Assembly: GCA_013204045.1 (NCBI GenBank)
Contig: JABMOQ010000116.1
Span: 1 to 37,138, forward strand
DNA from: Rhodospirillaceae bacterium
Lineage (GTDB): Bacteria > Pseudomonadota > Alphaproteobacteria > Rhodospirillales > JABHCV01
DNA: 37,138 nucleotides
Direction of reading: 5' to 3'
The translations under genes and the position numbers were made by a program. The notes under the pieces are model-generated. The model was not told the DNA's origin. It did not search any database and saw only the letters and a program-made list of their open reading frames with translations. This document shows positions 1 through 37,138 of the stretch, in pieces. Numbering within the stretch: the stretch's first letter is position 1; each line of letters opens with the position of its first letter.

Positions 1-1
1 C

Positions 2-142
2 GAGATGGTGATGCCGGGCGATAACGTAACCATGGAAGTCGAGCTGATTGCGCCGATCGCCATGGACGAGGGCCTGCGCTTCGCCATTCGCGAAGGTGGC
101 CGTACCGTTGGTGCCGGCGTCGTCGCGTCGATTGTAGAGTAG
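2..142 (+). CDS. tuf: Elongation factor Tu, C-terminal fragment (5' end outside window)
   Basis: The reading frame entering the window encodes the last 46 residues of EF-Tu, the GTPase that brings aminoacyl-tRNA to the ribosome. Visible domain III motifs are [26 protein letters not shown] and RTVGAGVV, which form the beta-barrel end that closes the protein. It stops with TAG at 140-142. The gene sits 52 bp before rpsJ, the usual place for a tuf copy at the head of the S10 operon in alphaproteobacteria. The product is intact as far as it can be seen; only the window edge truncates it. Confidence 0.96.
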
Positions 143-152
143 GTAGGAATCA

Positions 153-174
153 GGGCGCTCTTTCGGGGGCGCCC
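153..174 (+). other. Weak GC-rich hairpin between tuf and rpsJ
   Basis: GGGCGC (153-158) can pair with GCGCCC (169-174) around a 10-nt loop. No T-run follows, so it does not look like a full intrinsic terminator. It may be a processing or stability hairpin that lets tuf and rpsJ accumulate at different levels, or it may be chance in GC-rich DNA. Confidence 0.3.
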
Positions 175-194
175 CAATTATTAGGTCTGAAAAA

Positions 195-503
195 ATGGAA
201 CACCAGAATATCCGCATCCGTCTGAAAGCGTTTGATCACCGAGTGCTTGATCAATCTGCCAGCGAAATCATCAATACCGCAAAACGGACGGGTGCTGATG
301 TGCGTGGTCCGATTCCACTGCCGACACGTATTGAAAAGTTTACTGTTTTGCGTTCACCGTTCATTGACAAGAAGTCACGTGAACAGTTTGAAATTCGTAC
401 CCACAAGCGGGTTCTCGATATTGTTGATCCGACGATGCAGACGGTCGATGCGCTGATGAAGCTCGACCTGGCCGCTGGCGTTGACGTCGAAATCAAGCTG
501 TAA
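195..503 (+). CDS. rpsJ: 30S ribosomal protein S10
   Basis: This 102-residue protein matches the usual S10 length. Recognisable segments are [10 protein letters not shown] near the N-terminus, the loop [19 protein letters not shown] and the THKRVLDI strand. S10 sits in the 30S head and also, as NusE, binds NusB and NusG in antitermination. Start ATG at 195 has an AGGT-type ribosome site about 10 nt upstream. It is the first gene of the S10 operon, 28 bp before rplC. Confidence 0.98.
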
Positions 504-531
504 AGACCAGAGGATTTAGGGACTAAAGATT

Positions 532-1326
532 ATGCGTACCGGTCTGATCGCTCAAAAACTTGGAATGTCGCGCGTTTTCGCCGATGACGGACGTCATATT
601 GCCGTCACCGTGCTGAAGGTCGACAATTGCCAGGTCGTTGCCCAGCGCACCGAGGAAAAGGATGGCTACACCGCTGTTCAGCTTGGTGTCGGCACGGCCA
701 AGGTGAAAAACATGACGAAGGCCCAGCGTGGCCACTTTGCCAAGGCCAAGGTTGAGCCGAAGCGCCGCCTGGTAGAATTCCGGGTTACCCCGGATGCCCT
801 GATAGAAGTAGGCAAAGAGTTGTCGGCCGAACACTTCACCGATGGCCAGTTTGTCGATGTTAGCGGCACATCCATCGGTAAAGGATTTGCCGGCGCTATG
901 AAGCGTCATAACTTCTCCGGCTTGCGCGCCTCACACGGTGTTTCAATTTCCCATCGCTCGCATGGTTCCACCGGTCAATGTCAAGATCCGGGCAAGGTAT
1001 TCAAGGGCAAGAAAATGGCCGGTCATATGGGCAATGTAAGTGTCACCAGCCAGAACCTGGAGATTGTTTCCACCGATAGCGAGCGCGGCCTGATCCTGGT
1101 CAAGGGTTCGGTGCCTGGCTCCAAGGGTGGCTATGTGCTTGTTTCAGACGCCGTCAAGATGAAGCACGCCGACGACCTGCCGTTCCCGGCCGCTATTATG
1201 GGCGAAGCTGGCGACATCCCGGCCGAAGAAGCCGCTGCTACGGCTACTGAAGAGACACCGGCTGAAGAAACTGCGGCCCAGGAAGCTCCTGCCGTGGATG
1301 ATACAGACGCCGAGACGAAGGAATAA
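532..1326 (+). CDS. rplC: 50S ribosomal protein L3 with acidic C-terminal tail
   Basis: L3 is an early-assembly protein near the peptidyl transferase centre. The core begins [16 protein letters not shown], and the central loop contains [28 protein letters not shown] split over the usual sites, including the glutamine region that PrmB methylates in other bacteria. The protein has 264 residues against about 210 for typical L3. The excess is a tail from about residue 218 made almost entirely of Glu, Ala, Thr and Asp. The tail is open and in frame to the TAA at 1324-1326, so it is part of the gene. rplD follows after 6 nt. Confidence 0.98.
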
Positions 1327-1332
1327 TTAGTG

Positions 1333-1953
1333 ATGAAGTGCGACGTCATCAGCCTGGAAAATAAAAAGATCGGTTCAGTCGATCTTGACGAAGCCGTGTT
1401 CGGCGCGCCGGTTCGTGCCGACCTCATGGCGCGGACCGTTAATTGGCAGCTGGCCAAGAAGCGTTTTGGCAACCACAAAGTCAAGGGTCGCAGCGAAGTT
1501 GCGGCTACCAATGCAAAGCCCATGGCTCAGAAGGGTTCCGGTCGTGCCCGTCAGGGTACGAGTGTCGCACCGCAGATGCGTGGCGGCGGTGTTGTGTTTG
1601 GTCCGCACGTTCGCGACCATAGCCATTCCTTACAAAAGAAGGTCCGCAAGCTGGCCCTGAAGTCGGCCCTGTCGTCGAAGCAGGCCGAAGGCAAGCTGTT
1701 CGTCATTGATGCGGCAAAAATGAAACAGGCTAAAACGTCTGAACTTGTCAAGAACCTGAGCAAACTTGGTTGGGGTACGGCCCTGGTCATTGATGGCACC
1801 GAGATTGACGAGAACTTCGCCCTGGCGGCTCAGAACATCGTCGGCATCGATATATTGCCGACCCAGGGTGCCAATGTTTACGACATCTTGCGCCGCGACA
1901 CGCTGGTGCTGACCAAGGATGCGGTCGAAAAGCTAGTGGAGCGCTTGAAATGA
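1333..1953 (+). CDS. rplD: 50S ribosomal protein L4
   Basis: L4 lines the polypeptide exit tunnel and binds 23S rRNA. The sequence shows the N-terminal [12 protein letters not shown], the loop [20 protein letters not shown] with its basic GRARQGT segment, and the C-terminal Rossmann-like half. ATG at 1333 is preferred because MKCDV is a common alphaproteobacterial L4 start; a GTG one codon earlier (1330) would add a single Met. Length is 206 residues, normal for the family. Its stop overlaps the start of rplW by 4 nt (ATGA), suggesting translational coupling. Confidence 0.97.
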
Positions 1954-2276
1954 GCTTGAGCAAATACAGTGGCAAGGTAACCCCGAGCAAGGAGCGTATT
2001 TACGAGCTGCTTCGTTCGCCTGTTATCACCGAAAAATCAACCCTGCTGTCTGAATTTAATCAGGTCAGCTTCCGTGTTCCGCTGGATGCCAGCAAGCCGG
2101 AAATCAAGGCGGCCGTCGAAGACCTGTTCAAGGTCAGCGTCACGGCAGTGAATACGCTGCGCCAGCAGGGCAAGGTCAAAGCTTTCCGTGGCAGCCTCGG
2201 CAAACGCATTGAAACTAAAAAAGCGATCGTAACCCTGGCCGAAGGCCAGTCTATTGATATCACGACAGGGATCTAG
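1950..2276 (+). CDS. rplW: 50S ribosomal protein L23
   Basis: L23 is at the exit of the peptide tunnel and docks trigger factor and SRP. The diagnostic motif [12 protein letters not shown] is present near residue 21, followed by the core F.V...A.K.EIK.AVE.LF.V.V..VNT and the basic KGKVKAFRG-like stretch. At 108 residues it carries a short N-terminal extension of about 15 residues compared with E. coli. Start ATG overlaps the rplD stop; rplB follows after 9 nt. Confidence 0.97.
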
Positions 2277-2285
2277 GGTCAGATT

Positions 2286-3116
2286 ATGGCACTTAAACAA
2301 TTCAAACCCACTACTCCCGGACGTCGCGGTCTGGTTCTCGTAAATCGCGATGGACTGTGGAAGGGCAAGCCGGAAAAAGCGCTGACCGAAGGTCTTCGCA
2401 AGAAGGGTGGGCGTAACAACACCGGCCGTATCACGGCGCGCCGTCGCGGCGGTGGGCACAAGCGCCGTTACCGGATCATCGACTTCAAGCGTACCAAGTT
2501 TGACGTCATCGGCACGGTCGAGCGGCTGGAATACGATCCCAACCGCACAGCATTCATTGCCTTGATTACCTATGAGGATGGCGAAAAATCCTACATTCTG
2601 GCCCCCCAGCGCCTTGCGGTTGGCGACAAGGTCGTGGCCGGCAATCAGGCTGATATCAAGCCCGGCAACGCCATGCCTATGAAGAATATTCCGGTCGGCA
2701 CCATCATCCATAACGTCGAGATGAAGCCCGGTAAGGGCGGCCAGATTGCCCGCTCGGCTGGCACGTACGTGCAACTGGTTGGCAAGGATCAGGGGTATGC
2801 TCAGGTCCGGCTCAGCTCCGGCGAATTGCGCATGGTTGGCGGCGAATGCATGGCCACCGTGGGTGCGGTCTCGAACCCGGATCAGCAGAACATCAAACTT
2901 GGCAAGGCCGGTCGCAAGCGTTGGCTCGGCAAGCGCCCGTCGGTACGTGGCGTTGCCATGAACCCGATCGATCACCCGCATGGTGGCGGCGAAGGCCGTA
3001 CCTCTGGCGGTCGCCATCCGGTGACGCCGTGGGGTAAACCCACCAAGGGTAAACGTACTCGTAGCAACAAGAAGACGGACCGCATGATCATGCGCCGCCG
3101 TCACAGTAAGAAGTAG
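2286..3116 (+). CDS. rplB: 50S ribosomal protein L2
   Basis: L2 is a primary 23S rRNA binder required for subunit association and peptidyl transferase activity. Motifs seen include [35 protein letters not shown] and, near the C-terminus, [16 protein letters not shown], which contains the conserved functional histidine. Length 276 residues equals the family norm. It ends with the basic tail [10 protein letters not shown]. The gene lies between rplW (9 nt) and rpsS (10 nt). A long open frame on the opposite strand here is a by-product of codon bias. Confidence 0.98.
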
Positions 3117-3126
3117 GAGATAGGTT

Positions 3127-3405
3127 TTGGCTCGCTCCGTTTGGAAAGGTCCGTTTGTGGACGGCTATCTGCTTAAGAAGGCCGAGACATCGCGTGCAGG
3201 TGGCCGCAACGAGGTTATCAAGACCTGGTCGCGCAGATCCACAATCCTGCCGCAGTTTGTCGGTCTGACATTTGGCGTATACAACGGCCGCAAATTTATA
3301 CCCGTTCTGGTGACCGAAGACATGATCGGCCACAAGATGGGTGAGTTTTCACCGACCCGTACCTACATCGGGCACACGGCAGACAAAAAGGCGAAGAGGG
3401 TCTAA
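3127..3405 (+). CDS. rpsS: 30S ribosomal protein S19 (TTG start)
   Basis: S19 forms a complex with S13 in the 30S head near the A site. The product of 92 residues begins [20 protein letters not shown] and contains [15 protein letters not shown] and [13 protein letters not shown], both diagnostic. The only start that gives the conserved N-terminus is TTG at 3127, with AGGAGATAGG just upstream as ribosome site. It is followed after 2 nt by rplV. Confidence 0.97.
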
Positions 3406-3407
3406 TT

Positions 3408-3788
3408 ATGGGTAAAAGCTCCACCCCACGCCCCTATGCTGATAACGAGGCAATGGCATATTCCAAGCAGATGCGGGTCAGCCCGCAGAAGCTTAATCTG
3501 GTGGCCACCTCTATTCGTGGTAAAAACTGCCAGGCCGCTTTGGCCGAGTTGCAGTTTTCAAAGCGACGCATTGCCGGTGACGTCAAGAAGGTTCTGGAAT
3601 CGGCGATTGCCAATGCCGAAAACAACCATGACCTTGATGTTGATCGCCTTTTTGTTGCCGAAGCGACGGTTGGCAAGACCATGGTAATGAAACGCTGGCG
3701 TGCCCGTGCCCGTGGCCGTGTTGGTCGTATAATCAAGCCGTTCAGTAATCTGCGCGTCATCGTACGCGAACGCGAGGAGACCGCATAA
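3408..3788 (+). CDS. rplV: 50S ribosomal protein L22
   Basis: L22 extends a beta-hairpin into the peptide exit tunnel. Typical segments are [12 protein letters not shown] near residue 23, a central helix ending in NAENNHDLD, and the hairpin [19 protein letters not shown], whose tip contacts macrolides and arrest peptides. The protein has 126 residues, slightly longer than E. coli L22 (110) because of an N-terminal extension of about 14 residues. It is 1 nt from rpsC. Confidence 0.97.
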
Positions 3789-3789
3789 A

Positions 3790-4467
3790 ATGGGTCAAAA
3801 AGTAAATCCAATCGGCCTTCGGCTGGGAATCATCCGTACATGGGACTCCCGTTGGTATGCCGAAAGTAATTATGGCGACTTGTTGCACGAGGATTTGAAA
3901 ATTCGCGAATTCCTGTTCAAGCGTCTGGCGCAGGCTGGCGTTTCCAAGGTCATCATTGAACGTCCGGCCAAAAAAGCCCGGATCACGATTCATACGGCAC
4001 GTCCTGGCGTTATTATCGGCAAAAAAGGCGCAGACATCGAAATGCTGCGCCGCGATATCTCGAAATTTACCGGCTCGGAAGTGCATGTGAATATCGTCGA
4101 AATCCGCAAGCCGGAAGTTGATGCCAAGCTGGTAGCTGAAAATGTTGCCCAGCAGATGGAGCGCCGTGTTTCTGTGCGCCGCGCCATGAAACGGGTTGTT
4201 CAGTCGGCCATGCGCATGGGCGCAGAAGGCATCCGCATTAGTTGTGGCGGCCGCCTTGGTGGTGCAGAAATTGCGCGCACCCTCTGGTATCATGAAGGCC
4301 GCGTACCCTTGCATACATTGCGTGCCAATGTTGATTACGGCACCGCGACGGGACGTACCACCTATGGCGCCTGTGGCGTCAAAGTGTGGATCTACAAAGG
4401 CGAAATTTTGGCTCATGACCCGATGGCTGTTGAGAAGCACGCCATCGATCAGCAGCCGGCTCGATAA
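3790..4467 (+). CDS. rpsC: 30S ribosomal protein S3
   Basis: S3 forms part of the mRNA entry tunnel and its helicase. The start [14 protein letters not shown] is typical. A KH domain is seen with the [13 protein letters not shown] loop around residues 75-87, and the C-terminal half contains [23 protein letters not shown]. Length is 225 residues against 233 in E. coli. Spacing is 1 nt from rplV and 33 nt to rplP. Confidence 0.98.
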
Positions 4468-4500
4468 GTATATATTAGGATTTAGGGAAAGCCTGGAACG

Positions 4501-4920
4501 ATGCTCAGCCCCAAACGTACAAAATACCGTAAGGCCCACAAAGGCCGTATCCATGGCAATGCCAAGGGTGGAACGCTACTCAACTTCGGCGCCTATGGCC
4601 TGAAAGCGATGTCGCCTGACCGGGTTACTGCCCGTCAGATCGAAGCCGCCCGCCGAGCCATGACTCGCCATATGAAACGTGCCGGCCGGGTCTGGATCCG
4701 CATTTTTCCGGATGTTCCTGTCTCCCAGAAACCTGCCGAAGTGCGTCAGGGTAAGGGCAAGGGATCGCCGGAATACTGGGCCTGCCGTGTCAAGCCTGGC
4801 CGGATCATGTTCGAAGTCGACGGCGTGCCAATGCATGTCGCCAAGCGTGCCTTCGAACTGGCCGCAGCCAAATTGCCGATTCAGACGCGCTTTGTGACGC
4901 GTCTGGGCGAAGGAGAGTAG
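4501..4920 (+). CDS. rplP: 50S ribosomal protein L16
   Basis: L16 helps organise the A site and is a late-assembly protein. The N-terminus [16 protein letters not shown] and the segments [22 protein letters not shown] and [20 protein letters not shown] are diagnostic. It has 139 residues, the normal length. The ATG at 4501 has a GGGAAAG-like site upstream. The C-terminus lies 4 nt before rpmC, consistent with one transcript. Confidence 0.97.
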
Positions 4921-4924
4921 GGCC

Positions 4925-5140
4925 ATGAGTGAAGCCATGAAAGCCGGGGATCTGCGTGGGAAAAGTGTTGATGAGTTGAAAGACCAGCTGATCAGCTTAC
5001 GCAAGGAATCCTTTAATTTGCGTTTCCAGGCAGCCAGCGGCCAGCTTGAGAACACAGCGCGTTGCCGCAAAGTCACCCGGGGCATCGCGCGTATCAAAAC
5101 CATCCTTGGCGAACGTGTTTCGTCCAAGGCTGCGTCTTAA
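4925..5140 (+). CDS. rpmC: 50S ribosomal protein L29
   Basis: L29 is a small two-helix protein next to L23 at the tunnel exit. The 71-residue product has the pattern [26 protein letters not shown] followed by [10 protein letters not shown], as in the family. The first methionine at 4925 follows the GGAGAG of the rplP 3' end, which serves as ribosome site. rpsQ starts 18 nt after its stop. Confidence 0.95.
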
Positions 5141-5158
5141 AGAGTGAGGTAACGGAAG

Positions 5159-5395
5159 ATGCCGAGGCGAGTAATGCAAGGGGTCGTAGTTAGCGACAAA
5201 ATGGACAAGACCGTAACGGTCAAGGTCGAGCGTCGTTTTATGCACCCGCTCTATAAAAAGTTTATCCGTCGCTCGAAGAAGTATGCGGCACATGATGAAA
5301 CCAATGCGATCAAGATAGGCGATCTGGTCAAGATTCGTGAATGCAAGCCGATCTCGAAGCGTAAAACGTGGGAAATCGTCACCGATGATGCGTAA
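5159..5395 (+). CDS. rpsQ: 30S ribosomal protein S17
   Basis: S17 is an OB-fold protein that binds 16S rRNA early in assembly. Characteristic segments are [37 protein letters not shown] and the C-terminal [13 protein letters not shown]. Length 78 residues is normal. GAGGT and GGAAG occur just upstream of the ATG. A 39-nt gap, including a GGAAGAGG ribosome site, leads to rplN. Confidence 0.96.
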
Positions 5396-5434
5396 AGCAT
5401 GCATCACTAAGGTGAACGGAAGAGGAAAAGACAA

Positions 5435-5803
5435 ATGATCCAAGTAGAAACTAACTTGGAAGTGGCCGACAACTCCGGCGCTCGCCGGGTCCAGTGCATC
5501 AAGGTGCTGGGTGGGTCAAAACGCAGATATGCCTCGGTTGGTGACGTTATCGTCGTCTCCATCAAGGAAGCGATTCCCCGTGGCCGCGTCAAGAAGGGCG
5601 ATGTTGTGCAGGCTGTCGTCGTGCGCACATCAAAGGATATCCAACGTTCTGATGGAACGGCTATTCGCTTCGACAAGAATGCCGCCGTGCTGATTAACAA
5701 GCAGGGCGAACCCATCGGCACCCGTATATTCGGACCGGTAACCCGCGAACTTCGTGCCAAGAAATACATGAAGATTATTTCGCTGGCTCCCGAAGTGCTG
5801 TGA
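5435..5803 (+). CDS. rplN: 50S ribosomal protein L14
   Basis: L14 lies at the subunit interface and is the binding site of the silencing factor RsfS. The 122-residue product contains [20 protein letters not shown] near the N-terminus and [25 protein letters not shown] at the end, given here as family landmarks. Length is the same as E. coli L14 within one residue. It opens the classical spc part of the operon and is followed after 14 nt by rplX. Confidence 0.97.
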
Positions 5804-5817
5804 TTAGGTGATTTGAG

Positions 5818-6141
5818 ATGGCTTTGAAATTAAAAATTAAGAAAGGCGACAAGGTTGTCGTCAGGACCGGTAAGGACAAGGGTAAGTCCGGCGAGGTTTT
5901 GCACATGCTGCCAAAGGATAATCGGGCAATTGTGCAGGGTGTCAACATGATCAAGCGTCACACGCGCCCGACACAGGCAAATGCAGGCGGTATTGTTGAA
6001 AAAGAAGCCTCAATCGATATTTCCAACTTAGGAATTGTCGATCCCAAGGATGATAAGCCGACTCGGATCGGCATCAAGACTTTAAAAGACGGTCGCAGGG
6101 TTCGCTATGCAAAGCGCTCCGGCGAAGTCGTAGACAAATAA
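5818..6141 (+). CDS. rplX: 50S ribosomal protein L24
   Basis: L24 initiates 50S assembly. A KOW motif is visible at about residues 8-35 ([30 protein letters not shown]). The product has 107 residues, the usual size, and ends in basic residues. The ATG at 5818 overlaps no neighbour; spacing is 14 nt from rplN and 15 nt to rplE, as expected for one mRNA. Confidence 0.96.
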
Positions 6142-6156
6142 TCAGGCGTACGGAAA

Positions 6157-6717
6157 ATGGCACGTTTACAAGAGCACTATAATGAAATAGTTCGTCCAGC
6201 TTTGGTTGAACAGTTCGGCTATGAAAGCGCGATGCAGGTTCCTAAGCTTGACAAGATCGTTGTCAACATGGGCGTCGGCGAAGCTTCGCAGGACAAAAAG
6301 TTGATCAAAGGCGCTGTCGAAGATATGGCTAAAATCACCGGCCAGAAACCGGTTGTCACTGTAGCCAAGAAATCGATTGCCACCTTTAAGCTGCGCGACG
6401 GCATGACTGTTGGCTGCAAGGTAACCCTGCGCCGCCATCAAATGTATGAATTTCTTGATCGCCTGGTTACCGTCGCGTTGCCGCGCGTTCGCGACTTCCG
6501 CGGGTTGTCGGCAAAAAGCTTTGATGGCAACGGTAACTACGCGCTGGGTATCAAGGAACAGATTATTTTCCCCGAGATTGATTACGACAAGGTCGACCGC
6601 ATCCGCGGCATGGACATCGTGATCTGCACCACAGCCAAGAACGACGAAGAGGCAAAGGCCCTGTTGAAGGGTTTTGATCTTCCGTTCAAGGGTGAGCAGC
6701 CAAAGGAAGGCAAGTAG
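6157..6717 (+). CDS. rplE: 50S ribosomal protein L5
   Basis: L5 binds 5S rRNA and contacts P-site tRNA. Motifs include [49 protein letters not shown] and [15 protein letters not shown]. Length is 186 residues, typically 179-187. One nucleotide separates its TAG stop from the rpsN start, so the two are probably coupled. Expression should follow the rest of the spc genes. Confidence 0.98.
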
Positions 6718-6718
6718 A

Positions 6719-7024
6719 ATGGCAAAGAAAAGCGCTGTTGAAAGAAATTTAAAGCGGGAACGGTTGGCTAAAAAGTTTGCAGCCAAGCGGGCCACGCTGA
6801 AGGCTATGGCAAAGGATCCTTTGCTATCGCTTGAAGAGCACTTCGAGGCACGCCTTAAGCTTGCCGAGTTGCCGCGTAATTCTTCGCCGGTCAGACAACG
6901 TCTGCGCTGCGCCCTTTCCGGTCGTCCGCGTGGTAATTACCGTAAATTTAAACTGTCACGCATCGCGTTGCGTGATTTGGCCTCCGCCGGGCAAATTCCC
7001 GGCATGGTCAAGTCGAGTTGGTAG
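6719..7024 (+). CDS. rpsN: 30S ribosomal protein S14 (zinc-independent long form)
   Basis: The ATG at 6719 gives [10 protein letters not shown], the standard N-terminus; an in-frame upstream start lies inside rplE and is not used here. The 101-residue length and the presence of only one cysteine, in [12 protein letters not shown], identify the C-minus form rather than the short zinc-ribbon form. The C-terminus ends in MVKSSW, also typical. S14 sits in the 30S head with S3 and S10. rpsH follows after 14 nt with GGAGAAGG upstream. Confidence 0.97.
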
Positions 7025-7038
7025 GAGAAGGTTAGAAC

Positions 7039-7437
7039 ATGTCTATGACCGATCCCTTGGGCGATATGCTAACCCGTATCCGCAATGGTCAACGTGCTCA
7101 TAAAAGTACGGTTGTCGCACCTGCGTCTAAGCTGCGTTCAAACGTGCTGGAAGTTTTGAAGCGTGAAGGCTTTATTCGTGGGTACTCACAAGCTGAAATA
7201 CGCCCCGGCATCAATGAAATCACCATTGAGCTCAAATATCACGAGGGTGACCCCGTGATTCGCGAGATCAACAGGGTTTCAACCCCAGGCCGCCGTGTTT
7301 ATTCAAACATCAAGGATTTAAACCGGGTCTATAACGGGTTGGGTATTTCAATTTTATCGACGCCACGCGGCGTCATGTCTGATGCAGAAGCACGAGACGC
7401 CAATGTCGGCGGCGAAGTGCTCTGCCAGATATTCTAG
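7039..7437 (+). CDS. rpsH: 30S ribosomal protein S8
   Basis: S8 binds the central domain of 16S rRNA. In E. coli it also represses the spc operon; whether that applies here was not tested. The product begins [18 protein letters not shown] and ends with the conserved [20 protein letters not shown] region. Length 132 residues is normal. It is spaced 24 nt from rplF. Confidence 0.97.
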
Positions 7438-7461
7438 GATTTAAGGTTAGGAAGCGCATCC

Positions 7462-7995
7462 ATGTCGCGTATAGGCAAAAATCCCGTAGAGGTTCCGGAA
7501 GGCGTTGAAGTCGCCGTCGCCGGTAGGCTGGTCACCGCCAAAGGTAAGCTTGGCGAACTGTCGGCAACTTTGACGGACGACGTCGATCTCATTCGGGACG
7601 GCAACCTGATCATGGTGAAACCGCGTGGCAACTCAATGCGTGCCCGTAAAATGTGGGGAACCGCGCGTAGCGTCGTCAACAACCTTGTTGTTGGTGTCTC
7701 CGATGGCTTCAAGCGTAATCTGGAAGTCAACGGTGTTGGTTACCGGGCCCAGGTGCAAGGATCGAATCTGATTATGCAGCTTGGTTTCAGCCACGAAGTT
7801 AAACATGCGATTCCGGAAGGCGTGAAAATCACGTGTTCGGACCAGAACCACATCACCGTTGAAGGGGCAGACAAGCAGAAAGTCGGCCAGACGGCGGCGG
7901 AAATTCGTGCCTATCGGCCGCCGGAGCCCTACAAGGGTAAGGGCGTCAAATATGACGACGAACACATCCAGCGCAAGGAAGGTAAGAAGAAGTAA
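7462..7995 (+). CDS. rplF: 50S ribosomal protein L6
   Basis: L6 has two RNA-binding repeats near the sarcin-ricin loop. The start MSRIGKNPVEVPEGV and the C-terminal EIRAYRPPEPYKGKGVKY are diagnostic. It contains 177 residues, as in E. coli. ATG at 7462 is preceded by AAGGTTAGGAAG. Only 3 nt separate it from rplR, whose start GCCATG follows the stop directly. Confidence 0.98.
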   Translation: MSRIGKNPVEVPEGVEVAVAGRLVTAKGKLGELSATLTDDVDLIRDGNLIMVKPRGNSMRARKMWGTARSVVNNLVVGVSDGFKRNLEVNGVGYRAQVQGSNLIMQLGFSHEVKHAIPEGVKITCSDQNHITVEGADKQKVGQTAAEIRAYRPPEPYKGKGVKYDDEHIQRKEGKKK

Positions 7996-7998
7996 GCC

Positions 7999-8361
7999 AT
8001 GGCAAATTCAAAAAAACTTTTTGAAAGCCGCAAGGGCCGCGTTCGCAGCCACCTTAAGCGTGCTGTTAAGGCCCGCCCGCGGTTGTCAGTTTTTCGTTCG
8101 GGAAAGCACATCTATGCCCAGGTTATTGATGATGTTAAGGGCGTAACCGTAGCTGCTGCGTCTACCGCGGAAAAGGACCTGCGCAGCAAGGCCAAAACAG
8201 GCGCCGACATATTAGCGGCAGGTGTGGTTGGCAAGCTTGTCGCCGAACGCGCTATCAAGGCCGGCATCAAGGACGTGGTCTTTGACCGTGGCGGATATAA
8301 ATATCATGGCAGGGTCAAGGCCCTGGCCGAGGCAGCCCGCGAAGTCGGCCTGTCATTCTAG
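7999..8361 (+). CDS. rplR: 50S ribosomal protein L18
   Basis: L18 binds 5S rRNA and helps place it in the central protuberance. The motif [20 protein letters not shown] and the C-terminal segment [26 protein letters not shown] identify the family. Length is 120 residues, standard. The ribosome site GGTAAGAAG lies inside the rplF 3' end. rpsE follows after 11 nt with GGAG upstream. Confidence 0.97.
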
Positions 8362-8372
8362 GAGCGTAATTA

Positions 8373-9002
8373 ATGGCACAAGTACCTAATGAAAATACCC
8401 CTGCCAAGGGCCCCGCTAAGGAAAGAGGCGATCGCCGCCCCGGTGGCCGTGGACGTGGACGTGATGAAAAGCGCGCGTCCGAAGACGACCTGATCGACAA
8501 GCTGGTTCATATCAACCGCGTCGCCAAGGTGGTCAAGGGTGGTCGTCGTTTCTCGTTTGCAGCTCTGGTCGTTGCCGGTGACGGTTCGGGCCGGGTCGGA
8601 TTTGGCACCGGTAAGGCACGTGAAGTACCGGAAGCAATCCGCAAGGCGACCGAGCAGGCCAAACGTGAAATGATTCACGTGCCCATGCGTGACGGCCGCA
8701 CCCTGCATCATGATGTCGAAGGCCGTTTCGGTGCGGGCCATGTTGTTCTTCGCAGTGCACCTGCCGGTACGGGAATCATTGCCGGTGGCCCCATGCGTGC
8801 GATCTTTGAAGCCATGGGTGTGCATGATGTCGTGACCAAGTCGATTGGCACCTCTAACCCGCACAACATGATTAAAGCTACCTTCAATGCGCTTTCCAAC
8901 AGCACGTCACCGCGCAGTGTCGCGGCCAGGCGCGGCAAGAAGGTTAGCGAAATCGTTTCACGTCGTGGTGGCCCGTCCACTCCGGCAGCGGCGAAGGAGT
9001 AG
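8373..9002 (+). CDS. rpsE: 30S ribosomal protein S5 with extended N-terminus
   Basis: S5 shapes the mRNA entry and decoding accuracy. The family core starts at about residue 40 ([21 protein letters not shown]) and includes VVGDG-like [15 protein letters not shown] and the C-terminal [10 protein letters not shown]. At 209 residues it is longer than E. coli S5 (167). The extra part is mainly an N-terminal Pro/Gly/Arg-rich stretch of about 30 residues, a feature often seen in alphaproteobacteria. Spacing to rpmD is 4 nt. Confidence 0.97.
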
Positions 9003-9006
9003 CCCC

Positions 9007-9204
9007 ATGGCTGAAATGAAAAAAGGCACCGTCTCGGTGACCCAGACCGGTAGCCCGATTGGCCGCCAAAATTACCAGCGCGAGTGCCTTAAGGGACTTG
9101 GGCTGAATAAAATGCATAAAACCCGTGTACTGGAAGACACACCTTCCGTCAGGGGCATGATCGAAAAGGTCAAGCACCTGGTAAGTGTCGAAGCGACTGA
9201 TTAA
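9007..9204 (+). CDS. rpmD: 50S ribosomal protein L30
   Basis: Starting from ATG 9007, the 65-residue product has the L30 pattern [25 protein letters not shown] followed by [19 protein letters not shown]. An in-frame start further upstream lies inside rpsE and is rejected because it adds a non-L30 extension. The ribosome site GGAG is in the last codons of rpsE. L30 is a small protein of the large subunit, dispensable in some lineages but retained here. rplO starts after 20 nt. Confidence 0.96.
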
Positions 9205-9224
9205 GGCCTGAAGGATACAAGAAG

Positions 9225-9824
9225 ATGAGACTCAATGAGCTTCGTGATAATGCGGGCGCCCACAAACTGCGTAAGCGGGTTGGTCGCGGTATAGGTTCCG
9301 GCACTGGCAAGACTGCAGGTCGGGGACATAAGGGCCAGAAGTCGCGTAGTGGCGTTTCGCTGCTTGGTTTCGAGGGTGGCCAAATGCCGCTCTATCGCCG
9401 GCTACCGAAACGCGGTTTTAAGAACATGTTCTCCAAGGAATTTTCCGTGGTTAACCTGGGCCGTATTCAGGAAGCGGTTGATGCCAAAAAACTGGATCCC
9501 AAGAAAACCATTGATGGGGCGACACTTCTGGCTGCCGGCATCGTTGGTCGATCCAAGAACGGCGTCAAGCTTCTGGCCAAGGGTGAAATCAAGACCAAGG
9601 TCGACCTTGAAGTTGCACGTGCTTCGATGGCAGCCATAGCAGCAATAGAAAAGGCCGGTGGCAAAGTCGCCATCACTCTGCCAGCGTTGAACGAAGAACA
9701 ACTCGAGGCGCGCCGCGCCAAAAGGACGAGAAGGGCCGAAAAGGATAAAAAGGTCAGTGTGGCTCCGGCTGAAAAAGCCAAGAAAGAGCCTAAAGCAGAA
9801 CCCAAAGAAGAATCAGGCGAATAG
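9225..9824 (+). CDS. rplO: 50S ribosomal protein L15 with charged C-terminal tail
   Basis: L15 is a late-assembly protein of the large subunit. The N-terminus [26 protein letters not shown] and the glycine-rich [13 protein letters not shown] are diagnostic. The protein is 199 residues long versus about 145-160 usually. The excess lies after about residue 160, a Lys/Glu/Ala/Arg-rich tail (for example [16 protein letters not shown]). The tail is in frame and ends with TAG just before secY (15 nt). Confidence 0.97.
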
Positions 9825-9839
9825 GGCGGTAATCGACGT

Positions 9840-11180
9840 ATGTCATCTGCAGCCGAGCAACTTGCCGCAAATATGAACTTTGGGGCTTTTTCTAAAGCAA
9901 CGGAACTCAAGAAACGCATCTGGTTTACGCTAGGTGCGTTGATTGTATATCGGCTTGGTACCTATATTCCGCTTCCGGGCATTGATCCGGTTGTCCTGAA
10001 CGACATTTTTTCGAGCCAGTCAGGCGGTATCCTTGGCATGTTCGATATGTTCTCAGGCGGCGCGCTGGGCCGGATGACTATCTTCGCGCTAAACATCATG
10101 CCGTATATTTCAGCTTCTATTATCATGCAGTTGATGACGTCAGTATCGCCGAAGTTGGGAGCCTTGAAGAAAGAGGGCGAGTCTGGCCGCAAGGCGATCA
10201 ACCAGTATACCCGTTACGGCACCGTCGTTATTTGCGCCCTGCAGGCATATGGGATTGCCGTCGGACTCGAAGGAATGAATTCCAGTTCCGGCAACGCTGT
10301 GCTGGAAGGTGGACTCTTCTTTCGCTTTACCACGGTGATAACACTTGTCGGCGGTACTTTGTTCCTGATGTGGCTTGGTGAACAGATCACCGCGCGCGGC
10401 GTCGGTAACGGCATCTCACTGATTATTTACGCCGGCATCGTCGCCAACCTGCCGAGTGCGCTGGCCGGAACCCTGGAACTTGGCCGTACCGGCGCGATTT
10501 CGACGCTGCTGATCATCATCCTTCTGGTGATGTCTGTTGGCGTTATCTTCTTCATCATTTTCATGGAGCGTGCTCAGCGGCGCATCATCGTGCAGTATCC
10601 GAAGCGTCAGCAGGGTAACAAGATGTCCGGAGGCGAAAGTTCGCATTTGCCGCTGAAACTTAATACCGCTGGCGTCATCCCGCCTATTTTTGCAAGCTCT
10701 ATGTTGCTGATGCCGATCACCATTATCGGGTTTTCTGCTGGCCAGGGACCGGAATGGCTGACCACGGCGGCGGCCTATCTTGGCCGCGGCCAGCCGGTCT
10801 ATCTGATTATCTACATCTCGTTGATCGTATTTTTCGCATTTTTCTATACGGCCGTGGTCTTTAATCCGGAAGATACTGCCGATAATCTGAAAAAATATGG
10901 CGGCTTCATCCCAGGAATCCGTCCAGGAAAGAACACATCGGAATATCTCGACCGTGTTTTGACTCGCCTGACAGTCGTTGGCGCCGCCTATTTGTCTGCT
11001 GTTTGCCTGTTACCAGAAATTTTGATTTCCAAATACTCTGTGCCGTTCTATTTCGGCGGCACCAGCCTTCTGATCGTCGTTACCGTCACCATGGATACGG
11101 TCGCCCAGATTCAATCGCATCTGCTGGCACACCAGTACGAAGGACTGGTCAAGAAGTCCCGATTGAAGGGGCGGAAGTAA
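9840..11180 (+). CDS. secY: Preprotein translocase subunit SecY
   Basis: SecY is the pore of the Sec translocon in the cytoplasmic membrane, working with SecE, SecG and SecA. The 446-residue protein has the expected ten hydrophobic segments. It also has the N-terminal landmark RIWFTLGALIVYRLGTYIPLPGI, the plug region around IFSSQSGGILGMFDMFSGGAL, and the cytoplasmic loop with PKRQQGNKMSGGESSHLPLK. Length and order match the family. The TAA stop shares its last A with the ATG of adk. Confidence 0.98.
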   Translation: MSSAAEQLAANMNFGAFSKATELKKRIWFTLGALIVYRLGTYIPLPGIDPVVLNDIFSSQSGGILGMFDMFSGGALGRMTIFALNIMPYISASIIMQLMTSVSPKLGALKKEGESGRKAINQYTRYGTVVICALQAYGIAVGLEGMNSSSGNAVLEGGLFFRFTTVITLVGGTLFLMWLGEQITARGVGNGISLIIYAGIVANLPSALAGTLELGRTGAISTLLIIILLVMSVGVIFFIIFMERAQRRIIVQYPKRQQGNKMSGGESSHLPLKLNTAGVIPPIFASSMLLMPITIIGFSAGQGPEWLTTAAAYLGRGQPVYLIIYISLIVFFAFFYTAVVFNPEDTADNLKKYGGFIPGIRPGKNTSEYLDRVLTRLTVVGAAYLSAVCLLPEILISKYSVPFYFGGTSLLIVVTVTMDTVAQIQSHLLAHQYEGLVKKSRLKGRK

Positions 11181-11824
11181 TGAAATTAATGTTGTTAGGC
11201 CCACCAGGCGCCGGTAAAGGCACCCAGGCGAAACGCCTTGAAGACGCCTACGGAATTATCCAGCTGTCGACCGGCGATATGCTGCGTGTCGAAGTGGCTT
11301 CTGGTAGCGATCTTGGCAAGCAGGCCAAGGAAATCATGGAATCTGGCGGCCTTGTTTCCGACGATCTGATCATCAACATGATCTCGTCGAGAATCGATCA
11401 TGACGACTGCAAAGGCGGCTTTATTCTGGATGGCTTTCCGCGCACCACACCGCAGGCCGAAGCCCTGGACACCATGTTTTCGGACAAGGGCATGAAACTG
11501 GATCACGTCATCGAGATGAAGGTTGACGATGATGCCATGGTCGAACGTATCACCGGGCGCTACACCTGCGCAGGCTGCGGGGCTGGCTATCATGATTCTT
11601 TCCAGAAACCGAAAGAAGAGGGGATCTGCGACAAGTGCGGCGGTACCGACTTCAAACGCCGTTCTGATGACAACGCAGAGACCGTACGTTCGCGACTCGA
11701 GGCTTATCACGAACAAACTGCCCCTATAATTACCTATTATAGGGATAAAGGCACATTAAAGAGCGTCGACGGCATGGCAGCCATCGACGAAGTGACGACA
11801 CAAATTAAGGATGAAATTGGCTGA
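11180..11824 (+). CDS. adk: Adenylate kinase, zinc-binding LID type
   Basis: The enzyme interconverts ATP and AMP with two ADP. The P-loop GPPGAGKGT is at residues 7-15 and the AMP-binding FPRT at 86-89. The LID domain carries four cysteines at 130, 133, 150 and 153 in two CxxC pairs, which marks the zinc-stabilised structural type seen in many Gram-positives and some alphaproteobacteria. ATG 11180 gives 214 residues, the normal length; an upstream in-frame start inside secY is rejected. Translation is probably coupled to secY through TAATG. Confidence 0.97.
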   Translation: MKLMLLGPPGAGKGTQAKRLEDAYGIIQLSTGDMLRVEVASGSDLGKQAKEIMESGGLVSDDLIINMISSRIDHDDCKGGFILDGFPRTTPQAEALDTMFSDKGMKLDHVIEMKVDDDAMVERITGRYTCAGCGAGYHDSFQKPKEEGICDKCGGTDFKRRSDDNAETVRSRLEAYHEQTAPIITYYRDKGTLKSVDGMAAIDEVTTQIKDEIG

Positions 11825-11834
11825 AGACTGCGTG

Positions 11835-11862
11835 TTGACTTAGGAAAATGAGGGCCTATAAT
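11835..11862 (+). promoter_or_regulatory. Sigma70-type promoter for rpsM-rpsK-rpoA-rplQ
   Basis: TTGACT (11835-11840) and TATAAT (11857-11862) are separated by 16 bp, close to the housekeeping consensus. They lie in the 104-bp gap between adk and rpsM, the longest gap in the ribosomal run except for that before rpoA. The arrangement suggests that the alpha-operon genes have their own start of transcription about 60 nt before rpsM in addition to readthrough from spc. Confidence 0.75.
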
Positions 11863-11928
11863 CGCGCCTCTTCGGATTCCCGGCAACGGTCTTTATCGTT
11901 TAAAACCAACGTGTAAGGAGTACCAGCA

Positions 11929-12306
11929 TTGGCTCGCATCGCTGGCGTAAATATACCGACCGGGAAACGGGTCGTGATCGCATTAACCTATATTCATGGA
12001 ATCGGCCGGACCAAGGCCGTGAAGATCTGTGAGAAGGTGGGTGTTCCCTTTGAAAGGCGTGTTAGTGAACTTACGGAATCCGAACTTTCCGGTATCCGCG
12101 AGACCATCGACAACGACTACAATGTTGAAGGTGACCTGCGTCGGGAAGTAGCCATGAACATCAAACGACTGATGGATCTGGGTTGTTACCGGGGGCTCAG
12201 GCACCGTCGCGGATTGCCGGTACGCGGGCAGCGTACCCATACAAACGCCAGGACCCGCAAGGGCCCGGCAAAGGCCATCGCCGGCAAGAAAAAAGTCGTT
12301 AAGTAA
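11929..12306 (+). CDS. rpsM: 30S ribosomal protein S13 (TTG start)
   Basis: S13 contacts the P-site tRNA and bridges to the 50S head. The product [26 protein letters not shown] begins at TTG 11929 with AAGGAG 8 nt upstream, a strong ribosome site that decides the start. The C-terminal [20 protein letters not shown] is diagnostic. It has 125 residues. The gene heads the alpha-operon segment, 15 nt from rpsK. Confidence 0.97.
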
Positions 12307-12321
12307 GGTTTAGGAATAATT

Positions 12322-12714
12322 ATGGCAAAGCCAACGACACAACGACCGCGCAAACGCGAACGCAAGAACATCGCGTCTGGTGTAGCGCACGTAAATTCGA
12401 CGTTCAACAATACCATGATCACTATCTCCGATGCCCAGGGCAATGCTATCGCCTGGTCGTCGGCTGGCAACCAGGGCTTCAAGGGATCGCGTAAATCGAC
12501 CCCATATGCCGCCCAAATGGCAGGTGAAGATGCCGGTCGCAAGGCGATGGAACATGGCATGAAGACCCTCGAGGTCGAGGTTAAAGGTCCGGGTTCCGGA
12601 CGGGAATCGGCTCTGCGTGCTTTGCAGGCCGTTGGTTTCACTATTACTGCTATCCGCGATGTAACGCCAATACCACACAATGGCTGCCGTCCGCGGAAGC
12701 GCCGCCGGGTTTGA
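12322..12714 (+). CDS. rpsK: 30S ribosomal protein S11
   Basis: S11 lines the platform and E site. Motifs are [39 protein letters not shown] and the basic C-terminus ending in [15 protein letters not shown]. Length 130 residues is normal. A 116-nt spacer, unusually long for this cluster, separates it from rpoA and contains two hairpins. No rpsD lies downstream, unlike E. coli. Confidence 0.97.
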
Positions 12715-12743
12715 GGCGGAACAACTGGGATTTGTCCCTTTAA

Positions 12744-12768
12744 TTTCCGGGCCGCGGTGGACCGGAAA
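12744..12768 (+). other. Hairpin 1 in the rpsK-rpoA spacer
   Basis: TTTCCGG (12744-12750) is the exact inverse complement of CCGGAAA (12762-12768), with an 11-nt loop. It is followed by AAAATT rather than a T-run, so it is not a standard terminator. It may regulate or process the mRNA ahead of rpoA. Confidence 0.4.
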
Positions 12769-12778
12769 AATTGTCATC

Positions 12779-12797
12779 GGCCCTGACCGTCAGGGCC
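12779..12797 (+). terminator. Hairpin 2 in the rpsK-rpoA spacer (attenuator-like)
   Basis: GGCCCTGA (12779-12786) and TCAGGGCC (12790-12797) form a perfect 8-bp stem around a 3-nt loop, followed by TTTCATT. The T-run is short, so any termination is probably partial. That would set the ratio of rpoA-rplQ to the upstream ribosomal genes. Processing is the alternative. Confidence 0.45.
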
Positions 12798-12830
12798 TTT
12801 CATTAATGCGCCAAGCATGAGGTTTTTTCC

Positions 12831-13847
12831 GTGATTCAAAAGAATTGGCTGGAACTGATTAAACCGACGAAACTTGACGTGGTCCCGGGTGCCGATACGG
12901 CCCGCCGAGCGACCATTGTCGCCGAGCCGCTTGAACGCGGATTTGGTCTGACTCTTGGCAATGCGCTGAGAAGGGTACTGTTGTCCTCCCTACAGGGAGC
13001 GGCAGTAACCTCCGTTCAGATTGATGGTGTTCTGCACGAATTTTCGTCGATTCCTGGTGTCCGTGAAGACGTCACCGACATCGTTCTCAACATCAAGTCC
13101 ATGGGACTTCGCATGAATTGCGAAGGCCCGAAGCGTATTTCGCTGAAGGCTAAGGGTCCAGGAGAGGTTAAGGCAGGCGATATTGAAACCGGCCCTGACA
13201 TCGATATCATGGATCCAAACCTGATCATTTGTCACTTGGATAAGGGTGCCAACCTGTCGATGGAAATGACCGTCGAACACGGCAAGGGCTACGTTGCTGC
13301 TGCCCAGCACCGGGCCGAGGATTCCCCGATCGGGCTTATACCCATCGATGCCGTATTTTCGCCCGTTCGCAAGGTCAGCTACAAGGTTGATAACACCCGC
13401 GTCGGCCAGATCACCGATCACGACAAGCTGTTGATTGACGTAACGACGAACGGTGCCGTAACACCTGATGATTCTGTTGCTCTTGCAGCCCGTATCCTTC
13501 AGGACCAGTTGCAGTTGTTCATCAACTTCGAGGAACCGAAGGCAGCTCAGGAAGAAGAACTTCAGGATGTGCTTCCGTTCAACAGGAACCTACTGCGCAA
13601 GGTCGATGAACTTGAGCTTTCTGTCCGCTCGGCCAACTGCCTGAAGAATGACAACATCATTTACATTGGTGACCTTGTTCAAAAGACCGAGGCCGATATG
13701 TTGCGGACGCCAAATTTTGGCCGCAAGTCCCTGAACGAGATCAAGGAAGTGCTGTCACAGATGGGTTTGCATCTGGGTATGGAAATTGCCACCTGGCCGC
13801 CGGAAAATATCGAGGAAATGGCCAAGAAGCTAGAAGACCCGTTCTGA
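12831..13847 (+). CDS. rpoA: RNA polymerase alpha subunit (GTG start)
   Basis: Alpha dimerises to nucleate core RNA polymerase, and its C-terminal domain contacts UP elements and activators such as CRP. The N-terminal domain (about 1-235) contains [20 protein letters not shown]. The C-terminal domain (about 255-325) keeps the DNA-contact residues in [14 protein letters not shown] and [12 protein letters not shown]. Length is 338 residues, standard for alphaproteobacteria. GTG at 12831 gives the expected start [12 protein letters not shown]. rplQ follows after 30 nt. Confidence 0.98.
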
Positions 13848-13877
13848 AACGGGGCTGAAACTTAAGGAGATACCGAC

Positions 13878-14309
13878 ATGCGCCATCGCATGAGTGGACG
13901 TAAATTGAACCGCACCAGTTCGCACCGCAAGGCAATGTTTGCCAACATGGTGGTGTCGTTGCTGACTCACGAACAGATCACGACGACTCTGCCCAAGGCC
14001 AAGGAGCTGCGCGGCATTGCCGACAAGATGATCACGCTGGGTAAACGCGGCGATCTGCACGCCCGTCGTCAGGCTTCATCTTATATGCGTGACGATGCTG
14101 CGGTAGCCAAGTTGTTTAGCGGTCTTGCTGAACGCTACAAGGAACGTCCGGGTGGATACACCCGTGTCCTTAAGGCCGGCAACCGTTATGGTGATTGTGC
14201 GCCAATGGCGGTGATCGAGCTTGTTGATCGTGACGCAGATGCCAAGGGCGCTGCCGATCTGGCCCGTGTCGAGGCCGAGGCTATCGCCGAGGCGGCTGCA
14301 GAAGCATAG
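13878..14309 (+). CDS. rplQ: 50S ribosomal protein L17
   Basis: L17 lies close to the tunnel exit. The N-terminus [24 protein letters not shown] and the segments [14 protein letters not shown] and [21 protein letters not shown] identify it. At 143 residues it has an extra Ala/Glu-rich C-terminus ([11 protein letters not shown]). AAGGAGAT lies 8 nt upstream of the ATG. It is the last gene of the ribosomal run, followed by a terminator. Confidence 0.97.
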
Positions 14310-14334
14310 AACAGCCTTTCAGGTTATGAGTTTT

Positions 14335-14362
14335 AAAAAGGTCGCCTTCGGGCGGCCTTTTT
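14335..14362. terminator. Bidirectional intrinsic terminator after rplQ
   Basis: A stem AAAAAGGTCGCC / GGCGGCCTTTTT closed by a TTCG tetraloop (14347-14350) has a single G-T mismatch-type pair and A- and T-runs on both sides. It ends the + strand ribosomal operon. Because of the symmetry it also ends the convergent minus-strand glycosyltransferase gene, whose stop codon overlaps its 3' edge. Confidence 0.85.
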
Positions 14363-15464
14363 AATTGTCCAGCATATCCAGAACAGCCTTGATGGTTGCG
14401 TCTTTATCAATTCCGGCGACGCAACGATACATACCGTTTTCAGGTGGATGGATGCAGGCCCCCAGACAACCTTCACAGTCCATGGACTTATAGATAAAGC
14501 GCACGTTTTCAGGTGCAACTTCGGGCGTATAGGGGACGATTTCACCGACATAGGCGGCACTGGCCAGACATAAAGTGGGTGCGCCGGTGGCCGCAGCCAG
14601 ATGCATCAGCGCCGTATCCACACTGATCACCAGCCTGGCGGCTTTCAACTTCGGGGCCAGATCGACGAAGCCCGAGGAATCGAAACTGACACCGGGAAGG
14701 GTCAACAACTCCCGGTAATCAGGACACCTGTCCATGTCACCGGGGGAACCGGTGATGGCGACCGTCGTGCCTTCAGGCAGGGCCGTAATAACGTCACGGA
14801 AAAAGCCGGGTGAGGGTTGCTTGCCTTTAACGGCGGAAAACGGCTGGATGTAAATATCGGTGGACGGCGGGGCTTTCGAAATATTGGCAATATGCACTTT
14901 CGGGGCCGGGCGTTGCTCGCCGCTCAGCCAATTGGCGAAGTGAGTCCAGCGCAGAACTTTGTCGGTACGGTCGGGGCCGCTATCGAACAGGCGGCTATAT
15001 AGTGTCCTGCACAGCTTCAGGGCCGCATCATGCTTGGGCCAACTGCGCGGTTCCATAGCCGCCGTTTCCGCCGCCGCCGCCGCCGCGATCAGGGCTTCAT
15101 CCAGATCCGGATGGCGTAAGTGGTCGGTCGATATAACCAGCCGGTAATTTTTCCGGTACAGATCACCACATACCTTGCGTCGATAGGACAGGGATTTCCT
15201 GAATCGCGAAAAATCGACAGCCTTCAGTGTAACGGTGGACGGCAGCAGGAAGGCCATCTTGGCGGCATCGCTCCGGAGCAGCACGGTTACTTGCTCACCG
15301 GCATGGGCCATTTCCATAAAGTGGGGCAGAACCAGAGAAAACAGCACCGTATCGCCGAGCCCGCCGGCCGACACAAGAAGCACTCCCTGGGGAGGTGTGG
15401 GCCGGGGACTCAAGAATCTGAAAAAACGTTGCAGGGAATCCTGTATGTGGAAAAGGCGTGCCAT
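14361..15464 (-). CDS. Glycosyltransferase family 9 (heptosyltransferase-like)
   Basis: The protein of 367 residues has the GT9 layout: an N-terminal Rossmann half starting VLLVSAGGLGDTVLF and a C-terminal half with PFSAVKGKQPS, ITGSPGDM and the donor-binding DTALMHLAAATGAPTLCL. GT9 enzymes add heptose or related sugars to the LPS core or other glycans on the cytoplasmic face. Near the end is a cysteine-rich stretch, CEGCLGAC plus MYRCVAGID. ATG 15464 is one nt after the stop of the upstream gene and is chosen for that reason; longer in-frame extensions overlap that gene. Exact substrate is unknown. Confidence 0.85.
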   Translation of the reverse strand: MARLFHIQDSLQRFFRFLSPRPTPPQGVLLVSAGGLGDTVLFSLVLPHFMEMAHAGEQVTVLLRSDAAKMAFLLPSTVTLKAVDFSRFRKSLSYRRKVCGDLYRKNYRLVISTDHLRHPDLDEALIAAAAAAETAAMEPRSWPKHDAALKLCRTLYSRLFDSGPDRTDKVLRWTHFANWLSGEQRPAPKVHIANISKAPPSTDIYIQPFSAVKGKQPSPGFFRDVITALPEGTTVAITGSPGDMDRCPDYRELLTLPGVSFDSSGFVDLAPKLKAARLVISVDTALMHLAAATGAPTLCLASAAYVGEIVPYTPEVAPENVRFIYKSMDCEGCLGACIHPPENGMYRCVAGIDKDATIKAVLDMLDN

Positions 15465-15465
15465 G

Positions 15466-15858
15466 TCAGTAGGCCGCGTATGATTTTTCCTCGATGAGGT
15501 GGGAGCCGAGAAGCTCGTTGATGGCGCGCTTAACGTTTGACCTCTTGTCGTTGGTGACATAGACGGCTCGCGCCAGGGCGACAAACGTGTCACCAAAATC
15601 CTTGGCCCGTTCACAATCGCGGATATCGTCTTCGATTTTCCACAATTCTTCATTGATGCGTTTTAATTCTTCGGTCAGGCTGGTCAACTCGCCGGACGCG
15701 GGAATCGCCGCATCGCGGGCCTCGGTCAGGGTGTCGTGCTCGATGCGGATATTCTTGAGTTTGGCCGCGTCTTTGATGCGTTCAAGCTTGATTGCAAGAA
15801 TGGTGATCTTGTCTATCAATTCACCGGGCGCGATTTCAACGGATACGGTCGTGGACAA
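15466..15858 (-). CDS. DUF6165-like small cytoplasmic protein
   Basis: A 130-residue, highly charged, helical protein beginning MSTTVSVEIAPGELIDKITI. The GELIDKITILAIKLERI segment and the coiled-coil-like middle (about residues 40-85) resemble the family I know as DUF6165, found beside glycan-transfer genes in alphaproteobacteria; that assignment is from memory. No catalytic motif, signal peptide or membrane segment is visible. It is tightly coupled to the downstream glycosyltransferase (TGA, one base, ATG), so a role in the same surface-glycan pathway is inferred. Function is unknown. Confidence 0.75.
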   Translation of the reverse strand: MSTTVSVEIAPGELIDKITILAIKLERIKDAAKLKNIRIEHDTLTEARDAAIPASGELTSLTEELKRINEELWKIEDDIRDCERAKDFGDTFVALARAVYVTNDKRSNVKRAINELLGSHLIEEKSYAAY

Positions 15859-15897
15859 GGGAATCTCCTAATAAACTGTTCGTCTGATATAGCATAT

Positions 15898-17313
15898 TTA
15901 AGAACGGGCGTAATCGTCTTCCAGGCGCTCAATATCGTCTTCTTCAAGATAGTCGCCGGACTGTACCTCGATCAGGTAAAGCGGCTCATCCGTCTTGTTT
16001 TCAAGGCGGTGGGCGGTACCAATAGGGATATATGTGGACTGGTTTGCACCTAAAGTCATGTCCTCGCCGTCGTGGTGGATACTGGCTGTACCCGATACGA
16101 CAACCCAGTGTTCGGCGCGCTTGGCGTGGCGTTGCAGGGACAACCGCGCACCGGGGTTAACGCAGAGCCGTTTGACCTGAAAGGATTCTCCCCGGTCCAG
16201 ACCTTGATACCAGCCCCACGGCCGATGAACCCGTAGATGGGTCAGGTGTTCGTTACGGCTTTCGGATTCAAGTTTATCGACAAGTTCGCGAATGTCCTGG
16301 GCCCTGTCTTTGGGGGCGACCAGAACAGCATCGCCAGTGACCACGATAATGGTGTCTGTGATACCAATCGTGGCAAGAACAGCGCCGTCGGAACGCAGAT
16401 AGCTTCCTGATGTATCTTGTTGTAATACATCGCCAATAACCACATTGCCGCTATCGTCCTTTTGGGAAATATTCCACAACGACGCCCATGAGCCGACATC
16501 GCTCCAGCCGATGTCGGCGGGAACAACGGCGGCATTTGGGGTGTGTTCCATGACCGCATAGTCGATGGATTTTGACGGGCATTCAGAAAAGGCGGTTGTA
16601 TCAAGACGCAGGAAGTCCAGATCCCGCACGCTGCCTTCAAGCGCCGCCTTGCAGGCAGCGACCATACCTGGTTGCAGGCGCTCTAGTTCCTCAATGTAGG
16701 CATCGGCCTGGAACAGGAACATGCCGCTGTTCCATAAATACCCGCCGTCTTTCATATATTTTTCGGCATTTTTTGAATCCGGTTTTTCAATGAAGCTACC
16801 AACTTCATGGCATCCATCTGCATGAGCGATGGGTTTGCCCATATGTATATAACCATATCCGGTTTCCGCCGATGTTGGTTTGATGCCGAAGGTGACCAGG
16901 CGGCCGGAATTTGCTGCAATCAGCGCCTTATTGATGGAAGCATGAAAGGCATCTTGCAACAGCACCACATGATCCGATGGCAGCAGCAGGATTACCGATT
17001 CAGGATCTTTTTCCCGCAACAACAATGCAGCGACTGCTGCTGCTGGCGCCGTGTTACGCCCAACCGGTTCGAGAATGATATCAAGGGTCTTCGCCTCGAT
17101 TTGGCGTAGTTGTTCGGCCACGATAAAGCGATGTTCATCGTTACAAATGACCAGGGGAGGCTCATAATCAAGGCTTGAAACCCTGTTGATCGTTTCCTGC
17201 AACATGGCATTTTTAGACACCAGCGGCAGCAGTTGCTTAGGATAGTGTTTCCTTGAAAGCGGCCATAGCCGAGTTCCGGAACCCCCTGAAAGTATGACCG
17301 GATAAATGCCCAT
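15898..17313 (-). CDS. manC: Mannose-1-phosphate guanylyltransferase / mannose-6-phosphate isomerase
   Basis: This bifunctional enzyme makes GDP-mannose from mannose-1-phosphate and GTP, and interconverts fructose- and mannose-6-phosphate. The nucleotidyltransferase half (about 1-340) has the signature VILSGGSGTRLWPLSRKHYPKQ and PSDHVV. The C-terminal cupin half (about 355-465) has VHRPWGWYQ, NPGARLSLQRH and GTAHRLEN. ATG 17313 (471 residues) has AAGG 7 nt upstream and is preferred over the TTG at 17328. It leads the three-gene minus-strand block, implying GDP-mannose feeds a surface polysaccharide. Confidence 0.95.
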   Translation of the reverse strand: MGIYPVILSGGSGTRLWPLSRKHYPKQLLPLVSKNAMLQETINRVSSLDYEPPLVICNDEHRFIVAEQLRQIEAKTLDIILEPVGRNTAPAAAVAALLLREKDPESVILLLPSDHVVLLQDAFHASINKALIAANSGRLVTFGIKPTSAETGYGYIHMGKPIAHADGCHEVGSFIEKPDSKNAEKYMKDGGYLWNSGMFLFQADAYIEELERLQPGMVAACKAALEGSVRDLDFLRLDTTAFSECPSKSIDYAVMEHTPNAAVVPADIGWSDVGSWASLWNISQKDDSGNVVIGDVLQQDTSGSYLRSDGAVLATIGITDTIIVVTGDAVLVAPKDRAQDIRELVDKLESESRNEHLTHLRVHRPWGWYQGLDRGESFQVKRLCVNPGARLSLQRHAKRAEHWVVVSGTASIHHDGEDMTLGANQSTYIPIGTAHRLENKTDEPLYLIEVQSGDYLEEDDIERLEDDYARS

Positions 17314-17351
17314 TTTTGCCTTTTCCAATGTAATATCAAGGCCCTGATTAG

Positions 17352-17364
17352 CACAGATTCTGTG
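17352..17364. promoter_or_regulatory. 13-bp palindrome in the manC / protease divergent gap
   Basis: CACAGA-T-TCTGTG is a perfect dyad in the 132-bp gap between two divergent genes. Its placement suits an operator, but no regulator family is recognised and no convincing promoter was found on either side. Confidence 0.3.
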
Positions 17365-17445
17365 GTCCGGCTATCCATCGAAAATGTAGAATGATATGGC
17401 TTTTTTATGGATGCTAGACTGAATATCGGGCACTGAACGGGACAA

Positions 17446-18867
17446 ATGTTGATGACTATGGCTAAATTGTGCGCTGTTCTGCTGGCTGCTGCGGCAATCT
17501 GGGGTTCCGCCGAGGCTGCCGAGGTCCAGAAAACCGTACCTGAATCTGCGCTCCAGGTGCGCCTGTCCTATGCGCCATTGGTCAGGAAGGTGGCCCCGGC
17601 AGTTGTGAACATATATGCCCGCAAGGTGGTTCGCAGCCGCCAGATATCCCCTTTGTTCAATGACCCTTTTTTCAGCCGATTTTTCGGTAACGGTTTGGGT
17701 CCTTCCATCTCCCGCGAGAGGGTACAGAATTCTCTCGGTTCCGGGGTTATCATCGATGCCGATGGCATGATTATAACCAACAACCACGTGATCGAGGGCG
17801 CCGATGAAATTACCGTGGTTCTATCGGATCGCCGTGAATTCAATGCAATTATCGTTCGTACCGACGAGCCGACGGATCTGGCCGTGTTAAAGGTAGATAC
17901 CAACAATGAGTCGCTGCCCTTTTTGGAATTTCATGATTCCGATGAACTTGAAGTCGGTGACCTGGTGCTGGCCATTGGAAATCCGTTTGGTGTCGGTCAA
18001 ACGGTAACCAGTGGTATCGTTTCTGCCCTGGCGCGTACCCAGATAGGCGATACCAATTATGCTTCGTTCATTCAGACCGATGCGGCGATCAATCCTGGCA
18101 ATTCCGGTGGCGCACTGATCGGTATGGATGGCCGGCTGGTCGGCATCAATACGGCAATTTTTTCCAAAAGTGGCGGTTCTCAAGGGATCGGTTTTGCCAT
18201 TCCCTCTAACATGGTCAGGACGGTGATCGCCGGCAAGGCCGTGGGCGGACGGCTCGTACGCCCATGGTTGGGGGCATGGGGGCAGGGGGTCAGCGCCGAT
18301 ATCGCCGCGACCCTTGGCATGAAGCGACCAAAGGGCGTGCTGGTCAAGGAAGTGTACAAGGGCGGCCCGGCTTTCGATGCGGGTTTGCGGCCCGGTGACG
18401 TGATATTGAGTGTTGCTGGACATACTGTCGATGATCCAAACGCACTGACGTACAGGATAGCAACCTTATCCGTCGGAACATCGGCAAAACTTTTGGTGCT
18501 CCGCAAGGGCAGGGATGAAACGCTTCATCTGAAGCTGAGCCCCCCACCGGAAACACCGCCGCGCAATCTGAGAGAACTGACCGGCGAACACCCGTTAACC
18601 GGATCGACGGTTGCAAACATGTCTCCGGCTCTGGCTGATGAATTGGGCCTGGGGTCATTTGAACCCGGCGTCTATATACTGGACCTGAATCGTCGGTCAT
18701 TTGCTGCCCGCATGGGTTTCCGTCCCGGCGACAGGCTGGTATCAATCAATTCAGTCAACATTAATAGCGTTTCCAGTTTGCAGAATTTGTTAACTAAAAA
18801 CAGTGCCCGTTGGTCGATCAGCATCAAGCGCGGCGGAAAGGTTCTGAAACTGGTGATCGACAGATGA
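17446..18867 (+). CDS. Periplasmic serine protease of the DegP/DegQ (HtrA) family
   Basis: Exported protease-chaperone that degrades misfolded envelope proteins. A signal peptide covers about residues 1-25 with an AEA cleavage site. The trypsin-like domain carries the triad His114 (TNNHVIEG), Asp144 (PTDLAVL) and Ser220 (NPGNSGGAL). Two PDZ domains follow, at about 265-355 and 385-470. Length 473 is normal. ATG 17446 is used, though ATG at 17452 or 17458 is possible because the ribosome site is weak. Its TGA overlaps the rarA ATG by 4 nt. DegP versus DegQ cannot be settled by eye. Confidence 0.93.
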   Translation: MLMTMAKLCAVLLAAAAIWGSAEAAEVQKTVPESALQVRLSYAPLVRKVAPAVVNIYARKVVRSRQISPLFNDPFFSRFFGNGLGPSISRERVQNSLGSGVIIDADGMIITNNHVIEGADEITVVLSDRREFNAIIVRTDEPTDLAVLKVDTNNESLPFLEFHDSDELEVGDLVLAIGNPFGVGQTVTSGIVSALARTQIGDTNYASFIQTDAAINPGNSGGALIGMDGRLVGINTAIFSKSGGSQGIGFAIPSNMVRTVIAGKAVGGRLVRPWLGAWGQGVSADIAATLGMKRPKGVLVKEVYKGGPAFDAGLRPGDVILSVAGHTVDDPNALTYRIATLSVGTSAKLLVLRKGRDETLHLKLSPPPETPPRNLRELTGEHPLTGSTVANMSPALADELGLGSFEPGVYILDLNRRSFAARMGFRPGDRLVSINSVNINSVSSLQNLLTKNSARWSISIKRGGKVLKLVIDR

Positions 18868-20159
18868 GCACCCTTTTTGAAGCACAGGCGCCGCGTCCGC
18901 TGGCTGACCGCCTCAGGCCGCGCACCCTGGACGAAGTTGTCGGTCAGGATCACCTTCTTGGTCCAGATTCACCCATAGGGCGACTGAAAACCTCCGGAGC
19001 CATGACCTCGATGATCCTGTGGGGGCCACCGGGAACTGGAAAAACCACCATAGCCCGCTTGTTGGCCGAGCACACGGATCTTCACTTCGAACCTCTGTCG
19101 GCGGTGTTTTCCGGCGTTGCAGATTTGCGCAAGATATTCGAAGCAGCCCGTGGGCGCCGCGGCGCCGGACAGGGGACCTTGCTGTTCATTGATGAGGTCC
19201 ATCGTTTCAATCGTGCCCAGCAGGATGGTTTTTTGCCCTATGTTGAGGATGGCACGGTGATTCTGGTTGGTGCGACGACGGAAAACCCGTCGTTCGAGCT
19301 GAATGCCGCCCTGCTGTCACGCAGCCAGGTGCTGGTTCTGAACCGGCTTGACGATGCCGCACTCGAAGAACTGTTGAAACGGGCGGAAGCGGAAGATGGC
19401 AAGAAATTGCCCCTGGATTCCGATGCCCGGGCGTCCTTGCGCGCCATGGCCGATGGCGACGGTCGGTATCTGCTCAATATGGTTGAGACACTCTTCGCAT
19501 TACCGCCCGCTGCTGTCCTTGATACGGCCGGGCTGGCCGAAGCCGTACAGCGTCGCATGCCACTATATGACAAGTCTCAGGATGGTCATTTTAACCTGAT
19601 GAGCGCCCTGCACAAATCCCTGCGCGGGTCGGACACGGATGCCGCCCTTTACTGGTTCGCACGTATGATCGCCGGCGGTGAAGACCCGAATTACGTCGCC
19701 CGCCGCCTGGTCCGGTTCTCGGTTGAAGACATCGGGCTTGCCGACCCCCAGGCCCTGGTGCAAGCATTGGCGTCATGGCAGGCTTATGAACGCCTGGGCA
19801 CACCAGAGGGTGAACTGGCCCTGGTCCAGTGCATCATCTATCTTGCCACGGCACCAAAATCCAACGCCGCCTACAAGGCGGAGAAGGCGGTTCGCGCCGT
19901 GGCCAAGGAAACTGGCTCGTTAATGCCGCCCAAACATATCTTGAACGCGCCGACGAATATGATGAAGGAACTGGGTTATGGCGACGGATATGCCTACGAT
20001 CATGATTCAGAAGACGGGTTTTCAGGGCAAGATTATTTTCCGGAAGGCATGGCCCGGCAGCGGTTCTATAATCCCAAGGACAGGGGATTCGAGCGCGAGA
20101 TCACCAAACGCTTAGCCTATTGGGATAAGTTAAGAGCGCAGAAGGGCGAAAGCACATGA
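18864..20159 (+). CDS. rarA: Replication-associated recombination protein A (AAA+ ATPase)
   Basis: RarA/MgsA is a clamp-loader-like ATPase acting at stalled replication forks. The N-terminus PLADRLRPRTLDEVVGQDHLLGP is typical. Walker A GPPGTGKTT is centred on Lys60, Walker B is LLFIDEVHRFN and sensor 1 is ATTENPSFELN. The C-terminal part has the family landmark DPNYVARRLVRFSVEDIGLADP. ATG 18864 gives 431 residues, normal; an earlier in-frame start would extend into the protease gene. Both ends are joined to neighbours by ATGA overlaps. Confidence 0.95.
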   Translation: MSTLFEAQAPRPLADRLRPRTLDEVVGQDHLLGPDSPIGRLKTSGAMTSMILWGPPGTGKTTIARLLAEHTDLHFEPLSAVFSGVADLRKIFEAARGRRGAGQGTLLFIDEVHRFNRAQQDGFLPYVEDGTVILVGATTENPSFELNAALLSRSQVLVLNRLDDAALEELLKRAEAEDGKKLPLDSDARASLRAMADGDGRYLLNMVETLFALPPAAVLDTAGLAEAVQRRMPLYDKSQDGHFNLMSALHKSLRGSDTDAALYWFARMIAGGEDPNYVARRLVRFSVEDIGLADPQALVQALASWQAYERLGTPEGELALVQCIIYLATAPKSNAAYKAEKAVRAVAKETGSLMPPKHILNAPTNMMKELGYGDGYAYDHDSEDGFSGQDYFPEGMARQRFYNPKDRGFEREITKRLAYWDKLRAQKGEST

Positions 20160-20542
20160 GTGCCAAGATATTAATTTCCGTCGCCATGGGCGGCGCTTTC
20201 GGGGCAGTCGGCCGCTATTTGATGATGAGCGGTATCGGCCATTTTCTGCATGCCGGGTTCCCCTATGCCACACTGGCCGTCAACGTTATCGGCTCATTCG
20301 CGCTGGGCTCGTTGATCGAGGTGATGGGCCTTGTCTGGTCTCCATCACAGGAAATGCGGAGTTTCATAGTCATCGGTGTTATTGGCGCCTTTACCACGTT
20401 TTCGACCTTTTCACTGGACGTATTCTATCTCATCGAACGGGGGCAAATGATGTCGGCGGGCATTTATATTGTGCTGTCGGTGGCGCTGTCGATCGCCGGA
20501 CTGTTCGCCGGGATGATGGTCTTCAGACAAATTTTAGCATGA
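20156..20542 (+). CDS. crcB: Fluoride channel CrcB/Fluc
   Basis: Small inner-membrane protein of 128 residues that exports fluoride as a dual-topology dimer. Four hydrophobic segments are visible. Signatures are GGAFGAVGRYL near residue 12, the pore asparagine motif NVIGSFALG and GAFTTFSTFSLD, the Na+ and phenylalanine-box region. No fluoride riboswitch can lie directly upstream because the start overlaps the rarA stop by 4 nt. Expression therefore appears to follow the cassette rather than fluoride. Confidence 0.95.
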   Translation: MSAKILISVAMGGAFGAVGRYLMMSGIGHFLHAGFPYATLAVNVIGSFALGSLIEVMGLVWSPSQEMRSFIVIGVIGAFTTFSTFSLDVFYLIERGQMMSAGIYIVLSVALSIAGLFAGMMVFRQILA

Positions 20543-21549
20543 CGACGGTCACCACCACAAAAGTTACGCACGATGAGGCGGATGTGCGCCTTGACCGCTG
20601 GTTCAAGCGCCACCATCCGGGCCTGACTCATGGCCGGCTTCAGAAACTGCTCAGAAGCGGACAGGTTCGCGTCGATGGCAAGCGGGTCAAGGCCAATGCG
20701 CGCCTTGTCCCCGGTCAGATGGTGCGGATACCGCCACTGAATCTGGACAATGTGGAGACGGCGAGCGACCGGCCAACGGTGGAACGTAATAAACCTGCGG
20801 TATCTGATGAAGATGCCGAGGCCCTCCGTCAATCTGTCCTTTACATGGATGACGATGTTATCGCCATAAACAAACCGCCCGGCCTGGCCGTGCAGGGTGG
20901 AACCGGGATCGGCCGCAACATCGACGATATGCTGGATGTTCTAAGGTTTGACGCCAAGGAACGCCCGAGGCTGGTGCACAGGCTGGATAAGGATACGTCG
21001 GGGGTTCTGCTGCTTGGCCGAACGGCGACATCAACGGCGAGTCTGGCTGAAACATTTAGGAGCAAAACGGCGCGCAAGGTTTACTGGGCCGTGATCGTCG
21101 GCGTCACCGAACCGGCAGCTGGAAAAATCAATCTTTCCATATCTAAACTGCCGGGCCACAAGGGAGAGCGCGTGGTGCCTGATGCGGATGGAGGCAAACG
21201 GGCGGTCACCCTGTTCCGGACGGTCGAACGTGCCAGCCGTAAGGCTTCATGGATGGTTCTGGAGCCCCAGACGGGGCGCACCCATCAATTAAGGGTCCAT
21301 ATGTCATATTTAGGCACGCCTATCCTTGGCGACGGTAAATATGGGGCCAGTGACGCTTTCCTTCAGGGGCCCGGCTTAAGCCGTAAACTACATCTGCATG
21401 CCCGGGCCATCCGTGTTCCCCATCCCCGGCAAGGGACACTGGAGGTTGTCGCCCCGTTATCGGAACACATGCGCGCGACCTGGCGTTTTTTGGGTTTTGA
21501 TGAAAAATTGGAAGCCGACCCATTTATCGACCTTGAACCTGAATCCTAG
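20539..21549 (+). CDS. RluC/RluD-family ribosomal large subunit pseudouridine synthase
   Basis: Converts uridines to pseudouridine in 23S rRNA. An S4 RNA-binding domain occupies about residues 13-65 (RLDRWFKRHHPGLTHGRLQKLL). The catalytic motif RLVHRLDKDTSGVLLL contains Asp150. The C-terminal landmark GRTHQLRVHMSYLGTPILGD is present. Length 336 and the long linker (70-98) fit the RluC subgroup better than RluD, but the target site is inferred. It closes the four-gene overlapping cassette; its ATG overlaps the crcB stop. Confidence 0.92.
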   Translation: MTTVTTTKVTHDEADVRLDRWFKRHHPGLTHGRLQKLLRSGQVRVDGKRVKANARLVPGQMVRIPPLNLDNVETASDRPTVERNKPAVSDEDAEALRQSVLYMDDDVIAINKPPGLAVQGGTGIGRNIDDMLDVLRFDAKERPRLVHRLDKDTSGVLLLGRTATSTASLAETFRSKTARKVYWAVIVGVTEPAAGKINLSISKLPGHKGERVVPDADGGKRAVTLFRTVERASRKASWMVLEPQTGRTHQLRVHMSYLGTPILGDGKYGASDAFLQGPGLSRKLHLHARAIRVPHPRQGTLEVVAPLSEHMRATWRFLGFDEKLEADPFIDLEPES

Positions 21550-21641
21550 TTTTGAAGCCTTAAAGTGGCTATTTTCCACGCAGCCATAATACTTTATGAT
21601 AAATAATCGACTTTTGGGGTCGGACAACCAGGGCAATATCC

Positions 21642-22316
21642 ATGCGCTTACTTCTCGTTGAAGATAACCAGCGACTGGCGGAGACAACCAAGAAAGGACT
21701 CGAAAAAGAGTCTTTCACCGTCGACTGGTTCGATACCCTATCCGATGCTGCCGCAGCGCTGGAAACCGTATCTTATGACGCAGTCGTCCTTGATTTGGGG
21801 TTACCGGATGGCGATGGACTGGAATTACTGTCTAATCTACGCAAAAAGGGATCTTCTACACCGGTTCTGATCCTGACGGCCCGTGACGGGATCGATGAAC
21901 GAGTCAGGGGGCTTGACGGCGGGGCCGACGATTATCTTTTAAAGCCTTTCGCCCTTGAAGAGTTAATAGCGCGCATTCGGGCCCTTCTGCGCAGGCCTGG
22001 GGGTGCTTTGGGCCTATTGCTGATCGCGGGCAATGTTTCCTTCGACACGACCGCCCGCGAGGTGTTGGTAGACGACAAACCGATTTCTGTATCGAGACGG
22101 GAAATGGGTGTGCTTGAACAATTGATGCGGCGAAATGGCCGGGTCGTCCCGAAGGACGTACTGGAAGACAAGTTGTATGGGTTTGGTGAAGAGGTAACCT
22201 CCAACTCGGTAGAGGTTCACATTTCCCGGCTTAGGAAACGTTTGTTGAAAGCCAAGGCATCAATCACCGTGCATACACTACGCGGGGTCGGGTATCTGCT
22301 TTCCGAAGACACTTAA
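21642..22316 (+). CDS. OmpR-family response regulator
   Basis: A DNA-binding two-component output protein of 224 residues. The receiver domain (1-115) has the acidic pocket Glu7-Asp8, phospho-acceptor Asp51 in VVLDLGLPDGDG, Thr79 and Lys101 in LLKPFALEEL. The winged-helix domain (about 125-222) contains LTxx-like SRREMGVLEQLMRRNGRVV and NSVEVHISRLRKRL, then TLRGVGYLL. The sequence resembles the QseB/TctD branch. It is 41 nt before the kinase gene, so the pair is probably one transcript. Regulon is unknown. Confidence 0.95.
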   Translation: MRLLLVEDNQRLAETTKKGLEKESFTVDWFDTLSDAAAALETVSYDAVVLDLGLPDGDGLELLSNLRKKGSSTPVLILTARDGIDERVRGLDGGADDYLLKPFALEELIARIRALLRRPGGALGLLLIAGNVSFDTTAREVLVDDKPISVSRREMGVLEQLMRRNGRVVPKDVLEDKLYGFGEEVTSNSVEVHISRLRKRLLKAKASITVHTLRGVGYLLSEDT

Positions 22317-22357
22317 AACATAATATGTATTACGCCTGAGTATGGCCGGATGAATTT

Positions 22358-24448
22358 ATGAAAGACGACAGTCTGGACCCCCGATCCACCATAACTGAAA
22401 CAGCCACATCTCCCTTAAATGGTATCAGTGGAACGGTGGTCGCCGCGGCGATTCTGGCAGCATTCATGTCTGTCTTTCTCATGTCTGCTGTTGATGAATA
22501 TTCGGCCAGCACACTTGCTCCCTACATACTGCTGTGGGCGTCCTTGACGTTTTCCTGGCATGCGTGGCGACGCTTGCGTGAGGCAACCGCCGAAGATCAT
22601 TCGTTGGCCCAATGGGCGGAGACAGACGGCGATAGTACTTATCACGGATCAAAAAACAGCAACCGGAAGGTTGGCGATTTGGGAGCTTGGGAATGGGATG
22701 TCACGAAGGACAGACTGACCTGGACTGATGAAGTCTATAAAATATTCGGGATTGATAAAAATTTGTTTGGTGGGAAATACGAGTCATTCCAAAAGCTTGT
22801 TCATCCCGATGACAGGCTTATCGTATCGGAAACCGTTGCCAGATCGTTACGGGAAAAAACCCCTTATACCATTGAGTATAAAGTCATTACCCCTGATGGG
22901 GATGTCCGTATCGTTTATGAACAGAACAAAATTTATCTGAAAGATGGCAAAGTCGTCAGAATGTCAGGAACAGTGAGTGATGTGACCGAACGCTTGAAAG
23001 CGGAAACAGAGCTGCGTTCGAGCTATGGCCTTTTGAAAACACTGATAGATACCATTCCTGTCCCCGTATTCCATAAGAAACTGAACGGTTTTTATCATGA
23101 TGGAAATACCGCATTTGAAAACTTCTTTGGGATAGACAGGACAAAACTCGACACCATGACGGTGTTTGATCTTGATCCGGAACCCATCGCCACCATTTCA
23201 GACAATGCAGACAAAATGCTTATCAGGAAAGGCCCTGGTGGTACCTATACATACGAGTCTCCGGTAATTGATTCTAACGGGGGCCATCATGACGTGATCT
23301 ATCATAAGGCCGTCCTTACCGACGATGCGGGGAATATGACCGGCCTGATAGGTACCATGCTTGACATTACCGAACGCAAACACATGGAAGCGGCGTTAAG
23401 GGAAAGCGAACAGCGTTTCCGCAACATAGCCGAATCCGCATCCGACTGGTTCTGGGAATCTGATGCAGAACACAAAATTTCTTACCTTTCAGACAGGTGC
23501 AGGGACGTGCTGGGGGCAGAAGTGGAATCAATTTTGGGAAAAACACGTTTTGAGCTGGCCGGCAAGGAACAAATAATCCTGGATAAGGAAAAGTGGGATA
23601 AGCATCGTGACGACCTGAACAACCACAGGCCATTTCGCGATTTTGAATACATTTATATATCCAGCGATGGCACCTGGGTAGATCTCAAGGCCAGTGGCGT
23701 CCCGGTGTTCGACGACTCAGGTGAATTTACTGGTTTTCGGGGAACGGGCACGGACATCACGGCCCACAAGCGGGTCGAACAGGCGCTTCGCGAAAGCGAG
23801 GAAAGACATCGTCATTTCGCCGCCGACGTGGCGCATGAACTTCGTACGCCGCTGGCTGTTCTGCGCACCCACCTGGACAACATTGAAGAAACCAAGGAAG
23901 TGCTGTCGTTACGCATGGATGTAGATGCAATGACGCGCATGATTGCCCAGCTGCTGGCGATGACCCGGCTGGAGACCTATACCCCGGACATGTTCATGGC
24001 GGTAGATTTATGTGAAGTGTGCCGTAATATCGCCGCCTTAATGGCGCCAATCGCTATCAAAGAGGGGCGTTCCATCGAGGTCACCGGATCGGAAATTCCT
24101 GTTATCATCAATGGGAATATGGAGTCTCTTGAACAGGCCGTACGCAACCTTGCCGAAAATGCCATCCGGTATTCGGCTAGGGGTACCGTTATTACTTTTC
24201 ATATCATGAACACCAGTGAGCCAACAATCAGTGTCATCGACAGAGGCAGGGGAATTGATCCAGACCAGAGAGAGGTAATTTTTGAGCGTTTCCTGCGCGC
24301 CGATCGCCGCGGTGGTGGTGCCGGGTTAGGACTTTCCATCGTCAAGCGGACGGTCGAGAACCATCATGCAGAAATCGAAATTATTGATACTCAAGGCGGC
24401 GGCGCCACCTTTATCATGCGCTTTCCTGTTGTTGAGAACAATTCTTAG
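22358..24448 (+). CDS. PAS-domain sensor histidine kinase
   Basis: Membrane-bound kinase of 696 residues, likely partner of the upstream regulator. Two N-terminal membrane segments (about 27-43 and 55-70) are joined by a very short outside loop, so sensing is probably cytoplasmic or within the membrane. Three PAS domains follow (about 105-215, 222-340, 345-470), each ending in D(V/I)T-type caps. The H-box HELRTP has His493. The N-box contains Asn601 and the ATP lid has DRGRGID and GGGAGLGLSIV. The signal is unknown; no haem or flavin residue pattern could be assigned by eye. Confidence 0.93.
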   Translation: MKDDSLDPRSTITETATSPLNGISGTVVAAAILAAFMSVFLMSAVDEYSASTLAPYILLWASLTFSWHAWRRLREATAEDHSLAQWAETDGDSTYHGSKNSNRKVGDLGAWEWDVTKDRLTWTDEVYKIFGIDKNLFGGKYESFQKLVHPDDRLIVSETVARSLREKTPYTIEYKVITPDGDVRIVYEQNKIYLKDGKVVRMSGTVSDVTERLKAETELRSSYGLLKTLIDTIPVPVFHKKLNGFYHDGNTAFENFFGIDRTKLDTMTVFDLDPEPIATISDNADKMLIRKGPGGTYTYESPVIDSNGGHHDVIYHKAVLTDDAGNMTGLIGTMLDITERKHMEAALRESEQRFRNIAESASDWFWESDAEHKISYLSDRCRDVLGAEVESILGKTRFELAGKEQIILDKEKWDKHRDDLNNHRPFRDFEYIYISSDGTWVDLKASGVPVFDDSGEFTGFRGTGTDITAHKRVEQALRESEERHRHFAADVAHELRTPLAVLRTHLDNIEETKEVLSLRMDVDAMTRMIAQLLAMTRLETYTPDMFMAVDLCEVCRNIAALMAPIAIKEGRSIEVTGSEIPVIINGNMESLEQAVRNLAENAIRYSARGTVITFHIMNTSEPTISVIDRGRGIDPDQREVIFERFLRADRRGGGAGLGLSIVKRTVENHHAEIEIIDTQGGGATFIMRFPVVENNS

Positions 24449-24780
24449 ATAATCGGCGGTTTTACCCTGAAGTCGTCTTCTGGACTGTCTAGCCGTTAAT
24501 CATTCATTGTCACATTTGGTTTATAGATTCTCCCCGAATAGGCGTGTTTCCAGCTATGGAATATTCCGGTATTCACACTGTGGACTATTAAAATTATTTG
24601 AAATTCCTATATCAACCTTAGGAATCAATAGCTTGAGAATCTATCGAGATAATATTCAATCACTAGAAGAAATTGTCTGGCCAAGGTAAGGGCTGCGTTG
24701 TAATAAACCGGTCAGCTTCAGTAGATATACATCGCTTCGCATATTAGAGATTAGCCGAGATTTCTTGTAGGGAAAGACGC
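24449..24780. other. 332-bp AT-rich non-coding gap after the kinase
   Basis: No convincing gene is present. A 60-codon open frame at 24507-24689 lacks a good ribosome site and recognisable content. The stretch is visibly richer in A and T than the flanking genes. It contains a 10-bp palindrome GGAATATTCC (24558-24567). I saw no clear terminator for the kinase and no well-spaced promoter for the next gene, although one must exist if that gene is separately transcribed. Confidence 0.6.
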
Positions 24781-25200
24781 ATGAAGAACTGCCGAATCAT
24801 CATAATTGCTGCCATGGGATTAGCAATTATAGCGGCATCAAGTACTCAATCTTATGCAATGGGAGGTTGTGCTGCGTTCCCAGTTTCCGAGGGTTGGAGT
24901 AATATCAGCCATGAAAAAATTGTTTCCTATGTTTCTGCTAAACATGGGAATGACTGGGCTCCCTACCTGGTGAAGTGGAACAAGCAGCTCCATACAATGA
25001 AGTCAGTCTATGCCCGAGACGGCGTCGCCGTGTTCAAGAAAAAGGCTCTGACCCTGAAGGGTGAAGCGCTTCAACGCTACATTGAGGACATTGCAGCCAG
25101 GATCGAGGTCACCGAGTGCCTGGCCCGTTACGACGCGGAAACCAGGGAAGCCCGTGCGTTAAACGATCTGGATACGGCGGCCGGTGGCAACGCACAATAA
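24781..25200 (+). CDS. Small exported two-cysteine protein, paralogue 1 of 3
   Basis: Not recognised as a named family. A signal peptide (1-26, cleavage after SYA) precedes a mature part of about 113 residues. It begins GGCAAFP and ends its conserved core at TECLA. Cys30 and Cys113 are 83 residues apart and would form a disulfide in the periplasm. Conserved with its two neighbours are W..I.HEKI.SYV, KH..DW.PY, KW.KQL, MK, FK, L.GE.L..YI and R.EVT.CL. No lipobox, membrane segment beyond the signal, or catalytic motif is seen. AGGGAAAG gives a good ribosome site. This copy has an extra tail of about 25 residues. Confidence 0.85.
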   Translation: MKNCRIIIIAAMGLAIIAASSTQSYAMGGCAAFPVSEGWSNISHEKIVSYVSAKHGNDWAPYLVKWNKQLHTMKSVYARDGVAVFKKKALTLKGEALQRYIEDIAARIEVTECLARYDAETREARALNDLDTAAGGNAQ

Positions 25201-25221
25201 TCAGCATCTCCGAGGCCTTTC

Positions 25222-25257
25222 CGGGCGGCGTTAATCAAACGGGCGGCGTTAATCAAA
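25222..25257 (+). repeat. 18-bp perfect tandem repeat, two copies
   Basis: The unit CGGGCGGCGTTAATCAAA occurs at 25222-25239 and again, identical, at 25240-25257. It begins 21 bp after the stop of paralogue 1. It could be a duplicated protein-binding site or a recent slippage event. Confidence 0.9.
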
Positions 25258-25305
25258 TATTTTCCTCATACAGGGTATTTTGCGAACACGTTTTTTTGCC
25301 GTTCG

Positions 25306-25321
25306 TGTGATCCAGATCACA
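25306..25321. promoter_or_regulatory. CRP-type operator palindrome
   Basis: TGTGATCCAGATCACA fits the CRP consensus TGTGA-N6-TCACA at every fixed position and is symmetric over 7 bp on each side. It lies about 190 bp before the paralogue 2 start and just upstream of a possible -35 box. The regulator is inferred to be a Crp/Fnr-superfamily protein; none is encoded in this window. Confidence 0.7.
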
Positions 25322-25502
25322 TACATTTGCATAAAATTTTATTAAATTTGTACATTATCATGCAACGCGACGCTCAGACGATTTGTTGATATGTCAGGTG
25401 GGTGTCAGGCTTAAAACGTAGTTTGGTGCGATTGAAAGTCGGGGATGATCGAGAGATGAGGGTTTTGAGCAATATGAGTAGAGTGATAAAGGATCAGGAC
25501 TC

Positions 25503-25895
25503 ATGAAGATCATCGGTAAAACGACCTTGTCTTTTGCGGCGCTTATGGTGACCCTTTTTTCTGTCTCCCCGTCATATGCGGCAGGCGGATGCGCGGCTTT
25601 CCCGGATTCAAAATGGTGGGGAAATACCGACCACAAAAAAGTCATTTCCTATGTTTCCCGTAAGCATAATGGTGATTGGTCCCCGTATATAGAAAAATGG
25701 GGCGCCCAGTTAAATACCATGAAGGAAATTTTTGCCAAAGGTGGCAGCGCCGTTTTCAAGTCGAGGGAGGTCACCCTTTCTGGAGATATGTTGCAACAAT
25801 ATATCGACGATCTTGTTGTGCGTGTCGACGTGACAAAATGCCTTTCCCGCCATGCGACGGAAGAGGCGTTAAAGGAAACCAAGCCGGATTCCTAA
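25503..25895 (+). CDS. Small exported two-cysteine protein, paralogue 2 of 3
   Basis: A 130-residue protein with a signal peptide of 26 residues (cleavage after SYA, then AGGCAAFP). Cys30 and Cys113 keep the 83-residue spacing of the other copies. Core motifs are HKKVISYVSRKHNGDW, PYIEKW, GGSAVFKS, LSGDMLQQYI and VTKCLS. By eye roughly half of the core positions are identical to paralogue 3. AAAGGAT precedes the ATG. Unlike copy 1 the C-terminus is only a short charged tail. A CRP-type palindrome upstream suggests regulated expression. Biochemical function is unknown. Confidence 0.88.
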   Translation: MKIIGKTTLSFAALMVTLFSVSPSYAAGGCAAFPDSKWWGNTDHKKVISYVSRKHNGDWSPYIEKWGAQLNTMKEIFAKGGSAVFKSREVTLSGDMLQQYIDDLVVRVDVTKCLSRHATEEALKETKPDS

Positions 25896-25952
25896 ACGAC
25901 GGTTCACCAACAAATTCACCTGAACAGATAGCAGCAAGGCGATAAAAAAAGA

Positions 25953-26318
25953 ATGCGCGATATCCTGATTATCAATTTTCGCTCATGGCTGACTGCCCTT
26001 GTTCTGCTCATTATTGCTGCTTTACCCGCCGCAGCCGAAACGGGCAACTGCGAAAATTTCCCTCAGAGTGCCCACTGGAACAAGTTGACGCATGAGAGCA
26101 TCACATCATATGTGCAACGCAAGCATGATGGTGACTGGGTTCCTTATATCGCCAAGTGGGAAAAACAACTTCAATCCATGAAGGATATTCATAAACGCGG
26201 CGGCAGTGCCATTTTCAAATCTAAAGGCGTCAGCCTGAGTGGTGAAGAACTGCTGGGGTATATCGCCGAGCTTGAAAAGCGCGTCGCCATTACCCGGTGC
26301 CTGTCCGAACAGCAATAA
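25953..26318 (+). CDS. Small exported two-cysteine protein, paralogue 3 of 3
   Basis: A 121-residue protein with a longer N-terminal signal (about 1-29, cleavage near AAAE). The mature core ETGNCENFP...TRCLSEQQ stops directly after the second cysteine. Cys33 and Cys116 are again 83 residues apart. It keeps HESITSYVQRKHDGDW, PYIAKW, GGSAIFKS and LSGEELLGYI. It lies 57 nt after paralogue 2 with AAGG upstream and no obvious promoter, so the two are probably co-transcribed. It is the minimal version of the domain. Function is unknown. Confidence 0.88.
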   Translation: MRDILIINFRSWLTALVLLIIAALPAAAETGNCENFPQSAHWNKLTHESITSYVQRKHDGDWVPYIAKWEKQLQSMKDIHKRGGSAIFKSKGVSLSGEELLGYIAELEKRVAITRCLSEQQ

Positions 26319-26373
26319 TATTCCGCTGGCCTTGATTTGTGTCCTTGGTTTGTCTCCCTGGGGATGATAAATC

Positions 26374-27090
26374 ATGTCCCTTCGCCTTCGGTCAGATGGA
26401 GTGTTCCAATTGGATGACACGCTTTCGAAATTGCGCCTTGCCGTTTTTGACTGCGACGGCACCTTGGTTGATTCACAGGCCTCGATTGTATCGTCCATGC
26501 AGGCGGCTTGTGCTGCCCATAATATCCCAGAGCCGGAGCCGGAAGCCATCCGCCGGATGGTTGGCCTGCCGCTGGAAGTCGCCATCGCCAGTCTTTTTCC
26601 AGAACTGGACAAAAACAAGGTATGGCAGGTCCGCGAAGGTTACCGAGAGGCCTTTACGGTACTCCGCCAAAGGGGAGACGTTCACGAGCCACTGTTTCAA
26701 GGTGGACTTGATGCCCTAAGGGTTCTGGAAGATACCGGCTGGATACTTGGTGTCGCCACGGGAAAATCCTATAAAGGGCTGATATCGACACTGGATACCC
26801 ACCGCCTGACAATACGCTTCCAGACGTTACAGACGGCCGATTTGGCCCAAGGCAAACCTCACCCGGAGATGCTTTTAAATGCCATGGCCGAAACAGGCGT
26901 GGATGCTGCCTCGACGGTGATGATTGGTGATACGACCTACGACATGGAAATGGCCATTAATGCCGGCACCATGGCACTTGGTGTTGCATGGGGCTATCAT
27001 GAGTCCCAGGAATTGATGGATGCTGGTGCCCATATTGTTATAGACGACTTCAGCCAGTTACCGGAAGCCGTAGAACGTTTATCAGAATGA
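26374..27090 (+). CDS. HAD-family phosphatase, phosphoglycolate phosphatase-like
   Basis: A haloacid dehalogenase hydrolase of 238 residues. Motif I is FDCDGTLVDS with nucleophile Asp26 and acid Asp28. Motif II is VATGKS, motif III the lysine in GKPHPEM, and motif IV GDTTYDMEMA. A helical cap (about 37-105) matches the Gph subfamily. Substrate is not certain; phosphoglycolate or another small sugar phosphate is likely. It is followed 19 nt later by the AsmA gene. An N-terminal extension of about 20 residues precedes the core, so a later start is possible. Confidence 0.88.
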   Translation: MSLRLRSDGVFQLDDTLSKLRLAVFDCDGTLVDSQASIVSSMQAACAAHNIPEPEPEAIRRMVGLPLEVAIASLFPELDKNKVWQVREGYREAFTVLRQRGDVHEPLFQGGLDALRVLEDTGWILGVATGKSYKGLISTLDTHRLTIRFQTLQTADLAQGKPHPEMLLNAMAETGVDAASTVMIGDTTYDMEMAINAGTMALGVAWGYHESQELMDAGAHIVIDDFSQLPEAVERLSE

Positions 27091-27109
27091 ATATTATAAG
27101 GTGAAGAGA

Positions 27110-29140
27110 ATGGGCCGTTTTATCAAATTTTTAGGTGGCTTTGCCGTTCTGATCGTCGCTGTCGGTGTCGCCGGTGTTGTCGTACTCAAGTCCAAGGACT
27201 TTAACGAATACCGCGGACTGATTGCTGATGAAGTCAAGGCGGCGACGGGCCGTGATCTGGTGATCGCCGGCGATCTTCAACTTGATATATCGAGCTCTCC
27301 ATCGATCACGGTCGAAGGTGTCAGCTTCTCCAACGCTGCTTGGGGATCGCGTCCCGAAATGCTGAAGATTGGGCGTTTTTCGGCAAAGGTCGAACTGTGG
27401 CCGCTGCTGGGTGGGGATGTCAGGGTCAACAGGTTAATCCTCGACGGACTGGATGCTCTCCTGGAAACAGATAAAAAAGGCCGGGGAAACTGGGAACTGG
27501 ATGGGATGAGCGGTGAAAAAGCCGCAGGCGAAGAACCTCGAACAGGCGCGGCCGGCCTGCCGGTGGTCAATCTGGTCGAAATGCGGAACATAAATGTTGT
27601 CTACCGCGACGGACAAACCGGCCAGACGACGGCATTTTCGCTGGACCGGCTTGTATCATCTGCTGATGGTATCGATAGCCCCATGAATATGAAAATGGCA
27701 GGAACCTTGAATGGGGAATCCTTCGGGGCCGAAGGCAGGCTTGGTTCCATCAAGGGATTGCTCGACGGCGGCGCGCCATGGCCCGTCGGTATTGCCTTCA
27801 ACGGTCCTGGCCTCAAGGCGAACATCGACGGTGTCATCGCTAGTCCCCTGGAAGGAAAGGGATTGAATTTGAACCTTTCCGTCAATATCGACGATGCGGC
27901 GGCGACGGCGCGCATAGCCGGCATCTCCGGCCTGAATCTGCCGCCGTTAAAGGTTTCGGGGATGCTGAAGGATAGCAAGGGCGGTTACAGGCTCGAAGGG
28001 CTCGATATAAAGACCGGCTCCTCGGATTTAAAAGGAGACATTAGCATCGCCGTCGCAAACAGGCCGCGTATAGATGCCAACCTGTCCTCAACACAATTTA
28101 ATCTGGATGAGTTGCAGGCGGGGGATGCGGCCAAAGCTGCCCCGGACGGCGCGGGCGATGGCCGGGTTTTCCCTGCCGACCCGCTGCCGTTTGATGCCCT
28201 TAAGGGGGCGGATATCAAACTTAAGATAAAAATCGGCAAGCTTGTGTCTGATGGCATCACCACAACGGATATTGATCTGGGACTGGATCTGGACAAGGGG
28301 AATCTATCCATTTCCCCCTTGAAGGTATCGGTGGGTGGCGGCTCGATCAGCGGAACGATCAAACTGGATGCCCGCAAGGCAAAGCCCGGTCTGTCCATCA
28401 AACTGCAGGGCAGGGGTGTTAATTTTGGCAAGGTATTGCTGGATATGGGCGAAGAGGACCTATTGTCGAGCAATCTGAATATGGACATCAATATCCAGGG
28501 GCGCGGCGCATCGGTCCGGGAAATCATGGCCGGACTGAACGGCTCGACGGCTGTTGTCGGCCGCGATGGACGAATCAACAGCTCAGCTATAGAAACAATG
28601 GCCACCGGGTTTCTGGATGCCCTTCCATGGGCCGCAAATGCGGATGCCAACAAGATCAACTGCATCGTCAGCCGCTTCGACATCAAGCTGGGCATCGCCA
28701 CCAGCCGGGTGCTGGTCCTGGATACCAACGGCATCACCGTTTCCGGGGAAGGTAATCTTGATCTCAGGGAAGAGCGTATAAAAATGACAGTCATTCCCAA
28801 TGCCAAGAGCACCAGCCTTGCCAGTCTGGCGATCCCTATCAGTATCGGCGGTAGCTTTGCGAACCCGTCCTTTGCTCCCAATGTGGGCAAGGTGGTCGAG
28901 GGCCTGGTGACAGGAACGGTCGGCGGCCTGGCGTCCGGCCTACAAGGGCTTTTAGGCAGCAATCAGCAGGGAGCAAGCGGTTCCGATGATCCCTGCGTGT
29001 CGGCCCTTGGCGGCAAACCTGCTGCAAAGACGACGACGGCCAGCCCACCGCCGGCACCGACAACGAACGCCGTGGATGAAGGCCTGAACAAACTCGGAGA
29101 AGGCCTCAAGAAGTCCCTGGGCGGACTTTTCGGCAACTAG
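27110..29140 (+). CDS. AsmA-family envelope protein
   Basis: A 676-residue protein with an N-terminal membrane anchor (about 5-27). A long periplasmic beta-rich region follows, beginning FNEYRGLIADEVKAATGRDLVIAGDL, the typical AsmA N-terminal motif. The C-terminal AsmA_2-like part has GSTAVVGRDGRINSS, FDIKLGIATSRVLVLDT and IKMTVIPNAKS. Such proteins resemble bridge-like lipid transporters and affect outer-membrane assembly. The ATG at 27110 is preferred because AAGGTGAAG lies just upstream; GTG 27101 would add three residues. A low-complexity Ala/Pro/Thr tail closes the protein before the GLNKLGEGLKK helix. Confidence 0.9.
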   Translation: MGRFIKFLGGFAVLIVAVGVAGVVVLKSKDFNEYRGLIADEVKAATGRDLVIAGDLQLDISSSPSITVEGVSFSNAAWGSRPEMLKIGRFSAKVELWPLLGGDVRVNRLILDGLDALLETDKKGRGNWELDGMSGEKAAGEEPRTGAAGLPVVNLVEMRNINVVYRDGQTGQTTAFSLDRLVSSADGIDSPMNMKMAGTLNGESFGAEGRLGSIKGLLDGGAPWPVGIAFNGPGLKANIDGVIASPLEGKGLNLNLSVNIDDAAATARIAGISGLNLPPLKVSGMLKDSKGGYRLEGLDIKTGSSDLKGDISIAVANRPRIDANLSSTQFNLDELQAGDAAKAAPDGAGDGRVFPADPLPFDALKGADIKLKIKIGKLVSDGITTTDIDLGLDLDKGNLSISPLKVSVGGGSISGTIKLDARKAKPGLSIKLQGRGVNFGKVLLDMGEEDLLSSNLNMDINIQGRGASVREIMAGLNGSTAVVGRDGRINSSAIETMATGFLDALPWAANADANKINCIVSRFDIKLGIATSRVLVLDTNGITVSGEGNLDLREERIKMTVIPNAKSTSLASLAIPISIGGSFANPSFAPNVGKVVEGLVTGTVGGLASGLQGLLGSNQQGASGSDDPCVSALGGKPAAKTTTASPPPAPTTNAVDEGLNKLGEGLKKSLGGLFGN

Positions 29141-29144
29141 AACC

Positions 29145-29849
29145 ATGGATGCCAGAAAGCGTTTCTATCAATCCGCTGATGTTGCCACCCTGGACAACGG
29201 ATATACCGTTGAACTGGATGGCCGCCCAGTGCGCACCCCCATGGGCAACCCGCTCAGCATACCGACATCGGTACTTGCTCAAAGCGTCGCTGCAGAATGG
29301 CAGAATCAGGGTGACACCATTATTCCGCCATCCATGCCCTTGAACGGCATGGTCAATACGGCGATCGATAAAATTTCCACAGAACGCACGGCCGTTGAAC
29401 AGCAGCTTCTGAAATATGCCGAAACGGATCTTCTATGCTACCGGGCCGGCACACCGGAAGACCTGGACCGCCGCCAGCATGAATGCTGGCAACCGCTGCT
29501 GGATTGGGCTTTCGATGCTTTTGGGGCAGAACTGGTGGTGACGCGAGGGATACTACCGGTTACCCAGCCGAAAGGCGCCATCAAGGCTCTCCATGAAGCC
29601 GTCAGCAAACTGGGCAATATGGAACTTTCCGCCGTCGCAGCGTTGACGGCCGATTGCGGATCGTTGGTCGTGGCACTTGCTGTCTTTGCAGATCATATCG
29701 ATCCCGGGCAAGCCTGCCATGTAGCTCTGCTTGACGAAGCCTACCAAAGTGAACATTGGGGCCTTGATAAAGAGGCCGAAGACGACCAGCGCCGCCATCG
29801 ACAGAGAATCGAACAGGCCGGATCATTTCTGTATATGATTGGGAAATAA
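29145..29849 (+). CDS. ATP12-family F1-ATPase assembly chaperone
   Basis: Soluble protein of 234 residues that binds the F1 alpha subunit before it joins beta, known from mitochondria and alphaproteobacteria. Diagnostic stretches are KRFYQSADVATLDNGYTVELDGRPVRTP split in two, VAAEWQNQGDTI, MPLNGMVNTAIDKI, YAETDLLCYRA and the tail EAYQSEHWGLDKEAEDDQRR. Length is normal for bacterial members. It starts 4 nt after the AsmA stop, so they share a transcript. Its presence supports the alphaproteobacterial assignment. Confidence 0.93.
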   Translation: MDARKRFYQSADVATLDNGYTVELDGRPVRTPMGNPLSIPTSVLAQSVAAEWQNQGDTIIPPSMPLNGMVNTAIDKISTERTAVEQQLLKYAETDLLCYRAGTPEDLDRRQHECWQPLLDWAFDAFGAELVVTRGILPVTQPKGAIKALHEAVSKLGNMELSAVAALTADCGSLVVALAVFADHIDPGQACHVALLDEAYQSEHWGLDKEAEDDQRRHRQRIEQAGSFLYMIGK

Positions 29850-29950
29850 GCTTTTCGGATGCATTTCGCTGGCCCAAAACAGGCCTGTCATGCTATCTGC
29901 AAAGGGTGAAATAAAACGGCAGATGTGACCAGCCGGGCCGGGGGCCAGAC

Positions 29951-31483
29951 ATGCACGACATCATTCGTCAGCTAGAAGAAAAAAGGCAGAAAGCGCACCT
30001 TGGCGGCGGCAAGCACCGTATCGAGAAGCAGCATGAAAAAGGCAAGCTGACGGCACGCGAGCGCCTCGACCTTCTGCTCGACCCTGAATCCTTCGAGGAA
30101 TGGGATATGTTCGTCGAACACCGCTGCACCGACTTCGGCATGGACAAACAGTCGATCCCGGGTGATGGCGTGGTAACCGGACATGGCACCATTAACGGCC
30201 GTCTGGTTTTTGTCTTCAGTCAGGATTTTACCGTGTTCGGCGGCTCGTTATCTGAATCACACGCCGGCAAAATTGCCAAGATCATGGATAAGGCGATGCA
30301 GGTCGGCGCCCCGGTCATCGGTTTGAATGATTCCGGTGGGGCGCGCATCCAGGAAGGGGTTTCTTCCCTGGCCGGTTATGCCGAGGTCTTTCAACGCAAT
30401 GTGCTGGCCAGCGGCGTTATCCCGCAGATTTCAATGATTATGGGTCCGTGCGCCGGTGGTGCCGTCTATTCGCCAGCCATTACCGACTTTATTTTTATGG
30501 TCAAAAACAAGTCTTACATGTTTGTTACCGGCCCCGATGTGGTCAAGACGGTCACCCATGAAGAAGTCAGCCACGAAGAACTGGGTGGCGCACTAACCCA
30601 CACACAGAAATCGGGTGTCGCCGACAAGGCATTTGACAATGATGCCGAAGCATTGCTGATGCTTAGGCGGTTTTTTGATTTTCTTCCTTCCAGCAACCGC
30701 GAAGCCCCCCCTGTCCGGCCGACACCGGACAGTCCTGACAGGGTAGAGCTGTCCCTCGATACCCTTGTCCCGGACAACACCAACAAACCCTATGACATAA
30801 TAGAGCTGATTGAAAAAATCGTTGATGAGGGTGATTTTTTTGAACTGCAACCGGAATATGCCGCAAATATCGTTATCGGCTTCGGGCGCATGGAAGGCTC
30901 GACCGTTGGAATCGTCGCCAACCAGCCGATGGTTCTGGCCGGCTGTCTGGATATTGATTCATCGAAGAAAGCGGCACGCTTCGTTCGGTTCTGCGACTGT
31001 TTCAATATTCCGATTATTACCTTTGTGGATGTGCCCGGGTTCCTGCCCGGCACAACCCAGGAGCATGGCGGCATTATCAAGCACGGGGCAAAGCTGCTCT
31101 ATGCCTTTGCCGAGGCGACGGTGCCCAAGGTGACCGTGATCACGCGAAAGGCTTATGGCGGCGCTTATGACGTGATGAGTTCAAAACATCTTCGTGGCGA
31201 TGTTAATTTGGCATGGCCAAGCGCCGAAATCGCGGTCATGGGGCCGAAAGGGGCGGTCGAGATTATTTTTCGTGATGACATCGGCAACCCCGGAAAAATT
31301 GCCGAACGGACAGAGGAATATCGTCAGCGGTTTGCCAATCCCTTCATCGTAGGACATCGGGGTTTTATCGACGATGTCATCATGCCCCATAACACTCGCC
31401 TACGATTGTGTCGCTCGCTCAGGATGCTAAAGGGCAAGAAACTGGAAAATCCGTGGAAGAAACACGGCAATATTCCACTCTAG
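29951..31483 (+). CDS. pccB: Propionyl-CoA carboxylase beta subunit (carboxyltransferase)
   Basis: Transfers carboxyl from carboxybiotin to propionyl-CoA, making methylmalonyl-CoA. The 510-residue protein has both crotonase-like halves. The N-terminal half has [17 protein letters not shown] and the oxyanion [11 protein letters not shown]. The C-terminal half has [26 protein letters not shown] and [15 protein letters not shown]. Its partner pccA lies downstream beyond an antisense kinase gene. The TAG stop shares the CTAG with the stop of that convergent gene. The upstream gap is 101 nt without a clear promoter. Confidence 0.95.
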
Positions 31484-33435
31484 ATAGCGGGTTTCGGCAT
31501 TATCGAGGGCAGGACGACTGTGAATGTAGAGCCTTCGCCGGGGGTGCTATCGACGGAAATGTCTCCGCCCATCATTTCGCACATGCCACGGCTGATTGAA
31601 AGGCCAAGGCCGGTTCCGCCGAAACGCTTGGTGATGGATGAATCTCCCTGCATGAAGGCACGGAATAAGCCTTTTAACTGTTGTCCCGACAGCCCGATCC
31701 CGGTATCCGTTACCGTTAATATAATGTAATCACCTTTGCTTGTTTTACGGCGCTTAAGGGCAAGCGATATCCGGCCATCATTGGTGAATTTCCCGGCATT
31801 ACCCAGAAGATTGAAAAGAATTTGCCTTAGCGCCGTTATATCCGTGACCATGGTTCCGATGTCATCTGGGCAATCCAGTTCTAAAATATTGTTGTTTTTC
31901 TCAATTCCCGCTTTGATGGCGCTAACCGCATCGTTGACAAAATGCTTCAGATCGACGGTTTCCGGATGCATATCCATTTTCCCGGCTTCGATTTTTGATA
32001 GGTCCAGCACATTGCTGATTAAACCAAGTAAATGTTTGCCTGAATCGTGGATATGTCTGGTGTACTCTTCGTAAGTCTTGTTTTCTAACTTGCCCAGCAC
32101 GCCGGTCGCCATTGTTTCCGAAAAACCGATGATCGCATTCAGTGGGGTTCTGAGCTCGTGGCTCATGTTGGCCAGGAATTCTGATTTTGCCCTGTTGGCA
32201 CTTTCCGCTTTATCACGGGCTTGCAACAAGGCGTTTTCCGTGCGTTTGCGTTCCGTGTCATCCTGGATGACGCCGATGTAAAATACATCGCTATCAATAT
32301 GTATTTCACTGACTCCCAGCCACATGGGGAAACATGATCCGTCCTTGCGCTTGCCGATGACATCTCGGCCGGTACCCATAATATGGGGGGTGCCTTCCTT
32401 TTGGTATCTTTCCAGATAACCATCGTGTCGGGATTTATCCGGCTCGGGCATTAACATGGAAACGTTGTTACCGATGACTTCATTTTTATCAAAGCCGAAA
32501 ATTTCTTTGGCGGACGGATTGTAGCTTTGTACAATTCCCCTGCGATCGATGACAATCAACCCATCGACCATGTTGTCAAGTACGGTGCGAAGGAATGATT
32601 CAGAGGTGGCCTGTCCCTTTTCCGCAGATCTGAGGCCGATAATGTTTTCGCGGAAAATATGCAGGGCACGGGAAATTTCACCGACTTCATCGCCGCGCTT
32701 CAGGATAGGAATATCAACTTCTGTTTCTCCAGCGGCTATCTGACGCATCATGCCGGTCATCTTGGCCAGGGGTGCCCCGGCCAATCTATTCAGCAAGTAG
32801 GCAATAAACGCAGCAATTATTACGGAAACAAGGATTGCCAATCCGTAGATTCTATTCGCCGCGCGTGAAAGCTCGAAGAATTCCTGGGACAGGTCCAGCG
32901 CCACAGAATACGCGCCGATGACTTCACCATCTATGATGTCCATCAGTTCTTTGTGACAGCTATAACATTTTATGTTCGTCGCCGATCCCTGTCCAAGAAT
33001 GACCGGCCTGGTGTAGCGGTAGATATTGTCCGCGCTCATTGCTTCTGCGATACGTGCGGTTTCGATCGCCCTACGATCTACCTCGTCACGGGCACGTTCC
33101 TGATGAGCGTCTTTTTTTGCCTGAAAGGCCAGGGCCTTCGGTCCCTGTACCAGCCACAGGGACATGCGGTTCGAGTTCATGCCGACCCGTTCCATGGTGG
33201 CATCCAGAATTGCGATACTGACGTTTTTGTCACTTGTGCCTGTGCGGTTGAGCATCGCCTGCACATGCAGGGTTTCGACGATTTCAAGCGCTTCGACGGC
33301 ACCTTTTTGGGCGTTTGTCCGGAAGATACTGGATTGGGCCTCGACAAACAGAGCCGCACTGGCCAGCATGACGACGATCAACAAGCCGCTGACAAGCAGG
33401 GCAATCTTGCTTCCAAGCTTAAGTTGGCTGGTCAC
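31480..33435 (-). CDS. Membrane histidine kinase with haem-c periplasmic sensor
   Basis: A 651-residue kinase. It has TM1 (about 10-32), a periplasmic domain (33-195), TM2 (197-215), HAMP (215-270), one PAS (277-395), H-box SHELRTPLN with His426, N-box Asn546, DTGIGLS and [10 protein letters not shown]. The periplasmic part matches the Tll0287-like (DUF3365) fold: [29 protein letters not shown]. It contains CYSCH (157-161), a CxxCH c-type haem attachment site. Redox, O2 or NO sensing is inferred. Start is GTG 33435. No response regulator is adjacent. Confidence 0.92.
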
Positions 33436-33440
33436 TGAAG

Positions 33441-33460
33441 TTATATACCCCCATATATAA
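33441..33460. promoter_or_regulatory. AT-rich dyad just upstream of the haem kinase start
   Basis: TTATATA (33441-33447) and TATATAA (33454-33460) are exact inverted copies around CCCCCA. Read on the minus strand, the loop carries GGGGG, which could act as the ribosome site for the GTG at 33435. The hairpin might therefore affect translation or serve as an operator. Confidence 0.4.
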
Positions 33461-33479
33461 TGTGGTTAAACTAATAGGC

Positions 33480-33501
33480 GATGATTGGTAAATCAATCAT
33501 C
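33480..33501. promoter_or_regulatory. 8-bp inverted repeat between the haem kinase and pccA
   Basis: GATGATTG (33480-33487) and CAATCATC (33494-33501) are exact inverse complements around GTAAAT. It resembles an operator for a dimeric regulator. It is not an FNR box, since the TTG and CAA halves are 6 bp apart rather than 8. Confidence 0.5.
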
Positions 33502-33590
33502 AATTTCATGTAATTATCTGTTTTTTACAATGAAAGTATTAATTGCATAAGCCATTGTATCTCGGCTCATGGTTCCATCGGGGCGCTTTG

Positions 33591-33619
33591 CTGGCACTTG
33601 CCTAGTCCATGGCTATAAC
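33591..33619 (+). promoter_or_regulatory. Possible sigma70 promoter of pccA
   Basis: CTGGCA (33591-33596) and TATAAC (33614-33619) are 17 bp apart, upstream of the pccA ATG at 33679. The -10 matches five of six consensus bases and the -35 four of six. It is tentative. Confidence 0.35.
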
Positions 33620-33678
33620 CGATTATATTCGCAAGAATTCATGATTTTAGGCTCCATTGCTCAGGAAAATAAAAAAAG

Positions 33679-35676
33679 ATGTTCAAGAAAATTCTTATCG
33701 CAAACCGGGGCGAAATAGCTTGCCGTATTATCCGGACGGCCAAACAGATGGGCATCAAGACAGTTGCCGTCTATTCAGAAGCAGATCGCGATGCCCGGCA
33801 TGTGGTCATGGCCGACGAGGCAATCTGTATCGGCGGCGCTCCGTCTTCTGAAAGCTATCTGGTTATAGATAAAATCATCGACGCCATCCAGAAGAGCAAA
33901 GCCCAGGCCGTTCATCCTGGTTATGGGTTTCTGTCTGAAAACGCTTCTTTCGCCAGAAAATTGAAGGCCAAGGGCATTGCCTTTATTGGCCCAGGTACCC
34001 TTGCCATCAACAAGATGGGCGACAAAATTGAATCGAAAAAGCTGGCGGAAAAAGCAGGTGTCAATACCATTCCCGGCCACACCGAGGCCCTGAAGGATAC
34101 CCGTCAGGCGCTAGCCGTATCCAAGCGGGTTGGCTTTCCGGTGATGTTGAAAGCATCTGCCGGGGGAGGTGGCAAGGGGATGCGCATCGCCAGGAATGAA
34201 AAGGAAGTCCGCGAAGGGTTTGAGGCGGCGAAACGCGAGGCCAAATCCAGTTTTGGGGATGACCGGGTGTTCGTCGAAAAATACATTGAACAGCCGCGCC
34301 ATATTGAAATTCAGATTCTTGCCGACGGGCATGGCAATACGGTTTATCTGGGGGAACGGGAATGTTCCATACAAAGACGCCACCAGAAAGTTATCGAAGA
34401 AGCGCCGAGCCCCTTTATTGACGAAAAAACCCGGCGCGCCATGGGCGAACAGGCCGTGGTGTTGGCCAGGGCCGTCAAATACGTTTCCGCCGGAACAGTC
34501 GAATTTATTGTCGATGCCAAGCGAAACTTCTATTTCCTTGAAATGAACACCCGGCTACAGGTCGAGCACCCGGTGACCGAAATGATAACCGGTCTTGATC
34601 TGGTCGAATGGATGATCCGCATCGCCGACGGTGAAAAATTTCCCTTGTCACAGGAAGATATAAAGCTGACCGGATGGGCCATCGAATCGCGTATATACGC
34701 GGAAGATCCGTTCCGCGGTTTCCTGCCGTCCGTCGGCCGTCTGTCCCGCTATGTGGCGCCACCTGAAAACCCGCATGTGCGTGTCGATACCGGCGTTTAC
34801 GAAGGCGGAGAAATTTCCATCCATTATGACCCGATGATCGCCAAGCTGATCAGCTATGGCAAGGACCGGGATGAGGCGATCACGCATATGCGCCAAGCCC
34901 TGGATGCCTTTTATATTCGAGGCGTTTCCAACAACATTGGCTTCCTGGCGGCGGTAATGGCCCATCCGCGTTTTGTTAAGGGTAAGCTGACAACCAATTT
35001 TATAGCCGATGAATATGGCGATATCTTCGATGCCGCAGATGTGCTCCACGACGATCCGAATATGTTGGTTGCCGTCGCCGCTTGCCTGCATCGCGCTTAT
35101 CAGGAGCGGGCGGCGTCGATCAGCGGCCAATGCTCGGGGCATGAAAGAGTAGTCCTCAATGACTGGCGGGTTCTTCTGCAAGGCAAAAGCTTCAAGGCCC
35201 GCGTGGTGCCCGTAGCCGCCGGCTATGATGTTTCCATAGAGGGCGCGTCGGACCCCCAGGAGTTTCATGTCCGAACCGATTGGCAACTCGGCCAACCGCT
35301 GTTTGACGCACAGATAAACGGCCACAGGATTATCATGCAGGTCGAACGCAATGGCCCTGCCTACAGCCTTTCCCATGCCGGTCTTGGGGTTGATGTCCTG
35401 GTCCTGAATGAGATGACGGCGAGCCTCTATGAGTTGATGCCGGAAAAGGTTGTGGCAGATACTTCGCGATTCTTGCTGTCGCCCATGCCGGGATTGCTGA
35501 TGTCCCTCGCTGTCAAGGAAGGCCAGATGGTAAGTGGTGGCGACGAGTTGGCGGTCATCGAGGCCATGAAGATGGAAAATGTACTGAAGGCTGAGCGCGA
35601 TGCCGTGGTCAAAACTGTTCACGCGACACCCGGCGACAGTCTTGCCGTCGATCAACCGATCATCGAATTCGAGTAA
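33679..35676 (+). CDS. pccA: Propionyl-CoA carboxylase alpha subunit (biotin carboxylase + biotin carrier)
   Basis: Carboxylates biotin with bicarbonate and ATP, then delivers it to PccB. The biotin carboxylase domain (1-450) has KILIANRGEIACRI, the ATP loop KASAGGGGKGMR, EAPSPF and EMNTRLQVEHPVTE. The linker (about 480-590) matches the BT domain of propionyl-CoA carboxylases. The carrier domain ends with the biotinylation motif EAMKMEN. Length 665 is the norm for PCC rather than acetyl-CoA carboxylase. Together with pccB it feeds propionate and odd-chain or branched amino-acid carbon into the methylmalonyl-CoA route. Confidence 0.95.
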   Translation: MFKKILIANRGEIACRIIRTAKQMGIKTVAVYSEADRDARHVVMADEAICIGGAPSSESYLVIDKIIDAIQKSKAQAVHPGYGFLSENASFARKLKAKGIAFIGPGTLAINKMGDKIESKKLAEKAGVNTIPGHTEALKDTRQALAVSKRVGFPVMLKASAGGGGKGMRIARNEKEVREGFEAAKREAKSSFGDDRVFVEKYIEQPRHIEIQILADGHGNTVYLGERECSIQRRHQKVIEEAPSPFIDEKTRRAMGEQAVVLARAVKYVSAGTVEFIVDAKRNFYFLEMNTRLQVEHPVTEMITGLDLVEWMIRIADGEKFPLSQEDIKLTGWAIESRIYAEDPFRGFLPSVGRLSRYVAPPENPHVRVDTGVYEGGEISIHYDPMIAKLISYGKDRDEAITHMRQALDAFYIRGVSNNIGFLAAVMAHPRFVKGKLTTNFIADEYGDIFDAADVLHDDPNMLVAVAACLHRAYQERAASISGQCSGHERVVLNDWRVLLQGKSFKARVVPVAAGYDVSIEGASDPQEFHVRTDWQLGQPLFDAQINGHRIIMQVERNGPAYSLSHAGLGVDVLVLNEMTASLYELMPEKVVADTSRFLLSPMPGLLMSLAVKEGQMVSGGDELAVIEAMKMENVLKAERDAVVKTVHATPGDSLAVDQPIIEFE

Positions 35677-35687
35677 CGGTTACCTGA

Positions 35688-35990
35688 ATGTCTTTCGGCA
35701 GCCATGAAATGGTCGTTCGCATCTCCCTCGAAGGTGATTACGACAGACCGCATGTTCATCAATGGCTCGGCGATCAGTCTGAACGCCTGAGTGTCCATGG
35801 CTGGTCCCGGGAAAGGTTGGCAAACAATCAGATTGAAATTCTGTTCGCCGGTGACGTCACCGCCGTCATGGCCATGTTGCAAGTGTTCACCGATGGTTTG
35901 GTCCCGAAAGGGGTTGAAACCGTCAGGGAATGTGTGGTGCGGGGTGACGAACCGGTATGGCTCGGTTTTCATCATCTGCCGGCAGCATGA
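35688..35990 (+). CDS. Degenerate acylphosphatase-like protein
   Basis: A 100-residue protein that aligns without gaps over its N-terminal half to the acylphosphatase encoded just downstream: EG(10 residues)W, then HGW and IEILFAG. Both end in GFH.LP.A. The catalytic arginine is replaced by His24 and the catalytic asparagine by Glu42, and the phosphate loop GRVQGV reads GDYDRP. It therefore cannot work as a classical acylphosphatase. It may be a binding partner or a regulator. It starts 11 nt after pccA, so it is probably co-expressed with it, and its stop overlaps the next start by 4 nt. Confidence 0.8.
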   Translation: MSFGSHEMVVRISLEGDYDRPHVHQWLGDQSERLSVHGWSRERLANNQIEILFAGDVTAVMAMLQVFTDGLVPKGVETVRECVVRGDEPVWLGFHHLPAA

Positions 35991-36274
35991 GCATGAGTGA
36001 TAAAACAGTGCATGTGCGTATCGAGGGCCGGGTGCAAGGGGTCTTCTATCGCGCCTGGACGTCGGAACAGGCCCTGTCCAGGGGCCTCGCCGGATGGGTT
36101 CGCAACATGCGCGATGGCAGTGTCGAGGCCTTGTTTTCCGGCCCGGCGGCGGATGTGGACGATATGCTCACCGCCTGCCGCTCAGGCCCGCCGCTGGCCG
36201 ATGTCACAAAAATTTCCCCAATTCCCTGCGAGGCGCCGGAAACACCCGGCTTTCATAAATTGCCGACGGCGTAG
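35987..36274 (+). CDS. acyP: Acylphosphatase
   Basis: Small enzyme (95 residues) that hydrolyses acyl-phosphates. The signature [15 protein letters not shown] holds the catalytic Arg22, and [12 protein letters not shown] holds Asn40. ATG 35987 (ATGA overlap with the previous stop) is chosen; ATG 35993 is an equally readable alternative and an upstream in-frame ATG would extend into the neighbour. Its 3' end runs 22 bp into the antisense lipB. Position after pccA suggests a link to carboxyphosphate or acyl-phosphate clean-up, which is inference. Confidence 0.9.
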
Positions 36275-36921
36275 TCAGCCTCTTCGGGGGGGCCGGTGGG
36301 GATGCCGAAAACCTGCTCGAAGGTTTCCTTCATGGCGTCATCGACTGCGCCCATAGGGACGGTGGCGCCGAGGGCGGCCAGGGACGTCACCCCATGGCCG
36401 CTGATGCCGCAGGGGACGATGCCGCCATAATGACCAAGATCGGGATCCACATTAATGGCGATGCCGTGAAAACTGACCCATCGGCGCACCCTGACGCCGA
36501 TGGCGGCGATCTTGTCCTCCGTCCCGCCGCCCCGATCGACCCAGATCCCGACCCGGCCCTCGCGGCGCTCAGCCTTGACCCCGAAACGGGCCAGGGTGGC
36601 AATGATCCAGCGTTCCAGGTCGCGTACATAGGCGCGAATGTCGCTGCCGCGCCGGCTCAGGTCGATCATCACATAGGCAACCCGCTGGCCCGGACCGTGA
36701 TAGGTGTACTGGCCGCCGCGACCGGTTCGGTGGACCGGGAAGCGGTCCGGCTGCAGCAGGTCTTCCGGGCTGGCGCTGGTGCCGGCGGTATATAGGGCGG
36801 GGTGCTCAAGCAGCCAGATGGCCTCGTCGGCCAGCCCGGAACGGATGGCGCCGACCCGGGCCTCCATAAAGGCCATGGCGGCGTCATAATCGACCGGATC
36901 GTTGGAAATCAGCCATTGCAT
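36253..36921 (-). CDS. lipB: Octanoyltransferase LipB
   Basis: Transfers octanoyl groups from acyl carrier protein to lipoyl domains of 2-oxoacid dehydrogenases and GcvH. Motifs are [15 protein letters not shown], then the catalytic lysine in [18 protein letters not shown] and the catalytic cysteine in [17 protein letters not shown] 36921 gives 222 residues, typical; a TTG at 36936 would add five. Neither has a clear ribosome site, so initiation may be weak or leaderless. The 3' end overlaps acyP tail to tail. LipA is not in the window. Confidence 0.95.
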
Positions 36922-37051
36922 AGATATAAAATCCAATAAACTTATAAAACGTGCTGCTTTCGTGACGGTGGTGCTTGCCTGCGGCCCAAGGATTTGCTAT
37001 TCCCCGCATCAGGAAAAGGCAAGCCCTTTAATTAATATAAGCAAGGATTTA

Positions 37052-37138
37052 GCGGTCGTGGCGGAATTGGTAGACGCGCAGCGTTGAGGTCGCTGTTCCT
37101 TAACCGGAGTGAAAGTTCGAGTCTTTTCGACCGCACCA
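37052..37138 (+). tRNA. tRNA-Leu, anticodon GAG
   Basis: A complete 87-nt type II tRNA. The acceptor arms are GCGGTCG and CGACCGC, followed by an encoded ACCA. The anticodon stem CAGCG/CGCTG encloses loop TTGAGGT with anticodon GAG at 37086-37088, reading CUC and CUU. A long variable arm and the TTCGAGT T-loop are present. The gene ends at the last base of the window. Confidence 0.96.

Follow-up and report, generated by a model that had tools for sequence, protein, structure and literature searches.

The three tandem genes between positions 24781 and 26318 of the window, a stretch of 37,138 nucleotides of a Rhodospirillaceae bacterium analysed here as a whole, encode exported proteins built on a two-cysteine domain of about 90 residues, for which we propose the name 2C. 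Judged by profile comparison, 2C is a domain of uncultured Rhodospirillales that Pfam and NCBIfam leave unnamed, and it is, by all predictions, a mobile periplasmic module. It occurs as small exported proteins, in front of c-type cytochrome domains, and at the end of proteins composed of a receiver, one transmembrane helix and 2C (REC-TM-2C). Because of the REC-TM-2C and cytochrome fusions, the family is more interesting than the tandem triplet itself, and it is these fusions, absent from the original prediction, that say most about the function of the domain.

The triplet consists of the following genes.

24781..25200, forward strand: copy 1 (P0001, 139 amino acids), a signal peptide, the two-cysteine domain and a C-terminal helix ending LDTAAGGNAQ
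25503..25895, forward strand: copy 2 (P0002, 130 amino acids), a signal peptide and the two-cysteine domain
25953..26318, forward strand: copy 3 (P0003, 121 amino acids), the minimal copy, a signal peptide and the two-cysteine domain

The original prediction described three adjacent genes on the same strand, each with a signal peptide and with two cysteines exactly 83 residues apart in an ungapped core, and this description was confirmed for all three window copies. The coordinates and the forward strand were verified, with intergenic distances of 302 bp between genes 1 and 2 and 57 bp between genes 2 and 3. Hydropathy places a hydrophobic export signal at the start of each protein, and the core cysteine pairs (C30/C113 in copies 1 and 2, C33/C116 in copy 3) align without gaps; the extra cysteine of P0001, C4, lies inside the signal peptide. 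Over the 84-residue core from cysteine to cysteine, 33 of the 84 positions are invariant and the pairwise identities are 45, 39 and 44 of 84. Even the weakest pair, with 39 identical residues, exceeds the highest value reached by 10,000 composition shuffles with fixed end cysteines, which was 18, and a search of the host genome with copy 2 returned the other two window copies at E 6.3e-35 and 1.1e-28. The triplet proteins look like soluble Sec substrates, because no lipobox precedes the first cysteine (a regular expression was negative in all three proteins, the preceding residues being AMGG, AAGG and ETGN). The domain is under purifying selection, with dN/dS of 0.11-0.40 in six of eight pairs and saturated dS in the remaining two; this range, together with conservation in other genomes, supports the triplet reading frames as coding. 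A promoter and terminator scan gave one promoter-like and no terminator-like site, where the shuffle means were higher (3.3 and 2.5), and a comparison by shared words revealed no common regulatory box, the sole word linking an upstream region of the window to another being 11 bases long.

The core could not at first be placed in a named family, and it is still without a name after a profile search and structure prediction, neither of which gave a significant match to a known domain. When the three full proteins and 52 domain sequences were compared with Pfam-A and NCBIfam, only weak, scattered matches were obtained, and those with a printed cut-off fell below it. The 52-copy profile gave three matches among PDB sequences at E 0.55-1.2, which we regard as noise, so that no profile match in any of these collections names the two-cysteine core. 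The AlphaFold2 model of copy 3 (P0003; 20 rows) is confident (mean pLDDT 93.4, pTM 0.82) and consists of a helix at 19-30, a helix at 34-53, a beta hairpin at 57-60/65-68 and a long helix at 69-92, with no significant fold match. Its best Foldseek match in the PDB has E 0.18, and the best VIA-align Z is 6.9 over 62 residues, which the tool rates as middling; values below 8 (below about 13 for helical bundles) may reflect a common arrangement only. The fold leads (mostly ribosomal protein and V-ATPase helices, HU and PadR) were taken as such common helical arrangements. Against a viral structure library, Foldseek returned nothing at E ≤0.001 (best 0.41). The predicted fold of 2C may nevertheless already be known. 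Among the papers listed on membrane and transmembrane response regulators, hemerythrin kinases and two-cysteine periplasmic tandem proteins, none was recognized as describing the 2C family, within a coverage outside which most subscription journals lie.

In an alignment of 52 domains, columns W39, Y42 and C93 are invariant, and C10, P14, W19, V31, G37, W46, L77, R87 and L94 are nearly so. The motifs originally listed as invariant hold in the three window copies, but many of them relax in this wider alignment. Exactly two cysteines are present in 117 of 125 domain matches, the other eight being cut or changed copies. Their spacing is 82 residues in 57 matches, 83 in 40, 84 in one, 85 in 13, 88 in four, and 93 and 94 in one each; the 83-residue spacing of the window copies thus extends to only 40 of the 117 two-cysteine matches. 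Cells with a DsbA/DsbB system usually oxidise the paired cysteines of exported proteins, and DsbB was found in this genome. With two conserved cysteines in an exported domain, a disulfide probably connects the N-terminal-side cysteine to that of the last helix. The loss of both cysteines in L178 was considered as proof of this disulfide and dropped; L178 also lacks the C-terminal domain of its sisters and a conserved tryptophan, and therefore looks decayed or badly sequenced.

2C is largely confined to one order. The genome containing the window has four copies, the triplet and one more on a different contig, and the domain is present in 17 of 60 genomes of relatives and in 68 of 317 genomes of the order, or 30 of 212 if those of high quality are counted. 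A sample of the class yielded three positive genomes out of 385, including this one, the other two belonging to one genus outside the order, and in a phylum sample of 398 this genome was the single positive. The original prediction had named many unannotated hits in alphaproteobacteria, often in tandem, as support for a new family; the matches are indeed alphaproteobacterial, unnamed and sometimes in tandem, but they are not many, as the 3/385 of the class sample illustrates. Among named genomes, 12 of 32 candidate stretches are relatives, located in nine MAGs, eight of which are titled Rhodospirillales or Rhodospirillaceae and one Caenispirillum bisanense (Rhodospirillales according to NCBI). 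For some, a habitat in low-oxygen marine water is suggested by isolate names, among them SI037, ETNP2 and Arabian11. No relatives were found in viral contigs, phages or plasmids, and PHROGs gave no match; with the locus also syntenic in relatives, a phage or mobile origin was dropped. The REC fusion matched at least 5000 plasmid records; among the matches listed none covered more than 80% of its length, and the five plasmid places listed all fall within residues 26-145, on the receiver side. PADLOC gave no match for the three window proteins and three weak matches for the REC fusion (best E 1.2e-4), two within residues 1-61 and one at 116-202.

The census of the order, summed over its table, comprises 174 matches. 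Architectures were read from the matches listed, a reading that left out genomes such as G084, G096, G097, G110, G111, G305 and G308, and 144 ORFs with 159 domain matches were labelled by coarse regular expressions. By these labels, 45 of the 144 ORFs have a single 2C without a long tail, a class that includes cut or decayed pieces, at least four ORFs with a long N-terminal part, and the RHH-like L170. Two 2C domains are present in 14 ORFs (12 of them without another label), the REC-TM-2C arrangement in 28, and 2C before c-type cytochrome domains in 14. A C-terminal beta domain follows 2C in 26 ORFs by regular expression and in 32 with the six recognized by eye under other labels (L074, L171, L175, L180, L208, L218). 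An RHH-like tail is found in 10 ORFs, or 11 with L170 by eye, and Sel1 repeats after 2C were seen by eye in four. Among examples chosen for Pfam comparison, the one cytochrome fusion scanned matched cytochrome c at E 1.4e-18 and Sel1 was matched at E 9.7e-9, while the AMIN match of L068 is sub-threshold (E 0.003, 18.1 bits against a cut-off of 20.5). In the architectures read, 2C lies on the exported side: most complete ORFs have a signal peptide or a hydrophobic stretch at the N-terminus ahead of it, and the REC fusions carry it C-terminal to the receiver and a hydrophobic helix.

The partner domains have features of their own. The beta domain (L148, L151, L201-L205, L217-L221 and others) carries two conserved cysteines, WP and W-containing motifs, and had no convincing match in Pfam or among PDB sequences. 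The RHH-like C-terminus occurs in the exported 2C proteins L163, L165, L170, L176, L177, L179, L206, L209, L212, L214 and L216; Pfam gave weak RHH_5 matches for five of the ten scanned (best E 9e-4), and a ribbon-helix-helix-like segment is unusual in the periplasm. The genus outside the order has two REC-TM-2C ORFs, two 2C-cytochrome ORFs (one of them cut) and one short 2C ORF, which suggests that both fusion architectures are old. In a tree of the domain (120 rows, 96 columns, 32 open forks, much of it unresolved), explaining the REC label takes at least four gains or losses on branches with good support; therefore, fusion or loss happened repeatedly. Single 2C genes of one family (f19; L130, L132, L137, L164, L056) lie near sequence clusters of flagellar export genes, which we take to be FliO/FliP-like.

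Copy 1 ends in LDTAAGGNAQ, and [F/L/M]xTAAG just behind the domain recurs in the 2C family. The triplet had been described as having divergent tails; the tail of copy 1 is not random, as its motif recurs, mostly directly after the domain. The pattern [FLMIVY]xTAAG occurs 27 times in the 28,688 residues of 111 family ORFs, against 10 occurrences in the remaining six-frame ORFs of the same loci (976,326 residues), a background that includes non-coding frames. The related xTA[AS]G is found at most 45 residues after the domain in 40 of the 144 ORFs, none of which is REC-TM-2C; its presence in a single cytochrome ORF looks like chance, and one REC fusion (L141) has the TAAG motif upstream of its domain. 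At the DNA level, a pattern for xTAAGGN matches once in the genome that holds the window, in copy 1, and nine times in four genomes, against two matches for a reversed control; five of the nine fall in family genes, one in a family remnant and three elsewhere. A decayed 2C remnant on contig C54 of genome G001 (L193) still has a TAAGGN tail at its end. In the AlphaFold model of copy 1, which is likewise confident, the last helix runs through the tail (69-112). We take the TAAG tail as a putative short recognition or processing motif.

The REC-TM-2C proteins resemble two-component response regulators (PF00072) in having a receiver with a mostly intact phosphorylation site. Unlike PF00072 regulators that act on DNA or an enzyme in the cytoplasm, they would have their far end across the inner membrane, and that end has no Pfam match. 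In 28 of 28 REC fusions, hydropathy indicates that a membrane helix separates the receiver from 2C, and from it we infer a topology with 2C as the periplasmic end. In the two REC fusions scanned, Response_reg was matched at E 2.4e-30 (L005) and 7.8e-28 (L136). The phosphorylatable aspartate is present in 26 of 28 fusions (asparagine in L067; L181 is cut), the receiver lysine in 26 of 28 by regular expression and in L213 also by eye (glutamate in L060). Of the first 20 fusions, 17 have the acidic pair; L054, the start of which is absent, L060 and L181 lack it. The predicted receiver sites are thus mostly intact. On contig C2 of the genome that contains the window, the fusion gene is adjacent to a kinase gene.

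L005:4364-5278, reverse strand: REC-TM-2C gene, receiver, transmembrane helix and 2C
L005:2545-4320, reverse strand: hemerythrin-PAS-HisKA-HATPase kinase by Pfam, the next gene after the REC-TM-2C gene on the same strand

This pair also occurs in two further genera, in G005 (L062) and G002 (L069); L071, the fourth member of the clade, is at a contig end and was left out of the neighbour comparison. In the three hemerythrin kinases the sole segment above the hydropathy threshold is weak and lies deep in the L005 kinase core; with no convincing membrane segment, these hemerythrin-PAS kinases are probably cytosolic. Their histidine-rich motifs, as we read them, resemble the ligands of bacteriohemerythrin, one of the four pieces being missing in L069 by regular expression. 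Kinase neighbours were identified by an iterated search seeded with the window kinase, which may miss some. This search placed a kinase in 10 of the 104 stretches; three of 20 REC fusions have one as direct neighbour, and L060 has one two ORFs away. A second receiver gene adjoins L070, L155 and L158, and no two-component gene was found among the neighbours of the remaining REC fusions.

The triplet itself is flanked by two-component genes of a more conventional kind and by a hydrolase gene.

21642..22316, forward strand: OmpR-type response regulator (Response_reg and Trans_reg_C by Pfam)
22358..24448, forward strand: PAS histidine kinase (PAS, HisKA and HATPase_c by Pfam) with a short N-terminal membrane part by hydropathy
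26374..27090, forward strand: HAD-family hydrolase (Pfam), directly downstream of the triplet

The OmpR regulator stands in the same order upstream of a two-cysteine gene in two other genomes, and a HAD relative is beside a two-cysteine gene in four (L036, L041, L042, L047). Downstream of the triplet, Pfam identifies the HAD hydrolase, AsmA, ATP12 and a carboxyl transferase. The order pseudouridine synthase, response regulator, histidine kinase, 2C, HAD, ATP12 and carboxyl transferase is common to the window, L041 and L042, with AsmA additional in the window; the 2C protein of the L041/L042 locus is a tandem. The G002 locus (L036) has two 2C genes, no kinase and a remnant of the regulator.

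L036:7090-7353, reverse strand: OmpR regulator remnant of G002, an 87-residue open frame that has the first regulator residues and then departs

As G002 keeps two 2C genes without a kinase, the triplet genes do not strictly need the OmpR/kinase pair. In the domain tree, copy 1 is the sister of copy 2 (100/94), copy 3 groups with a gene of G002, another genus, at the same locus (100/74, below the star threshold), and the three window copies form a clade with the two G002 genes (98/94). These groupings indicate that copy number turns over at this locus. Further along the window, a HAMP-PAS histidine kinase (31480-33435, reverse strand) carries CYSCH, a possible c-type heme site, in its N-terminal sensor part; a kinase flanking the L036 locus carries CLTCH, and L041 has a kinase of similar domains in the same place.

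How these proteins act can be proposed with limited confidence. We tentatively favour, at clearly less than an even chance, a reading in which 2C is a disulfide-stapled periplasmic docking domain, used in soluble form in the triplet proteins and, in transmembrane response regulators, as the part that reaches into the periplasm; it is the promiscuous fusion of the domain that points to docking. 2C would fold as two helices followed by a beta hairpin and a long final helix, with the disulfide closing the structure, and would be a protein-binding module of the periplasm. It would attach c-type cytochromes, Sel1-repeat proteins and others to the same network, in which the triplet, as soluble periplasmic 2C proteins putatively controlled by the adjacent OmpR/PAS-kinase pair, would supply partners or competitors. 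Receivers are phosphorylated by kinases in the cytoplasm. In REC-TM-2C the receiver would be cytoplasmic, one helix would pass through the inner membrane and 2C would be periplasmic; therefore, the state of the kinase inside could change the partners bound outside. A more specific version, possible but on balance doubtful, is inside-out phosphosignalling, in which a kinase, in this genome the putatively oxygen-sensing hemerythrin kinase, phosphorylates the receiver in the cytoplasm and the periplasmic 2C recruits or releases soluble 2C proteins and 2C-cytochromes, tuning respiration or the envelope without transcription. The direction of signalling is itself an inference; just as well, 2C might be a sensor of something outside that acts back on the receiver. 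Against the proposal count a changed active-site residue in two REC fusions (L060 and L067), the low number of REC fusions for which a kinase was found as direct neighbour, and the G002 locus, which keeps its 2C genes without a kinase. Moreover, G049, a 99% complete genome in one contig, has a single 2C match that is not a REC fusion, and therefore a 2C-2C partnership cannot be universal.

Three other explanations account for parts of the same evidence. CpxP and ExoR are periplasmic regulators, and the triplet proteins may, like them and like DbfQ, bind the sensor part of the upstream kinase and set its activity. In its favour, the genes that follow immediately on an OmpR regulator and a kinase in the window, and likewise in L041 and L042, encode small exported proteins. 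It has a close parallel in DbfQ-DbfRS of Vibrio cholerae, where DbfQ, a small periplasmic protein whose gene adjoins those of a response regulator and a kinase, is reported to bind the kinase sensory domain (PMC12714742). Unlike that kinase, the window kinase and its two orthologues have no periplasmic sensor domain visible by hydropathy: the window kinase has one strong segment, and those of L041 and L042 have two that are at most seven residues apart, leaving a loop of a few residues. A direct DbfQ-like mechanism is weakened by this, as a periplasmic part of the kinase that the triplet proteins could contact is not seen. 2C also occurs in many other contexts, G002 retains two copies without a kinase at the locus, and a kinase was found in just 10 of the 104 stretches by a search that may miss some. 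We regard kinase modulation as improbable and as the least likely of the three.

A redox-linked role, with the disulfide or a contact to periplasmic cytochromes reporting the redox or oxygen state of the respiratory chain, seems improbable, and it is the strongest of these competitors. It could explain the 14 fusions to c-type cytochrome domains, the hemerythrin domain of the kinase beside REC-TM-2C, and the CYSCH and CLTCH motifs of the flanking kinases in the window and L036. However, cysteines that are nearly invariant at both ends of the domain are what a structural staple would show, the 52-domain alignment contains no other invariant set of metal or heme ligands, and the cytochrome fusions are a minority. 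Slightly harder to credit is binding of an envelope polymer such as peptidoglycan, by which 2C would anchor its carriers in the manner of SPOR, AMIN or LysM. The many unrelated carriers suggest anchoring, and the partner modules include Sel1 repeats and the sub-threshold AMIN match of L068, but cytochromes and receiver proteins have no obvious need for attachment to the wall, and a domain that binds a universal polymer would hardly be expected to stay almost within one order.

On the preferred docking reading, 2C would be a domain new to an otherwise known type of signalling system. Membrane-fixed response regulators have been described in methanogens, where those with the MetOD3 output domain are archaeal and are reported to have very few members; REC-TM-2C is likened to them by this description only, as a response regulator fixed to the membrane (PMC5847659). 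In the 2C-cytochrome fusions, the C-terminal part is a Cytochrom_C domain (PF00034) in the one example scanned; unlike PF00034 cytochromes, they have an N-terminal 2C that no Pfam cytochrome model covers above its cut-off. If REC-TM-2C acts in the way proposed, one branch of two-component signalling would send its output outward across the membrane, and the presence of 2C would mark candidate targets by sequence alone. Even otherwise, the domain provides a handle on 2C-tagged cytochromes and sensors in uncultured Rhodospirillales.
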